The notes below the pieces were generated by a model, which saw nothing but the letters and a program-made list of their open reading frames with translations, was not told the DNA's origin and did no database searches. Shown here piece after piece: positions 1 through 64,000 of a stretch of 64,000 bases of DNA. A program made the translations under genes and the position numbers. How positions within the stretch are numbered: position 1 is the stretch's first letter; each line of letters begins with the position of its first letter. This DNA comes from Agreia pratensis (lineage in GTDB: Bacteria > Actinomycetota > Actinomycetes > Actinomycetales > Microbacteriaceae). The DNA is taken from the NCBI RefSeq assembly GCF_900177685.1, contig NZ_FXAY01000002.1, positions 620,001 through 684,000 of the forward strand, in the 5' to 3' direction.

Positions 1-1
1 C

Positions 2-2935
2 ATCTACTCCTCGCGCATCATCCCGAGCCGTGGTGCATGGCTCGAGTTCGAGATCGACAAGCGCGACCAGGTCGGCGTTCGCATCGACCGCAAGCGCAAG
101 CAGAGCGTCACCGTCTTCCTCAAGGCCCTCGGCCTCACAAGCGAAGAGATCCTCTCCGAGTTCAAGGGATACGCATCCATCGAGGCCACCCTCGAGAAGG
201 ACACGATCCTCACGAAAGAAGAGGCGCTGAAGGACATCTACCGCAAGCTGCGCCCGGGCGAGCAGGTCGCTGCCGAGGCTGCGCGTGCGCTGCTCGACAA
301 CTTCTACTTCAACTCGAAGCGCTACGACCTGGCGAAGGTCGGTCGGTACAAGATCAACCGCAAGCTCGGCATCGAGAGCGCGCTTAGCAACTCCGTGCTC
401 ACGGTCGAGGACATCATCGCCACGATCAAGTACCTGGTCGCTCTTCACGACAACCAGACCACGATCCCCGGCACCCGTGAGGGCAAGAAGGTCGACATCC
501 GTCTCGACGTCGATGACATCGACCACTTCGGAAACCGTCGTATCCGCGCCGTCGGCGAGCTCATCCAGAACCAGGTCCGCACGGGTCTGTCTCGTATGGA
601 GCGCGTCGTCCGCGAGCGTATGACCACTCAGGACATCGAGGCCATCACCCCGCAGACCCTGATCAACGTGCGCCCCGTCGTCGCCGCGATCAAGGAGTTC
701 TTCGGAACCAGCCAGCTGTCGCAGTTCATGGACCAGAACAACCCCCTCGCGGGTCTGACGCACAAGCGTCGCCTCTCCGCGCTGGGCCCGGGTGGTCTGA
801 GTCGTGAGCGTGCCGGTGTCGAGGTGCGAGACGTTCACCCGTCGCACTACGGCCGTATGTGCCCCATCGAGACCCCTGAAGGCCCGAACATCGGTCTGAT
901 CGGATCGCTCGCATCGTTCGCGCGCATCAACTCGTTCGGTTTCATCGAGACCCCGTACCGTCGCGTCGTCGACGGCGTGGTCACGGCGACCATCGACTAC
1001 CTCACCGCCAGCGAAGAAGACGAGTACATCGTCGCCCAGGCCAACGCGCCGCTCACCGGCGAGGCCCGCTTCGCCGAGTCGCGCGTTCTCGCCCGCCGCA
1101 AGGGTGGAGAGGTCGACCTGTTCCCGGCCGAGGACATCGGCTACATGGACGTCTCGCCGCGCCAGATGGTGTCGGTCGCGACCAGCCTCATCCCCTTCCT
1201 CGAGCACGACGATGCGAACCGCGCCCTCATGGGTGCCAACATGCAGCGCCAGGCTGTTCCGCTGCTGCGCAGCGAGAGCCCGCTCGTGGGTACCGGTATG
1301 GAGGGCTACGCGGCTATCGACGCCGGCGACGTGGTCACCACGCTCAAGGCCGGTGTCGTCTCCGAGGTCTCTGCAGACGTCGTCACCATTCAGCTCGACG
1401 AGGGCGGAACGCAGGACTACTACCTGCGCAAGTTCGACCGCTCGAACCAGGGCACCAGCTACAACCACCGTGTGATCGTCGCCGAGGGCGAGCGGGTCGA
1501 GGTCGGCCAGGTTCTGGCCGATGGTCCCGCCACCGAGAACGGCGAGCTCGCGCTCGGAAAGAACCTGCTCGTGGCATTCATGCCGTGGGAGGGCTACAAC
1601 TTCGAAGACGCGATGATCCTGAGCCAGAACCTGGTGAAAGACGACGTGCTCTCCTCGATCCACATCGAGGAGTACGAGGTCGACGCGCGCGACACCAAGC
1701 TGGGTAAAGAGGAGATCACCCGTGACCTCCCCAACGTCTCGCCTGAGCTGCTCGCAGACCTCGACGAGCGAGGCATCATCCGCATCGGTGCCGAGGTCCG
1801 CCCCGGCGACATCCTCGTCGGCAAGGTCACGCCCAAGGGCGAGACCGAGCTCAGTGCCGAGGAGCGCCTGCTGCGCGCCATCTTCAACGAGAAGAGCCGC
1901 GAGGTTCGCGACACCTCGCTGAAGGTTCCCCACGGTGAGCAGGGCACGATCATCGCCGTCAAGGAGTTCTCCGCCGAGAACGACGACGAGCTGGGCTCGG
2001 GCGTCAACCAGCGTGTTGTCGTCTACATCGCTCAGAAGCGCAAGATCACCGAGGGCGACAAGCTCGCAGGCCGTCACGGCAACAAGGGCGTCATCTCCAA
2101 GATCCTTCCGGTCGAAGACATGCCGTTCCTCGCCGACGGAACCCCCGTCGACATCGTGCTGAACCCGCTGGGAATCCCCGGTCGAATGAACTTCGGCCAG
2201 GTTCTCGAGACGCACCTCGGCTGGATCGCCAAGCAGGGCTGGGAGGTCGAAGGCAAGCCCAAGTGGGCTGCCGAGCTGCCCGAGCAGGCCCGCAAGGCCG
2301 CTCCGAACACGAAGGTCGCGACCCCCGTGTTCGACGGTGCGTTCGAGGAGGAGATCGCCGGTCTGCTCGATTCGACGACTCCGACCCGCGATGGCGACCG
2401 GCTCATCGGTTCCTCCGGAAAGGCCCGTCTCTTCGACGGCCGCTCCGGCGAGCCGTACCCCGAGCCCATCTCGGTCGGTTACATGTACATCCTGAAGCTG
2501 CACCACCTCGTCGACGACAAGATCCACGCGCGTTCGACGGGTCCGTACTCCATGATCACGCAGCAGCCGCTGGGTGGTAAGGCACAGTTCGGTGGACAGC
2601 GTTTCGGTGAGATGGAGGTCTGGGCTCTCGAGGCCTATGGAGCCGCGTACGCGCTCCAGGAACTCCTGACCATCAAGTCCGACGACATCCTCGGCCGCGT
2701 CAAGGTCTACGAGGCGATCGTCAAGGGCGAGAACATCCAGGAGCCCGGTATTCCCGAGAGCTTCAAGGTGCTCATCAAGGAGATGCAGTCGCTGTGTCTG
2801 AACGTCGAGGTCCTCTCGGCCGACGGAACAGCAGTGAGCCTGCGCGACACGGATGACGAGGTCTTCCGTGCAGCTGAAGAGCTCGGCATCAACATCTCCA
2901 CCCGGTTCGAGTCGTCGTCCATCGACGACATTTGA
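2..2935 (+). CDS. rpoB: RNA polymerase beta subunit (5' partial)
   Basis: Beta subunit of DNA-dependent RNA polymerase; with beta' it forms the active-site cleft and the rifampicin pocket. The window begins inside the gene: 977 codons are readable in frame from base 2 to the TGA. The rifampicin region lies around 710-800 ([10 protein letters not shown], then [10 protein letters not shown]); the classic E. coli resistance positions Asp516, His526 and Ser531 are wild type, while the Ser522 position is Ala. The conserved C-terminal block ([20 protein letters not shown], about 2572-2631) is intact. rpoC follows after 48 nt, the usual rpoBC arrangement. Assignment is certain; only the N-terminus is missing. 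Confidence 0.99.
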
Positions 2936-2983
2936 TCCGGCCTAGTTACTTAGCTGACGCAACCTTCAGGAGAAGAGAAAACA

Positions 2984-6862
<3,879 letters not shown>

Positions 6863-6879
6863 GTAGTTCTCGCACTGAA

Positions 6880-6911
6880 AGAGCCCCTCACCGTTCGCGG
6901 TGAGGGGCTCT
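6880..6911. terminator. Bidirectional terminator after rpoC
   Basis: A perfect 14-bp inverted repeat (6880-6893 with 6898-6911) encloses a TTCG tetraloop. It sits between the stop of rpoC and the stop of the convergent gene on the minus strand, so it can serve both. There is no long T-run on the rpoC side (TACTCG follows), but on the minus-strand side the stem is followed by TTTC. Confidence 0.85.
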
Positions 6912-6918
6912 ACTCGCG

Positions 6919-7683
6919 TTAGGCGACCCGCCAGGCGACCGGATGCGGTCCGGCGGCCGCGAGGGACGGCATCCGCTCGACGATGGCCGGGTCGGATCCG
7001 GCGAGAAGCACGATATTGCCCGCCTCTCGCCCGTCGAGCAGAGCGGAGGGGCCGATCATCGCGACACGAGGGAACACCGCCGACATTGCCGCGATCTGGG
7101 CCTCGCTGCGAGCGAGATCGGCGTCGTCTGCCACGTTCACGAGCACGGTGCCGCCTGGCGCCAGAATGCTGTGCACGGCCGTGAAGAAGGCCGGCGTCAC
7201 GAGATGGGCAGGGGTCTCGAGGCCCGAGTACACGTCGCAGACCACGACGTCGGCCCGCGCTCTCCAGTGCGAACCGACAGCTGCGAGCGTCTCGAGGGCA
7301 TCGAGAGCATCGCTCTCGATCAGGTCGACCGCGGCGGATCGCGGCAAGGGAGCCTCCTCGAGCACGAAGGGCACGAGCCCTCTCTCGCCCTCCACCGCGA
7401 GTTGGCGAGACCCAGGTCTCGTCTCGGCGACATAGCGGGCGAGCGTGAGCGCCCCGGCGCCCAGATGCAGCACGGTGATCGGCTCCGCCGCTCGGGCTGC
7501 CAGATCGATGGCCGTTCCCATGCGCCTCATGTAGTCGTAGAACAGATGACGTGGATCGCGCAGAGAGACGTGCGATTGGGGCACGGAGTCGAGGCTAAGG
7601 GTCAGCGCCCCGGCGACGAATGGATCGGGTGTCAGCCTGGCGACGGTCTTCGACGGGAGAACTCTTTCAACGGCCTCTGACAC
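6919..7683 (-). CDS. Spermidine-synthase-like (SpeE-fold) protein
   Basis: A 254-residue soluble protein with a Rossmann methyltransferase-type core. Residues about 67-95 hold a nucleotide/SAM-binding motif (VLHLGAGALTLARYVAE followed by the acidic LAVE), and residues about 148-153 hold VCDVYSG, the place of the catalytic Asp loop in spermidine synthases. It matches the spermidine-synthase-like proteins (often called fused MFS/spermidine synthase) common in actinobacteria, but there is no membrane part here and true aminopropyltransferase activity is unproven; it could be a methyltransferase-like protein. It converges on rpoC, shares its terminator, and is divergent from the FHA operon. Confidence 0.7.
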   Translation of the reverse strand: MSEAVERVLPSKTVARLTPDPFVAGALTLSLDSVPQSHVSLRDPRHLFYDYMRRMGTAIDLAARAAEPITVLHLGAGALTLARYVAETRPGSRQLAVEGERGLVPFVLEEAPLPRSAAVDLIESDALDALETLAAVGSHWRARADVVVCDVYSGLETPAHLVTPAFFTAVHSILAPGGTVLVNVADDADLARSEAQIAAMSAVFPRVAMIGPSALLDGREAGNIVLLAGSDPAIVERMPSLAAAGPHPVAWRVA

Positions 7684-7787
7684 AGCACGAGCATAAGCCG
7701 TCGGCGCCGGGAACGGGGGCGAGCTATACCGTAATAAACTGGGCCGAGACAGGCGACGACGACCGTCGACGGCAGGCGGGAGTTCAG

Positions 7788-8822
7788 GTGGGTGCTGGAG
7801 TGATGCGCGTCGAATGGGATGCGCCGGTGACGCTCCATATCTACCCCGATGTCATCGACCCGAAAGCAAGCCAGCTTCGTCGGTCCGCCGACGGGGCGGT
7901 GCAGCTGTTGCTGGGGGCCGACGTGTCCGTGCTGGTCCGGCTGCAGAATGCGGGAGCGCCGGTTTCTGCGCACATCGGCCAGGTCGTTATGGGCGTTACC
8001 GCTATAGAGCTCGACGACGCGGTCGACATCGACGACGACACCGTCCTGCACGCGGGCTCGATCGTCGCCGCAGATGACGCGTCTGTGCAGCCGCTGACCC
8101 GTACCGGCAACGATGTCGACGACACGATCATCGGTCAGCCGGCCATCGCGGGGGCAGCTGGCAGCCATGCCGACGTAGACGAGCAGACGATCCTGGGGCA
8201 GCCGGCGCCGCTGGCCGACGTGATCGATGACCCGGATGCTTCCGCCGATACGGTCATCGGCCCGGGTCGCTCCCGTCCAGAGTCTCGACCAGCGCCGTCC
8301 GCTCAGGTCTCCACGCCGGCCGCGGTCAGTGCGCCTCTTCTGCCACCCGCACTGCCGGCTATCCCCGCCAGCGCGCACGTGAATGCCGGGGCTTCCCCGA
8401 CCGCCAGCCGACGAACGCGAATCGAGCCGACCCGCGCATCCGATGCCTCCGGCACCTTCGCCGTGGCTTTTCCCGACGGGCGCACGGTCGCGCTCGACCG
8501 TGCCGTCTACGTCGGCCGAGCCCCGAAGAGCCCGCGCATCACATCTGGAGTGGTGCCCGAACTCGTGGCTGTACCCTCGCCGCGACGCGAGGTCAGTTCG
8601 ACCCATGTCGAGATTCAGCAGGAAGGTCGTGCCGTCGTGGTGCGCGACCTCGGGTCGACGAACGGCACCAGGGTGCGCGCCCCGGGCGCAGCCCCGTCGC
8701 TGCTCAGCCCCGGAGCGAGCCGCGTGGTCGCCACCGGAACGCTGCTCGACCTTGGCGACGACGTCGTGCTCGAGATCGTCGAGCGACCGAGCGCGCTGCC
8801 GGCCCAGGGCGGGTCGTGGTGA
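7788..8822 (+). CDS. FHA-domain protein with threonine repeat region (FHA1)
   Basis: A 344-residue cytoplasmic protein that opens the envelope/phosphosignalling cluster. The C-terminal third (about residues 230-330) is a forkhead-associated domain that binds phosphothreonine: VYVGRAP, SSTHVEIQ and DLGSTNGT mark its binding loops. Upstream is an unknown N-terminal domain (WDAPVTLHIYPD), then a linker carrying three D-x-T-[IV]-[IL]-G motifs with Thr at about 113, 134 and 155, exactly 21 residues apart, followed by a Pro/Ala-rich stretch. The likely partner is the kinase two genes on. Start: GTG 7788 has GGGAG five bases upstream; ATG 7803 is the alternative. It overlaps the PP2C gene by 4 nt. 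Confidence 0.8.
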   Translation: MGAGVMRVEWDAPVTLHIYPDVIDPKASQLRRSADGAVQLLLGADVSVLVRLQNAGAPVSAHIGQVVMGVTAIELDDAVDIDDDTVLHAGSIVAADDASVQPLTRTGNDVDDTIIGQPAIAGAAGSHADVDEQTILGQPAPLADVIDDPDASADTVIGPGRSRPESRPAPSAQVSTPAAVSAPLLPPALPAIPASAHVNAGASPTASRRTRIEPTRASDASGTFAVAFPDGRTVALDRAVYVGRAPKSPRITSGVVPELVAVPSPRREVSSTHVEIQQEGRAVVVRDLGSTNGTRVRAPGAAPSLLSPGASRVVATGTLLDLGDDVVLEIVERPSALPAQGGSW

Positions 8823-9643
8823 GCGCCGCCGCCTCGACCGTGGGCGCCAGCACCGTCGCGCTTCCCGACGGCGGCGGCCAGCTCGCGCTCTCGTGGGCGG
8901 CCCAGACGAACACGGGGCTGAAACGCTCGGGCAACCAGGACAGCTACCTTGCCGCGGCACCCGTGTTCGCGGTGGCCGACGGCATGGGAGGACATGCGGC
9001 CGGCGACGAGGCGAGCGCCGCGGTCGTCGCACGACTGGCCGAATACATCTCGGGTGACTTCGCGTCGACCGACGAGATCGCCCAGGCGCTCCGTCACGCG
9101 AGCGACGACATCGGAGAGATCGCCGGCAGCCACGATCGAGCCGGCTCAGGCACGACCGTCACCGGTATCGCTCTCACCATTCAGGGGCAGCGACCGTATT
9201 GGGCCGTCTTCAATATCGGCGACTCCCGGGTGTATTCGCTCCTCGACGGTGTTCTGACCCAGCTGACCGTCGACCACTCTGCCGTTCAGGCGATGGTCGA
9301 CGCGGGCAGCATCACCGCTGTCGAGGCGGAGTCGCACCCGAACCGGAACATCATCACGCGAGCTGTGGGCTTCGGCAAGAACCCTGTTCCCGATCTCTGG
9401 TTCATCCCCGTCGCGGAGGGCTCCAGGCTCTTGATCTGCTCCGACGGATTGACGAAAGAAGTCGACGCCGACCTCATCCGTCTCCTCCTGTCTGAGGCCA
9501 TCGACGCCGACGACGCAGCCGGTCTGCTGCTGGAGGCCGCGCTCGCGGCGGGCGGGCGTGACAATGTGACCACCGTCGTCGTCGAGGTCGTCAGAAGCGA
9601 CGAAGCAGCCGACGCCGACGCGACTCTTCCTCGCTTCGACTGA
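8819..9643 (+). CDS. PP2C-family Ser/Thr protein phosphatase
   Basis: A 274-residue PPM/PP2C metal-dependent phosphatase, expected to reverse phosphorylation by the neighbouring kinase. Visible metal-binding and structural motifs in order: NQDSYL (about residue 39), VADGMGGHAAGDEAS (about 53), GSGTTVTG (about 110), GDSRVY (about 134), ICSDGLT (about 207) and GRDNVT (about 247). Unlike PstP-type phosphatases it has no transmembrane tail and stops soon after the catalytic domain. The GTG start at 8819 overlaps the FHA1 stop as GTGA; GTG 8816 is also possible. The order FHA-PP2C-kinase is typical of actinobacterial phosphothreonine signalling loci. Confidence 0.93.
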   Translation: MSAAASTVGASTVALPDGGGQLALSWAAQTNTGLKRSGNQDSYLAAAPVFAVADGMGGHAAGDEASAAVVARLAEYISGDFASTDEIAQALRHASDDIGEIAGSHDRAGSGTTVTGIALTIQGQRPYWAVFNIGDSRVYSLLDGVLTQLTVDHSAVQAMVDAGSITAVEAESHPNRNIITRAVGFGKNPVPDLWFIPVAEGSRLLICSDGLTKEVDADLIRLLLSEAIDADDAAGLLLEAALAAGGRDNVTTVVVEVVRSDEAADADATLPRFD

Positions 9644-9792
9644 GTCGTGTCACCCTGATTGGGGGCACTCCGTCAGGCGTTCGGAGTACACGATGCCGGT
9701 GATGGTCTATGTACAGTGGAGGGACGGCTTTCGGGGGACAGTCAAGAGGTTCTCGCCCCGCCCCACGTACCCGTCTCGAAAGAGGAACGCCC

Positions 9793-11220
9793 ATGGCTCG
9801 CAGGCTGCCGTCACAGCCGCCGGTTCTCGCGGGCTACACGCATCTGCGCGCGCTGGGCAAAGGTGGTTTCGCCGACGTCTTCCTCTATGAGCAGGCACTG
9901 CCCCGAGCCGACGTCGCCGTCAAAGTCCTTCTACCGGGCGTGGCCAGCAACAGTGTGCGCGCGATGTTCCTCTCCGAAGCCAACCTGATGTCGCAACTCG
10001 CGACGCATCCATCGGTCGTCACGGTGCACGCCGCGAGCATCGCTCCCGACGGCCGTCCCTACCTCGTGATGGAATACTGTCCTTCATCTTTCGGCACGAG
10101 GTACAAGACCGAACGCATCCCCCTGGCCGAGGTCCTGACCGCTGGCGTCAAGATCGGCAGTGCGCTCGAGAGCGCCCACAGGCTCGGCTTTCTGCATCGC
10201 GACATCAAGCCGTCGAACATCCTCATCACGAAGTACAACCACCCCGTGCTCGCAGACTTCGGCATCGCGGCCACCGTTGCAGAGGCCGATCGCGATGAGG
10301 CCGAGGGCATGAGTGTGCCCTGGTCGGCGCCCGAGGTGCTGCAGTCCGAGACACGGGGAACGGTGCGCAGCGAGGTCTGGTCGCTGGCCGCCACCCTCTA
10401 TTCCATGCTCGCCGGTCGCAGTCCCTTCGAGTATCCGGGTAAGACCAACACCCGCGACGACCTTCAGCGCCGCATCGTCGGCCGCGATCGTGTGCCACCC
10501 ACGGGCCGGCCGGATGTTCCGGCCGAGCTCGAGACGCTCCTCGCGTCGTGCATGTCGAAGAACCCCGCAGCCCGGCCCGCGAGCGTGCTCGAGGTCGTTC
10601 GCGGTCTGCAGCTGATCGAGTCGACCCTCTCGCTGCCGCAGACATCGGCCGACATCTCCGATGAGGCGTTCCCCAGCCAGACACAGCGAGCGGCGGCAGC
10701 AGCACCGCTCACGAGAGCGGCGCAGGGCGGCATCTCGGTGCGCGGTCGCGGCGAAGCCCGCGCGCGGCACCGCGGGCGCCAGGGCGACACGTCGCGTGAC
10801 TCGACCGATTCCAGCGTCACCGTCATCAGACAGGCGACAACCGCCAGGGCGAAGCCATTGCGCAGGCCCGGAGTGATCGTCGCGGTCGTCGGCAGTGCGG
10901 TGGTGCTCGTGGCTGCGATCGTCGCCGCGGTCGTGCTCGTCTTGGGCGCTCTCAACACGTCGATCCCAGTCGTCAGTGACATCCGCGCCAGCGCCGGAGC
11001 CGATTCCATCGTCTTCTCCTGGCGCGATCCGGGGCTCGCAGACGGTGACCTCTACGTGATTCGCTCTGCAGACGGCTCGGCGTCCACTCAGTCGGCCAAC
11101 GAATTTACGGTCCAGGCAGATCCTCTCGTTCCCGACTGCATCACCGTCCGCGTCTTGCGAGACGGCCGACTCGGCGAACCGTCGGCCCAGAAGTGCGCTT
11201 CGGCTGGAGACGGCGGATGA
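9793..11220 (+). CDS. Membrane Ser/Thr protein kinase with outside Fn3-like domain
   Basis: A 475-residue Hanks-type (PknB-like) receptor kinase. The cytoplasmic kinase domain (about residues 13-275) has the Gly loop GKGGFADVF, the ATP lysine in VAVK (Lys44), HRDIKPSN (catalytic Asp137), DFG (Asp155) and SAPE. A basic juxtamembrane stretch leads to one transmembrane helix (about 360-384) and an outside domain of about 90 residues that looks Fn3-like (IVFSWRDPG, then two Cys near the end) rather than PASTA repeats. Start ATG 9793 follows GAAAGAGGAA; a spacer of 149 nt before it may hold its own promoter. The next gene overlaps by ATGA, so kinase and giant surface protein are translationally coupled. 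Confidence 0.92.
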   Translation: MARRLPSQPPVLAGYTHLRALGKGGFADVFLYEQALPRADVAVKVLLPGVASNSVRAMFLSEANLMSQLATHPSVVTVHAASIAPDGRPYLVMEYCPSSFGTRYKTERIPLAEVLTAGVKIGSALESAHRLGFLHRDIKPSNILITKYNHPVLADFGIAATVAEADRDEAEGMSVPWSAPEVLQSETRGTVRSEVWSLAATLYSMLAGRSPFEYPGKTNTRDDLQRRIVGRDRVPPTGRPDVPAELETLLASCMSKNPAARPASVLEVVRGLQLIESTLSLPQTSADISDEAFPSQTQRAAAAAPLTRAAQGGISVRGRGEARARHRGRQGDTSRDSTDSSVTVIRQATTARAKPLRRPGVIVAVVGSAVVLVAAIVAAVVLVLGALNTSIPVVSDIRASAGADSIVFSWRDPGLADGDLYVIRSADGSASTQSANEFTVQADPLVPDCITVRVLRDGRLGEPSAQKCASAGDGG

Positions 11221-14200
11221 TCTTTCGCTGGCTCCGTGCGCACGCCTCCCAGGCGATCTCCACGGCGAGTGTGCTCGTGGTCACCGCTGTCGTACTGGCG
11301 ATCGCGCTCGTGTCGACGGGCTACACCGAGCAGAAACTCGAACTCGACGACGCGTCGGTCTGGGTGACGAACGGCGCGCGTCAGGTGGTGGGGCGCGCGA
11401 ACACCGATGTCTTCGAGCTCAACACGGTGGTGACGAGCGAAGGCAGTGACATCGACGTGCTGCAGCGGGGCGACACCGTGCTCGCCCACAACCACACGAG
11501 CAACACGCTCCAGGTCATCGATCCCGCGTCTTCGCAGGTCACCTCGACTATTCCGCTCCCGGCGGGAGACCCCGACGTGATGCTGGCCGACGGCCAGATC
11601 GTCATCCATTCTGGAGCCACGGGCGAGGTGTGGGCGGTGCGCCAGGCCAATCTCGATTCGTTCGACGAGTCGGCGCAGCCGCTGCTGAGCCTCGATGCGG
11701 GCAGCGTCGTGGCCGTCGACGAGTCCGGCACGCTGGTGGGCTTCGATCGTCAGTCGCAACGACTCGTGACAGCGGATCTCTCGTCGGGTGCCGAGCCCAG
11801 CTCCGAGCCCGTCACAGGTCTCGATGTGCAAGACACCGACGAGCTTCAGATCGCGCGCACCGGGGGTGTCACATCTGTTCTCGATGCCACCAGCCGGCAG
11901 ATGGTGGTCGGCGGAAGACAGATAGACCTGTCCGACCGCGTCACCTCGTCTGCCGACCTTCGACTCGCCGCGTCGAGCACTGAGGGCGGGGCACTGCTGC
12001 TTGCCCACACGGGCGGGTTGCTCGGAATCGACACCTCGTCGGGTGCCGTCGAGCAATTGGTGGATGCTGCCGCCGGCAAGCCGACACAGCCGCTGGTCGA
12101 CGACGGTTGTTCGTATGCGGCGTGGGCCGATGGCTCGACGTGGCAGCGCTGCGGGTCGTCGGATGCCGTGCGCGGCCAGCTGGCCGGTGTCGCGGCCGAC
12201 GACGACCTGGCGTTTCGCAGCAACGGACGATACGTCGTTCTCAACGAACGCGGCGCTGGCCGGGTGTGGGCTGTGCAGCACGAGAACAGGCTCATCGACA
12301 ACTGGGACCAGCTGATCGACAAGGACGATGATCCGCAGCAGGACGACGAGATCGACGACGATACGCCGCCCGAGCTCGTAAAGGATCAGCAGCCGCCCGT
12401 GGCGACCCCCGACGATTTGGGGGCCAGACCCGGTGTGTCGAGCATCCTTCCCGTGCTGCTCAATGATTACGACCCGAACGGCGATGTTCTCTCGATCACG
12501 GCGACCTCCGAGATCGATCCCTCGATCGGGCGAGTCGACCTCGTCAGCACGGCTCAACAACTCCAGGTCACCCTGACGCCGCAGGCATCCGGAACGTTCT
12601 CGTTCGACTACACCATCTCGGACGGACGGGGCGGCACGGCGTCGAGCACGGTCACCGTCACGGTGCGTACGCCCGGCGAGAACTCGGCCCCCGTTCAGGC
12701 GAGGACCACGAGGGCGACCGTGGCCGCCGGGGGAGCTTTCACCGCACACGTGCTCGGTGACTGGTATGACCCCGACGGCGACCCGATGTATCTGGAGGAT
12801 GCGCAGGCGGGTGAGCCCGACCGTGTGTCTTTCTCGCCCGGTGGCGAACTCGACTTCCGTGACGGAGGCACTGCGGCGGCCGAGAAGGATATCGGGCTGC
12901 AGGTATCCGACTTCACCCTCTCGGGCACCGGTCAGGTGAAGGTCGCCGTCCTCGATCCCGGCACCGTTCCGATCCTCACCGATGGATTCCTCGTGCAGGG
13001 CTACACAGGCCAGGAACTGCAGATCTCGCCGCTGGAGCATGTGCGCGGAGGAACGGGAGCCATCCGCCTCAGCAACGTCGCCGATTATCCCGAGACGAAG
13101 ATCACGCCGAACTATTCCAAGGGAACGTTCCGCTTTCAGGCGCAGAACGCCGGAGTGCACTATCTGTCGTACTCGGTGACGGACGCGGCGCAGCAAACGG
13201 CTACCGGCATCATCCGTGTCGACATCGCTGCTGCACCGGATGCCTCGACCAAGCCGATCACCGTTCCGACGGTCGCGTTCCTCTACCAGCAGCAGACGGA
13301 CACCGTCGACGTGCTCGCCTCCGATATCGACCCCGCCGGTGGCGTTCTGAGCATTGCGGGCGTGGCCGGCGTGCCGTCTTCATCCGGTGTGGTCGTCGAG
13401 GTCATAGAACATCGCATCCTGCGCGTTCGCCTGAACAACCCTCTCGACGCTCCCGTCACTTTCACCTACACGGCGACGAACGGCTTCTCGAGCTCAGATG
13501 GCACCGTCACGATCTACCAAGTGCCCGAGCCGAAGAGACTGCAGGCGCCTGTCGCGGTGCCCGACAGCGTCTCGGTGCGCGTGGGTCAGGTCATCGACAT
13601 TCCCGTGGTGGCCAACGACGAGCATCCGAATCGCAAGCCGCTCGTGCTCGATCCCGACCTCGTGCAGAACGTACCGTCTGGCGGCGGTCTGCTCTTCGTC
13701 TCCGGCAATCGCCTGCGCTATCTGGCACCCGACGAGCCGGGCGACTACACGGCCATCTACCGGCTGGACACGACGGCCGACGTGCAGTTCGATACAGCGC
13801 AGGTGACGATCGCGGTCAGAGAGGCAGACGCCGCGACCAACACGGCCCCGGTGCCGCCGACCCTGTCGGGCCGCGTTCTCGCGGGTGACAGTGTGACGAT
13901 TCCGGTGCCCCTGGGTGACATGGATGCCGATGGCGATTCGGTGAGACTGGTGGGTGCCGCGTCGAATCCCTCGCAGGGCAGCGTGACGGTCGCCGGTGAC
14001 GGATTGACCTACACGGCGGGTGCCGCGTCACAAGGAACCGACACCTTCTCGTACGAGGTGGTCGACAGCCTCGGGGCCCGCGCGACGGGTACCGTGCGGG
14101 TAGGCATCAGCCCGAGTTTCGACACTGCGAGCCTTCCTGTCGCGGTCGACGACGTCGTCGTCACGACCCCGGGCACCGCCATCACCGTGCGTGTGCTGGA

Positions 14201-17069
14201 GAACGACTCGGACCCGAACGCGAGCCCGCTCAAGGTCGTCGGCGCGGAGTCCGCTGTCGCCACCGTCGACGTGCCCAAATCGGCCGACCGCATAACGTTC
14301 CACGCGCCGGAAAACGAGGGCGACTATGCGGTGCTGTACACGATCCAGAACGACGGCGGGCAACAGGCCTCCGCCTGGCTTCGTGTTCGTGTCGATGCCA
14401 AGGCGCCGCCCGTGCGGCCCGAAGCCGACGACACGGTGCTGAACCTGACCGACATCCAGGGCCGTGACAACGTCACCGTCGACGTGATGCGCAAGGTCTT
14501 CTACGCCGAAGGAGACGTCGGCTCGCTCACCCTGTCGTTGGTGCCGGGATACGACACGACGGCATCCGTGATGCCGAACAACCGGGTGCGCGTCGCCGTG
14601 CAGCAGAAGGGCCAGATCATTCCGTTCGTCGTCTCAAGAGCCGACGACGCCAGCGTGAGTGCCTCCGCATTCATCTGGGTGCCCGGTCTCGAGGATGCTC
14701 TGCCCGAGCTGCGAACAACGGCCAAGCCCCTGCAGGTGCTGAGCGGCGACACCCTGTCGATCAACATCAACGACTACGTGGTCGCCGCAGGCGGCAGACA
14801 GGTTCGTCTGACCGATGAGGCCACGGTCAAGGCCAGTAATGCCGATGGAACGAACCTCGTGGTCGACCCGCGTACTCTGCGATTCACGAGTCGCGACGGG
14901 TATTGGGGCCCAGCATCGCTGTCGTTCGAGGTGACCGACGGGTCCGGGCCCGATGATCCCAACGGGCACAAGGCCGTGATCGTGCTCGCGATCACCGTCA
15001 CTCCTCGAGACAACCAGCCTCCGGTCTTCTCTGGCGCGCAGCTAGGGCTGCAGCCGGGAGACGACCGTGTGATCGAGCTCCGTGACCTCACGAAGTACCC
15101 GTATCCGGCCGACATGGATCAGCTCGTCTACGAGCTGAACTCTCAGCCTGGCTCAGGGTTCTCGGCGTCGCTGTCGGGCACGCAACTCACGGTCGCTGCT
15201 GCCGCGGACGCCAAGGTGGGCAGCGGGTCCGAGCTCACCGTGGGCGTGCGCGACGCGAAGAACGAGGGCAAAGCCGGGATCGTCAGAGTCTCGGTGGTCA
15301 CCTCGACTCGTCCGCTCGTGAGCCCGGGGGCCGACAGCCTCACCATCCGACGAGGTGAGACGGCGAGCATTCCCGTGCTCGAGAATGACTCGGCCACCAA
15401 CCCGTTCCCCGACAAGCCCTTGACGGTCGTGGCGGTGCAGGGCGCCGTCCCGGCCGGTGTGCAGGTCACCCCGAGTGCTGACAAGAGCACGCTGTCTGTC
15501 GCGGTGTCGCCTCAGGTCGACCTCAAGGCCACGGGACAGGTGACGATGCAGTACCAGGTCGACGACGCGACGAAGGACCCGACGCGCGCCACCTGGGGAA
15601 CGGTCACGATCACGATCGTCGACGTGCCAGATCAGCCGGTGGCGCCGGTGGTCTCGGGAGCAGGGTTCGTCAACGGGCAGCTCAGCGTGTCGGCAGCGCC
15701 CCTTCCGTACCCCAATGGAGCCCCGATCACGTCGTTCATCATCCGCAGCGACGACAACGGCGGATACTCGAAAGACTGCGGAGCTTCGGCGACCTGCCTG
15801 CTCACCGATCTGCAGGCGGGAAAGAACTACACGTTCTACTCGATCGCCGTCAACCAGTACGGCCAATCGGCCCCGAGCGCCCGCAGCGTTCCGATGCGCA
15901 GCGACTACATTCCCGCGCCACCGCAGCAGGTCACGATCGCCCGCGAGGCCGCCGACCAGGGGCAGTCGAACGAGGGTTACGTCGTCGTGTCGTGGAAGCC
16001 CATCGCCGACCCGAGTCCGGGCAGTGCGGTGCAGCGTGTTCGGGTGCAGATCGGGGGCTCGACGATCGACGTCGACAGGTCGGCCACCTCTCTTCGGTAC
16101 AAGGGAGTTCCCGGCACCGAGTACACGGCGGAGGTGTGGGCGGAGAACGGCGCCGACGCTCTCTACCCGGGTCAGATCCCCTGGAACAGATCGAACTCGG
16201 GCACGGTCACTGCTGCTGGTCGCCCTTCTGCGACGGCGGTCACGGCAACGATCGTCGACGACGCCGGATCGGTGCGGGTCGACTGGTCGGCATTCGGCGC
16301 CAACGGTGGATCGGGCGTGAGCTACTCCGTGGCGCGCTACTCGGCGACAGCATCCGTGCCGAGCTGTGGCCAGGCATCCGGTTCGCCCAACGTCTCGCCG
16401 GGCGTCGTCGTACCCTCGGCCGCGGGCGATGTCGGCTCGCGCTTCGTGTACGTGGTCTACGCCGACAACGGTTGGGGTTGCTCGTCGGCGCAGACCGGCA
16501 GCGTTCGAGTGCTGATTCCTCCGGCTCCGCCGACGGTGACCCTGAAATACCAGCAGCCGGTCGCCGGTCGCTACGGTGTCGCTGTCGACCAGGCGACGCC
16601 GGTGAAACTGCCGAATACCGCCGATTCCGAGTACACCATCCAGGTGTCGGGGGGCGGGGCGGTCTCGGCCGGATCACCTCTCACGGGGCCGGGCCCATGG
16701 ACGTTCACGTCGTGCATTTCGAGCGACGGGACCACCCGATGTAGCGAGGCCGCGCCGCCCACAAGCGCTCTGACCCCTGTGAACGCGAATGCGACCGTCG
16801 TGTCGTGCGTGGCCGGAAGCGCAGTGTCTGCGACGCTCGAGAGCCCCGGCTCCGTCTCCTGGACCTTCCAGTACTCCTTCAGATCGTCGCTCGGCGGCAT
16901 CCCCGGATTCTGGTCAGCCTGGTCGGACGACGCCACGGCACCGGCGCTGAGCGGCCTGGCAGACTCCCAAGAGGTGGTCGTTCGCACGATCGGCAATGGG
17001 GGAGACTTTACGAGCGGTACAGACCAGAACGAACTGCGCCAGCGCGGCAGCGGCAAGGTGTGCGGCTGA
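11217..17069 (+). CDS. Giant membrane-anchored tandem Ig/cadherin-like and Fn3 surface protein
   Basis: A 1950-residue protein with a short cytoplasmic N-terminus, one membrane helix (about residues 15-35) and the remainder outside. Residues about 40-360 form a beta-rich region that may be a propeller; an acidic linker (DKDDDPQQDDEIDDD) follows. I count about 11 Ig/cadherin-like modules of the tandem-95/VCBS type, marked by recurring LLNDYDPNGD, LASDIDPAGG and LENDSDPNAS calcium-type loops, then about three to four Fn3-like modules to the C-terminus. No sortase or second membrane anchor is seen. The ATG overlaps the kinase stop (ATGA). Likely an envelope adhesion or sensing scaffold; the function is unknown. 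Confidence 0.82.
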   Translation: MIFRWLRAHASQAISTASVLVVTAVVLAIALVSTGYTEQKLELDDASVWVTNGARQVVGRANTDVFELNTVVTSEGSDIDVLQRGDTVLAHNHTSNTLQVIDPASSQVTSTIPLPAGDPDVMLADGQIVIHSGATGEVWAVRQANLDSFDESAQPLLSLDAGSVVAVDESGTLVGFDRQSQRLVTADLSSGAEPSSEPVTGLDVQDTDELQIARTGGVTSVLDATSRQMVVGGRQIDLSDRVTSSADLRLAASSTEGGALLLAHTGGLLGIDTSSGAVEQLVDAAAGKPTQPLVDDGCSYAAWADGSTWQRCGSSDAVRGQLAGVAADDDLAFRSNGRYVVLNERGAGRVWAVQHENRLIDNWDQLIDKDDDPQQDDEIDDDTPPELVKDQQPPVATPDDLGARPGVSSILPVLLNDYDPNGDVLSITATSEIDPSIGRVDLVSTAQQLQVTLTPQASGTFSFDYTISDGRGGTASSTVTVTVRTPGENSAPVQARTTRATVAAGGAFTAHVLGDWYDPDGDPMYLEDAQAGEPDRVSFSPGGELDFRDGGTAAAEKDIGLQVSDFTLSGTGQVKVAVLDPGTVPILTDGFLVQGYTGQELQISPLEHVRGGTGAIRLSNVADYPETKITPNYSKGTFRFQAQNAGVHYLSYSVTDAAQQTATGIIRVDIAAAPDASTKPITVPTVAFLYQQQTDTVDVLASDIDPAGGVLSIAGVAGVPSSSGVVVEVIEHRILRVRLNNPLDAPVTFTYTATNGFSSSDGTVTIYQVPEPKRLQAPVAVPDSVSVRVGQVIDIPVVANDEHPNRKPLVLDPDLVQNVPSGGGLLFVSGNRLRYLAPDEPGDYTAIYRLDTTADVQFDTAQVTIAVREADAATNTAPVPPTLSGRVLAGDSVTIPVPLGDMDADGDSVRLVGAASNPSQGSVTVAGDGLTYTAGAASQGTDTFSYEVVDSLGARATGTVRVGISPSFDTASLPVAVDDVVVTTPGTAITVRVLENDSDPNASPLKVVGAESAVATVDVPKSADRITFHAPENEGDYAVLYTIQNDGGQQASAWLRVRVDAKAPPVRPEADDTVLNLTDIQGRDNVTVDVMRKVFYAEGDVGSLTLSLVPGYDTTASVMPNNRVRVAVQQKGQIIPFVVSRADDASVSASAFIWVPGLEDALPELRTTAKPLQVLSGDTLSININDYVVAAGGRQVRLTDEATVKASNADGTNLVVDPRTLRFTSRDGYWGPASLSFEVTDGSGPDDPNGHKAVIVLAITVTPRDNQPPVFSGAQLGLQPGDDRVIELRDLTKYPYPADMDQLVYELNSQPGSGFSASLSGTQLTVAAAADAKVGSGSELTVGVRDAKNEGKAGIVRVSVVTSTRPLVSPGADSLTIRRGETASIPVLENDSATNPFPDKPLTVVAVQGAVPAGVQVTPSADKSTLSVAVSPQVDLKATGQVTMQYQVDDATKDPTRATWGTVTITIVDVPDQPVAPVVSGAGFVNGQLSVSAAPLPYPNGAPITSFIIRSDDNGGYSKDCGASATCLLTDLQAGKNYTFYSIAVNQYGQSAPSARSVPMRSDYIPAPPQQVTIAREAADQGQSNEGYVVVSWKPIADPSPGSAVQRVRVQIGGSTIDVDRSATSLRYKGVPGTEYTAEVWAENGADALYPGQIPWNRSNSGTVTAAGRPSATAVTATIVDDAGSVRVDWSAFGANGGSGVSYSVARYSATASVPSCGQASGSPNVSPGVVVPSAAGDVGSRFVYVVYADNGWGCSSAQTGSVRVLIPPAPPTVTLKYQQPVAGRYGVAVDQATPVKLPNTADSEYTIQVSGGGAVSAGSPLTGPGPWTFTSCISSDGTTRCSEAAPPTSALTPVNANATVVSCVAGSAVSATLESPGSVSWTFQYSFRSSLGGIPGFWSAWSDDATAPALSGLADSQEVVVRTIGNGGDFTSGTDQNELRQRGSGKVCG

Positions 17070-17102
17070 GGCCCCGGCGATGACGACATCAGGAGTACGA
17101 CC

Positions 17103-18077
17103 ATGACCATGACCCGCGAACAGGCCGTCTGGTTCGCCGATGTATTCGGCAGACTTGTGTCGAACGTCGAGCGTGTGGTCTTCGGCAAAACCCACGTCGT
17201 GAAGCTGGCCTTCACCACGCTGTTGAGCGAGGGACATCTGCTTCTCGAAGATTCGCCGGGAACGGGCAAGACATCGCTAGCCCGAGCGATGGCGCAGACC
17301 GTGCAGGGAACGTCGAGTCGCATCCAGTTCACCCCCGACCTTCTGCCGGGTGACGTCACCGGCATGAGCATCTATGACCAGAAGCAGGGCGTCTTCGAGT
17401 TCCACCGTGGGCCGATCTTCGCGTCGATCGTTCTGGCCGATGAGATCAACCGAGCGAGTCCCAAGACCCAGTCCGCGCTGCTCGAGGTCATGGAGGAAGG
17501 ACGCGTGACGATCGACGGCGCCACACACGGGGTGGGCCGACCGTTCCTGGTGGTCGCCACGCAGAACCCGATCGAGCAGGCAGGAACCTACCGGCTGCCC
17601 GAGGCTCAGCTCGACCGTTTCATGATGAAGGCGTCGCTCGGCTACCCCGATCGATCATCGACCATTGCGATCCTCGAGGGCGCGGCGACACGCACGCACG
17701 ACAGCACCATTCCGGCCGTGGTGACGAGCGCGAACATCGTCGAGATGGCTGATCTCGCCCGCACGGTGCATGTCGGGCACGCCGTGCTCGACTATGTCGC
17801 CGACATCGTGGATGCGACGCGGAGCGCCGTCGAGGTACGTCTCGGTGCGAGCGTGCGCGGCGCCGTGGCCCTGGTGCGCACCTCGAAGACGTGGGCTGCG
17901 GCTCAGGGCCGGCACTTCGTGACGCCCGACGATGTGAAGACGCTCGCAGAGAATGTGCTTGCGCATCGCCTCGTGCTCGACCCTGAAGCGGAGTTCGACG
18001 GCGTCACGGCCGCCAGCGTCATCGGACAGATCCTGCTCGAGACACCGCCGCCCACCGACAGGGCGCAGGCGGGGTGA
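17103..18077 (+). CDS. MoxR-family AAA+ ATPase
   Basis: A 324-residue MoxR-type ATPase, a chaperone-like class that acts with vWA/DUF58 proteins to mature or activate partner complexes. Walker A is EDSPGTGKTS (Lys56), Walker B is IVLADEIN (Asp113, Glu114), and sensor 1 lies in VVATQNPIEQ; the LPEAQLDRFMM element is the MoxR signature. The ATG follows a CAGGAG site, 33 nt after the giant surface gene. The stop overlaps the DUF58 GTG start (GTGA), so MoxR and DUF58 are coupled. The family assignment is firm; the client is unknown but is probably encoded in this cluster. Confidence 0.93.
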   Translation: MTMTREQAVWFADVFGRLVSNVERVVFGKTHVVKLAFTTLLSEGHLLLEDSPGTGKTSLARAMAQTVQGTSSRIQFTPDLLPGDVTGMSIYDQKQGVFEFHRGPIFASIVLADEINRASPKTQSALLEVMEEGRVTIDGATHGVGRPFLVVATQNPIEQAGTYRLPEAQLDRFMMKASLGYPDRSSTIAILEGAATRTHDSTIPAVVTSANIVEMADLARTVHVGHAVLDYVADIVDATRSAVEVRLGASVRGAVALVRTSKTWAAAQGRHFVTPDDVKTLAENVLAHRLVLDPEAEFDGVTAASVIGQILLETPPPTDRAQAG

Positions 18078-19564
18078 GTGACGAAGCACGGCGTATGACC
18101 GGGGCCGACGGCCCCGGTGCGCCTGAGCGAGCGCGGCGCGCCGTGCGCGCCCGCAGAACGGCGTTCGGCCGTCGAGCCGCGCTCCGCGCACGCGGGCAGT
18201 CGGCATCCGGAACGACCGAATCACAGCGCGAGCTCACCGGCCTGACCGGCACCCACGCGTACACCAGAACCCGTGCGGGAGGCAGCCCTGCCGATGACGT
18301 CCGGCTCACCGCACGTCTGCGGATGCGCCGCGCGGCCCGTACGATTCGACGATCGGCGGAGCGCGCCTGGCGATGGATCTCAGCCACTGTCACGGGTCTC
18401 GGACTGTCGATCGCTGTGGTGGTCGTGCTCGGCGCACTCTTCGGCTACCTGCTCGGCTGGATCGAGCTCGTGGTGCTCGCATTCACGGGCTTCGCGCTTC
18501 TCGTTCTCGGGGTCTTCTTCCTCCTCGGCCGCAACTCCTACGACATCGGCCTCTCGATCGACCGAGACCGGGTCGTGGTCGGAGAGTCTGCGCGCGCCAG
18601 TCTGACGGTCCGCAATCCCAGTCGTTTCCGGCTGCCGCCCGTGAAATCGGAGGTGCCCGTCGGTCGAGGCCTGGCCGAGTTCTATCTCGGAAGCATCGCC
18701 CGAGGCGGCGGGACGAACAGAGACTTCTCCGTGCCCACGTCGCGTCGCGGAGTGATCAGGATCGGCCCCGTACGAACCGTCAGAGCGGATCCGGTCGGCC
18801 TCCTCCGCAGAGAATACGTATGGACGTCACACCTCGATCTGTTCGTGCATCCCGTGACCGTGCCCATTCCCGCGACCAGCACCGGTCTCATTCGCGACCT
18901 CGAGGGAAACCCCACGCGCGACCTCACTGATTCCGACGTCTCGTTCCATGCCCTGCGCGAATACGCCCCGGGCGACGATCGCCGGCATATCCACTGGAAG
19001 AGCACGGCCAGAACCGGCCAGCTCATGGTTCGTCAATTCGAAGAGACTCGGCGGAGCCATCTGGTGATTGCGCTGTCATTGGCCAGCGCCGACTACCACT
19101 CCGAGGAAGAGTTCGAGCTCGCCGTGAGCGTGGCCGGCTCGATCGGGATCCGCGCCATCCGCGATGCGCGCGACGTCTCTGTTCTCGCCAGCGACGAAAC
19201 ACCGGAGTTCGCACGCCGAGCAGTGAACACTCCGAGGCGGCTCAGCGCTCTCAGCAGGTCGAGACTTCTCGACGACCTCGCGCGTGTCGAGCACAGCCCG
19301 CTCGCGTCGCCGTTGGTCACCCTCGCGCGCGGCAGTGCCGAATCGGTCTCAGGGGCCTCCGTGGCCATCATCGTCTGCGGGTCCGAGCCGACAGCCGCGC
19401 ACCTGCGAAGTGCTTCTGCAGCGTTTCCCCCCGGAGTGGAAGTGCTCGCGGTCGTGTGCAATCCCGGCATCGTTCCCAGCCTTCGCCGGGTCGGCGAGTT
19501 GCGCGTGCTCACCATCGGATACCTCGATGACGTGCAGAAGGCTCTCGCGAGGGCTGCATCGTGA
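18074..19564 (+). CDS. DUF58 membrane protein (MoxR partner)
   Basis: A 496-residue protein: a basic, disordered N-terminus (about 1-110, Arg/Ala-rich), two closely spaced membrane helices (about 113-155), then an Ig-like region and the DUF58 domain, recognised by EYAPGDDRRHIHWKSTART (about 296-314) followed by a vWA-like segment (LVIALSLASADYHSEEEFE). DUF58 proteins are habitual partners of MoxR ATPases and are thought to resemble vWA co-chaperones. It overlaps MoxR upstream and the TgpA-like gene downstream through GTGA junctions, so the three are expected to be made in fixed proportion. The long basic N-terminal tail is unusual. Confidence 0.9.
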   Translation: MSDEARRMTGADGPGAPERARRAVRARRTAFGRRAALRARGQSASGTTESQRELTGLTGTHAYTRTRAGGSPADDVRLTARLRMRRAARTIRRSAERAWRWISATVTGLGLSIAVVVVLGALFGYLLGWIELVVLAFTGFALLVLGVFFLLGRNSYDIGLSIDRDRVVVGESARASLTVRNPSRFRLPPVKSEVPVGRGLAEFYLGSIARGGGTNRDFSVPTSRRGVIRIGPVRTVRADPVGLLRREYVWTSHLDLFVHPVTVPIPATSTGLIRDLEGNPTRDLTDSDVSFHALREYAPGDDRRHIHWKSTARTGQLMVRQFEETRRSHLVIALSLASADYHSEEEFELAVSVAGSIGIRAIRDARDVSVLASDETPEFARRAVNTPRRLSALSRSRLLDDLARVEHSPLASPLVTLARGSAESVSGASVAIIVCGSEPTAAHLRSASAAFPPGVEVLAVVCNPGIVPSLRRVGELRVLTIGYLDDVQKALARAAS

Positions 19565-21876
19565 TCAAGCCGGCCTCTTTCGACCGGCGCTCCGCCGCGG
19601 CCGACACCATCTTTTTCGTGGCGCTGATGGCTGTCGCCGCCTCGACGCTGTGGCCCATCTATCAGACACCTCGGCTCATCGTTCTGGCTGCAGCGGCACT
19701 CGTTCTTGGCGTCGTCGTCGCCTGGACGGGCGCTCTGCTGAGATGGCCGGGTTACGTCGTCTTCGGCGCCTCCATTGCCGTATTCCTGATTTTCGGCGTG
19801 GCACTCGCCGTTCCCGGACGGGCGATATTCGGCGTACTGCCGAGCTTCGACGGCCTGCGCGATCTCGTGACCGGAACCGCCCTGGGGTGGAAGCAGCTCG
19901 TCACCGTCGATCTCCCGGTGTCGAGCTATCAGTCGCTTCTGGCGCCCGCGCTCGTGCTTCTCCTGGGCGGAACGGTGCTTGGTCTGTCGATCGTGCTGAG
20001 AGTGCGGCGGAGCGACGCGGCGGTGCTCATTCCGATAGCCGTCGCCATCGCGGGCCTCGCGCTCGGACCAGAGGTGGCGTGGTCTCCGTTTCTGCCGGCG
20101 ATCGCATTTCTCGTCGTGGCCATCGCGTGGATGACCTGGCGGGCGAGGCGCACTCGACGACGCTCCATCGCGTTGCTCGCGGGCCAGACCGAATCGGGAT
20201 CTCGGGCTTCGGAGCCCCTCGCTGAACGACGCGGCTCGCTTCGCCCGGTGCTGGCGGCCGTCCTCGTCCTCTCCATCGCGGTGGTCGCCGGAGTATCGGC
20301 CGCCGGGGCGCTCGCGCCACAGGGATCGCGCGATGTCGTGCGGGCGGCCGTCGAGCGGCCGTTCGACCCCCGCGATTACGCGAGTCCGCTCAGCGGATTC
20401 CGCTCGTACTGGAGCGCCGATGCGCCGGATGCGCCGCTCTTCGACGTCGAGGGTCTCCCAAACGGCGCGCGCATCCGGATAGCCGCACTCGACACGTACA
20501 ACGGCGTGGTCTACAGCGTGGGCGACGAAGCGAAAGACAGCGCATCGGGCTTCTTCGCCCGGGTACCGTCGACGATCGATCGGACAGGCGAATCGGGCAT
20601 ACCCGTGTCAGCCTCGATCGTCGTGGCGGGGTATCGAGGGGTCTGGCTCCCGACGGTCGGCGATGTCGAGAGGGTGTCCTTCGACGGATCGCGCGCGTCG
20701 CAGCTGGCCGACTCGTTCTACTACAACCGCACGTCCAACACGGCGGCCGTGTTGGGGGGAGTTCGCGAAGGTGACAGCTACACGATCGAGGCGGTCGTGC
20801 CGTCGGCGCCCTCCGACGACGAGCTGAGATCGGCTCAGCCAGGCGACGCGTCCGTACCGGAGCCGAGCAATGTTCCCGACGCCGTCGCAACCGCGGTCGC
20901 CGCCGATACACAGGGGCTCGACGCACCCGGCGAGAAGCTGGCCGCCGTCGTCGACGCGATCAAGGCATCCGGATATATCAGCCACGGCACCGACGACGGC
21001 CGACCCTACAGCCGCTCGGGTCATGCCGCCGATCGCATCACGGAGCTGCTGACCTCACCGTTGATGCTGGGCGATGCCGAGCAGTATGCCGCGGCGGTCG
21101 CGCTCATGGCCGGTGAGCTGGGTTTTCCGTCGAGGGTCGTCATGGGCTTCGCGCCGCCGGCGGGTACCGGTGTGGTGACAGGCTCGGATGTCTCGGCCTG
21201 GGTCGAGGTGAATCTCGCCGGATACGGATGGGTCCCGATCGATCCGACACCCGAGGACCGGCCGATCCCCGAGAAACTGCCGGACACGAAGCAGCAGGTC
21301 TCGAGACCCCAGGTGGTCATCCCTCCGCCGCCTGCCGCGGACGATACGCCGGTCGAGCCCAACCGGCCCGAAGTCGATGAGCCGAAGGCGAACGACCCCG
21401 ATGCGTTCTGGCCTCTGGTGCTGAGCATCGCGCGTTCGGTCGGAATCGTCGCCCTGGTGCTGTTGATCGTCTGCGCGCCCGTGATCGTCATTGCGAGCGC
21501 AAAAGCGGTACGACGGCGAAGGCGCCGACGCCGATCGGATGCCGCTTCCCGGATCGCCGGCGGATGGCAGGAGATCGTCGATGCCGGCCTCGACTACGGC
21601 TACGACGTGCCCGCGACGGCGACCAGGCTCGAGGCCGCACGGGTCGTCGGCGCCGTCGACCTGGAGACATTCGCCCGTCGAGCAGATACGGCGGTCTTCG
21701 CCGAGGAACGGATCGAGACTCGTGAGGCCGACCAGTACTGGTCGGACCTGGCGATACTCAGGGCAGCGTGGGCGAAGGAATACACTCGGTGGCAACGCAT
21801 CCGCGCGGCCGCCCGACTCCGATCGCTGTCGGCGCACGCACGGGTGTCCGGCAAGAAGGGGGAGCGTCGTGGCTGA
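19561..21876 (+). CDS. TgpA-like membrane protein with degenerate transglutaminase domain
   Basis: A 771-residue membrane protein: several N-terminal helices within residues 1-200, one more near 230-250, a large outside part, a transglutaminase-like domain (about 450-575), a late helix (about 620-645) and a basic cytoplasmic tail that may resemble DUF4129. In active relatives the core reads G-x-C-E-x-Y-A and H-A-W-x-E-V. Here it reads GDAEQYA (Ala506 in place of Cys) and DVSAWVEV (Ser545 in place of His), while the Asp in DPTP (Asp561) is kept. It is therefore predicted to be catalytically dead as a transglutaminase, perhaps a binding module. It is coupled to DUF58 by GTGA and to FHA2 by an 8-nt overlap. 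Confidence 0.88.
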   Translation: MIKPASFDRRSAAADTIFFVALMAVAASTLWPIYQTPRLIVLAAAALVLGVVVAWTGALLRWPGYVVFGASIAVFLIFGVALAVPGRAIFGVLPSFDGLRDLVTGTALGWKQLVTVDLPVSSYQSLLAPALVLLLGGTVLGLSIVLRVRRSDAAVLIPIAVAIAGLALGPEVAWSPFLPAIAFLVVAIAWMTWRARRTRRRSIALLAGQTESGSRASEPLAERRGSLRPVLAAVLVLSIAVVAGVSAAGALAPQGSRDVVRAAVERPFDPRDYASPLSGFRSYWSADAPDAPLFDVEGLPNGARIRIAALDTYNGVVYSVGDEAKDSASGFFARVPSTIDRTGESGIPVSASIVVAGYRGVWLPTVGDVERVSFDGSRASQLADSFYYNRTSNTAAVLGGVREGDSYTIEAVVPSAPSDDELRSAQPGDASVPEPSNVPDAVATAVAADTQGLDAPGEKLAAVVDAIKASGYISHGTDDGRPYSRSGHAADRITELLTSPLMLGDAEQYAAAVALMAGELGFPSRVVMGFAPPAGTGVVTGSDVSAWVEVNLAGYGWVPIDPTPEDRPIPEKLPDTKQQVSRPQVVIPPPPAADDTPVEPNRPEVDEPKANDPDAFWPLVLSIARSVGIVALVLLIVCAPVIVIASAKAVRRRRRRRRSDAASRIAGGWQEIVDAGLDYGYDVPATATRLEAARVVGAVDLETFARRADTAVFAEERIETREADQYWSDLAILRAAWAKEYTRWQRIRAAARLRSLSAHARVSGKKGERRG

Positions 21877-22315
21877 GCCCGGACTCCCTCCTTTTCCCGG
21901 TGCATCGGAGACAGGACTCTGGGACGCGCGGTCCTCGAGGATTCCCTATATCGAGCCGTCCGCGCCGCCGCCGGACAGTGCGGAGCCGGTGCTCTCTTTC
22001 GTTCTCGAGTTCAGCACCGGACAGGTCGTCACGGTAACGGGCGGCGGAATCATCGGACGGGCGCCGCGCGAAGGGGGAGACGACGAGTCGCTCCAGCTCG
22101 TGAGCGTCGACGACCCGGGACGTTCGGTCTCGAAGGTGCACGCCCGATTCGGGATCGATGCTCGCGGTCTGTGGATCGAGGACCTCGCATCGGGCAACGG
22201 CACCGTGGTGGTGCAGCAGGGCGGACCTCCGGTCGCCCTCAGACCGGGAGAACGTGTTCCGGTCGGCGTCGGCGCCGTCGTGCACCTCGGTCGCCAGTCG
22301 TTCAGCGTGAGCTGA
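21869..22315 (+). CDS. Small FHA-domain protein (FHA2)
   Basis: A 148-residue protein made almost entirely of one forkhead-associated phosphothreonine-binding domain (about residues 45-148): GGIIGRAPR, SVSKVHARF and DLASGNGT are the binding-loop motifs. The N-terminal 40 residues are Pro-rich (SAPPPDSAEP). The GTG start at 21869 sits behind AAGGGGGAG and overlaps the TgpA-like stop by 8 nt. As the second FHA protein in the cluster it probably reads phosphorylation by the membrane kinase and could link kinase output to the MoxR/DUF58/TgpA-like assembly. The exact ligand is unknown. Confidence 0.85.
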   Translation: MAEPGLPPFPGASETGLWDARSSRIPYIEPSAPPPDSAEPVLSFVLEFSTGQVVTVTGGGIIGRAPREGGDDESLQLVSVDDPGRSVSKVHARFGIDARGLWIEDLASGNGTVVVQQGGPPVALRPGERVPVGVGAVVHLGRQSFSVS

Positions 22316-22326
22316 TGCCTCAGCAG

Positions 22327-22346
22327 ACATGTGCGCATGCGCATGT
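22327..22346. repeat. Near-palindrome between FHA2 and a membrane protein
   Basis: A 20-bp near-perfect inverted repeat (ACATGTGC / GCGCATGT with two T-G wobbles) lies 12 nt after the FHA2 stop and 52 nt before the next start. It could be a weak terminator-like hairpin or a protein-binding dyad; there is no T-run after it. Confidence 0.4.
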
Positions 22347-22397
22347 CGTGCGCCGCGCCTGCTGGCGAACCGGTACCACGGGAGGCAGGATGGCCTT

Positions 22398-23357
22398 ATG
22401 AGCACCAGCAACGATCCCGACCGCGACCCGCTTTCCCCGGACAGCCCTGAGAGCAGCCGGCGAGAGTCGCACACCGAATCCACCCGAGAGTTCGTCGTGG
22501 CAGAGCCCTCGAGCGTCGAGCCCGGCACTCTCGAGCCCGTGGTCGTGCGCGCCGCGGCCGAGCCTGATCAGAATTCAGGGGCGTCGCAGGGCTGGACGAG
22601 GCCCGCGCAGAATGAGGCGGTGGAGGATCCCAATCCCTACGTCGTTCGCACCACCGTCCCTCCGATGAACCCGCACACCACGGGTGCTCCTCTCGCACAG
22701 CAGACCGGCTCGTCAGCTCCGCCCGCCGATCCTGCGGTGGCCCCGGGTATTCCCGGCGGAGAGATCTACTCGCAGGCACCGGCGCCGGTCTACGTTGCGC
22801 GCCCCGCCCAGCCCGTTCGCAGAGGCAATCGTCTCTTCGGCACCGTCATCGCTCTCGTGGGAACAGTCGTTTTCGCCGTGGTGTACGCCGCGGTGGCCTC
22901 GGTGTTCTTCGCGTTCAACCCCGCGGTCGAGAACGCCGTATCGACGCTCACGCGATTCCTCGTGAACTTCGCCTTCATCGTTCCTGTCGTCTTCTTCGCC
23001 ATCGCGTTCGTCCTTCTCGTACTCATTCTCAACCGTGCGGGATGGTGGGCGTACATCATCGGCGGCTTCGTCGTGGCCGCTGTCGTCTACGCGGGTTCCA
23101 TCGTCGGCGCATATCTCGCTGTTCAGGGCTGGACGATGACCCAGGACGCCCTCGGAGAATTCCTGCGCTCGCTTCTGATGGATCCGCTACCGATCGTCGC
23201 TGCGATCGTGGCCCGCGAGGTATCGGTCTGGACCGGCGCATGGGTCTCGTCCCGTGGCCGCAAGGTCAAAGAACGCAACCAGGCCGCGCGCGAGGAGTAC
23301 GACAAGACGATGGCCGAGGCGCCGGTTACGGCGCCGCAGGGCTCACCGGCCTGGTAG
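22398..23357 (+). CDS. Proline-rich tetraspan membrane protein, unknown function
   Basis: Not a family I recognise. The 319-residue product has a disordered N-terminal half (about 1-145, rich in Pro, Ser, Glu and Ala) and then hydrophobic segments at about 146-171, 187-211, 217-241 and a weaker one near 265-285, ending in a basic tail (SSRGRKVKERNQ). ATG 22398 is preceded by GGGAGGCAGGA. It follows FHA2 in the same direction and is probably part of the cluster. The disordered cytoplasmic half offers many Ser/Thr sites, so it could be a kinase substrate or FHA partner, but that is inference. Confidence 0.7.
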   Translation: MSTSNDPDRDPLSPDSPESSRRESHTESTREFVVAEPSSVEPGTLEPVVVRAAAEPDQNSGASQGWTRPAQNEAVEDPNPYVVRTTVPPMNPHTTGAPLAQQTGSSAPPADPAVAPGIPGGEIYSQAPAPVYVARPAQPVRRGNRLFGTVIALVGTVVFAVVYAAVASVFFAFNPAVENAVSTLTRFLVNFAFIVPVVFFAIAFVLLVLILNRAGWWAYIIGGFVVAAVVYAGSIVGAYLAVQGWTMTQDALGEFLRSLLMDPLPIVAAIVAREVSVWTGAWVSSRGRKVKERNQAAREEYDKTMAEAPVTAPQGSPAW

Positions 23358-23362
23358 CCGCC

Positions 23363-23839
23363 GTGCCGAGCCGAGGCCTGCGCTACGGCCGGTCGGTCTT
23401 CGCGACCGCGCTGTTCGTCGCCCTCGTCGTCGCAGGCTGGGGCTTCGTCAGTCTTCTGGCCGAGACGGAGGTGGTGGCCGATCCCGACGTGGGTCCGATC
23501 GTCGCTCCTGTGTCGGTAGCGGTCAGCGCCGTGGCCGTTCTGTTCGCCTTGGCGTCGCCGCGCTGGTCGACCGTGACCGGTAGAGGCCTCGGGGCCGTGC
23601 TCGGATCATCGGCCGTCCTCGCTCTCGGGGCGGTCGCCGTGCAACTCGCCACTCTGGGCCTTCTTCAGTTCGTGGCGACCGGTCGGCTCACGGCGCTCCT
23701 GCTGGTCATCGCCGCCCAGGCTCCCACTCCGTTCACGATCGTGGTGGTCGGGGCGGCTTTCGTCTCGGCCATCGGACTGTCGCTGATCGGAGCGGGACAA
23801 GGCGGGGCGTCCTGGCCGTGGGAGAAGGACGACGAATGA
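23363..23839 (+). CDS. Small four-helix membrane protein, unknown function
   Basis: Not recognised. The 158-residue product consists mostly of four hydrophobic segments (starting near residues 11, 41, 74 and 115) joined by short loops, with a short charged C-terminus (PWEKDDE). The start is GTG 23363, only 5 nt after the previous stop, so the two genes are surely co-translated. Alternative starts inside the upstream gene cannot be excluded. It resembles small unassigned actinobacterial membrane proteins; no catalytic motif is visible. Confidence 0.6.
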   Translation: MPSRGLRYGRSVFATALFVALVVAGWGFVSLLAETEVVADPDVGPIVAPVSVAVSAVAVLFALASPRWSTVTGRGLGAVLGSSAVLALGAVAVQLATLGLLQFVATGRLTALLLVIAAQAPTPFTIVVVGAAFVSAIGLSLIGAGQGGASWPWEKDDE

Positions 23840-23919
23840 CAGAGTCGACGGTTCGGTAGCGTAGCGGCGGCCGATCTCTGCTTGGATGGTCATCCGGGAT
23901 TCGAAGCGAGGAGCCCTCG

Positions 23920-25119
23920 ATGTCAGACAACACACTTCCCCCCGTGCCCCAGGGTGCGTCGTCCGTTCCGCCGGTGCCTCCCATTCCTTCGGTGCCCGTT
24001 CCGCCTATGTCGGCACCGCCCGTTCCACAGGCGCAGAACTATCCCGTCCAGCCGCAGTTCCAGTTCGCCCAGCCGCAGCCCCAGCCCGTCCAGCCGCAGC
24101 CCCGCCCTCAGCAGAGCGCTCGCAGATCGCGCAAGGGTCTGATCATCGGCATATCCATCGCGGCGGCGGTCGTGATTCTGGGTGGCGCCGGATTGGCCGT
24201 CGCCGGCGCATCCATCTCGTCGAGCGTCGCGCCCGACACCCAGGTGAAGACATTCCTGCAAGACCTGGTCGACGGCAGAGCAGAGTCGGCACTCGAGGTC
24301 ATGGGAGAGAAGCCATCAGGGCTGCTCACCGACGACGCCTACAACGCTTCCTCCAACCACATCACAGGTTTCAGCGTGGGCAAGGCGAAGACGACGGGCG
24401 ACACGGCCACCGTCACCGCCAAGATCACCCAGGGGGGAACGAGTTACACGCAGGAGTTCGAGCTGCAGAAGGCCGGCAAGACGTTCGTCGTCTTCGATGT
24501 CTGGCAGTTGCAGCCCCTGCCCCTCGGCGCGGTGGATGTGCAGGTTCAGGGGCCGGATGGCCTCGCTGTGCAGGTCGACGGCAACACCGTCGAGGGCGCC
24601 GACGAGTCGGGCCTCCGCGCTTTTCCGGGTGACTACGAGGTCTCGGTGGTCGACGACAGCGACCTCTTCGACGCAGCGCCAGCAACGGCGAACGTCGTCG
24701 GTCTCTCCGACGCCGCTGCGGGAAGCATCGCAACCGCGGCGGTGGCCACCACGCTCACCGAGGCCGGCACCGCGGCCGCCCGCGCCGCGGTCGACGCGTA
24801 CGTCGACGGATGCGTGGCGCAGCAGAGTCTCGCGCCCACAGGCTGCGGCTTCCAGGCTCGAGCCCAAGACGGTGTCAGCTACTCGAATATCCGCTGGACA
24901 CTCACGGCGAGGCCCACCTACTCCATCGGCGACTGGGCGGGCAACGGCTGGTCGGTCTCGACTGCGACGGCAGGAACACTCGACGTCGTGGCGGACTCCG
25001 TCGACAGTGCTGGTCGGTCCGGGCAATCGGGCACGAGTCTGCCGAACTACCGGCCAGCCGGCACGGTTTCCGTCGTCGACGGAGCGATCACGTTCTCGTC
25101 ATCGGCGCTGCCGTTCTAG
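23920..25119 (+). CDS. Pro/Gln-rich single-pass protein with extracytoplasmic domain, unknown function
   Basis: A 399-residue bitopic protein. Residues 1-70 are an almost pure Pro/Gln/Val low-complexity cytoplasmic region (repeated PVPP and QPQP units), followed by basic RRSRKG and one helix (about 74-97). The outside part begins with a domain that looks NTF2/DUF4878-like (VKTFLQDLVDGRAESALEVM), then a short PEGA-like beta segment (VQVDGNTVEG ... FPGDYEVSVV) and a tail with a Cys pair (DGCVAQQSLAPTGCGF) likely to form a disulfide. The start ATG has CGAGGAGCC upstream. Last gene before the str promoter; probably the end of the surface cluster. Domain names are tentative. Confidence 0.7.
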   Translation: MSDNTLPPVPQGASSVPPVPPIPSVPVPPMSAPPVPQAQNYPVQPQFQFAQPQPQPVQPQPRPQQSARRSRKGLIIGISIAAAVVILGGAGLAVAGASISSSVAPDTQVKTFLQDLVDGRAESALEVMGEKPSGLLTDDAYNASSNHITGFSVGKAKTTGDTATVTAKITQGGTSYTQEFELQKAGKTFVVFDVWQLQPLPLGAVDVQVQGPDGLAVQVDGNTVEGADESGLRAFPGDYEVSVVDDSDLFDAAPATANVVGLSDAAAGSIATAAVATTLTEAGTAAARAAVDAYVDGCVAQQSLAPTGCGFQARAQDGVSYSNIRWTLTARPTYSIGDWAGNGWSVSTATAGTLDVVADSVDSAGRSGQSGTSLPNYRPAGTVSVVDGAITFSSSALPF

Positions 25120-25132
25120 CGGTCGACCTCGC

Positions 25133-25161
25133 TTGACCGAAGCGCCGCTTCGGGCTAATAT
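25133..25161 (+). promoter_or_regulatory. str operon promoter (rpsL-rpsG-fusA)
   Basis: TTGACC (25133-25138), a 17-nt spacer and TAATAT (25156-25161) form a near-consensus primary-sigma promoter, the best in the window. The spacer together with the last two bases of the -35 and two bases before the -10 core is a 17-bp palindrome (CCGAAGC, GCC, GCTTCGG; 25137-25153). The start point would be about 25168, leaving a leader of about 260 nt. Confidence 0.75.
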
Positions 25162-25427
25162 TGCCGGGTGTGTGCATTCTTGCACGCCCACTTTTCAACT
25201 CGGATTCGTCCGAGACGAGATTCTTGCGACAGATCAGTCTGGGGCAAGGCAAGGGCAGGCCCTCTCTGGGGCAGGCCCCCACGGCATACCCACCATCACA
25301 ATCTCTGCAGACGCTCGCGTGTGCAGGCGGCGGGTCCACAAGAACATCGGTTGAATCCCGCACGCGGGCGCTACCGATTGCTACGCGAAAGCAAGCTGTC
25401 ACCGTGCAGTAGAAAATAGGAGAAGTA
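25162..25427 (+). promoter_or_regulatory. Long 5' leader of rpsL
   Basis: About 260 non-coding bases between the proposed promoter and rpsL. Visible elements are a 5-bp hairpin with TTCT loop (25172-25185), a perfect 6-bp hairpin closed by TTCG (25199-25214), a direct repeat of GGGCAGGCCC (25253-25262 and 25269-25278), and AGGAG just before the GTG. No riboswitch class that I know is recognisable. The short open frames here lack ribosome sites and look accidental. Confidence 0.45.
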
Positions 25428-25802
25428 GTGCCAACCATTCAGCAGTTGGTCCGCAAGGGCCGAACTCCGAAGGTCACCAAGACCAAGACGCCGGCCCTGA
25501 AGGCCAACCCGCAGCAGCGCGGCGTCTGCACCCGCGTCTACACGACCACGCCCAAGAAGCCCAACTCGGCTCTGCGCAAGGTCGCCCGCGTCAAGCTGTC
25601 CAACGGCACCGAGGTCACCGCGTACATTCCCGGTGAAGGCCACAACCTGCAGGAGCACTCCATGGTGCTCGTGCGTGGCGGTCGTGTGAAGGACCTGCCC
25701 GGTGTGCGTTACAAGATCGTCCGCGGCGCCCTGGACACCCAGGCCGTCAAGGGCCGCAAGCAGGCTCGCAGCCGTTACGGCGCGAAGATGGAGAAGAAGT
25801 AA
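25428..25802 (+). CDS. rpsL: 30S ribosomal protein S12
   Basis: Decoding-centre protein S12, 124 residues, standard length. The [21 protein letters not shown] block and [13 protein letters not shown] carry the two lysines (E. coli 42/43 and 87/88 region) whose mutation gives streptomycin resistance; both are wild type. GTG start at 25428 behind AGGAG. First gene of the str operon, overlapping rpsG by one base (TAATG). Confidence 0.99.
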
Positions 25803-26272
25803 TGCCTCGTAAGGGACCAGCACCCAAGCGCCCCGTCGTCGCAGACCCCGTCTACGGTGCGCCTATCGTCAGCCAGCTCGTCAACAAGATCCTTCTTGAT
25901 GGCAAGAAGGGCCTTGCCGAGCGCATCGTCTACGACGCACTCGAAGGGGTCGCTGCAAAGAACGGCGCCGACGCCGTCGTCACCCTCAAGAAGGCGCTCG
26001 ACAACGTTCGCCCCACGCTCGAGGTCAAGTCGCGCCGCGTCGGTGGATCGACCTACCAGGTTCCGGTCGAGGTCAAGCCTCACCGTGCCAACACTCTCGC
26101 ACTCCGCTGGCTCACGAGCTACGCGAAGAGCCGTCGAGAGAAGACGATGACCGAGCGTCTCACCAACGAGATCCTCGACGCGTCGAACGGCCTCGGTGCC
26201 GCGGTCAAGCGCCGCGAAGACACCCACAAGATGGCCGAGTCGAACAAGGCATTCGCTCACTACCGCTGGTAA
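25802..26272 (+). CDS. rpsG: 30S ribosomal protein S7
   Basis: Primary 16S rRNA-binding protein of the small-subunit head, 156 residues, normal length. [12 protein letters not shown] at the N-terminus and the [11 protein letters not shown] and [20 protein letters not shown] segments are typical. The ATG shares its A with the rpsL stop, so it is translationally coupled. The spacer to fusA (102 nt) holds a strong hairpin. Confidence 0.99.
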
Positions 26273-26291
26273 TCGCGTGTGCTGGTCGAGA

Positions 26292-26316
26292 GGCCGGTTC
26301 GCCCCGCGAACCGGCC
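26292..26316 (+). terminator. Hairpin in the rpsG-fusA spacer
   Basis: A perfect 11-bp stem (26292-26302 with 26306-26316) with a 3-base CCC loop, extendable by GAG/CTC on the outside. No T-run follows (GATCGGTG), so rather than a full terminator it may attenuate or mark an RNA processing point that sets S12/S7 against EF-G levels. Confidence 0.5.
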
Positions 26317-26374
26317 CCTCGATCGGTGCCGCCATCGTTCGACAAACCCCTTAGTAAACAACCGGAGGCAATCT

Positions 26375-28489
26375 GTGGCACAGGACGTGCTCACCGACCT
26401 GAACAAGGTCCGCAACATCGGCATCATGGCTCACATCGATGCCGGCAAGACCACCACCACCGAGCGCATCCTGTTCTACACGGGTGTCAACCACAAGATC
26501 GGTGAGACCCACGACGGCGCATCGACGACCGACTGGATGGAGCAGGAGCAGGAGCGTGGCATCACGATCACCTCTGCTGCAGTCACCTGTTTCTGGGACA
26601 AGAACCAGATCAACATCATCGACACTCCGGGTCACGTCGACTTCACCGTCGAGGTGGAGCGTTCGCTCCGCGTGCTCGACGGTGCCGTGGCAGTCTTCGA
26701 CGGCAAAGAGGGCGTCGAGCCCCAGTCGGAGACCGTGTGGCGACAGGCCGACAAGTACGAAGTTCCCCGTATCTGCTTCATCAACAAGATGGACAAGCTC
26801 GGAGCCGACTTCTACTTCACGGTAGACACCATCATCAACAAGCTCGGCGCGAAGCCGCTGGTCATCCAGCTGCCCATCGGTGCCGAGAACGGATTCGTCG
26901 GGGTCGTCGACCTCGTCGAGATGCGTGCTCTCGTCTGGCCTTCCGACTCCAAGGGTGACGTCACCATGGGAGCCAAGTACGAGGTTCAGGAGATCCCGGA
27001 CGACCTCAAGGAGAAGGCGGACGAGTACCGCCAGCTGCTCCTCGAGACCGTCGCCGAGACCGACGACGCTCTGCTCGAGAAGTTCTTTGCCGGCGAAGAG
27101 CTCACGGTCGCCGAGATCAAGGCTGGCATCCGCAAGCTGACGGTCGCCAGCGAGATCTACCCGGTTCTCTGTGGCTCCGCCTTCAAGAACCGCGGTGTTC
27201 AGCCGATGCTCGATGCAGTCGTCGACTACCTGCCCAGCCCGCTCGACGTTCCCGCCACCGTGGGAACCGACCCCCGCGACGAGGAGGTCAAGGTAGAGCG
27301 TCACCCCGACGCCTCGGAGCCTTTCGCCGCTCTCGCGTTCAAGGTCGCGGTGCACCCGTTCTTCGGTCGTCTGACGTTCATCCGCGTCTACTCGGGTCGT
27401 CTCGACTCCGGTGGACAGGTCACGAACTCGACCAAGAGCAAGAAAGAGCGCATCGGCAAGATCTTCCAGATGCACGCCAACAAGGAGATCCCCGTAGACA
27501 GCGTGACCGCAGGTCACATCTACGCTGTCATCGGCCTGAAGGGCACGACCACGGGAGACACGCTCAGCGACTCGAACGACCAGGTCGTTCTCGAGTCGAT
27601 GACGTTCCCGGAGCCGGTCATCGAGGTCGCGATCGAGCCGAAGACGAAGGCCGACCAGGAGAAGCTGGGTGTCGCCATCCAGAAGCTCGCTGAAGAGGAC
27701 CCGACCTTCCGCACCGAGCAGAACCAGGACACGGGCCAGACGGTCATCAAGGGAATGGGCGAGCTTCACCTCGACATCCTGGTCGACCGTATGCGCCGCG
27801 AGTTCAACGTCGAGGCCAACGTGGGCAAGCCCCAGGTCGCGTACCGCGAGACGATCCGTCGCGTGGTTCCGAAGCACGACTACACCCACAAGAAGCAGAC
27901 CGGTGGTTCGGGTCAGTTCGCCAAGGTTCAGATCTCGATCGAGCCGATGGAGGTGACCGCGGAGAAGATCTACGAGTTCGAGAACAAGGTCACCGGTGGT
28001 CGCGTTCCGCGCGAGTACATCCCCTCCGTCGACGCGGGAATCCAGGATGCCCTCCAGGTCGGCGTTCTCGCCGGCTACCCCATGGTGGGTGTTCGGGCAG
28101 CCCTGCTCGACGGCCAGTTCCACGACGTCGACTCCTCGGAGATGGCGTTCAAGATCGCTGGTTCCATGGCGTTCAAGGAAGCCGCCCGCAAGGCGGACCC
28201 GGTCATCCTTGAGCCGTTGATGGCAGTCGAGGTGCGCACCCCTGAGGAATACATGGGTGACGTCATCGGCGATATCAACTCGCGCCGTGGCCAGATCCAG
28301 TCCATGGAGGACGCGACCGGTATCAAGGTCATCCGTGCCCATGTACCGCTTTCGGAGATGTTCGGTTATATCGGTGACCTGAGGTCGAAGACCTCGGGCC
28401 GCGCGGTGTACTCGATGACCTTCGACAGCTACGCCGAGGTCCCCAAGGCTGTTGCCGAAGAGATCATCAACAAAAACAAGGGCGAATAG
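26375..28489 (+). CDS. fusA: Elongation factor G
   Basis: Translocase GTPase, 704 residues, full length. G-motifs: [10 protein letters not shown] (P-loop, about residue 18), DTPGHVDFT (G3) and NKMDKL (G4), then the domain II-V sequence through [14 protein letters not shown] near the C-terminal end. GTG start 26375 follows CCGGAGGC at 26362-26369; earlier in-frame starts in the spacer hairpin were rejected because they lack a ribosome site and conserved sequence. Third gene of the str operon. Confidence 0.99.
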
Positions 28490-28503
28490 TCCTGTATCGT
28501 GTT

Positions 28504-28532
28504 CCGGTGCTCAATATTGTTACGAGCACCGG
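28504..28532 (+). terminator. Hairpin in the fusA-tuf spacer
   Basis: A 9-bp perfect stem (28504-28512 with 28524-28532), plus a T-A pair outside, and an 11-base loop. No T-run directly follows, although TTTTTTG occurs about 47 nt later. A partial terminator or attenuator is likely, allowing tuf to be expressed separately from fusA. Confidence 0.45.
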
Positions 28533-28622
28533 AGCGCGTAACATCAACACACAAACACCCCCGCTCTTCACCCGGTAGTTTTTTGTCCGGATGCGGAGCA
28601 AGAGAGTCCTGAGGAGGACCCA

Positions 28623-29816
28623 GTGGCCAAGGCCAAGTTCGAGCGGACCAAGCCGCACGTAAACATCGGAACGATCGGTCACGTCGACCACGGAAAGACC
28701 ACGCTGACTGCAGCGATCTCCAAGGTCCTTGCCGACAAGTTCCCGTCCAAGACCAACGTTCAGCGCGACTTCGCGTCGATCGACTCCGCTCCCGAAGAGC
28801 GCCAGCGCGGCATCACGATCAACATCTCGCACGTCGAGTACGAGACCGAGAAGCGTCACTACGCTCACGTCGACGCCCCGGGTCACGCTGACTACATCAA
28901 GAACATGATCACCGGTGCCGCTCAGATGGATGGCGCGATCCTCGTGGTTGCCGCTACCGACGGCCCGATGGCTCAGACCCGCGAGCACGTTCTGCTCGCC
29001 AAGCAGGTCGGCGTTCCCTACCTGCTGGTCGCGCTCAACAAGTCCGACATGGTCGACGACGAGGAGATCCTGGAGCTCGTCGAGCTCGAGGTTCGCGAGC
29101 TGCTGTCCAGCCAGGACTTCGATGGCGACAACGCTCCCGTCGTTCGCGTCTCGGGCCTCAAGGCTCTCGAGGGCGACGAGAAGTGGGTCGACGCGATCCT
29201 CGAGCTCATGCAGGCCGTCGACGACTCCATCCCGGAGCCCGTCCGCGACAAGGACAAGCCCTTCCTGATGCCCGTCGAGGACGTCTTCACGATCACCGGT
29301 CGTGGAACCGTCGTCACGGGTCGCGCCGAGCGCGGAACCCTCGCGATCAACTCCGAGGTCGAGATCGTCGGCATCCGCCCGACCGTCAAGACCACGGTCA
29401 CGGGTATCGAGATGTTCCACAAGCAGCTCGACGAGGCATGGGCCGGCGAGAACTGTGGTCTGCTGCTCCGCGGCACCAAGCGCGAAGACGTCGAGCGCGG
29501 CCAGGTCATCGTCAAGCCGGGTTCGGTCACGCCGCACACCGGTTTCGATGGAACCGCCTACATCCTGTCCAAGGATGAGGGTGGCCGCCACAACCCGTTC
29601 TACACGAACTACCGCCCGCAGTTCTACTTCCGCACCACCGACGTGACCGGCGTCATCACCCTCCCCGAGGGCACCGAGATGGTCATGCCCGGCGACACGA
29701 CTGACATCAGCGTCGAGCTGATCCAGCCCATCGCCATGGAAGAGGGCCTCGGCTTCGCGATCCGTGAGGGTGGCCGCACCGTCGGTGCCGGTACCGTCAC
29801 GAAGATCACCAAGTAG
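28623..29816 (+). CDS. tuf: Elongation factor Tu
   Basis: Aminoacyl-tRNA carrier GTPase, 397 residues, standard length. [10 protein letters not shown] (P-loop), [12 protein letters not shown] (G3) and NKSDMVDD (G4) are intact, as is the GTPase-activating His in PGH. GTG start at 28623 behind GAGGAGG. Last gene of the str operon; 133 nt from fusA and followed by a strong terminator. Confidence 0.99.
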
Positions 29817-29838
29817 TCGATTCTTCACCAGTAGTACT

Positions 29839-29872
29839 CAGCAGGGCCGCACCTTCGGGTGCGGCCCTGCTG
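29839..29872 (+). terminator. Terminator after tuf
   Basis: A perfect 15-bp stem (29839-29853 with 29858-29872) closed by a C(TTCG)G tetraloop, 22 nt after the tuf stop, followed by GCCGTTTAA. The strongest intrinsic terminator-like hairpin in the window. Confidence 0.9.
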
Positions 29873-29888
29873 CCGTTTAAGTCCGCCC

Positions 29889-29913
29889 GTTCCCTGAGCT
29901 TGTCGAAGGGAAC
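29889..29913. repeat. Dispersed-type palindrome GTTCCCT...AGGGAAC
   Basis: A 25-bp imperfect palindrome with 7-bp perfect arms (29889-29895, 29907-29913). I recall the core CCCTGAGCTTGTCGAAGGG as a common dispersed intergenic repeat in actinobacteria; only one copy is seen in this window. A TTG codon inside it (29900) is in frame with the next gene but is not a credible start. Confidence 0.55.
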
Positions 29914-29923
29914 AGAATGGAGC

Positions 29924-30691
29924 GTGCCCTTCGTCAAGTCCAACCCCCGCGCGCCAGATGGCTTCTTCGAGGCGGAGGCCGCCGGGCTCGCGTGGCTGGC
30001 AGAGGCCGAGACTCAGGGCGGTGCGAGAACGGCGCGGGTCGAGTCCGTCTCTGCTGGCCGTATCGAGATCGCGCAGCTCGAGTCGGCGCGACCGACACCG
30101 GATGCCGCCGCGCGGTTCGGCCGGGCGCTGGCCGTCACCCACAGGGCCGGCGCGCAGGCCTTCGGCTCGGCACCGCACGGGTGGAACGGCCCCACCTTCA
30201 TCGGAGCACGCCCGATGCAGTGCAGGCCGGAATGCTCGTGGGGGCGGTTCTACTCCGAACAGAGGGTCCGGCCGTTTCTCGAGATCGCCTTGTCGGTCGG
30301 TTCCATCGACGCGGGAGCTGCGGATCACGTGTTCGCCGTCTGCGAGTTGTTGGAGTCGGGCGCGGCCGATGACGGAGAACCCGCGCGGCGCATCCACGGC
30401 GACCTGTGGAACGGAAACGTCATGTGGACGAGCGACGAAGCGGTGTTCATCGATCCGGCGGCGCACGGTGGGCATCGGGAGACCGACCTCGCCATGCTGA
30501 CCCTCTTCGGCGCGCCCCATCTCGATGTGATCGTCGACGCCTACGACGACGAGTTTGCTCTGCGACCTGGATGGCGGGAACGGATCGCACTGCACCAACT
30601 GCATCCGCTCGCCGTTCATGCCGCGGGCCACGGAGCATCATATGGACATGCCCTCGCCGAGGCTGCGCGAAAAGCCCTCGACTTGTTCTGA
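29924..30691 (+). CDS. Fructosamine-kinase-family protein
   Basis: A 255-residue kinase of the fructosamine kinase/ketosamine-3-kinase family (protein-kinase-like fold), thought to phosphorylate ketoamines so that glycated amines are released. The catalytic core HGDLWNGNVMW (about residues 165-175) and the metal-binding VFIDPAAHGGHRETDLAM are typical; WGRFYSEQR lies mid-protein. GTG 29924 is chosen as start because the other candidate, TTG 29900, lies inside a dispersed repeat; the ribosome site for GTG is weak. Physiological substrate unknown. Confidence 0.85.
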   Translation: MPFVKSNPRAPDGFFEAEAAGLAWLAEAETQGGARTARVESVSAGRIEIAQLESARPTPDAAARFGRALAVTHRAGAQAFGSAPHGWNGPTFIGARPMQCRPECSWGRFYSEQRVRPFLEIALSVGSIDAGAADHVFAVCELLESGAADDGEPARRIHGDLWNGNVMWTSDEAVFIDPAAHGGHRETDLAMLTLFGAPHLDVIVDAYDDEFALRPGWRERIALHQLHPLAVHAAGHGASYGHALAEAARKALDLF

Positions 30692-30749
30692 CGCCTGGGA
30701 GCAGAATGGGCCAACCGCCTCGAATGCGGGGCCCGATCAAAGGAGAATC

Positions 30750-30959
30750 ATGGGACTCGAAGACATCACCAAGAAGGCGCAGGAGTTCCTGGGCGACAAC
30801 AAGGTGCAGGAAGCCCTGAAGAGCGAGAAGGCCGAAGACCTCAGCGACAAGCTGCTCGACGGTGTGGCCGGCGCGGTCAACAAGATCACGGGCGACAAAT
30901 TCGACGAGCAGGTCGAAGGCGCTCGCACGGCCGCAGACAAGGCTGTCGGAACCGAGTAG
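30750..30959 (+). CDS. Rv0909/MT0933-type antitoxin-like small protein
   Basis: A 69-residue, highly charged, helical protein (MGLEDITKKAQEFLGDNKV...) rich in Lys, Asp and Glu. It matches the MT0933/Rv0909-type antitoxin family, which in Mycobacterium pairs with an SRPBCC-fold toxin encoded next to it. No such toxin is adjacent here: a kinase-like gene is upstream and a topoisomerase gene downstream. It may be an orphan antitoxin or a general stress protein of similar composition. AAAGGAG lies upstream of ATG 30750. Confidence 0.6.
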   Translation: MGLEDITKKAQEFLGDNKVQEALKSEKAEDLSDKLLDGVAGAVNKITGDKFDEQVEGARTAADKAVGTE

Positions 30960-30979
30960 TCGCGCCGCCTGTCAAGCCC

Positions 30980-31007
30980 CGGGGCCGGATGCGTCTGGCC
31001 GGCCCCG
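30980..31007 (+). terminator. Terminator-like hairpin after the antitoxin-like gene
   Basis: A perfect 9-bp GC-only stem (30980-30988 with 30999-31007) and a 10-base loop, 20 nt after the stop. No T-run follows, so termination is only probable. Confidence 0.45.
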
Positions 31008-31026
31008 CGGGACTCACAATGGGTGA

Positions 31027-31998
31027 ATGGTGAGGCTGAGGCGAAGCAACTCGGCGGGCGCAGGCCTGCACAGGGTTCGTGCTGGGCGGGGGTTTTCGTA
31101 CCGCAACCACGACGGCACGGTCGTGGCAGACACCGAGCTGAGAGAGCGCATAGAGAAGCTCGCCATTCCTCCTGCCTGGACCGATGTGTGGATTGCGCCG
31201 TATGCCAATGGCCACATCCAGGCCACGGGCATCGATGCGGCGGGGCGCCGACAGTACATCTACCACCCGACGTGGCGGGAGCAGAAGGATCGCATCAAGT
31301 TCGACAGGGCTCTCGCTCTGGCCGAGTCGCTTCCGACAGCACGTCGCGGCGTCACCATCGACCTTCGTAGTGCGGAGCCGACGAAAGAGCGGGCGTTGGC
31401 GGCGGCCTTTCGGATGCTCGACACCGGCTCGCTGAGGGTCGGCAGCGAGCGGTACGCCGAATCGAACGGCAGCCACGGGTTGTCGACGCTGCTCGGTGCC
31501 CACGCTCGCGTCAGCGGCGACACCGTGCATCTGGCGTTCCCTGCCAAGAGCGGGCAGGCATGGGAGAGCGACATCACCGACGCAGATCTCGCTGCGGTCG
31601 TGCGCGCCCTGAAACATCGCGGGCCGCGGGCACGCCTGCTGGCCTGGCGCGCGGGAGCCGGCAACTGGCATCCGATCGCCGCCGACGAGATCAACGACTA
31701 TGTGAGAGACAAGACGGGTGGGCAGTTCACGGCGAAAGACTTTCGCACGCTGCACGGAACGGTGGCAGCGGCCGTGAGTCTGGCGAAGCACGGCCCGGAG
31801 CCGCGCGCGACCGCACGGTCGCGGGCCCTCGCGCAGGCCATGCGAGATGCGGCGGAGGTGCTCGGCAACACGCCTTCCATCGCCAAAAAGAGCTACGTCG
31901 ATCCTCGGGTCGTCGACCACTACGTAGAGGGAACGACAATAGATCCCGCACGATTGGGTTCGGCTGAATCAGAACTCCGGGCACTCCTTTTCGAGTGA
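31027..31998 (+). CDS. DNA topoisomerase IB (poxvirus-like)
   Basis: A 323-residue type IB topoisomerase, which relaxes supercoils through a 3'-phosphotyrosine intermediate. The N-terminal domain (FSYRNHDGT ... IPPAWTDVWI ... GRRQYIYHPTWRE) and the catalytic residues are visible: Arg in RVGSERYAESNGSHGLSTL, Lys in FPAKSGQ, Arg/His in KDFRTLHGT, and the nucleophile Tyr290 in KKSYVDPRV. Length fits the bacterial viral-type enzymes. Start ATG 31027 (GTG 31030 is possible). It lies between str and S10 blocks and probably has its own short transcript. Confidence 0.93.
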   Translation: MVRLRRSNSAGAGLHRVRAGRGFSYRNHDGTVVADTELRERIEKLAIPPAWTDVWIAPYANGHIQATGIDAAGRRQYIYHPTWREQKDRIKFDRALALAESLPTARRGVTIDLRSAEPTKERALAAAFRMLDTGSLRVGSERYAESNGSHGLSTLLGAHARVSGDTVHLAFPAKSGQAWESDITDADLAAVVRALKHRGPRARLLAWRAGAGNWHPIAADEINDYVRDKTGGQFTAKDFRTLHGTVAAAVSLAKHGPEPRATARSRALAQAMRDAAEVLGNTPSIAKKSYVDPRVVDHYVEGTTIDPARLGSAESELRALLFE

Positions 31999-32406
31999 CC
32001 GTGCCGAAGCTTCGATCTGCGGAACGGCGCGACACGCCCAACGCGACACGCCCGGGTTGCACGATGCCCCTCGGGTGTGGCAAACTCGTCTAGTTCAACA
32101 TTTTCGTGCCGCCTTGCGTGCGCGGAATCACTGCCAGGCAGTGCACAGCTAGCCCACTGGGTCTTCGTGATCCGAGGTTGAGAGCTGGGCCGCGGGTAGC
32201 AGAACACACTTCAATCCTTTTTCTTTGTATCGCAGATCTACTCTGCGCGCGGGGCGAGACGGGTTGGGTCCGCGAGGACATTGACAGAAGAACAGTGGTG
32301 CGACCGACTGCGGGCGTATCGAGCACGGGCTGCAAGGCTCGGGCAAGCAAGCGCGTCCAATGCTGCCTACAGGCGGTAAGACGCAAGACAAGAGAGTGAG
32401 TCACAC
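31999..32406 (+). promoter_or_regulatory. S10 operon promoter and structured leader
   Basis: A 408-nt stretch without genes. A 12-bp direct repeat CGCGACACGCCC occurs twice (32028-32039, 32042-32053) with a 2-bp gap. Four bases later a probable promoter follows: TTGCAC (32057-32062), 18 nt, CAAACT (32081-32086). The leader of about 310 nt then forms hairpins at 32231-32247 (perfect 6 bp, loop TCTAC), 32320-32341 (CGAGC/GCTCG) and 32353-32384 (GCGTC/GACGC around GCC-TACA-GGC), the last ending 22 nt before rpsJ. A ribosomal-protein-binding leader is plausible, but I do not recognise a known family. Confidence 0.5.
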
Positions 32407-32715
32407 ATGGCGGGACAGAAGATCCGCATTCGACTTAAGTCGTACGACCACGAGGTCATCGACTCCTCGGCGCGCAAGATCGTCGACACGGTGACCCGCG
32501 CGGGTGCGACCGTCGTCGGTCCGGTACCGCTGCCGACCGAGAAGAACGTGATCGCAGTGATCCGTTCGCCCCACAAGTACAAGGACAGCCGCGAGCACTT
32601 CGAAATGCGCACGCACAAGCGTCTGATCGACATCATCGATCCCACGCCCAAGGCCGTCGACTCGCTCATGCGTCTCGACCTGCCGGCTGACGTCAACATC
32701 GAGATCAAGCTCTAA
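32407..32715 (+). CDS. rpsJ: 30S ribosomal protein S10
   Basis: S10 of the small-subunit head, also the NusG/NusB antitermination partner NusE; 102 residues, normal. [19 protein letters not shown] and [19 protein letters not shown] are family signatures. First gene of the S10-spc block, 17 nt ahead of rplC. Confidence 0.99.
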
Positions 32716-32732
32716 GCGGGGGACTGAACACT

Positions 32733-33404
32733 ATGTCTACGCCTACACAAGCAGCCGCCACCAAGACCAGCAAGGGTCTCCTCGGCAAGAAGCTCGGCAT
32801 GACCCAGGTCTGGGACGAGAACAACCGTCTCATCCCCGTCACGGTCGTCGAGATCACGCCGAACGTGGTCACGCAGATCCGCACCGTCGAGCGCGACGGC
32901 TACGTGGCCGTTCAGATCGCCGCCGGCCAGATCGACCCCCGCAAGGTGAACAAGCCGGCCACGGGTCACTTCGACGCCGCCGGTGTCACGCCTCGCCGTC
33001 ACATCACCGAGATCCGCACCGCCGACGCGGCCGACTACACGGTGGGCCAGGAGCTCACCGTCGACGCGGTCTTCGAAGCCGGCAAGAAGGTCGACGTCGT
33101 CGGCACTTCCAAGGGCAAGGGTTTCGCCGGTGTCATGAAGCGTCACAACTTCCGAGGCGACAACGCCTCGCACGGTGCCCACCGCAACCACCGCAAGCCC
33201 GGTTCCATCGGCGCATCCTCGACCCCGTCGCGTGTCTTCAAGGGCATGCGCATGGCCGGTCGCATGGGTGGAGAGCGCGTCACCGTGCTCAACCTCGCCG
33301 TGCACTCCATCGACGCCGAGAAGAACGTCATCCTCATCAAGGGTGCCGTTCCCGGAGCTCGTGGCCGTCTCGTTTTCGTTCGTACCGCAGTGAAGGGGGC
33401 CTAG
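32733..33404 (+). CDS. rplC: 50S ribosomal protein L3
   Basis: L3, an early assembly protein near the peptidyl-transferase centre; 223 residues. [18 protein letters not shown] at the start and the loop region [14 protein letters not shown]-like sequence (about 33175-33215) with [14 protein letters not shown] are typical. A short Thr/Ala-rich N-terminal tail of about 14 residues precedes the conserved part. Three bases separate it from rplD. Confidence 0.99.
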
Positions 33405-33407
33405 TTC

Positions 33408-34070
33408 ATGGCTACCGCAACTACCACGGTTGACGTCGTCGACGTCAAGGGCAAGAAGGCCGGCACCGTCGACCTTCCCGCCGAGCTGTTCGACGTCCAG
33501 ACCAATGTCCCGCTGATCCACCAGGTCGTGGTCGCTCAGCTCGCCGCCGCCCGCCAGGGAACCCACAAGACCAAGCGTCGTGGCGAGGTTTCCGGTGCCG
33601 GTCGCAAGCCGTTCAAGCAGAAGGGAACCGGTCGCGCTCGTCAGGGCTCGATCCGCGCTCCTCAGATGACCGGTGGTGGCATCGTCCACGGACCGACCCC
33701 GCGCAGCTACGACCAGCGCACCCCCAAGAAGATGATCGCCGCAGCTCTGCTCGGTTCGCTCTCCGACCGCGCACGCGGTGGACGCGTTCACGTGGTCGAG
33801 TCGCTTGCTCAGGGCGACACGCCCTCGACCAAGGGTGTTCTCGAGCTGCTCAGCCAGGTCGCGACCTCGAAGCACGTTCTCATCGTGCTCGAGCGTGACG
33901 ACGTGCTGAGCCTGAAGAGCGTTCGCAACATCCCGACCGTGCACGTGCTGCCGGCCGACCAGCTGAACGCATACGACGTGCTCGTCTCCGACGACATCAT
34001 CTTCACCAAGGCTTCGTTCGACGCGTTCGTCGCAGCCAAGTCGAAGAACACTGCTCAGGAAGAGGTCTAG
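33408..34070 (+). CDS. rplD: 50S ribosomal protein L4
   Basis: L4, lining the exit tunnel; in some bacteria it represses its own S10 operon. 220 residues. The extended loop ([27 protein letters not shown]) and the globular end ([19 protein letters not shown]) are standard. ATG 33408 lies 3 nt after rplC; rplW follows after 2 nt. Confidence 0.99.
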
Positions 34071-34072
34071 AC

Positions 34073-34378
34073 ATGAGCAACGCTGCATTCAACAAAGACC
34101 CGCGCGACATCATCCTGTCGCCGGTCGTCTCCGAGAAGAGCTACGGCCTGATCGACGAGGGCAAGTACACGTTCATCGTCGACCCCCGCTCGAACAAGAC
34201 CGAGATCAAGCTCGCTATCGAGAAGATCTTCAAGGTCGAGGTCGCGTCGATCAACACGCTCAACCGTGTCGGCAAGACCCGTCGCACCAAGTTCGGCATT
34301 GGCAAGCGCAAAGACACCAAGCGCGCCATCGTCACGCTCAAGTCCGGCACCATCGACATCTTCACCGCTGTCGGCTAG
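34073..34378 (+). CDS. rplW: 50S ribosomal protein L23
   Basis: L23 at the exit-tunnel rim, docking site for trigger factor and SRP; 101 residues. [21 protein letters not shown] and [20 protein letters not shown] are diagnostic. Follows rplD by 2 nt and precedes rplB by 18 nt. Confidence 0.99.
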
Positions 34379-34396
34379 GGCCAGAGGGATATAGAA

Positions 34397-35236
<840 letters not shown>

Positions 35237-35248
35237 GAGTTGTAGAAG

Positions 35249-35530
35249 ATGCCACGCAGTCTCAAGAAGGGCCCCTTCGTTGACGACCACCTGTATCGCA
35301 AGGTTGTCACTCAGAACGAAGCCGGTTCCAAGAACGTCATCAAGACCTGGTCGCGCCGATCGATGATCATCCCCGCGTTCCTCGGCCACACGATCGCCGT
35401 CCACGACGGTCGTAAGCACATCCCGGTGTTCGTCACCGAAACCATGGTTGGGCACAAACTCGGCGAGTTTGCTCCCACCCGCACCTTCCGTGGTCACGTG
35501 AAGGACGACAAGAAGGGCCGTCGCCGCTAA
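35249..35530 (+). CDS. rpsS: 30S ribosomal protein S19
   Basis: S19, small-subunit head protein at the inter-subunit bridge; 93 residues. [15 protein letters not shown] and [32 protein letters not shown]-like sequence are standard. It follows rplB by 12 nt. Confidence 0.99.
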
Positions 35531-35554
35531 CGCGGTGGCGAAAGGAGGAGAGAA

Positions 35555-35950
35555 ATGGTGGAGTCAATCGCACGTGTGCGACACATCCGCGTCACCCCCA
35601 TGAAGGCTCGTCGCGTCGTCAACATGATCCGCGGCAAGCAGGCAGTCGAAGCGCTGGCGATCCTGAAGTTCGCCCCGCAGGGTGCGTCCGACCCGGTCTA
35701 CAAGCTCGTCGCGTCCGCCATGGCGAACGCTCGGGTCAAGGCCGACGCGTCGAACAGCTACCTCGACGAGCAGGACCTGTTCGTCTCGGCTGCGTTCGTC
35801 GATGAGGGAACCACCCTCAAGCGTTTCCAGCCCCGTGCACAGGGCCGCGCGTTCCAGATTCTGAAGCGCACGAGCCACATCACGGTTGTGCTGAACACGC
35901 CCGACGAGGCAGCAGTGGCAACGTCCACGAAGAAGGCAGGTAAGAAGTAA
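35555..35950 (+). CDS. rplV: 50S ribosomal protein L22
   Basis: L22, whose beta-hairpin lines the exit tunnel; 131 residues. [22 protein letters not shown] and [17 protein letters not shown] are family signatures. A short Ala/Thr/Lys tail extends the C-terminus. AAAGGAGGAG lies upstream of the ATG; the stop overlaps rpsC (TAATG). Confidence 0.99.
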
Positions 35951-36759
35951 TGGGACAGAAAGTAAACCCGTACGGCTTCCGTCTCGGTATCACCACCGAC
36001 CACGTGTCGCGTTGGTTCTCCGACTCGACGAAGCCGGGACAGCGCTACGCGGACTTCGTTGCAGAAGACGTCAAGATCCGCAGGCTGCTCAGCACCTCGC
36101 TCGATCGTGCCGGCGTCGCCCGCATCGAGATCGAGCGCACCCGTGACCGCGTTCGCGTCGACATTCACACCGCCCGTCCGGGCATCGTGATCGGTCGTCG
36201 TGGAGCCGAGGCCGAGCGCATCCGCACCGACCTCGAGAAGCTCACGGGCAAGCAGATCCAGCTCAACATCCTCGAGGTCAAGAACCCCGAAGCCGAAGCC
36301 CAGCTCGTGGCCCAGGGAATCGCGGAGCAGCTCACCGCTCGCGTCGCGTTCCGCCGTGCCATGCGCAAGGGGATGCAGGGCGCTCAGCGCACCGCATCGG
36401 TCAAGGGTGTTCGTATCCAGGTCTCCGGCCGTCTCGGCGGCGCCGAGATGAGCCGCTCGGAGTTCTACCGTGAGGGTCGCGTGCCGCTGCACACCCTTCG
36501 CGCGAACATCGACTACGGCTTCTACGAGGCCAAGACCACCTTCGGCCGCATCGGCGTGAAGGTCTGGATCTACAAGGGTGACATCACCAACAAGGAGCTT
36601 GCCCGCGAGCAGGCCAACCAGAAGTCGACGCGCCCCGACCGTCGTGACGACCGCCGCGATGGCGACCGTCCCCGTCGTGGTGCTGCCGGCACGAATTCAG
36701 GCGCTGGCGCCTCCGCCCCCAAGGCAGAGGCTCCCGTTGCAGCAGGAGTTGAGGCATAA
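35950..36759 (+). CDS. rpsC: 30S ribosomal protein S3
   Basis: S3, at the mRNA entry tunnel; 269 residues. [18 protein letters not shown], the KH motif [15 protein letters not shown] and [15 protein letters not shown] are clear. The last 50 residues form a disordered Arg/Asp then Ala/Pro tail, as in many actinobacteria. It overlaps rplV by one base and lies 2 nt before rplP. Confidence 0.99.
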
Positions 36760-36761
36760 CC

Positions 36762-37181
36762 ATGTTGATTCCACGCAGAGTCAAGCACCGTAAGCAGCAC
36801 CACCCGGGACGCAGTGGCCACGCCACCGGCGGCACCACGGTGAGCTTCGGCGAGTACGGCATCCAGGCCCTTACCCCTGCATATGTGACAAACCGCCAGA
36901 TCGAGTCCGCTCGTATCGCCATGACGCGTCACATCAAGCGTGGCGGAAAGGTGTGGATCAACATCTACCCCGACCGCCCGCTCACCAAGAAGCCCGCCGA
37001 AACCCGCATGGGTTCCGGTAAGGGTTCACCCGAGTGGTGGATTGCGAACGTCAAGCCGGGTCGCGTGCTCTTCGAGCTCAGCGGCGTCAGCGACACGATC
37101 GCACGCGAAGCCCTCACTCGGGCCATCCACAAGCTGCCGCTCAAGGCACGCATCATCAAGCGCGAGGAGGGCGACGCATAA
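36762..37181 (+). CDS. rplP: 50S ribosomal protein L16
   Basis: L16, which positions A-site tRNA; 139 residues. [16 protein letters not shown] and [20 protein letters not shown] are diagnostic, followed by [18 protein letters not shown]. The stop overlaps the rpmC start (TAATG). Confidence 0.99.
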
Positions 37182-37510
37182 TGGCGATCGGTTCCAAGGA
37201 GCTCGCCCCTGTCGAGCTCGACACATTCGAAGACGCCCGCCTGGTCGAAGAGCTGCGGAAGGCGAAGGAAGAACTGTTCAACCTTCGTTTCCAGTCGGCT
37301 ACCGGCCAGCTCGAGAGCCACGGCCGCCTGCGCGCCGTGAAGCGCGACATCTCGCGCATCTACACGATCATCCGTGAGCGTGAGCTGGGCATTCGTGCCA
37401 CGCCCGCTCCGGTTGCAGTGGCTCCCAAGGCAGAAAAGAAAAGCAAGGCCAAGAAGGATGCGACCGCTTCGGCGGACGCCCCGGCCGCTGAGGCTGAGGA
37501 GGCCAAGTAA
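37181..37510 (+). CDS. rpmC: 50S ribosomal protein L29 with C-terminal extension
   Basis: L29 beside the tunnel exit. The conserved two-helix body ([18 protein letters not shown] ... [13 protein letters not shown]-type region) covers about residues 18-70. The protein is 109 residues against the usual 65-80; the extra 35 are an Ala/Lys/Glu-rich low-complexity tail ([20 protein letters not shown]). Start ATG 37181 is set by the TAATG overlap with rplP; longer frames upstream lie inside rplP. Confidence 0.97.
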
Positions 37511-37815
37511 TGGCAACGGTTAAAGATGCGGCTGCAACGCCGGCCGACGAGACCAAGGCAGCCGCTCGCGGCTACCGCAAGTCACGTCGTGGATACGTCA
37601 CGAGCGACAAGATGGAGAAGACCATCGTCGTCGAGGTCGAAGACCGCGTGAAGCACCCCCTGTACGGCAAGGTCATCCGCCGCACGTCCAAGGTCAAGGT
37701 CCACGACGAGGCGAACTCCGCCGGCATCGGTGACCTCGTCCTCATCAGCGAGACCCGTCCCCTCAGCGCCACCAAGCGCTGGCGCCTGGTCGAGATCCTC
37801 GAGAAGGCCAAGTAG
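37510..37815 (+). CDS. rpsQ: 30S ribosomal protein S17
   Basis: S17, primary 16S rRNA-binding protein; 101 residues including an N-terminal tail of about 22. [27 protein letters not shown] and [16 protein letters not shown] are typical. Coupled to rpmC by TAATG. Confidence 0.99.
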
Positions 37816-37850
37816 GCCTCGCGCTTACTTCGCCTAAGGAAGAGTAGAAA

Positions 37851-38219
37851 ATGCTGCAGCAGGAATCCAGAGTCAAGGTCGCCGACAACACCGGCGCCAA
37901 GGAGCTCCTCACGATCCGCGTTCTCGGTGGCTCAGGCCGCCGGTACGCCGGTCTCGGTGACGTCATCGTCGCCACCGTCAAAGACGCGATCCCCGGCGGA
38001 AACGTCAAGAAGGGCGATGTGGTCAAGGCCGTCATCGTTCGCGTGAAGAAGCAGACCCGTCGTCCCGACGGTTCGTACATCAAGTTCGACGAGAACGCCG
38101 CAGTGATCTTGAAGACCGACGGTGACCCCCGTGGTACCCGTATCTTCGGCCCCGTCGGCCGCGAGCTTCGCGACAAGAAGTTCATGAAGATCATCTCGCT
38201 GGCGCCGGAGGTTATCTAA
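37851..38219 (+). CDS. rplN: 50S ribosomal protein L14
   Basis: L14, inter-subunit bridge protein; 122 residues, invariant length. [18 protein letters not shown] and [23 protein letters not shown]-type C-terminus. A GGAAGAG site lies upstream; rplX follows after 3 nt. Confidence 0.99.
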
Positions 38220-38222
38220 GTC

Positions 38223-38582
38223 ATGGCAAACATCAAGAAGGGTGACCTCGTTCAGGTCATCACGGGCGCGACCCAGGCCCGCGGCGGAGACCGCGGCAAG
38301 CAGGGTCGTGTTCTCGAGGTACTGGTCGAGAAGAACCGCGTTGTCGTCGAGGGCGTGAACTTCATCACGAAGCACGTTCGCGTCGGACAGACCCAGCGCG
38401 GTACGAAGACCGGCGGAATCGAGACCCACGAGGCCCCGATCCACGTGTCGAACGTCGCGATCGTCGATCCCGAGACCAAGAAGCCGACCCGCGTCGGTTT
38501 CCGCACCGAAGAGGTAACGAAGGACGGCGTCACCAAGACGGTCCGCATCCGTTACGCCAAGAAGTCAGGTAAGGACCTGTAA
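38223..38582 (+). CDS. rplX: 50S ribosomal protein L24
   Basis: L24, assembly-initiator protein; 119 residues. The KOW motif ([24 protein letters not shown]) and [12 protein letters not shown] are clear. The stop overlaps rplE (TAATG). Confidence 0.99.
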
Positions 38583-39172
38583 TGACCGATACTGCAGTGG
38601 TGTCTGGCAAAATCCAGCCCCGTCTCAAGCAGAAGTACCGCTCCGAGATCTCGAAGAAGCTCCAGGAGGAGTTCGGCTTCACGAACGTGCACCAGGTGCC
38701 CGGACTCGTGAAGATCGTGGTCAACACCGGTGTCGGCGAGGCCGCCCGCGACGGCAAGATCATCGATGGGGCCGTCAAGGACCTCACCGCGATCACCGGC
38801 CAGAAGCCGCAGGTCACGCTCGCCCGCAAGTCGATCGCTCAGTTCAAGCTGCGCGAGGGTCAGCCCATCGGTGCACACGTCACGCTTCGTGGCGACCGCG
38901 CCTGGGAGTTCCTCGACCGTCTTCTGTCGCTCGCGCTTCCCCGCATCCGCGACTTCCGTGGTCTCAGCGACAAGCAGTTCGATGGGCGTGGCAACTACAC
39001 GTTCGGTCTGACCGAGCAGTCGATGTTCCACGAGATCGACCAGGACAAGATCGACCGCGTTCGTGGTTTCGACATCACCGTCGTGACGACCGCCAAGAAC
39101 GACGACGAGGGTCGCGCGCTGCTCAAGGCGCTCGGGTTCCCGTTCCGTAACGCGGAGAACACCCCCGCATAG
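38582..39172 (+). CDS. rplE: 50S ribosomal protein L5
   Basis: L5, 5S rRNA-binding protein of the central protuberance; 196 residues. [36 protein letters not shown] and [21 protein letters not shown] are standard. Unlike Mycobacterium or Streptomyces, no rpsN follows; a structured 183-nt spacer separates it from rpsH. Confidence 0.99.
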
Positions 39173-39355
39173 TCTCGTCCAGCGCGGTTTTCGGCCGCGT
39201 GGGATAAGCTTTGTTGTTTGCCGTTTCGCCTGGGCCGTGTCTCACGGCCCAGGCGTAACGCATGCAGCGAAAAGCTCCGCAGGTTTTGCGGAGTTCACCA
39301 CCAAAGGTCGGCTCCCTCGTAAAGGGTGTCGAAACCAGGCGAAAGGCACTACACA
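39173..39355 (+). promoter_or_regulatory. Structured rplE-rpsH spacer where rpsN would be expected
   Basis: The 183 nt hold no S14-like frame. Three hairpins are visible: 39183-39199 (5 bp), 39227-39255 (perfect 13 bp, TCT loop) and 39275-39293 (perfect 7 bp). After the first comes GGGATAAGCTTTG; its TAAGCT matches the -10 proposed for infA, but no -35 is seen. The element may be a terminator/attenuator or a ribosomal-protein-binding leader for the rpsH-proximal half of the spc block. Confidence 0.5.
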
Positions 39356-39754
39356 ATGACAATGACAGATCCGGTCGCAGACATGCTGACCAGACTGCGC
39401 AACGCGAACTCGGCATATCACGACACCGTGTCCATGCCGCACTCGAAGCTCAAGTCTCACATCGCAGACATCCTCAAGGCCGAAGGTTACATCTCGGCGT
39501 GGGACGTCAAAGACGCAGAGGTCGGCAAGACCCTGACGCTCTCCCTCAAGTTCGGACCGAACCGCGAACGCTCCATTGCGGGCATCAAGCGCGTGTCGAA
39601 GCCGGGCCTTCGGGTCTACGCGAAGTCGACGGAGATCCCCACGGTTCTCGGTGGCCTCGGCGTTGCAATCCTCTCGACTTCCTCCGGTCTGCTCACAGAC
39701 CGCCAGGCTTCCAAGAAGGGCGTAGGTGGGGAAGTCCTCGCCTACGTTTGGTGA
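39356..39754 (+). CDS. rpsH: 30S ribosomal protein S8
   Basis: S8, central-domain 16S rRNA binder and, in E. coli, the translational repressor of the spc operon; 132 residues. [20 protein letters not shown] and the C-terminal [18 protein letters not shown] are typical. ATG 39356 is chosen for its GAAAGG site and family N-terminus; ATG 39362 would also fit. Confidence 0.98.
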
Positions 39755-39760
39755 TCACTG

Positions 39761-40297
39761 ATGTCACGTATTGGACGACTTCCCATTGAGATCCCTACGG
39801 GGGTCGAAGTAAAGATCGACGGCCAGGCCGTCGCCGTCAAGGGACCGAAGGGTGAGCTCGCGCTCACCGTTGCAAGTCCCATCGAGGTCAAGATCGAGGA
39901 TGGCCAGGTTCTGGTCACCCGTCCCGACGACGAGCGCGAATCGCGTTCGCTTCACGGTCTTACCCGTACCCTGATCGCCAACCAGATCATCGGTGTCACC
40001 GAGGGCTATTCCAAGAGCCTCGAGGTCGTCGGAACCGGTTACCGCGTTGCAGTCAAGGGCGCTGGCGTCGAGTTCGCGCTCGGCTACTCGCACCCCATCA
40101 CCGTCGAGCCGCCCGCGGGCATCAGCTTCTCGGTCGAGGGCGTCAACAAGCTCACGGTCACCGGAATCGACAAGCAGGCCGTCGGTGAGGTTGCCGCAAA
40201 CATTCGTAAGTTGCGCAAGCCTGAGCCCTACAAGGGCAAGGGTGTGCGTTACGCCGGCGAGGTCGTTCGCCGCAAGGCCGGAAAGAGTGGTAAGTAA
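39761..40297 (+). CDS. rplF: 50S ribosomal protein L6
   Basis: L6, near the factor-binding site; 178 residues with the two repeated L6 folds. [17 protein letters not shown] and the C-terminal [26 protein letters not shown] are diagnostic. Six bases after rpsH. Confidence 0.99.
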
Positions 40298-40299
40298 CC

Positions 40300-40671
40300 A
40301 TGGGTCTCGGAACTAGAGGAAAGAGCAAGTCTGCTGCGCGTTCGCGCCGGCATGACCGTCTCCGCAAGAAGGTCGAGGGCACTGCCCTCCGCCCCCGTCT
40401 CGTCGTGTCTCGCTCGGCTCGTCACGTCTTCGTGCAGGTCGTCGATGACGCCCTGGGTCACACCCTGGCGTCGGCTTCGACCCTCGAGGTCGACATGCGT
40501 TCGTTCGATGGCGACAAGACAGCCAAGGCGCGCAAGGTCGGCGAGCTCGTCGCCGAGCGCGCGAAGTCAGCCGGCATCGAAGCAGTCGTCTTCGACCGCG
40601 GCGGGAACCGTTACGCAGGACGCGTTGCGGCTATCGCCGAGGGCGCTCGTGAAGGTGGGCTGAACCTGTGA
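40300..40671 (+). CDS. rplR: 50S ribosomal protein L18
   Basis: L18, 5S rRNA-binding partner of L5; 123 residues. [20 protein letters not shown] and [24 protein letters not shown] are standard. The stop overlaps the rpsE GTG start (GTGA). Confidence 0.99.
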
Positions 40672-41372
40672 GCACCGAAAACACTACTAAGGAGAACGCT
40701 GTGGCTGTTGAAGCCCCGGTAGAGACCGCCGCATCGACGGAGGCAAACCAGACCGAGCCCCGCGAGGCTCGTCGCGGAGGCCGTGAGCGCAACCCCAACC
40801 GCGGAGATCGCGGAAGCCGTGACGCCGACAAGAGCCAGTTCCTCGAGCGCGTCGTCACGATCAACCGCGTGTCGAAGGTCGTCAAGGGTGGTCGTCGCTT
40901 CAGCTTCACCGCACTGGTCGTCGTCGGAGACGGCAACGGACTCGTGGGCGTCGGCTACGGCAAGGCTCGCGAAGTTCCTACCGCCATCTCGAAGGGTGTC
41001 GAAGAAGCCAAGAAGAACTTCTTCCGCGTCCCCCGCGTCGGCAACACCATTCCGCACCCGGTTCAGGGAGAGGCCGCCGCAGGCGTCGTTCTTCTTCGTC
41101 CCGCGGCTGCCGGTACGGGTGTTATCGCAGGTGGCCCCGTCCGCGCCGTGCTCGAGTGCGCCGGTATCCACGACGTCCTCTCGAAGTCGCTCGGTTCGTC
41201 GAACACGATCAACATCGTGCACGCAACCGTCGAGGCTCTGAAGATGCTCGAGGAGCCCCGCGCCGTCGCCGCACGTCGTGGTCTTTCCTACGAAGACGTG
41301 GCTCCGGCCCGTCTGCTCCGCACCGAGGCAGCGCTTCGCGAGGCCGCGGCAACTGCGAAGGCAGGTGCATGA
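40668..41372 (+). CDS. rpsE: 30S ribosomal protein S5
   Basis: S5, a decoding-fidelity protein; 234 residues. The double-stranded RNA-binding part ([24 protein letters not shown]) begins near residue 57; before it is an extension of about 55 residues, first acidic/Ala-rich then Arg/Gly-rich, common in actinobacteria. GTG 40668 overlaps rplR. Confidence 0.98.
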
Positions 41373-41557
41373 TGGCCGCGCGCCTCAAGGTAACCCAGAT
41401 CAAGTCCAAAGTCAGTGAGAAGCAGTACCAGCGCGATACCCTTCGCAGCCTGGGACTCAAGCGCATCGGCGACGTCACTATCCGCGAGGACAACTCGCAG
41501 AACCGTGGCTACGTCAACACCGTCGCTCACCTGGTGAAGGTTGAGGAGATTGACTAA
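41372..41557 (+). CDS. rpmD: 50S ribosomal protein L30
   Basis: L30, 61 residues, normal. [20 protein letters not shown] and [18 protein letters not shown] are typical. Two consecutive ATGs (41369, 41372) overlap the rpsE stop; 41372 gives the usual MAARLK N-terminus. The stop overlaps rplO (TAATG). Confidence 0.97.
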
Positions 41558-42246
41558 TGGCTGAAGAAGCTAAGAAGGAGACGGCCGCCAAGGCTGCTCC
41601 GAAGAAGGCCGCTGCTCCCAAGGCAGAGACCGCTGCGAAGGCCCCCAAGGCCGCGAAGACCGAGGCCGCCCCCAAGGCGGAGAAGGCTGCTGCTCCGAAG
41701 AAGGCCGCAGCCCCCAAGGTTGACAAGGCCGAGTCGGCTGCCGCTGCTCCCAAGGCTGCGGCGAAGGCCGCACCGAAGGCCGCGAAGACCGAAGAGGCCG
41801 CTCCCCGTGAGCAGGTTCTCAAGGTCCACCACCTTCGCCCCGCACCCGGTGCCAAGAAGGCGCGTACGCGCGTCGGTCGTGGTGAGGGATCCAAGGGTAA
41901 GACCGCCGGTCGTGGAACCAAGGGAACGAAGGCTCGTTACCAGGTCCGCGTCGGGTTCGAGGGTGGGCAGATGCCTCTGCACATGCGTACGCCGAAGCTG
42001 CGCGGGTTCAAGAACCCGTTCCGCGTCGAGTACCAGGTCGTCAACCTCGAGAAGCTCGCCGAGCTCTACCCGTCGGGCGGAGAGGTCACGATCAGTGACC
42101 TCGTCGCCAAGGGTGCCGTACGCAACAACGAGAAGGTCAAAGTTCTCGGACAGGGCGACATTACGGTTAAGCTGAACGTTGCGGTCGACAAGGTCTCCGG
42201 TTCAGCTGAACAGAAGATCGTTGCCGCCGGTGGCTCCGTAAAGTAA
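41557..42246 (+). CDS. rplO: 50S ribosomal protein L15 with Ala/Lys-rich N-terminal extension
   Basis: L15, late-assembly protein. The conserved part starts at [20 protein letters not shown] (about residue 88) and continues through [18 protein letters not shown] and [12 protein letters not shown] to the end. In front is an extension of about 85 residues built from Ala, Lys, Pro and Glu (repeated KAAPK/APKAE units), histone-H1-like in composition, bringing the protein to 229 residues against about 150 usually. The ATG is fixed by TAATG overlap with rpmD, and base composition continues smoothly, so this is not an assembly error. Confidence 0.97.
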
Positions 42247-42301
42247 CGCACCTTCCGGTGCTGTGAGTGGTAAATCGCTCGCACGCTACGGTTTCGACGA
42301 G

Positions 42302-42336
42302 AGCCCCCGATAGACTCCCTGAGTCTGCCGGGGGCT
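42302..42336 (+). terminator. Terminator between rplO and secY
   Basis: An 8-bp AGCCCCCG/CGGGGGCT stem (42302-42309 with 42329-42336) continues inward, after a 2-nt mismatch, as AGACT/AGTCT around CCCTG, and is followed by TTCGCG. It lies 55 nt after rplO and 39 nt before secY, so it should reduce read-through into secY-adk-map. Confidence 0.7.
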
Positions 42337-42375
42337 TTCGCGCCATCACTTTCGCCAATTAGCAGGAGGCATTTT

Positions 42376-43698
42376 TTGTTTAGAGCCGTCGCGCGGATCT
42401 TCCGCACCCCGGATCTCCGCCGGAAGATCGGGTTCACGCTCGGCATCGTCGCACTGTTCCGTCTGGGATCGTTCATCCCCGCACCATTCGTGGACTTCGG
42501 AAACGTGCAGTCGTGCCTCGCTGCGAACCAAAACACGTCGGGCCTCTACGAGCTCGTCAACCTCTTCTCCGGTGGCGCTCTCCTGCAGCTGAGCATCTTC
42601 GCGCTGGGCATCATGCCGTACATCACGGCATCGATCATCACCCAGCTGCTGCGCGTGGTCATCCCGCACTTCGAGACACTCCACAAAGAGGGCCAGGCGG
42701 GCCAGTCCAAGCTCACGCAGTACACGCGCTACCTGACCATCGCGCTGGCGGTGCTGCAGTCTACGACGCTGATCACCGTGGCACGCTCCGGTGCGCTCTT
42801 CGGCACCACGACGGTGGCGGAATGTACTCAGCTCATAACCGACGACGCGTGGTACGCGATCATGCTCATGGTGATCACGATGACCGCCGGAACCGGATTG
42901 ATCATGTGGATGGGCGAGCTCATCACCGAGCGCGGCATCGGCAACGGAATGTCGCTGCTCATCTTCACGTCGATCGCCGCTCAGTTCCCCAACTCGCTGT
43001 GGAGCATCGCTCAGGCCAAGGGCTTCGAGACATTCCTTCTCGTCATAGCCGTCGGTCTCCTGATCATGGCGGCCGTGGTGTTCGTCGAACAGTCACAGAG
43101 ACGCATCCCTGTGCAATACGCCAAACGCATGGTCGGCAGGCGAACGTACGGTGGCAACAACACCTATATCCCGATCAAGGTCAATATGGCGGGCGTCGTG
43201 CCGGTCATCTTCGCCTCGTCGCTCCTGTACCTGCCCGCGCTCATCGCCCAGTTCAACCAGCCGGCTGCCGGCCAGTCGCCTGCGCCCTGGGTCACCTGGG
43301 TCACGAACTATCTCACCAAGGGCGATCACCCGCTCTACATGATTCTGTACTTCCTGCTCATCGTCGGATTCACCTACTTCTACGTCGCCATCACCTTCAA
43401 CCCCGAAGAGGTGGCCGACAACATGAAGAAGTACGGCGGCTTCATCCCCGGCATCCGAGCCGGTCGTCCTACTGCCGAGTACCTCGACTACGTGCTGACC
43501 CGTGTCACCCTTCCCGGATCGATCTACCTCGGTCTGATCGCCCTGATTCCCTTGGTGGCACTCGCGATCGTGGGGGCCACGTCGAACTTCCCCTTCGGTG
43601 GTGCTTCGATCCTGATCGTGGTCGGTGTCGGCCTCGAGACGGTCAAGCAGATCGATTCGCAGCTGCAGCAGCGTCATTACGAAGGCCTGCTGCGATGA
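42376..43698 (+). CDS. secY: Preprotein translocase subunit SecY
   Basis: Central channel of the Sec translocon, 440 residues, ten membrane helices. [18 protein letters not shown] (helix 2), the periplasmic plug region and the cytoplasmic loops [12 protein letters not shown] and [20 protein letters not shown] (about 43400-43470) are diagnostic. TTG start at 42376 inside a T-run, behind AGGAGGC. Overlaps adk by ATGA. Confidence 0.98.
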
Positions 43699-44291
43699 CC
43701 TCGGTCGACACGCTTGCGGGAACCGTGCGGCTGCTGATCATCGGTCCTCCCGGGGCCGGCAAAGGCACGCAGGCGGCGAAGCTCGCCGAGATCTACGGAA
43801 TCCCCGCGATCTCGACCGGTGACATCTTCCGCGCAAACATCAAAGAGGGCACCGAACTGGGCAAGAAGGTGCAGGCGCTCGTCGAGTCAGGCTCGTATGT
43901 GCCTGACTCCCTGACGAACGACCTGGTTCGAGACCGGCTTCTGCAACCTGATGTGGCGGGCGGGTTCTTGCTCGACGGCTACCCTCGCACGACCGAGCAG
44001 GTCGACGAGCTCGATCGCATACTCGCCAAGGCCCACGCGCATCTCGATGCTGTTGTTCAGCTCGTGGCCGACGTCGACGAGGTCGTCGAGCGCCTGCGCA
44101 AGCGCGCGCTCGTCGAGGGTCGCGCCGACGACACCGAAGAGGTATTGCGACACCGACAAGAGGTCTACGCCGACCAGACGGCGCCGTTGATCGATGTGTA
44201 CGCGAGCCGCGGGCTCGTTGTCGCGGTTGACGCGCTCGGCGAGGTCGACGAGGTCACCGAACGCATCGTCACGGCACTCGCCTCTCGATGA
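43695..44291 (+). CDS. adk: Adenylate kinase
   Basis: Converts ATP + AMP to 2 ADP; 198 residues, cytosolic. P-loop [11 protein letters not shown] (about residue 18), [16 protein letters not shown] and the Arg-rich [15 protein letters not shown] are present. It is the short-lid form without zinc cysteines. ATG 43695 overlaps the secY stop; the stop overlaps map. Confidence 0.98.
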
Positions 44292-45118
44292 GCTTTCGCA
44301 AGAACATCTACAAGACGCCCGATGAGCTGCGGCTCATGGTGCGCCCGGGTCTGGTGACGGCGGCATCGCTCGACGCGGTGCGCGCCGCCATCCGGCCAGG
44401 AGTGAGCACGCTCGAGCTGGATTCGATCGCGGAGCGCGTGATCGTCGAGGCCGGGGGAGTGTCGAACTTCAAACTCGTTCCGGGCTACCGACACACGATC
44501 TGCGCTTCGGTCAACGACGACGTCGTGCATGGCATCCCGGGTGAACGCATCCTGCAGCCAGGTGACATCGTCTCGATTGACAACGGCGCAGAGGTCGAGG
44601 GCTGGAACGGAGACTCCGCGTTCACCGTGGTCATTCCCGACGAGACGAGACTCGAGCTCGTGGCAGAACGTCAGCGGCTGTCCGACGTGACGGAGGGTTC
44701 GCTGTGGGCCGGTATCGCCCGCCTCAGCACGGCTCGCCACCTGAACGAGGTCGGCGAGGCGATCGAAGAGTACATCGAGGCACAGGGCACCTTCGGTATC
44801 GTCACCGATTACATCGGCCACGGCATCGGCCGCAGCATGCATGAGGCCCCGCCCGTCTTCAACTATCGGGTGCGCGCCAAGGGTCCCGATGTGAAGCCGG
44901 GACTGGTGGTCGCGATCGAGCCGATGGTCACGCTCGGATCGATCGAGACGTACGTGCGCGAAGACGACTGGACCGTCGCAACCGACGACGGAAGTGTCGC
45001 GGCGCATTGGGAGCATTCCGTCGCCGTGCACGCAGACGGAATCTGGGTCACCACGGCCCACGACGGCGGCGCAGCGGGCCTGGCTCCATTCGGCGTCACG
45101 CCGACGCCCATCCGGTAG
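44288..45118 (+). CDS. map: Methionine aminopeptidase, type I
   Basis: Removes N-terminal Met from new proteins; 276 residues. Metal ligands are visible: Asp in [17 protein letters not shown] (two Asp), His in [12 protein letters not shown], Glu in [11 protein letters not shown] and Glu in [12 protein letters not shown] before them is the substrate-pocket His. In related genomes infA usually follows map; here the mannitol and lipid-like clusters intervene. Converges with mtlR. Confidence 0.97.
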
Positions 45119-45161
45119 CGTCCGCGGGCCCATTCGACCGGCGCAGGGAACGGATTGCGGG

Positions 45162-47072
45162 CTACTTGTCCATGATGTGCACGAGCTCGTCGATGAAGCT
45201 CGGAAAATCGACCGCGCGCTTGATGATGCGCTGCACATCCTCCCGGTCGGAGAACACCTCGACGAACTGATCGAAGACCTCCTGGAACGATGTGCGACCG
45301 GTGGCAGCGAACGCGATGAACGCGATGACGTTCACACGGTTCTCTCCCCACGCCATCGCCGAATCGTTGATCACGATCGCGATCGAGGTGCGACTGGCCG
45401 TCATCGCCATCGCGTGAGGAACAGCGATGCTGTCGGTGAACGCGGTCGACGACATGAGCTCGCGTTCGATTGCTCCGTCGACGTATGAGCGGTCGATCAC
45501 GCCATGCTCGACCATCCGCTGGCCGAGAGTCTCGATCATCTCCACCTCGCTCGATACGTGCAGCTCCCTGAAGAAGAGCGCCTCGTCGAAGTAGAGCAGC
45601 AGGTCGTCCTTGATCTGCATGCGGCGGGCATGCCGACGCACGCGGCTGATTGCACGGCGAACGTTCTCGATATCGCCGTCGGTCAGAAATGGCTGGATGA
45701 CGACTTCGTTCTCGCGCGGAGCACGGGAGGCGATCGTTGAGAGCACGAGGTCTGCGTCGAGTTCCGACCAGTCGACGTCGGTTCGGGTGATCACGATCGC
45801 CACGTCGAGTTCGTCGCCCAGCGCCCTGGTGATTCGCTCGGCCAACATCTCGTGCATGTCGTAGTAGTTCGGGCACACCACCGCACAGCGCAGCCTGTCG
45901 CCCCGGCGCTCCTTGCGCTCGAGGTAGGAGCCCACGTGCAGTGCGATGAACGCGATCTCGTCGTCGTTGATGTGAATTGCCGCGCGGCGCTGAAGCTGAC
46001 TCGCGATGAACACCGAGAGTTCGTAGGTCATCGGGTACGAGGTCTTCATCGATCGGGTCAGAGGATTGACCGAATAGGCATTCTCGTGAGCACGCGCCAC
46101 GAGGTTGCGCACGTGCAGCGACAGTCGAACCATGAACTCCTCGTCGGCGAGGTCGATCAGGTACTCCTGATGCACGAGCGCGACGATGTCGCGCACGGTG
46201 GCGAGCACATCGGCGTCGACGTAGTTCTCGACCACCTGCTTCGTCGACTCGTCGTGACCCGGCGTCACGACCCGAGTGGTCAGCAGCACGGCGAGGTAGT
46301 CGAGGTCGGGGGCGCTGAGCGACACAGCGAAGTGGTTCACGACGAGACCGGACAGTGCCGCTGCGATCTCTGCAACCCGCGGGCCGGAGGCTACGAGCGG
46401 CACCTCGGACTGCGCACGATCCTGCCTTTCGAGAGCGATCATCAGGTGCAGCAGCACGTTGTTCAGACCGTACTCGTTCACGAAGTAGCCGTGTGCGTCG
46501 AGCATGTCGATCAACTCGGTCTTGAAGCTCCCGAGGTTCTCGGATTCGAATTCACGCTGCACTCGCTCGAGCTCGAGGAACCCCTGCGCGCTCTCCTCGC
46601 GGAACATACGACTGAGCAGCCGACGATGGTTCGCCTCCGATCCCACGATCGAGACGAGGTTGTCGCGCCTCACCAGTGACAGGTCATCTGCTTCGACGAG
46701 CAGCTTGACCTTGCGCAGGTCTTGTTCGAGGGTCGAATCGCTGACGAACAGGCGGGTGGCAAGGCTGCGAGCATCGAGACCCTCGGGCGCATTGCCGAGA
46801 AGACGCACGAGCTGGTAGATGCGGTCGCGAGGCGTCTCGGGTTCGACAATCCGACCCTCCGCGCGGAACGCGCTCAGCGCGTCGCGGTCGACGCGGTAAC
46901 CGAGCACACCGGACTGAATCGTCTCGTGGGGATGAGATGCGCTCTTGGCGGCCGTCACGTAGCTGCGCACGCTGCGGCTGGTGACGCCGAGTTTGTCGGC
47001 CAGCTCGGCGGCGGTCACCCAGCCATCGGCTTGGGACAGATAGTCCAAAAGCCGTTCATACTTCTCATTCAT
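45162..47072 (-). CDS. mtlR: PRD-containing PTS-regulated activator (MtlR/BglG-type)
   Basis: A 636-residue transcription activator controlled by PTS phosphorylation. Order: N-terminal winged helix-turn-helix (GWVTAAELADKLGVTSRSVRSY, residues about 18-39), a second HTH-like segment (LATRLFVSDSTLEQDLRKVK), two PRD domains (about 180-400, conserved His near NYVDADV and in ALHVGSYL), an EIIB-like domain (CAVVCPNYYDMHEM) and a C-terminal EIIA domain with its His in SIAVPHAMAM. The ATG at 47072 starts the conserved HTH; a longer frame to 47432 was rejected. Divergent from the PTS genes it probably controls. Confidence 0.9.
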   Translation of the reverse strand: MNEKYERLLDYLSQADGWVTAAELADKLGVTSRSVRSYVTAAKSASHPHETIQSGVLGYRVDRDALSAFRAEGRIVEPETPRDRIYQLVRLLGNAPEGLDARSLATRLFVSDSTLEQDLRKVKLLVEADDLSLVRRDNLVSIVGSEANHRRLLSRMFREESAQGFLELERVQREFESENLGSFKTELIDMLDAHGYFVNEYGLNNVLLHLMIALERQDRAQSEVPLVASGPRVAEIAAALSGLVVNHFAVSLSAPDLDYLAVLLTTRVVTPGHDESTKQVVENYVDADVLATVRDIVALVHQEYLIDLADEEFMVRLSLHVRNLVARAHENAYSVNPLTRSMKTSYPMTYELSVFIASQLQRRAAIHINDDEIAFIALHVGSYLERKERRGDRLRCAVVCPNYYDMHEMLAERITRALGDELDVAIVITRTDVDWSELDADLVLSTIASRAPRENEVVIQPFLTDGDIENVRRAISRVRRHARRMQIKDDLLLYFDEALFFRELHVSSEVEMIETLGQRMVEHGVIDRSYVDGAIERELMSSTAFTDSIAVPHAMAMTASRTSIAIVINDSAMAWGENRVNVIAFIAFAATGRTSFQEVFDQFVEVFSDREDVQRIIKRAVDFPSFIDELVHIMDK

Positions 47073-47117
47073 GTGCTGGTCGCTCCCGACCTGAGTCAAC
47101 CATCCCGGGCGCCTCCA

Positions 47118-47135
47118 GACTAATTGCAACCAGTC
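47118..47135. promoter_or_regulatory. Dyad in the mtlR/PTS divergent region
   Basis: GACT-AA-TTGCAA-CC-AGTC is an 18-bp dyad with a perfect centre and perfect ends, 45 bp from mtlR and 96 bp from the EIIB gene in the 159-bp divergent spacer. It is a candidate operator for MtlR; no clear -35/-10 pair could be placed with confidence. Confidence 0.35.
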
Positions 47136-47231
47136 GGCTTCCTCCCCAGCGGAAACTTTTCTGCGGCGCAACCCGGCGCGAAGCCGCGACTTCTCCGAGA
47201 GTATTGAACGTAGGTCGCAAGGAGGCGAGAG

Positions 47232-47555
47232 ATGCACAGAGTTCTGATTGTCTGCGGTGCTGGTGCATCGAGTACTTTTCTGGCCCATCGCATCCGGGCC
47301 GCCGCCCGCCGTCGCGACATCGACGTGAGCGTTTCGGCATCCAGCACAGCGGGGCTCGCCGAGCGAATCGGCGCGATCGATGTCTTGCTCGTCGGCCCCC
47401 ACCTCGCGACGCGGTTCGACGAACTGTCGCACCTCGCCGACGCGGCGGGCGCGGTGAGTGCCCTCCTGCCCGACACGATCTTCGGCTCGGGAGGCGAGGA
47501 GATCGCCCTGGATCTCGTCCTGAATCGTGTCGCCGACACCGCCAGCTCATCGTGA
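47232..47555 (+). CDS. Stand-alone PTS EIIB (lactose/cellobiose type)
   Basis: A 107-residue cytosolic EIIB that would pass phosphate through Cys8 in VLIVCGAGASSTFLAHRIR, the signature of lactose/cellobiose/chitobiose EIIB proteins. No matching EIIC or EIIA is encoded here; the mannitol permease below has its own EIIB. It may be a regulatory phosphate carrier to MtlR or the remnant of another PTS. Strong AAGGAGG site; first gene of the operon leading into ptsH. Confidence 0.85.
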   Translation: MHRVLIVCGAGASSTFLAHRIRAAARRRDIDVSVSASSTAGLAERIGAIDVLLVGPHLATRFDELSHLADAAGAVSALLPDTIFGSGGEEIALDLVLNRVADTASSS

Positions 47556-47591
47556 CCCACCCAACGAACCACGAAACATCAAGGAGAAATC

Positions 47592-47858
47592 ATGGCTGAA
47601 CGCACTGTCACCATCGCGTCGACCCACGGGCTGCACGCGCGTCCGGCGTCGATCTTCACACAGGCCGCGGCCAAGGCGGGAGTTCCCGTGCAGCTGACGA
47701 AGGGCGACAAGTCCGTGAACGCGGCCAGCATCCTCGGTGTGATCTCGCTCGGCATCGACCACAACGACGACGTTGTGCTGTCTGTCGAGGGCGACGACGC
47801 CGACGCGGTTCTCGACGAACTCGCGGCCCTGCTCACCACCGACCACGACGCCGCGTGA
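47592..47858 (+). CDS. ptsH: Phosphocarrier protein HPr
   Basis: General PTS phosphocarrier, 88 residues. His15 in THGLHARPAS is the phosphorylation site; SVNAASILGVISLG covers the Ser46 region (the Ser of the SI(L/M)G motif is kept). AAGGAG precedes the ATG. It overlaps ptsI through GTGA. It passes phosphate from EI to MtlF and the other PTS proteins of this locus. Confidence 0.97.
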   Translation: MAERTVTIASTHGLHARPASIFTQAAAKAGVPVQLTKGDKSVNAASILGVISLGIDHNDDVVLSVEGDDADAVLDELAALLTTDHDAA

Positions 47859-49516
47859 GCGCCATGACTTTTCAGGGAGTAGGAATCGGTCGCGGCATGG
47901 CGATGGGAACGGTGCTGCAGATGCCCGCACCGCTGCCCGAGCCTCAGGATGCGCCGTCGACCCTGAGCGTCGACGCCGAGAAGGAGCGAGCCGCCGTGGC
48001 GCTGGCCGCCACCGCGGCAGGCATCCGGGCCAGAGGTGAGCGTGCAGGCGGATCGGCCAAGGACGTGCTCGAGGCCCAGGCCTTCATGGCTGAGGACCCG
48101 ACGCTCTCCGATGACGTCAAAGCCCGCATCGGCACGGGTAAGACCGCAGAACGCGCGGTGTTCGAGGCCTTCGCGAGTTTCCGTGACCTGCTCGTGAGCA
48201 TGAGCGGTTATATGGGCGAGCGGGCGACCGACCTCGACGATGTGTCTCAGCGCGTCGTCGCCCAGCTCCAGGGAGTCGAAGCGCCCGGCGTGCCCGACCC
48301 CGACCATCAGTTCGTCCTCGTTGCGCGCGACCTCGCTCCCGCCGACACCGCTCTTCTCAATCTCGACAAGGTGCTGGGTCTGATCACGAGCGATGGAGGA
48401 CCCACATCGCACACGGCGATCCTCGCGCGTGAGAAATCGATCGTCGCCGCTGTCGGTGTCGCCGGAGCTCTCGAGATCGCGAACGGAACCACCGTCATCG
48501 TGGATGCCTCGACCGGCACGATCACGGTCGACCCGAACGAAGACGAGCGGTTCGCCGCCAAGATGGCCATTCAGGAGCGCGCCTCACTGGCCAACGCGCC
48601 GGCCGGGCCCGGGCGTCTCGCCGACGACACCGAGATCCCTCTGCTCGCAAACCTCGGTTCCGCGGGCGGAGCTGAAGAGGCCGTCGAGCTGGGTGCCGAG
48701 GGCGTCGGCCTGTTCCGCACCGAGTTCCTGTTCCTCGACTCGGCGCAGGCGCCGACCGTCGAGGAGCAGCAGTCGCAGTACTCCTCGCTCTTCGCCGCAT
48801 TCCCAGGCAAGAAGGTCGTGGTTCGCGCATTGGACGCGGGAGCAGACAAGCCGCTGAGCTTCTTGAACGACGCTCCGGAGGAGAACCCGGCCCTCGGCCT
48901 TCGTGGTCTGCGGGCTCTGCGGGCGAACGAGCAGATCCTGCGTGACCAGCTCACCGCCATCCGCAATGCCGAAGCCGAGAACACGGCCGACGTCTGGGTC
49001 ATGGCGCCCATGGTGTCGACCCTTGAGGAGACCCGGTACTTCACGTCCATCGCACGCGAGATCGGTCTGAAGACCGCCGGTGTCATGATCGAGGTTCCGT
49101 CGTCTGCTCTGCTGGCCGATCGCATCCTCGTCGACGCCGACTTCGCGTCGATCGGTACCAACGACCTGACCCAGTACACGCTGGCCGCCGACCGCCTTCT
49201 CGGAAGCGTCGCGTCGTTCCAGGACCCGTGGCATCCCGCTGTGCTGCGCCTCGTGGGCGAGGTCGGCAAGGCCGGAGCGGCGTTGGGCAAGCCCGTCGGC
49301 ATCTGCGGCGAGGCTGCAGCCGACCCGCTGCTCGCGGTCGTCCTCGTCGGTCTCGGAGCCACCAGCCTCTCGATGTCGCCCGCAGCGCTCGCCGATGTAC
49401 GCGCCGAACTGCGCCTCTACACGATCGAGCAGGCGCAGCACTTCGCCGAGCTCGCCCTCAAGGCGAACAGCGCGATGGAGGCCCGCGCTGCGGTGTCCGC
49501 CAGCGCGTCCTCCTGA
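47855..49516 (+). CDS. ptsI: PTS enzyme I (PEP-protein phosphotransferase)
   Basis: Transfers phosphate from PEP to HPr; 553 residues. Swivel-domain His186 lies in SDGGPTSHTAILARE; the PEP-binding barrel shows EGVGLFRTEFLF, RALDAGADKPL, IEVPSS, GTNDLTQYTLA and the Cys of PVGICGEAA. It lies between ptsH and mtlA, so the general PTS components are embedded in the mannitol operon. GTG 47855 overlaps ptsH; ATG 47864 is an alternative. Confidence 0.97.
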   Translation: MSAMTFQGVGIGRGMAMGTVLQMPAPLPEPQDAPSTLSVDAEKERAAVALAATAAGIRARGERAGGSAKDVLEAQAFMAEDPTLSDDVKARIGTGKTAERAVFEAFASFRDLLVSMSGYMGERATDLDDVSQRVVAQLQGVEAPGVPDPDHQFVLVARDLAPADTALLNLDKVLGLITSDGGPTSHTAILAREKSIVAAVGVAGALEIANGTTVIVDASTGTITVDPNEDERFAAKMAIQERASLANAPAGPGRLADDTEIPLLANLGSAGGAEEAVELGAEGVGLFRTEFLFLDSAQAPTVEEQQSQYSSLFAAFPGKKVVVRALDAGADKPLSFLNDAPEENPALGLRGLRALRANEQILRDQLTAIRNAEAENTADVWVMAPMVSTLEETRYFTSIAREIGLKTAGVMIEVPSSALLADRILVDADFASIGTNDLTQYTLAADRLLGSVASFQDPWHPAVLRLVGEVGKAGAALGKPVGICGEAAADPLLAVVLVGLGATSLSMSPAALADVRAELRLYTIEQAQHFAELALKANSAMEARAAVSASASS

Positions 49517-49584
49517 CGTAACACCCGCACCACACACCCAACAATCACACGCACCCCTCAACACAGAAACAAGGAGAAACACTC

Positions 49585-51168
49585 ATGACGACGACGTCAG
49601 CTCCCGCCAAGCCGGGAGGAGCCCGAGTTCGCGTTCAGCAGCTCGGCACATTCCTCTCGGGAATGGTCATGCCCAACCTCCCCGCGTTCATCGCCTGGGG
49701 CCTCATCACCTCGCTGTTCATCTCGGCCGGCTGGTTGCCCAACGGCATCCTCGGCGGTTTCGGTGACGCCGCCGCAATCGGATGGCCGGGAGCGGCCACG
49801 ACGATCGCGGTCGGTGAAGACGGCAAGAACTTCCAGCAGTACGCGGGTCTTGTCGGTCCGATGATCACCTATCTGCTGCCGCTGCTCATCGCGAACACCG
49901 GTGGACGCATGGTCTATGGCCAGCGCGGCGGCGTGATCGCGACGATCGCGACAATGGGCGTCATCGTCGGAAGCACGATCCCGATGTTCCTCGGTGCCAT
50001 GATCGTCGGCCCGCTCGCTGCATGGATCATGAAGCAGATCGACAAGATCTGGGACGGCAAGATCCGCCCCGGCTTCGAGATGCTCGTGAACAACTTCTCA
50101 GGCGGAATCGTCGGCGGCCTCCTCGCCATCGGCGCGTTCTTCGGTGTCGCCCCTCTTATCCAGGGGCTGACCAACATCCTGAGTGCCGGAATCGATGCGC
50201 TGCTCAATGCCGGTCTGCTGCCGCTCACCAGCATCATCATCGAGCCTGCAAAGGTCCTGTTCCTGAACAACGCCATCAACCACGGCGTGATCACCCCGGT
50301 CGCGACGCCCGAGGCGCTTGCGAATGGCAAGTCGATCCTGTTCCTTCTCGAGGCCAACCCCGGTCCCGGCGTCGGAATCCTGCTCGCATTCGCCGTGTTC
50401 GGAGTGGGCGCAGCCCGTGCCAGCGCTCCCGGCGCCATCATCATCCAGTTCTTCGGTGGTATTCACGAGATCTACTTCCCTTACGTGCTGATGAAGCCGC
50501 AGCTCATCGTCGCCGCGATCGGCGGCGGCATGACCGGCGTTGCGACGAACGTCCTCTTCAATTCGGGTCTTGTCGGTCCGGCAGCGCCCGGCAGCATCAT
50601 CGCCGTGCTCGCCGTGACGGCGAAGGACAGCTATATCGGTGTCATCCTGTCGGTGATTCTGGCTGCCACGGTCTCGTTCCTCATCTCAGCTGTGCTGCTG
50701 CGGGCCAGCCGCAAGAAGGACCTCGCCGCAGAGGCGGCCGGCGACGACGCCTTGGCCGCCGCAGTGGCCCAGAACGCCGCGAACAAGGGCGGCGAAAGCA
50801 GGGTCGGCGCGCTCCTCGGAGGTGACGAAGTGGTCGACCACGGCCAGTCAACGGTGCTCACCGAGACGAGGCTGCAGAACATCGTGTTCGCCTGCGACGC
50901 CGGCATGGGATCGAGCGCCATGGGTGCGTCTGTGCTGCGCAACAAGCTGAAGAAGGCCGGCATCTCCGACGTGAACGTCACGAACGTGGCGATCGCCAAT
51001 CTGGACGACGATGTCGACCTGGTGATCACGCACAAGGACCTCACCGACAGGGCCCGGCAGAAGACGCCGAACGCCCAGCACGTCTCGGTCGACAACTTCA
51101 TGAACAGCCCGAAGTACGACGAGGTCGTGAATCAGGTCGCAGCGCAACACCCGCAGGAGCAGGCATAG
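49585..51168 (+). CDS. mtlA: Mannitol-specific PTS EIICB
   Basis: Mannitol permease, 527 residues: N-terminal EIIC with about 8 membrane segments, including the substrate signature GGIHEIYFPYVLMKP (about residue 290), a flexible linker, and C-terminal EIIB with phospho-Cys437 in IVFACDAGMGSSAMGAS. The EIIA domain found in the E. coli fused protein is separate here (mtlF). A GGAG site precedes the ATG; the 68-nt spacer from ptsI is AC-rich and unstructured. Confidence 0.97.
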   Translation: MTTTSAPAKPGGARVRVQQLGTFLSGMVMPNLPAFIAWGLITSLFISAGWLPNGILGGFGDAAAIGWPGAATTIAVGEDGKNFQQYAGLVGPMITYLLPLLIANTGGRMVYGQRGGVIATIATMGVIVGSTIPMFLGAMIVGPLAAWIMKQIDKIWDGKIRPGFEMLVNNFSGGIVGGLLAIGAFFGVAPLIQGLTNILSAGIDALLNAGLLPLTSIIIEPAKVLFLNNAINHGVITPVATPEALANGKSILFLLEANPGPGVGILLAFAVFGVGAARASAPGAIIIQFFGGIHEIYFPYVLMKPQLIVAAIGGGMTGVATNVLFNSGLVGPAAPGSIIAVLAVTAKDSYIGVILSVILAATVSFLISAVLLRASRKKDLAAEAAGDDALAAAVAQNAANKGGESRVGALLGGDEVVDHGQSTVLTETRLQNIVFACDAGMGSSAMGASVLRNKLKKAGISDVNVTNVAIANLDDDVDLVITHKDLTDRARQKTPNAQHVSVDNFMNSPKYDEVVNQVAAQHPQEQA

Positions 51169-51184
51169 CCTGCTCCCTCTCCCA

Positions 51185-51277
51185 GGACGCCCCCGGCTGT
51201 CGGAGCACGACTCCGGCGGCCGGGCGGCCCGGGCGCACCACCCTACGAAGCCTTACGAAGTGAACGAAGAGGACGTC
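51185..51277 (+). other. Intercistronic hairpin and short repeats in mtlA-mtlF spacer
   Basis: The 109-nt spacer contains a CCGGC...CGGAG / CTCCG...GCCGG hairpin (about 51190-51230) and, further on, three ACGAAG units between 51245 and 51268, just upstream of the mtlF ribosome site. The hairpin could stabilise upstream mRNA or tune mtlF levels. Confidence 0.4.
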
Positions 51278-51715
51278 ATGAGCGACAACGTATTAGATCT
51301 CGAATCAATCAGCGTCACCGGCACCGCGACCACGCAGGAGGAGGCGATCCGCGAAGCGGCATCCATTCTCGTGGCCGCCGGCGCCGTGACCGACGACTAC
51401 GTCGACTACATGCTCGAGCGTGAGAAGAGCGTCTCGACCTACATGGGCAACTTCCTCGCCATTCCCCACGGAACGAACGAGGGCAAAGACACGATCCTCG
51501 ATTCCGGCCTGTCGTTCGTGCGCTACGCGACACCGATCGACTGGGCGGGCAACGAGGTGCGTTTCGTCGTCGGCATCGCCGGCAAAGACAACGGCCACCT
51601 CGACATCCTCTCGAAGATCGCCATCATCTTCTCAGACGACGACGAGGTCCAGAAGCTTCTGGATGCGCCTGACGGCCCCGCGCTCTTCGCTTTGCTGGGC
51701 GAGGTCAACGAATGA
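51278..51715 (+). CDS. mtlF: Mannitol-specific PTS EIIA
   Basis: Cytosolic EIIA, 145 residues, that phosphorylates the EIIB domain of MtlA. His64 in [12 protein letters not shown] is the phosphorylation site; [20 protein letters not shown] and [17 protein letters not shown] are typical of mannitol EIIA. ATG 51278 is preferred for the GAAGAGGA site; GTG 51260 is a weaker alternative. It overlaps mtlD (ATGA). Confidence 0.95.
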
Positions 51716-52860
51716 AAGCGGTTCACTTCGGCGCAGGCAACATCGGCCGGGGATTCGTCGGGCTGATCCTGCACAACGCCGGCTACGAGGTGGTCTTCGC
51801 CGATGTGAACGCCGAGCTCATCGACGCTCTCGCCGAGACACCGAGCTATCAGGTGCACGAGGTGGGCGCGGCGTCGAAGAGCTGGACGGTCGACAACTAC
51901 CGCGCACTGAACTCGGCAACCCATGAAGCAGACGTGGTCGCCGAGATCGCATCGGCCGACATCGTCACCACGGCGGTGGGCCCGAATATTCTGCGCTTCG
52001 TCGCGCCGCTCATCGCCCGTGCGATCAACGAGCGCGATCACGCGTTGAAGCCGCTCGCCGTCATGGCGTGCGAGAACGCCATCAACGCCACTGATCTGCT
52101 GAAGCAGGAGATCGTGGCGGGTCTCGACGACGCGGCCCTCGCATCCATCGATTCGCGTGCCGTGTTCGCGAACACGGCCGTCGACCGCATCGTTCCCGGC
52201 CAGGCCGCGGATGCCGGGCTCGATGTGACGGTGGAGGACTTCTTCGAGTGGGCCATCGAATCGGGGCCGTTCGGCGGCGATGTTCCCGATATCGCCGAAG
52301 CCCACTTCGTGGATGACCTGGCGCCGTACATCGAGCGCAAGCTCTTCACCGTGAACACGGGTCACGCGACGACGGCGTACTTCGGATTCCTGGAGGGGGC
52401 CGCAACCCTGGCCGACGCCATGCAGAGCCCCGAGGTTTTCGCCCGGGTCGCTGCCGTTCTCGACGAGACCAAGACGCTGCTGATCGCGAAGTACGACTTC
52501 GATCCCGAGGCGCAAGAGGCGTACGTTCAGAAGAACCTCACGCGGTTCGCGAACCCCTTCCTGCCGGATACGCCCGCCCGGGTGGGGCGGCAGCCGATCC
52601 GCAAGCTCGGGCGCCACGAACGCTTCATCGGTCCGGCGGCGGAGCTCTCCGAACGGGGAGTAGTGCCCGACGCCCTTCTCGGAGCGATCGGCGCGGCCCT
52701 GCGCTTCGATCTGCCTGAGGACGCGCAGAGCGTGGAGCTGAAGGAACTGCTCGCGACGTCGTCGGCCTCCGACGCGACGTCACGCCTCACCGGGCTCGAG
52801 GCGTCGCACCCGCTCTACGCCCATGTCGTACGAGTCGTAGAGCGGGTGCAGAAGAGCTAG
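51712..52860 (+). CDS. mtlD: Mannitol-1-phosphate 5-dehydrogenase
   Basis: Oxidises mannitol-1-phosphate to fructose-6-phosphate with NAD; 382 residues. The Rossmann motif [13 protein letters not shown] opens the protein, followed by CENAINA and the catalytic-domain segment [12 protein letters not shown]; the active-site Lys in the family lies before this. Last gene of the PTS operon, converging after 5 nt with the SRPBCC gene. Together with MtlA/MtlF/HPr/EI it completes mannitol use. Confidence 0.97.
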
Positions 52861-52865
52861 ACGGC

Positions 52866-53312
52866 TCAGTCGTCGCTCTCGAGAATCAGCTTGAGGTTGT
52901 CGAACATCTGCTCGATCGTGTTCTGGTTAATGCGGTCGAGCAGAGCGGCGTTCACGACCTTCTGCAGAACGGTCGGCTCGATCTCGTAGAGGATCTCGGT
53001 GGTGATGCGCGTCGTGCCGTCGCCGAGATCGTCGAACGTGTAGTCCCAGGTGGCGTTCACATCACCGGTGAGGCGCAGCGTGACCTTCTTGTCGACCTCG
53101 AACGCGATGCCCTCGGCTTTGCCGCGAAGGTCTGCACCCGCCATGTTGAAGCGCCAGTCGAACGTCTGGTCTACCCCGGCCTTCTCAGGCGTGATATTCG
53201 TGTTCTCGTTGAGGTTCGGAATGAACGCCGGGCCGTTCTCGGCGCTCGCGGTGTACTCGAACACCTCGGAGATGGGCTTTCGGATGACGATGAGTGCTTT
53301 GGCGCTGGCCAT
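52866..53312 (-). CDS. SRPBCC-fold protein (polyketide cyclase/START-like)
   Basis: A 148-residue protein with the helix-grip fold: an N-terminal strand plus IRKPISEVFEYTASAENGPAF, a central beta sheet (VTLRLTGDVNATWDYTFDDLG) and a long C-terminal helix. Such proteins bind lipids or other hydrophobic ligands; in Mycobacterium a relative (Rv0910) is described as a toxin. An orphan Rv0909-like gene lies 22 kb away, too far to claim a pair. AAGGAAGG site upstream; cotranscribed with the membrane gene before it and next to the lipid-like cluster. Confidence 0.7.
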   Translation of the reverse strand: MASAKALIVIRKPISEVFEYTASAENGPAFIPNLNENTNITPEKAGVDQTFDWRFNMAGADLRGKAEGIAFEVDKKVTLRLTGDVNATWDYTFDDLGDGTTRITTEILYEIEPTVLQKVVNAALLDRINQNTIEQMFDNLKLILESDD

Positions 53313-53336
53313 TGCGGTTCCTTCCTTCGTTGCCGG

Positions 53337-53825
53337 TCAGCTTCGACCGAGGGAGTAGTTCTGAACAGTCTTGCGTAAGACGTTGCGGAACAGGGCGATC
53401 TTCTTGAGACCGGTGTCGTTCGAGGCGCTCACGCGAACGGTGACCGTCTGGATGCGCGGCGCAAGCGTGCGTACGATCAAGGTCGAGCGCTCGCCCATCA
53501 CGAACGTGCGGTCGTCGACGATCGTGCGCTTCACGCGCACCATCGTGGATGCTTTGACCACGGCAGTCAGAACCTGCTCGGTCGCGAGGCCGAGCACCAC
53601 CCAGGGGCGCCAGACGCGCGCGACGACGAACTGCGCGATAAGCAGGAGCAGGACCGGCAGCATCCATACGCTGATAAACGCCACGGCTACAATGGCCAAG
53701 GCGACGAGCGCATAGGCCTCTGCCCCGCGGAGAAGAACGGGTCGGCGTTTTGCCAGGGGGAGAATCACGAGGTGCGCCAGGATCGCCAGAACGGCGCCGA
53801 ACGCACATACGGAGACGATGATCAT
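53337..53825 (-). CDS. Small membrane protein, unknown function
   Basis: Not recognised. About 162 residues with hydrophobic segments near 5-22 and 37-70, then a basic, beta-rich cytoplasmic half (VRVKRTIVDDRTFVMGERS). The start is uncertain: GTG 53831 and ATG 53825 are in frame. ATG 53825 is preferred because TAGTGT (minus strand, 53838-53833) ends 7 bases before its A, the geometry of a leaderless transcript. It runs into the SRPBCC gene after 24 nt and is divergent from the UbiA-like gene. Confidence 0.6.
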   Translation of the reverse strand: MIIVSVCAFGAVLAILAHLVILPLAKRRPVLLRGAEAYALVALAIVAVAFISVWMLPVLLLLIAQFVVARVWRPWVVLGLATEQVLTAVVKASTMVRVKRTIVDDRTFVMGERSTLIVRTLAPRIQTVTVRVSASNDTGLKKIALFRNVLRKTVQNYSLGRS

Positions 53826-53837
53826 CGGCACAACACT

Positions 53838-54674
53838 ATGAGGGGCGCGCGGATTTATCTACGCGAGCGGTTTCCCCTCGCACTCGTCTCTCTGATGTCG
53901 GCCTCCTTCGCTGCGGCGTCGCTCGGGCTCCTCGCCCCTGCTGGCTTGACCGCGGCCGACGTGTGGGCGGCCGCGATCCTGCTCTTCGTGATGTACCTCG
54001 CCTTGCTGCTGCGCTACCGGGTCACCGACGAGTGGAAGGACTTCGCACACGACAGCGCCGTCTATCCCGACCGCCCGGTTCAGCGCGGCGTGATCTCGCC
54101 TCGCACCCTCCTCGTCATCGGCATCGGGGCTTTCGCGGTCGAGCTTCTCTGCGGGCTGCTGCTCGGCGGCCTCGTCGGGTTTCTGCTCTACCTTCCGGTT
54201 CTCGCCTATTCGGCCCTCACAGTATTCGAGTTCTTCGCGGGCTCGTGGCTCGACCGACACTTCACCCTGTCGTTTCTTCTGCACGAGGCGATCTACCTGC
54301 CGCTCTTTGCCTGGGTTGCATTCGTGCTGGGCGCGAGCTGGAGCTGGCGGACCGTGGCCGGCATCCTGGCGTGCACCCTGCTGTTGGTCTCGGTCGAGCT
54401 GGCCCGCAAGTTCAGTCCGCGCTTCGACACCGCCGGCGCGGTGGTGCTCGACACGTATTCGGCGGTCTGGGGCAGGGGCCGTACGCTGGGGGCGATGGTC
54501 ATGCTGGTGGTTCTGAGCGGGGGGCTTGCGATGACGGCGGGTGCAGGCCTCGCCTCGCTCGCGATCGCCGCACTCTCGGCGATCGTCATAGTCGTGCGGC
54601 CGGCATCCGACCGCTGGGTCACCGCGGTCGTCGCCATCCATCTCCCGCTCCAGGCGGCGGCGATGCTCTCGTGA
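53838..54674 (+). CDS. UbiA-family prenyltransferase-like membrane protein
   Basis: A 278-residue integral membrane protein with 7-9 helices. The first Asp-rich motif reads TDEWKDFAHDSAVYPDRPVQRG (split: TDEWKDFAHD, then YPDRPVQRG), a variant of the UbiA NDxxDxxxD and RP..G signature; similar DExKDxxxD versions occur in a UbiA subfamily I recall from other bacteria. A second site may be LLHEAIYLPLF. UbiA enzymes join isoprenoid diphosphates to aromatic, sugar or glycerol-phosphate acceptors. First gene of the lipid-like cluster; overlaps the next gene by GTGA. Confidence 0.7.
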   Translation: MRGARIYLRERFPLALVSLMSASFAAASLGLLAPAGLTAADVWAAAILLFVMYLALLLRYRVTDEWKDFAHDSAVYPDRPVQRGVISPRTLLVIGIGAFAVELLCGLLLGGLVGFLLYLPVLAYSALTVFEFFAGSWLDRHFTLSFLLHEAIYLPLFAWVAFVLGASWSWRTVAGILACTLLLVSVELARKFSPRFDTAGAVVLDTYSAVWGRGRTLGAMVMLVVLSGGLAMTAGAGLASLAIAALSAIVIVVRPASDRWVTAVVAIHLPLQAAAMLS

Positions 54675-57085
54675 GCGCCCTGACCACGGTGTCTGACTCC
54701 TCGATGGGCAGCAAAGCCTTCGGCCTGGTCGAGCTCGATCGTCTGTACCCCGGACTCGTCCCCTCGTTCATCGTGCTTCCCGTCGAGGACCTCGTCGAGA
54801 ACTGGCACGACCTCCGTGCCGCGGCGCACACCCTCGTCGCCGAGTACTGCGCCGGAACCGTCGACGACGCCGCGTACGCCGAACGATCGGCGCGACTCGT
54901 CGCATCCCTCTCGATCGCCGGTGACGTCGTCGAAGCCGCCCTCGCGTCGTGCGGTGGCTGGGGCTCGGTCAGCGTGCGCACCTCGGCGCTCGCGGAGGAC
55001 GGGGTCGAGCACTCGTTCGCGGGGCAGTACGAGACCTCGCTCGATGTGCCGACCGAGTCGCGGCCCGTTCGCGATGCGATAGGCGCATCGGTCGCCAGCC
55101 TGTTCTCGGCTCGGGTGGCGGCCTACGCTCGGGCGCGGCGAATGTCATCGCTCGAGATCGGCGGATCGGTCGTCGTGCAGCAGATGTTCGTCGGCACCAC
55201 GAGCGGAGTCCTCTTCAGCGAGAACGGCCGTGGTGAGCTCACGCTCGCGTGGAGCCGGTCGGCCCGCAACACCACGGTCGAGGGTGAGAACGCCCACGAA
55301 CTGCGCGCGTCGAAGGTGTCCGACTGGCCGAGCGGTCTGCCCGCGCCTGCGAGGCTTCTCGACATCGCGGTCGATTCCGAGGCGCGTCTTCGTCGTCCGG
55401 TCGACATCGAGTGGGCCGCGCGCGGCTCGCAGCTCGCCCTGTTGCAGGTGCGGCCGCAGACCACGGTCGCTCTCGACTACGAGCTGGCGTGGGACTGCAC
55501 GAACATCGCCGAGAACTACCCAGGCATCACGCTGCCGCTCACCTACTCGTTCATCCGCGGCCTCTACTCGCGCGTGTACCCCGCTTTCTTTCGCAAGCTC
55601 GGTGTGAACCAGAAGGTTCTGGATGCGAAACAGCAGGTCTTCCGCAATACCCTCGGCTACCTCGGCGGGCACGTCTACTACCAGATCGATAACTGGTACG
55701 AGATGGTGCGCCTGATTCCCGGTCCGAGCAGCAACCAGGCGTTCTTCTCCGCCATGCTGCAGCCGCAGCGCACACCCGGCGATGCCCCTCGGCGTCGGCT
55801 GGGGCTGCGAGGCGCGCTCACGATGGCGCCGCTCGTGGGCCGGCTCGGCGTGCTGCTTCTCCGGTCGAATTCGATGTCGAAGACCTTCAGCCGCACCTTC
55901 CAGAAGCGGTTGAAGAGATTCGAGGCGGTCGACTGGAACACGCTGCACGCCGACGCGATTCTCTCGACTCTCGAGACGATGCGGGCAGAGCTGCTCACCC
56001 TGTGGGCGACGCCCGTCTTCAACGACCTGCGCGTCATGATCTTTCACGGGCTGCTGAAGACCTACAGTTTCAGTGCCGAACAGCACGCCGACTACCTCGG
56101 CTATCTGCACGGCCTCAGCGATCGGGCATCGATCGCGCCTCTGACGGCTCTCGGAGTTCTCGGCAACCGACTGCGTGAGCGCCACGGCGAGGCGGCGACG
56201 GCCGACGGCATCCTGTCATCGCCCGACTGGATGGCGACGCGTGTGCTGGTCGACGAGTATCTCGCGCGGTTCGGTGGGCGCGCGCCCGACGAGCTGCAGC
56301 TCGAGAACCCACGCCTCGCCGACGACTACGCATCGCTTCTCGCGCTGGCGCTCGGCACCGACCCCGAGGGGCGGCCGCCCGTGGATGCGTCGGCCCGATC
56401 GATCACGGGCCGTTTCGGCACCCGGTTCATCGGCCGCAATACCCGTCAAGCCATCGACTGGAGGGAACGCTTCCGGTTCAACAGGGCTCAGGTCTACGGA
56501 CTCGCGCGGGCCGCGTACCTGGCTCTCGGGCAGCGACTCGTCGATGCTGAGTTGCTAGAGACAGCGAACGACGTGTTCTGGCTCACCGAACAGGAACTCG
56601 ACGAGGCGGTGTTCGGCCACGCCTGGAGTTCGGACCCCCGCTCGACGGTCGCCCGACGCCGGGCGGAATTCGGCACGTTCGAACAGCGCTCGCTTGCCCG
56701 CCGAGTGGTGGGCTCGGGCCTCATCGCGCCCGCAGCGCTGCGTGACGACGAACAGCGATCCGCCTCGGGCATGGCAGCGGGCATGGGTGTGTCTCCCGGA
56801 GTGCTCACCGCCGAGGCGATCGTCGTGCACGCGTTCGATCCGACCATCGACGTGCGCGGCAAGATCCTGGTCACGAGCCACATCGATCCCGGCTGGACGC
56901 TGCTCTTCGTGCAGGCCGCCGGCGTCGTGACGGAACGGGGCAACGCCCTGTCGCATGTGGCGATCATCGCCCGTGAGCTGGCTATGCCCGCCGTCGTGGC
57001 CGCGATGGGCGCCGTCGATACGCTGAGCACGGGTCAGGTCATCACGATCAACGGAACCACGGGAGACATCGATGCCGCGCTCTAG
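54671..57085 (+). CDS. PEP-synthase-like phosphotransferase without PEP barrel
   Basis: An 804-residue protein. The N-terminal part is the ATP-grasp domain of pyruvate phosphate dikinase/PEP synthase: GSKAFGLVELDRLYPG, SVSVRTSALAEDG with SFAGQYET, then DIEWAARGSQLALLQVRPQT. A central region of about 450 residues is unfamiliar. The C-terminus is the swivel phosphohistidine domain, TERGNALSHVAIIARELAMP with His762. No PEP/pyruvate-binding TIM barrel follows, an architecture known from rifampin phosphotransferase. It probably transfers phosphate from ATP to an unknown, perhaps lipid, acceptor. Coupled to the UbiA-like gene and overlapping the next gene by 14 nt. Confidence 0.82.
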   Translation: MSALTTVSDSSMGSKAFGLVELDRLYPGLVPSFIVLPVEDLVENWHDLRAAAHTLVAEYCAGTVDDAAYAERSARLVASLSIAGDVVEAALASCGGWGSVSVRTSALAEDGVEHSFAGQYETSLDVPTESRPVRDAIGASVASLFSARVAAYARARRMSSLEIGGSVVVQQMFVGTTSGVLFSENGRGELTLAWSRSARNTTVEGENAHELRASKVSDWPSGLPAPARLLDIAVDSEARLRRPVDIEWAARGSQLALLQVRPQTTVALDYELAWDCTNIAENYPGITLPLTYSFIRGLYSRVYPAFFRKLGVNQKVLDAKQQVFRNTLGYLGGHVYYQIDNWYEMVRLIPGPSSNQAFFSAMLQPQRTPGDAPRRRLGLRGALTMAPLVGRLGVLLLRSNSMSKTFSRTFQKRLKRFEAVDWNTLHADAILSTLETMRAELLTLWATPVFNDLRVMIFHGLLKTYSFSAEQHADYLGYLHGLSDRASIAPLTALGVLGNRLRERHGEAATADGILSSPDWMATRVLVDEYLARFGGRAPDELQLENPRLADDYASLLALALGTDPEGRPPVDASARSITGRFGTRFIGRNTRQAIDWRERFRFNRAQVYGLARAAYLALGQRLVDAELLETANDVFWLTEQELDEAVFGHAWSSDPRSTVARRRAEFGTFEQRSLARRVVGSGLIAPAALRDDEQRSASGMAAGMGVSPGVLTAEAIVVHAFDPTIDVRGKILVTSHIDPGWTLLFVQAAGVVTERGNALSHVAIIARELAMPAVVAAMGAVDTLSTGQVITINGTTGDIDAAL

Positions 57086-57686
57086 CTATTGGCTGAAAGC
57101 CATCGGTCCGGCGGGCTCGGTCTCTCTCGCCAGCCTCCTGCTCGCGTGGATCGCGATCGGTCTCGCCGTCTCGGGCTCGCTGCGCGCGAGCGTGCTGTGC
57201 GCCCTGGGGGCTTTTCTGCTCGACATGCTCGATGGCTTCGTCGCGCGACGCCTCGGCGTCTCGAGCGAGTTCGGGCGGCAGCTCGACAGCTTCATCGACG
57301 TCATCAACTACTCGCTCTACGCCGCGGTGCTTGTCGGCTTCCACATCATTCCGGGCGTGGCCGGCTGGGCTCTCGGCTTCGTGATCGTGGCAACCGGAAT
57401 CCTGCGACTCATCCGCTTCAACATCGAGGGGTTCACCGACGACGAGCCCATCAAGTACTACCGGGGCATCGTGGTGTGCCATCTGTCGCTCTGTGCCATC
57501 GTCTTCCTGATTCTCACAGAGCTCTTTCCCGACACCGGCTGGATTCCGTGGCTGGCGGCAGCGGCCCTGATCGTGCTCTCGTTCTTGCAGCTCTCGTTGA
57601 TCCGTATCCGCAAGACCGGGCGCCAGGCGTGGTGGGCCGCCCTCGTCGTGCCGCTGGCCGCCGGCGCGCTTCTGTGGTTGACGTAG
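57072..57686 (+). CDS. CDP-alcohol phosphatidyltransferase (phosphatidylserine-synthase type)
   Basis: A 204-residue membrane enzyme with about 6 helices. The complete family motif D-x2-D-G-x2-A-R-x8-G-x3-D-x3-D is present in DMLDGFVARRLGVSSEFG followed by RQLDSFID (about residues 51-76). The following LRLIRFNIEG resembles phosphatidylserine and archaetidylserine synthases. It exchanges CMP in a CDP-lipid for an alcohol head group. Start ATG 57072 follows GGGAGAC and overlaps the previous gene; it is plausibly the head-group step of the cluster. Confidence 0.88.
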   Translation: MPRSSYWLKAIGPAGSVSLASLLLAWIAIGLAVSGSLRASVLCALGAFLLDMLDGFVARRLGVSSEFGRQLDSFIDVINYSLYAAVLVGFHIIPGVAGWALGFVIVATGILRLIRFNIEGFTDDEPIKYYRGIVVCHLSLCAIVFLILTELFPDTGWIPWLAAAALIVLSFLQLSLIRIRKTGRQAWWAALVVPLAAGALLWLT

Positions 57687-58180
57687 GCACGGTGTTCGCG
57701 GCGGAGCTTCATGAGGGGCTCGCCGCGGAGATCCGATCCATCGCACGCGCACACCCCGAGGTGTCGGAACGGAGCGCCAGGCAGCTTCGTCGCGCGTTGC
57801 GCGCCGACCGTCTGGCTGTCGCCACAGACGACGGGCGCGTGGTCGGCTGGTTCCTTTCCGAGTCGGGAATGGGCGGAGCGCACGAGCTCGGTTACCTCTT
57901 CGTCGAGAGCTCGTTCCGCACGGGCGAGGTCTTCGACCGGATGCTCGCGCAGCTGCTCGAGATCGAGCGGCGGGCAGTCGCGGTGACGTTCAGGCCAGGC
58001 CTGGCCGATTGGCTCGAGCGGTCGTACGGTTTCGAACGGGCGAGTCTCGGCAGTGTGATCGCTCTGTCGCGAGGAACTTTTCTGATGAGACGTCTGAGCC
58101 CGGTTCGGCTGCGAGCCGTGGCACGGCACACGAGCGAGGCCACCCCTATCTATCTCACCTGGACGAGGCAAGGACTGTGA
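57674..58180 (+). CDS. GNAT-like acetyltransferase-fold protein
   Basis: About 168 residues. LAVATDDGRVVGWFLSE, then LGYLFVESSFR and WLERSYGFERASLGSV correspond to the beta-strand and CoA-binding regions of GNAT proteins, but the pantetheine-binding Q/R-x2-G-x-G/A motif is weak (FRTGEVFD). It may bind or acylate an amine, or be a divergent member. Start is uncertain: GTG 57674 overlaps the previous stop; GTG 57692 is an alternative. It overlaps the next gene by GTGA, so it is an integral member of the cluster. Confidence 0.6.
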   Translation: MVDVGTVFAAELHEGLAAEIRSIARAHPEVSERSARQLRRALRADRLAVATDDGRVVGWFLSESGMGGAHELGYLFVESSFRTGEVFDRMLAQLLEIERRAVAVTFRPGLADWLERSYGFERASLGSVIALSRGTFLMRRLSPVRLRAVARHTSEATPIYLTWTRQGL

Positions 58181-58788
58181 CGGCCGAGCTGTCTTCCGCG
58201 CTGATCTTCGGCGCGGCCACCGTCGCCCTCGCGGGATCTTTCGTGGTGCTCGAGCGCCTCGTGCGGGTCAAGAACGTACCCACCGAGATCACGCGCCGCG
58301 TCGCACACGTTCTCGCCTGCCTCTTCGCTCTCGTCGTGCACGCGGTTCTGCCGTTCTGGCTCTTCATCGTGTGCGCAGTCGCATTCGCGGGCCTCATGTG
58401 GCTCTCACGCCATTTCCACGTCTTCACGTCGATTCACAAGGTGCGCCGCCGTTCGCTCGGCGACGTCTACCTTCCGCTGGGTATCGGCATCGCCGCCCTC
58501 ATCGGGCAGAACGACGCCGCTGTCTTCATCGCCGCTGTGCTCATTCTGGGTCTCGCCGACGTCGCAGCGGGATTGGTGGGCGACTACCTGCGCTCCGCCC
58601 GCAAGACGTGGTGGGGATCAGGCGCATTCTTCGGGGTGAGCGTCATCGTGCTCGCGCTCTGCGGGTTCGGCCTCGTTCCCGTGATTGTCGTCGCGCTGCT
58701 GGCCACGGCGACCGAACGCTACTCGCCGCTCGGCACAGACAACGTCAGTATCCCGTTCGTCGCCGCGGGCCTCCTCGCCGTTCTCTGA
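58177..58788 (+). CDS. Dolichol/phytol-kinase-like membrane protein
   Basis: A 203-residue integral membrane protein with about 6 helices that resembles the dolichol kinase/phytol kinase/phosphatidate cytidylyltransferase superfamily: EITRRVAHVLACLF, RRSLGDVYLPLGIGIAAL, GLADVAAGLVGD and, near the C-terminus, TATERYSPLGTDNVSIPF, the T-x-E-x(5-7)-D-N-x2-I-P element of that family. Such enzymes use CTP to phosphorylate isoprenoid alcohols. In this cluster it could supply a phosphorylated lipid for cytidylylation. GTG 58177 overlaps the preceding stop. Confidence 0.72.
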   Translation: MTAELSSALIFGAATVALAGSFVVLERLVRVKNVPTEITRRVAHVLACLFALVVHAVLPFWLFIVCAVAFAGLMWLSRHFHVFTSIHKVRRRSLGDVYLPLGIGIAALIGQNDAAVFIAAVLILGLADVAAGLVGDYLRSARKTWWGSGAFFGVSVIVLALCGFGLVPVIVVALLATATERYSPLGTDNVSIPFVAAGLLAVL

Positions 58789-58814
58789 CGCCGGGGCGTC
58801 GCACCGATGCGTGG

Positions 58815-59378
58815 CTAGTGAGACTTCAGTCGCAGCCGGTGCATCATGACGTCTGTGCCCGCGTGCACCGCGACACCGACTCCAGCGGTGGCAGCGACGA
58901 GCACGGGAGCGGCGCCCAGCGCGAGCAGGAGCACCGACACCGCGATGATTCCATCGGCCAGATCGGCGAGACGTTGCAGCGCACGCCAGCGCGAGGTCGT
59001 CTCGGTGCTCGAGTCGATGCCGACGCGCCTCTTGACGAAGCTGTTCACGAGTTCGCCGAGCACATAGACCGCGCCGATCGCGAACCCGACCGCCACGGAG
59101 CGAGGTCCGCGCAGAATCGGCGCGACCCACTGGTGCAGATCGGGGTGGCCTAGGATTCCGGCGACGATCGACGCCCCGCCGACGTAGATGACGACGCCCA
59201 GCCAGGTCTTCGTACGGCCGAAGACGGGGCGGCCATCACCCCAGGTCGAGCCGGCATCGAGCGGAATCGCGAGCCGGCGCATCCAGCCCTGCTTCAGTAC
59301 GACGATGAGGGCGATGCCGGGCACGAGAACGGTGGCGAGCAACGAGGCGAGCTGCGAGGCGAAGACGAGGGCGGACAT
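58815..59378 (-). CDS. CDP-archaeol-synthase-like (CarS/DUF46) membrane protein
   Basis: A 187-residue membrane protein with about 4-5 helices. The segment IPLDAGSTWGDGRPVFGRTK followed by TWLGVV matches the hallmark of CTP:archaeol cytidylyltransferase (P-[LI]-D-x-G, then R-x-[LIV]-F-G-x2-K-T-W-x-G), and ELVNSFVKRRVGI matches the later G-E-x2-N-S-x2-K-R element. It would activate a phosphorylated lipid with CTP. It converges on the dolichol-kinase-like gene and is divergent from infA. The ATG lies directly behind AAGGG, so the start may be slightly off. Confidence 0.72.
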   Translation of the reverse strand: MSALVFASQLASLLATVLVPGIALIVVLKQGWMRRLAIPLDAGSTWGDGRPVFGRTKTWLGVVIYVGGASIVAGILGHPDLHQWVAPILRGPRSVAVGFAIGAVYVLGELVNSFVKRRVGIDSSTETTSRWRALQRLADLADGIIAVSVLLLALGAAPVLVAATAGVGVAVHAGTDVMMHRLRLKSH

Positions 59379-59402
59379 CCCTTGAATCGTACCGGGAGCG
59401 AC

Positions 59403-59431
59403 TTGCCAGAAAGGCTCATATCACCTAAGCT
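59403..59431 (+). promoter_or_regulatory. infA operon promoter
   Basis: TTGCCA (59403-59408), 17 nt, TAAGCT (59426-59431) fit a primary-sigma promoter, giving a start near 59438 and a leader of about 107 nt before infA. It is divergent from the CarS-like gene. Confidence 0.6.
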
Positions 59432-59544
59432 CGATCTTTGGTGTTTGTACGCCCTTTTCGGCGTGCCGCGTTCGGAGTCAGATCCGGCGCAATCACCCAT
59501 CCAAACGCACGACCAGCAATCAACAACTTTAGTGATAGTGAGTA

Positions 59545-59766
59545 ATGGCCAAAAAAGACGGTGTCATCGAGATCGAAGGCGCAGTGGTCGAGGCTCTGCC
59601 CAACGCGATGTTTCGTGTTGAGCTGACCAACGGACACAAAGTACTCGCCCACATTTCGGGCAAGATGCGTCAGCACTACATCCGGATCCTCCCTGAGGAC
59701 CGGGTGATCGTAGAGCTGAGCCCCTACGACCTGACCCGCGGTCGGATCGTCTACCGCTACAAGTAA
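59545..59766 (+). CDS. infA: Translation initiation factor IF-1
   Basis: OB-fold initiation factor bound at the A site during initiation; 73 residues, invariant length. [20 protein letters not shown] and [20 protein letters not shown] are characteristic. The ribosome site is weak (GTGAG). Confidence 0.99.
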
Positions 59767-59851
59767 CGCTCATCCGAGCGATGTTGATCGCTGGAAAGTA
59801 ACGGCCCGGGGCATCCTCCGGGTACGAAGACAGCGAAAGCAAGGAATCACC

Positions 59852-59968
59852 ATGAAGGTCAACCCCAGCGTCAAGCCGATGTGCGAGCACTGCCGTGTCA
59901 TTCGTCGCAACGGCAACGTGATGGTCATCTGCAAGAGCAACCCGCGCCACAAGCAGCGCCAGGGCTAA
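59852..59968 (+). CDS. rpmJ: 50S ribosomal protein L36
   Basis: L36, 38 residues. [20 protein letters not shown] at the start; zinc ligands Cys11, Cys14, Cys27 and His33 are all present, so this is the zinc-binding (C+) form. AAGGAATC lies upstream of the ATG, 85 nt after infA. Confidence 0.98.
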
Positions 59969-60004
59969 GCAGCCAGTTCCACCCGTTTCACCCTCACAAC
60001 ACAA

Positions 60005-60081
60005 CAGCAGAACCAGATCCGATGGGCCGAGAGGCTGATCGGGGACACCCGCGGTCGGAGGCCGCGGCACCGGTTCTGCTG
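60005..60081 (+). promoter_or_regulatory. Three-way-junction-like leader before rpsM
   Basis: A 10-bp outer stem (60005-60014 with 60072-60081, perfect) encloses two hairpins: 60019-60042 (CCGAT/ATCGG, then GCC/GGC with a GAGA tetraloop) and 60049-60067 (CCGCGG/CCGCGG). The element ends 32 nt before the rpsM start. It looks like a ribosomal-protein-binding leader for the rpsM-rpsK-rpoA-rplQ unit. Confidence 0.6.
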
Positions 60082-60113
60082 CAGACCTCCACACACAAAC
60101 AGGAGCCACCACC

Positions 60114-60488
60114 ATGGCACGTCTAGCAGGCGTAGACATTCCGCGCGACAAGCGCGTGGAAGTCGCACTCACCTACATCTACGGAGTCGGTCGCACCAGT
60201 GCGCTCAAGACTCTCGCCGACACCGACATCTCGGGCGACATCCGAGTCAAGGATCTCAGCGATGACCAGCTCATCGCGCTGCGCGACTACATCGAAGGCA
60301 ACTTCAAGGTAGAAGGTGACCTTCGTCGTGAGGTCGCAGCAGACATCCGTCGCAAGGTCGAGATCGGCAGCTACCAGGGTGTTCGTCACCGTCGTGGACT
60401 GCCCGTTCACGGACAGCGCACCAAGACCAACGCTCGCACCCGCAAGGGCCCGAAGCGCACCGTCGCCGGCAAGAAGAAGGCCCGATAG
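60114..60488 (+). CDS. rpsM: 30S ribosomal protein S13
   Basis: S13, head protein contacting P-site tRNA; 124 residues. [21 protein letters not shown] and the C-terminal [19 protein letters not shown] are diagnostic. CAGGAG site upstream, preceded by the structured leader. Confidence 0.99.
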
Positions 60489-60539
60489 CGAGAGGCCCCA
60501 GAGCCTCACGCATCGCCATAAACGTTTTAGGAGAAAACA

Positions 60540-60938
60540 ATGGCAGCACCAAAATCGGCCGCTCGTAAGCCGCGTCGTAAAGAGAAGAAGAACATCGCCG
60601 TGGGCCAGGCCCACATCAAGTCGACGTTCAACAACACCATCGTCACCATCACCGACCCCCAGGGTGCTGTGCTGAGCTGGGCTTCGTCGGGAACCGTCGG
60701 CTTCAAGGGATCGCGTAAGTCGACCCCCTTCGCCGCACAGCTCTCCGCCGAGTCGGCCGCGCGCCAGGCTCAGGAGCACGGCGTCAAGAAGGTCGACGTC
60801 TTCGTCAAGGGTCCGGGTTCCGGTCGCGAGACCGCCATCCGCTCGCTCCAGGCCGCAGGCCTCGAGGTCGGATCGATCAACGACGTCACCCCGCAGGCGC
60901 ACAACGGTTGCCGCCCGCCGAAGCGCCGTCGCGTCTAA
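60540..60938 (+). CDS. rpsK: 30S ribosomal protein S11
   Basis: S11, platform protein; 132 residues. [19 protein letters not shown] and [20 protein letters not shown] with [18 protein letters not shown] are typical. The stop codon lies inside a hairpin (60931-60959). rpsD, which in Mycobacterium follows here, is absent. Confidence 0.99.
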
Positions 60939-60959
60939 CTCGCGCAGCGAGCTAGACGC
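60931..60959 (+). terminator. Hairpin overlapping the rpsK stop codon
   Basis: GCGTCTA (60931-60937) pairs with TAGACGC (60953-60959), and inside it CTCGC pairs with GCGAG around GCA, with a single A/C mismatch between. The TAA stop is in the hairpin. No T-run, so attenuation or mRNA 3' protection is more likely than full termination. Confidence 0.5.
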
Positions 60960-60968
60960 ACGACGGCG

Positions 60969-61045
60969 GGTCGAGTAACGAGCGCCAGCGAGTGTATCGA
61001 GACACCGGTGACGGGTCTCGATACGCTCGTTCCTCGCTACTCGAC
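60969..61045. repeat. Long imperfect inverted repeat between rpsK and rpoA
   Basis: The left arm begins GGTCGAGTA and ends TATCGAGAC; the right arm (61014-61045) runs GTCTCGATAC ... TACTCGACC. The arms are about 34 nt with several internal mismatches. I recall the right-arm sequence as a frequent dispersed repeat of Microbacteriaceae genomes. It sits in a 213-nt spacer inside an operon that is normally compact. Confidence 0.6.
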
Positions 61046-61151
61046 CAGCGCAACTTCACGATTTCACACAACTCAATAACCAGTCGGGCCCGCCACCCGG
61101 TTGTCACTGCACGGTGTCATATAGCGGACATCTGGCCGAAAGGAATCAATA

Positions 61152-62141
61152 GTGCTTATTGCACAGCGCCCCACGCTCACCGAAGAAAACATCTCCGAGT
61201 TCCGCTCACGGTTCGTCATCGAGCCCCTGGAACCCGGTTTCGGTTACACGCTCGGCAACTCGCTCCGTCGCACCCTGCTCTCGTCGATCCCCGGAGCCGC
61301 TGTCACGAGCATCCGTCTCGACGGTGTTCTGCACGAGTTCTCGACGATCCCCGGTGTGAAAGAAGACGTCACCGAGATCATCCTGAACATCAAGGGTCTG
61401 GTCGTCTCGAGCGAGCACGACGAGCCGATCACCGCCTACCTGCGCAAGCACGCGTCGGGCCAGGTCACGGCTGCAGACATCTCGGCTCCGGCCGGTGTCG
61501 AGATCCACAACCCCGAGCTCGTGATCGCGACGCTCAACGAGAAGGCCAAGTTCGAGCTCGAGCTCATCATCGAGCGCGGTCGCGGATACGTCTCTGCCAC
61601 GCAGAACCGCAGCGAGTTCTCCGAAGCCGGCCAGATCCCGGTCGACTCGATCTACTCGCCCGTTCTCAAGGTGACCTACCGCGTCGAGGCGACTCGTGCC
61701 GGTGAGCGCACCGACTTCGACCGCCTGGTCGTCGACGTCGAGACGAAGAACGCCATCACCCCGCGTGATGCCATCGCCTCGGCCGGCCGCACGCTGACCG
61801 AGCTCTTCGGTCTGGCACGCGAGCTGAACACCGCGGCAGAGGGCATCGAGATCGGCCCCGCGCCGGTCGACGCCGTTCTCTCGAGCGAACTCGCTGTTCC
61901 GATCGAAGACCTCGACCTGAGCGTGCGTTCGTACAACTGCCTCAAGCGCGAGGGAATCAACACGGTGAGCGAACTGGTCGCCCTGAGCGAGACCCAGCTC
62001 ATGAACATCCGCAACTTCGGACAGAAGTCGGTGGATGAGGTCAAGGACAAGCTCGTTGAGCTTGGCCTGTCGCTGAAGGACACGGTTCCCGGTTTCGACG
62101 GAGCCCACTTCTACGGCGGCTACGACGACGAGAACATCTAG
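61152..62141 (+). CDS. rpoA: RNA polymerase alpha subunit
   Basis: Alpha subunit, 329 residues; its dimer nucleates polymerase assembly and its C-terminal domain touches promoters and activators. N-terminal domain: [21 protein letters not shown]-terminal domain from about residue 245: [20 protein letters not shown], with the 265-determinant region and [19 protein letters not shown] start behind GAAAGGAA. The usual rpsK-rpoA proximity is broken by two repeats. Confidence 0.99.
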
Positions 62142-62198
62142 TCGCGCCCCGATCGCCGACTCGAACCTACTTACCTGAACTGATTCTGGAGAAACACC

Positions 62199-62747
62199 AT
62201 GCCTAAGCCCACCAAGGGACCCCGCCTCGGTGGCGGACCGGCGCACGAGCGCCTGCTGCTCGCCAACCTGGCCGCTGCCCTCTTCACCCACAAGAGCATC
62301 AAGACCACCGAGACGAAGGCCAAGCGCCTGCGTCCGGTCGCCGAGCGTCTGATCACGTTCGCGAAGCGCGGAGACCTGCACGCTCGTCGTCGCGTCCTCG
62401 GTGTCATCGGTGACAAGAGCGTCGTGCACGAGCTCTTCACCGAGATCGCTCCGCTCGTCGCCGAGCGTGAGGGCGGCTACACCCGCATCACGAAGCTCGG
62501 CTTCCGCAAGGGTGACAACGCCTCGATGGTTCAGATCGAGCTCGTTCTCGAGCCCGTCGTGAAGACGCCGTCGAAGTCGAAGTCGAAGAAGGCTGCCGAT
62601 GCTCCCGTCGCCGCACCTGTCGAAGACGCCCCGGTCGAGGAGACCGAGACGATCGAAGAGAGCGCGCCCGTCGAAGACGAGGTCGTGACCGACGCCGCTG
62701 CAGAGGTCGAAGCCGACGCAGCAGCAAAGGCCGACGACGCCAAGTAG
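62199..62747 (+). CDS. rplQ: 50S ribosomal protein L17 with acidic C-terminal extension
   Basis: L17 near the exit tunnel. The conserved core ([20 protein letters not shown], residues 1-117) is normal; a tail of about 60 residues rich in Glu, Ala, Val and Asp ([19 protein letters not shown]) follows, common among actinobacteria but acidic, opposite to the basic extension of L15. GGAG before the ATG. Followed by a terminator. Confidence 0.98.
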
Positions 62748-62761
62748 TCAGCACCACCTGC

Positions 62762-62797
62762 GAACGCCCCGCCATCCACTCGGATGACGGGGCGTTC
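62762..62797 (+). terminator. Terminator after rplQ
   Basis: A perfect 10-bp stem (62762-62771 with 62788-62797) with an inner CATCC/GGATG helix, 15 nt after the rplQ stop and followed by TCTCGCGTTCT. It ends the rpsM-rplQ transcript ahead of truA. Confidence 0.8.
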
Positions 62798-62840
62798 TCG
62801 CGTTCTATGCTCGTTGACGATGACCGACCGGAGAAGTGAT

Positions 62841-63686
62841 ATGACGCTCATGCCGAGTTCCGAAGACCTCGTTCGTGTACGCCTGGGCATCGCCTACGAC
62901 GGCACGGCATTCTCCGGCTGGGCGAAGCAGCCCGCTCTGCGCACCGTTCAGGGTGTGCTCGAAGAGGCCCTCGACACCATCTATCACCGACATGGGCCCG
63001 CTCCGATGCTCGTGGTCGCAGGGCGAACGGATGCCGGGGTGCACGCGACAGGGCAGGTCGCACACCTCGATCTGACGCCGGCTCAGGCTGCGCGGGTGGC
63101 GCCCGCGGCTCTGGCTCGCCGCATCAACGGCGTGCTCGGCTCGACGTCGGATGTCGTGGTCACCTCGAGCGCGCCGGCCGATGAGCACTTCGATGCGCGC
63201 TTCGCGGCCACGTGGCGGCGTTACGAATATCGTCTGGCCGATGCGTCGACCGAGCGGAATCCACTTGAACGCACGTTCACCGCCGCGTACACCGGCGCTC
63301 TCGACGTCTCTCTGATGCATGACGCCGCTCAGAGCCTCCTCGGCCTGCGCGACTTCGCGTCGTTCTGCAAGCCGCGAGAGGGGGCGACGACCATCCGGTC
63401 TCTTCAATCGTTCACCTGGCACCGCGATGACGAGGGCGTGCTCGTGTCGAGGCTGCAGGCCGATGCGTTCTGTCACAGTATGGTGCGGGCACTGGTGGGG
63501 GCCTGTGTCGCTGTGGGGGAGGGGCGCTTCGACACGGTCGGACTCGTCTCGTTGAGCGACGCCCTCGAGCGAACGAGTGCCTTCAAGGTCATGCCAGCAC
63601 GCGGCCTGATCCTGCGTGAAGTGGGCTACCCGGAAGGCTCCGGTCTCGCCGACCGTGCCGCGCAGACCCGCGCCAAGCGCGCGTGA
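62841..63686 (+). CDS. truA: tRNA pseudouridine synthase A
   Basis: Converts U38-40 of the anticodon stem to pseudouridine; 281 residues. The catalytic Asp is in AGRTDAGVHATGQVAH, and FDARFAATWRRYEYRL and FCHSMVRALVGACVAVG are family segments. ATG 62841 with CCGGAGAAG upstream is preferred; in-frame ATGs at 62784 (inside the terminator) and 62820 were rejected or are weaker. Standard position after rplQ in actinobacteria. Confidence 0.96.
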   Translation: MTLMPSSEDLVRVRLGIAYDGTAFSGWAKQPALRTVQGVLEEALDTIYHRHGPAPMLVVAGRTDAGVHATGQVAHLDLTPAQAARVAPAALARRINGVLGSTSDVVVTSSAPADEHFDARFAATWRRYEYRLADASTERNPLERTFTAAYTGALDVSLMHDAAQSLLGLRDFASFCKPREGATTIRSLQSFTWHRDDEGVLVSRLQADAFCHSMVRALVGACVAVGEGRFDTVGLVSLSDALERTSAFKVMPARGLILREVGYPEGSGLADRAAQTRAKRA

Positions 63687-63892
63687 TGTGCGCCCGACAG
63701 TCGCGGTGCGGCCGCAAATAGGCTAGTCTCGATTCTTGGTGTCCACGCAGCTTCGTGTGGCGCCCGAACTTGAGCCCTCCACGGGCCGCGTTCCCGGGCT
63801 TCTTGCCCGTGGTCGGCTGAGTCGATCGAGGAACACGCCACCGGAGTGGGATTTCACGGACTCCTCATTTCGACAAAGAAAGCAGTAATACT
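63687..63892 (+). promoter_or_regulatory. rplM promoter/leader region
   Basis: A 206-nt spacer with no gene. TAGGCT (63719-63724) is a possible -10, with a poor -35 (GACAGT, 63696-63701). Downstream there is a CCACG...CGTGTGG-type hairpin near 63743-63760 and a CGGGCTTCTTGCCCG hairpin near 63797-63811. The leader could be regulatory; the evidence is weak. Confidence 0.35.
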
Positions 63893-64000
63893 GTGACGCG
63901 CACTTATTCCCCCAAGATCAGCGAGGTCACCCGTAACTGGGTCATCATCGACGCCGAAGACGTAGTCCTCGGCCGCCTCGCCAGCCACGCAGCGGTCATC
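63893..64000 (+). CDS. rplM: 50S ribosomal protein L13 (3' partial)
   Basis: The first 36 codons of L13, an early assembly protein, cut by the window end. [20 protein letters not shown] and [11 protein letters not shown] are the family N-terminus. GTG start at 63893 with AAAGAAAG upstream. rpsI would be expected next. Confidence 0.93.

Follow-up and report, generated by a model that had tools for sequence, protein, structure and literature searches.

Organization of the gene set

The window analyzed here is a 64,000-nucleotide stretch of the Agreia pratensis genome, and the gene set under study lies in it between mtlD and infA. Five of the genes form an operon on the plus strand, in which neighbours share 4-14 bases, counting from the starts adopted here. 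The operon begins with a UbiA-fold membrane transferase of its own subfamily (53838..54674), assigned by fold and motifs, followed by an RPH-like dikinase (54671..57085) made of an ATP-grasp part, a middle part and a phosphohistidine swivel part with H762. The next genes encode a PS-synthase-like CDP-alcohol phosphatidyltransferase with a complete motif (57072..57686), a GNAT-fold protein of short form (57674..58180) and a polytopic CTP-kinase-like (DolK-like) protein (58177..58788). A CarS-like CTP:lipid-phosphate cytidylyltransferase is encoded on the minus strand (58815..59378), convergent with the operon. All genes named in the preliminary description of this DNA were present, with the operon overlap and the facing CarS-like gene that it had reported.

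Two accessory genes are located on the minus strand beside the set. One encodes an SRPBCC/polyketide-cyclase-like protein, a possible lipid binder (52866..53312; PF10604, 31.7 bits, cut-off 27.4), and adjoins the set in loci L017-L020. The other encodes a small predicted membrane protein (53337..53831) with no Pfam family over cut-off and with relatives in the same loci. Neither gene gave a tblastn match at the four cluster-free sites of the genus.

A recent insertion with odd composition was considered and rejected, the G+C content being 0.63-0.68 across the cluster and 0.61-0.67 in the rest of the 44-64 kb region. A carS remnant in one sister genome speaks for an older presence of the cluster, followed by its loss there.

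The UbiA-like protein and the dikinase

The assignment of the first gene to UbiA did not pass the Pfam annotation threshold (PF01040, 23.9 bits, cut-off 34.2) but was upheld by the predicted fold. The predicted model has a pLDDT of 95.3, and all four Foldseek matches at E ≤ 0.001 are UbiA proteins, with 4od4 as the best (1.1e-4). In the VIA comparison the best matches were UbiA 4od4/4od5 (Z 16.8, rmsd 3.4, 248 aligned); rows 1-8 of the ranking are UbiA-type, and soluble prenyl synthases start at Z 14.4. PF01040 was matched at E ≤ 0.01 by 17 of the 23 aligned relatives, and the motifs D-x2-KD-x3-D and E/D-x2-RK ... TY are present in all 23.

The second protein had been labeled PEP-synthase-like; the PEP synthase identity was dropped. 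Its sole Pfam matches were PPDK_N (PF01326, 86.1 bits, cut-off 27) and PEP-utilizers (PF00391, 73.5 bits, cut-off 23.1), and no PEP/pyruvate-binding barrel was found in the scan. The best NCBIfam match is a model named PEP synthase, reached at 400 bits against a cut-off of 883, and TIGR01418 (PEP synthase) gave 124.8 of the 739.75 bits that it demands. The closest solved structures are 5fbs and 5hv1-3, and H762 is invariant in 19/19 aligned sequences. We describe the protein as an RPH-like dikinase. It shares with RPH and the PigC/RedH ligases the combination of PPDK_N and PEP-utilizers without a PEP barrel, but scores far below the NCBIfam cut-offs of these models (177/999, 150/1300 and 137/1350; 177.3 bits for rifampin phosphotransferase, NF041857) and, unlike them, is tied to UbiA.

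Head-group proteins

The CDP-alcohol transferase matched PF01066 (CDP-OH_P_transf) at 51.6 bits, over the cut-off of 22, and its D-x2-DG-x2-AR-x8-G-x3-D-x3-D motif is invariant in 8/8 aligned sequences. Like PssA it carries the CDP-alcohol motif, and the two solved structures related to it at E ≤ 0.001 are both PS synthases. It differs from the PssA and PS decarboxylase system in that the pssA cut-off was missed (TIGR00473, 66.6 bits, cut-off 107) and PS decarboxylase occurs in 0/12 actinobacterial genomes. The archaetidylserine synthase model NF038087 gave 59.8 bits, under its cut-off of 240. Serine is most likely the head group in the window; with the decarboxylase in none of the 12 genomes, it is without backing from a next step.

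The CarS assignment holds in Pfam (PF01864, 34.9 bits, cut-off 22), and the CarS profile finds the solved CDP-archaeol synthase 5guf at E 8.5e-11. The score against the CDP-archaeol synthase equivalog NF003114 (47.4 bits) is under the cut-off of 148.

The kinase-like gene is present as described earlier, while its dolichol-kinase name stays weak. The name had no Pfam support in the window scan, and CTP_transf_1 (PF01148) was matched at E ≤ 0.1 by 0/15 aligned relatives; in the genome scan the relative in L088 reached 24.9 bits (cut-off 24) and that in L091 18.4. The family has conserved residues and a weak profile match to the CdsA catalytic loop, and by its motif the protein is presumably of the dolichol/phytol/diacylglycerol kinase type. 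No solved relatives were found, and a search of plasmid records with the L060 protein gave one match, a hypothetical protein.

The GNAT name is supported by the predicted fold in a protein that has no Pfam match: the model has a pLDDT of 89.4, and its top Foldseek matches are GNAT acetyltransferases (best E 4.7e-9). We also considered whether the window GNAT and c2, the partner family at distant loci, are one family; the profile match is too weak to support this (probability 6, E 0.0063). Of two c2 members scanned, one gave a weak match to a GNAT model (18.3 bits against a cut-off of 124), and the search for solved relatives of c2 gave one designed protein at E 0.57.

Conservation and exchange of the gene set

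The set occurs in identical order and orientation at 15 distinct actinobacterial loci, the window included, and an arrangement conserved to this extent is more than chance. Conserved synteny, named as a test in the preliminary description, was found, but its distribution is patchy: the kinase-like gene is rare, occurring in 8/398 genomes of the family, and is missing from four of the eight genomes of the genus. Across 8 loci, protein distances in the six families are correlated (r 0.94-0.99), which, the genomes being related, is not proof.

More distant loci (n=22) were collected in a scan with the dikinase profile alone. A UbiA of the window subfamily is near the dikinase in 22/22 of them, and in 16/22 when the actinobacterial UbiA profile alone is used. 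The other nearby genes are c2 in 19, CarS and CDP-transferase in 9 each, PS decarboxylase in 8, DgkA in 6, BtaA in 4 and the DolK-like gene in 3; the profiles of the c-families were derived from the very loci that these counts cover. CarS, a PS-synthase-like gene, PS decarboxylase or BtaA is near the dikinase in 14/22 loci; in the other 8, no CarS, CDP-transferase, PS decarboxylase or BtaA was found within 8 kb (the contig of L058 ends beside UbiA).

The head-group genes are exchanged between lineages. For the Cyanobacteriota group, 17 of 20 loci have UbiA close by and 11 have BtaA. The Obscuribacterales version of the cluster contains the betaine lipid synthase BtaA (DUF3419; PF11899, 224 bits), which has no member in the window's own set. 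In the BtaA-type loci L045, L055, L060, L085, L087, L088 and L091 the DolK-like gene is kept and the CDP-transferase is absent; therefore, the DolK-like protein may act on a prenol. L048 and L096 contain phosphonate genes, and L094, which has no CarS match, has a CTP_transf_1 gene in the cluster (144 bits, cut-off 24).

Proposed pathway

The proximity of UbiA in 22/22 distant loci, together with head-group genes in 14/22, suggests that the UbiA-dikinase pair probably helps build a lipid alcohol. We favor, at just under even confidence, a reading of the cluster as an accessory membrane-lipid pathway in which the core is fixed and the head-group parts are exchangeable. In the core, the UbiA-type enzyme would couple a long chain, most likely prenyl, to a small acceptor, for which the RPH-like dikinase would provide a phosphorylated substrate, and in the window the GNAT protein may add or tailor an acyl group. 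The core would yield a lipid alcohol, a counterpart of diacylglycerol. The CTP-kinase-like protein could phosphorylate this alcohol, or a prenol precursor, CarS would convert the phosphorylated lipid to a CDP-lipid, and the CDP-alcohol transferase would attach serine to give a phosphatidylserine-like lipid with an unusual backbone. For the window, the head-group part is better supported than the core part. All substrates and products, and with them the derivation of the lipid from a prenyl chain or a polyprenol, are those that we infer.

More tentatively, the loci may represent one modular pathway, spread over at least six bacterial phyla and perhaps a single archaeal lineage, that makes membrane lipids with prenyl chains (perhaps prenyl-ether/acyl hybrids) and needs no GGGP synthase. 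It would work through a new UbiA subfamily and an RPH-like lipid dikinase, with serine/ethanolamine, betaine or phosphonate heads. If the core lipid is prenyl, these bacteria would cross the 'lipid divide' by a route free of GGGP synthase, and such pathways could be found with the UbiA-dikinase pair as a marker. With a chain of another kind, a membrane-lipid pathway whose head groups are exchangeable across widely different bacteria would still be new; no description of the gene set was found in open-licence PMC text among the matches listed. The pathway is directly testable because one genus has genomes both with and without the cluster; Agreia records with the cluster include Leaf210, Leaf283 and PsM10.

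Alternative explanations

The retention of the DolK-like gene in BtaA loci without the CDP step would also suit salvage of prenols or phytol, in which the DolK-like protein and the dikinase make prenyl phosphates from scavenged prenols and UbiA loads a lipid or carrier. The isoprenoid enzyme HMG-CoA reductase is encoded next to UbiA in L041, L045, L092 and L093 and no more than 7 kb away in L084 and L089, and a possible habitat link comes from record titles, some of which mention rumen, bloom or fresh water. We nevertheless consider salvage unlikely: no DolK-like gene is near in 19/22 distant loci, and HMG-CoA reductase points to isoprenoids being made, not salvaged. In the seven genomes with the reductase, HMG-CoA synthase was found in none and mevalonate diphosphate decarboxylase in 4.

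An accessory product would fit the patchy distribution (8/398) and the loss in a sister genome. The product could then be a secondary metabolite or a lipid carrier rather than a bulk component of the membrane, in keeping with the 8/22 distant loci without head-group genes and with the RPH, PigC and RedH models among the dikinase matches, all under cut-off. Against this, which we judge quite improbable, no glycosyltransferase or transporter was over cut-off among the eight proteins scanned, and the head-group genes in other loci are membrane-lipid genes.

The preliminary description had proposed archaeal-type or isoprenoid phospholipid assembly. Its lipid-assembly part stands, given a UbiA-type fold, CDP activation and head-group transfer; the strict archaeal sense, in which UbiA is a DGGGP synthase followed by CarS and archaetidylserine synthase, was dropped, and we give such a route little credence. 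The UbiA profile does find DGGGP synthase 6m31 first among solved structures (E 1.7e-4; best stretch 0.0043), the CarS profile finds CDP-archaeol synthase, and the Desemzia version of the cluster combines PS decarboxylase with a protein similar to archaetidylserine synthase (79.4 bits against a cut-off of 240). The UbiA fold, the CarS family, the serine-type CDP-alcohol transferase and the decarboxylase of several bacterial relatives are likewise shared with the archaeal pathway. However, GGGP synthase (PF01884) was over cut-off in 0/29 genomes with the UbiA-dikinase pair, many of them drafts, with one partial match under cut-off in G635, in a search whose controls matched in 7/14 cases, 5 over cut-off. 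The equivalog cut-offs of CarS, PssA and archaetidylserine synthase were missed, and the UbiA model resembles DGGGP synthase (Z 14.4) less closely than it does other UbiA proteins (Z 16.8). The window set also has an extra dikinase, GNAT and CTP-kinase-like protein, and we know of no role for the dikinase or GNAT in the archaeal pathway.

D64, D68 and D72 of the UbiA-like protein align with motif 1 of DGGGP synthase (N62, D66, D70), with N replaced by D. Motif 3 consists of D180, D183 and D187, according to PMC9385802, and two of these three Asp are not kept. In a weak alignment, the invariant K191 is at D180, D183 falls in a gap and D187 is at a non-invariant column; the third motif is altered in 23/23 aligned sequences. 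Cloacimonetes likewise are bacteria with a UbiA-type lipid enzyme, but there, according to PMC7852524, GGGP and DGGGP synthases are present and no CarS was detected, whereas the window cluster has CarS and GGGP synthase was not found.

Ordinary phosphatidylserine synthesis with unrelated neighbours, suggested by the PS-synthase-like transferase, is very unlikely, as UbiA and dikinase of one subfamily adjoin in 22/22 distant loci while head-group genes vary, and 24/38 genomes also have PlsY of the usual route.

Gene organization and protein assignments

In the 3.58-Mb host genome the genes lie between mtlD and infA. Those for an SRPBCC protein and a small membrane protein come first, both on the - strand; five + strand genes follow (UbiA-like, dikinase, CDP-alcohol transferase, GNAT, DolK-like), which overlap successively by 4-14 bases, and the CarS-like gene comes last, on the - strand. 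This layout bears out the overlapping operon with a facing CarS-like gene of the preliminary description. Its names for the CDP-alcohol transferase and CarS were upheld by Pfam scores over cut-off, which both dikinase domains also reached. The PEP-synthase name did not hold. The dikinase matched PPDK_N and PEP-utilizers in the Pfam scan, in which the PEP barrel was absent, and PEP synthase was rejected as its identity. Among solved structures its best relatives are 5fbs and 5hv1-3, which are rifampin phosphotransferases although labelled phosphoenolpyruvate synthase in the structure file.

The GNAT and DolK-like proteins of the window returned no match in the Pfam scan. The GNAT fold is nonetheless supported by the predicted model and structure search. 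The DolK name is tentative, with support from the motifs AD-x2-AG, KT-x2-GS and G-x-DN, which characterize CTP-dependent dolichol, phytol and diacylglycerol kinases, from a single relative just above the profile cut-off and from a weak loop match to CdsA.

The UbiA-like protein scored under the Pfam cut-off, but its AlphaFold model (pLDDT 95.3) matched UbiA structures first, so that the name stands on structure rather than on profile. In the VIA comparison the best UbiA Z score was 16.8 and soluble prenyl synthases started from 14.4, a narrow gap. R61, D64, K67, D68, D72, R190, K191, T206 and Y207 are kept in 23 aligned UbiA-like proteins. Of the four other clear UbiA genes of the host genome, two contain N-D-x2-D-x3-D by a simple pattern search and the remaining two neither of the searched patterns. 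In a tree of 30 sequences that does not extend to the wider UbiA families, the cluster UbiAs grouped in a single clade (support 0.978), separate from the seven others. In the archaeal enzyme, motif 3 is important to both binding and catalysis (PMC9385802). It is altered in the cluster proteins, and their substrate may therefore differ from those of known UbiA enzymes.

Distribution in actinobacteria and loss within the genus

The DolK-like protein was found in 8 of 398 genomes of the family and 3 of 248 of the order, the host genome included in both. All seven other family genomes carry the six genes in identical order and orientation, the synteny that had been set beforehand as a check. The two other matches in the order (L008/L024 and L009/L025) are distant, with the DolK-like gene convergent with another UbiA-like gene, perhaps a different kinase/prenyltransferase pair; no dikinase was seen at these loci, L024 being a 4.4-kb contig. 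At E<=1e-90 the dikinase was detected in at least one of 396 genomes in the phylum sample, the host genome itself. A dikinase-profile scan of named genomes gave 13 actinobacterial loci, and the set was present in every one, counting a UbiA truncated by the contig end in L031 (18 bits), CarS genes that run into contig ends in L030 and L036, and a UbiA containing N in L036. With duplicates removed and the window counted, there are 15 distinct actinobacterial loci with the set, with identity to the window proteins down to 26-45% (21% for the L037 GNAT). The literature matches listed (open-licence PMC text) held no description of the six-gene set.

Four genomes of the genus are missing the DolK-like gene. 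In three, none of the six genes was present at the site from mtlD or map to infA. In the fourth, carS codons 2-49 remain between mtlD and infA (L136:12689-12844, - strand; 71% identity, E 3.7e-11), likely a scar, so the cluster was probably lost in that genome. The SRPBCC and small membrane protein genes were absent at all four cluster-free sites.

A constant pair with exchangeable neighbours

A further 22 loci from the dikinase-profile scan are distant (27-33% identity); they were selected by dikinase peptides alone. By record title they belong to Bacilli, Desemzia, Lachnospiraceae, Ruminococcaceae, other Clostridiales, Bacillota, Phycisphaeraceae, Patescibacteria, Obscuribacterales, one betaproteobacterium, one woesearchaeote and two unclassified bacteria, several of these groups being single MAGs in which contamination is possible. 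With combined profiles, built from the same loci in which neighbours were counted, a UbiA of the cluster subfamily lay nearby in 22/22, and with the actinobacterial profile alone in 16/22. Also near were the c2 family (~355 aa; 19 loci), an acyl-CoA-ligase-like protein (9, two at just 32 and 41 bits), CarS (9), CDP-transferase (9), PS decarboxylase (8), DgkA (6), BtaA (4) and DolK-like (3). For PS decarboxylase, DgkA, DUF3419/BtaA and the ligase, a single member of each was scanned, and all four scored over the Pfam cut-off. Eight loci had none of CarS, CDP-transferase, PS decarboxylase and BtaA within 8 kb. Among the nine CarS loci, with L039 starting at a contig end, six have DgkA and three a second dikinase in its place, a substitution that hints at an ability of such dikinases to phosphorylate lipid alcohols.

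In the Cyanobacteriota group the dikinase profile matched 54 of 146 genomes at 1e-40, many to the general family only. We read the neighbours at twenty of the better places. UbiA was near in 17, c2 in 13, BtaA in 11, ligase-like in 8, DolK-like in 4, CDP-transferase and PS decarboxylase in 2 each and CarS in 1; of the three places without UbiA, one is cut at the contig start and two are the weakest matches. L094 carries a CTP_transf_1 gene (144 bits).

The pair stays constant, whereas the kinases, cytidylyltransferases and head-group enzymes around it (PS type, BtaA or phosphonate type) are exchanged. This would be expected if UbiA and the dikinase help to build a lipid alcohol, to be decorated by other enzymes. 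We tentatively favour an accessory membrane-lipid pathway with a constant core and exchangeable head-group parts, at a little short of an even chance, given the weak c2 evidence and the eight loci without head-group genes. The core 'acyltransferase' is the least certain part, since c2 resembles GNAT weakly and its kinship to the window GNAT is putative. That the product is a secondary metabolite or lipid carrier rather than a bulk membrane lipid seems improbable to us. BtaA acts on diacylglycerol, so the lipid alcohol should resemble diacylglycerol. PlsY is also present in 24 of 38 genomes examined, and there the pathway would be an extra one; no PlsY was found in the actinobacteria tested, nor in the C. 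glutamicum control. Both solved relatives of the window CDP-transferase are PS synthases, which makes serine the most likely head group in the window. PS decarboxylase was found in none of 12 actinobacterial genomes.

The UbiA fold and HMG-CoA reductase neighbours suggest that the chain may be prenyl in nature. HMG-CoA reductase lies near the dikinase in 7 of 64 loci searched, found by Pfam in L041 (7570-8907) and L045 (6673-8019) and by tblastn in L084 (in two pieces), L089, L092, L093 and L100. It adjoins UbiA in four loci; at two more it is no further than 7 kb away. HMG-CoA synthase was found in none of these seven genomes; mevalonate diphosphate decarboxylase is present in four and absent from three. 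A PEP mutase and a decarboxylase-like TPP enzyme stand beside the pair in L048 (6532-8976), where the mutase is fused to a cytidylyltransferase domain, and in L096 (3984-5997), making a phosphonolipid head group possible at these loci.

The woesearchaeote record (L056, 1.3-Mb genome) has dikinase, c2, UbiA, BtaA-like and DAG-kinase-like genes, and its genome gave no match for PlsY or GGGP synthase. The DolK-like proteins of L055, L060 and L045 have an additional C-terminal part of ~220 residues without a Pfam family. In L045 (Phycisphaera), a Sir2-family gene (8989-9837) lies between UbiA and the dikinase, and a methylmalonyl-CoA mutase gene (1562-4159) lies upstream.
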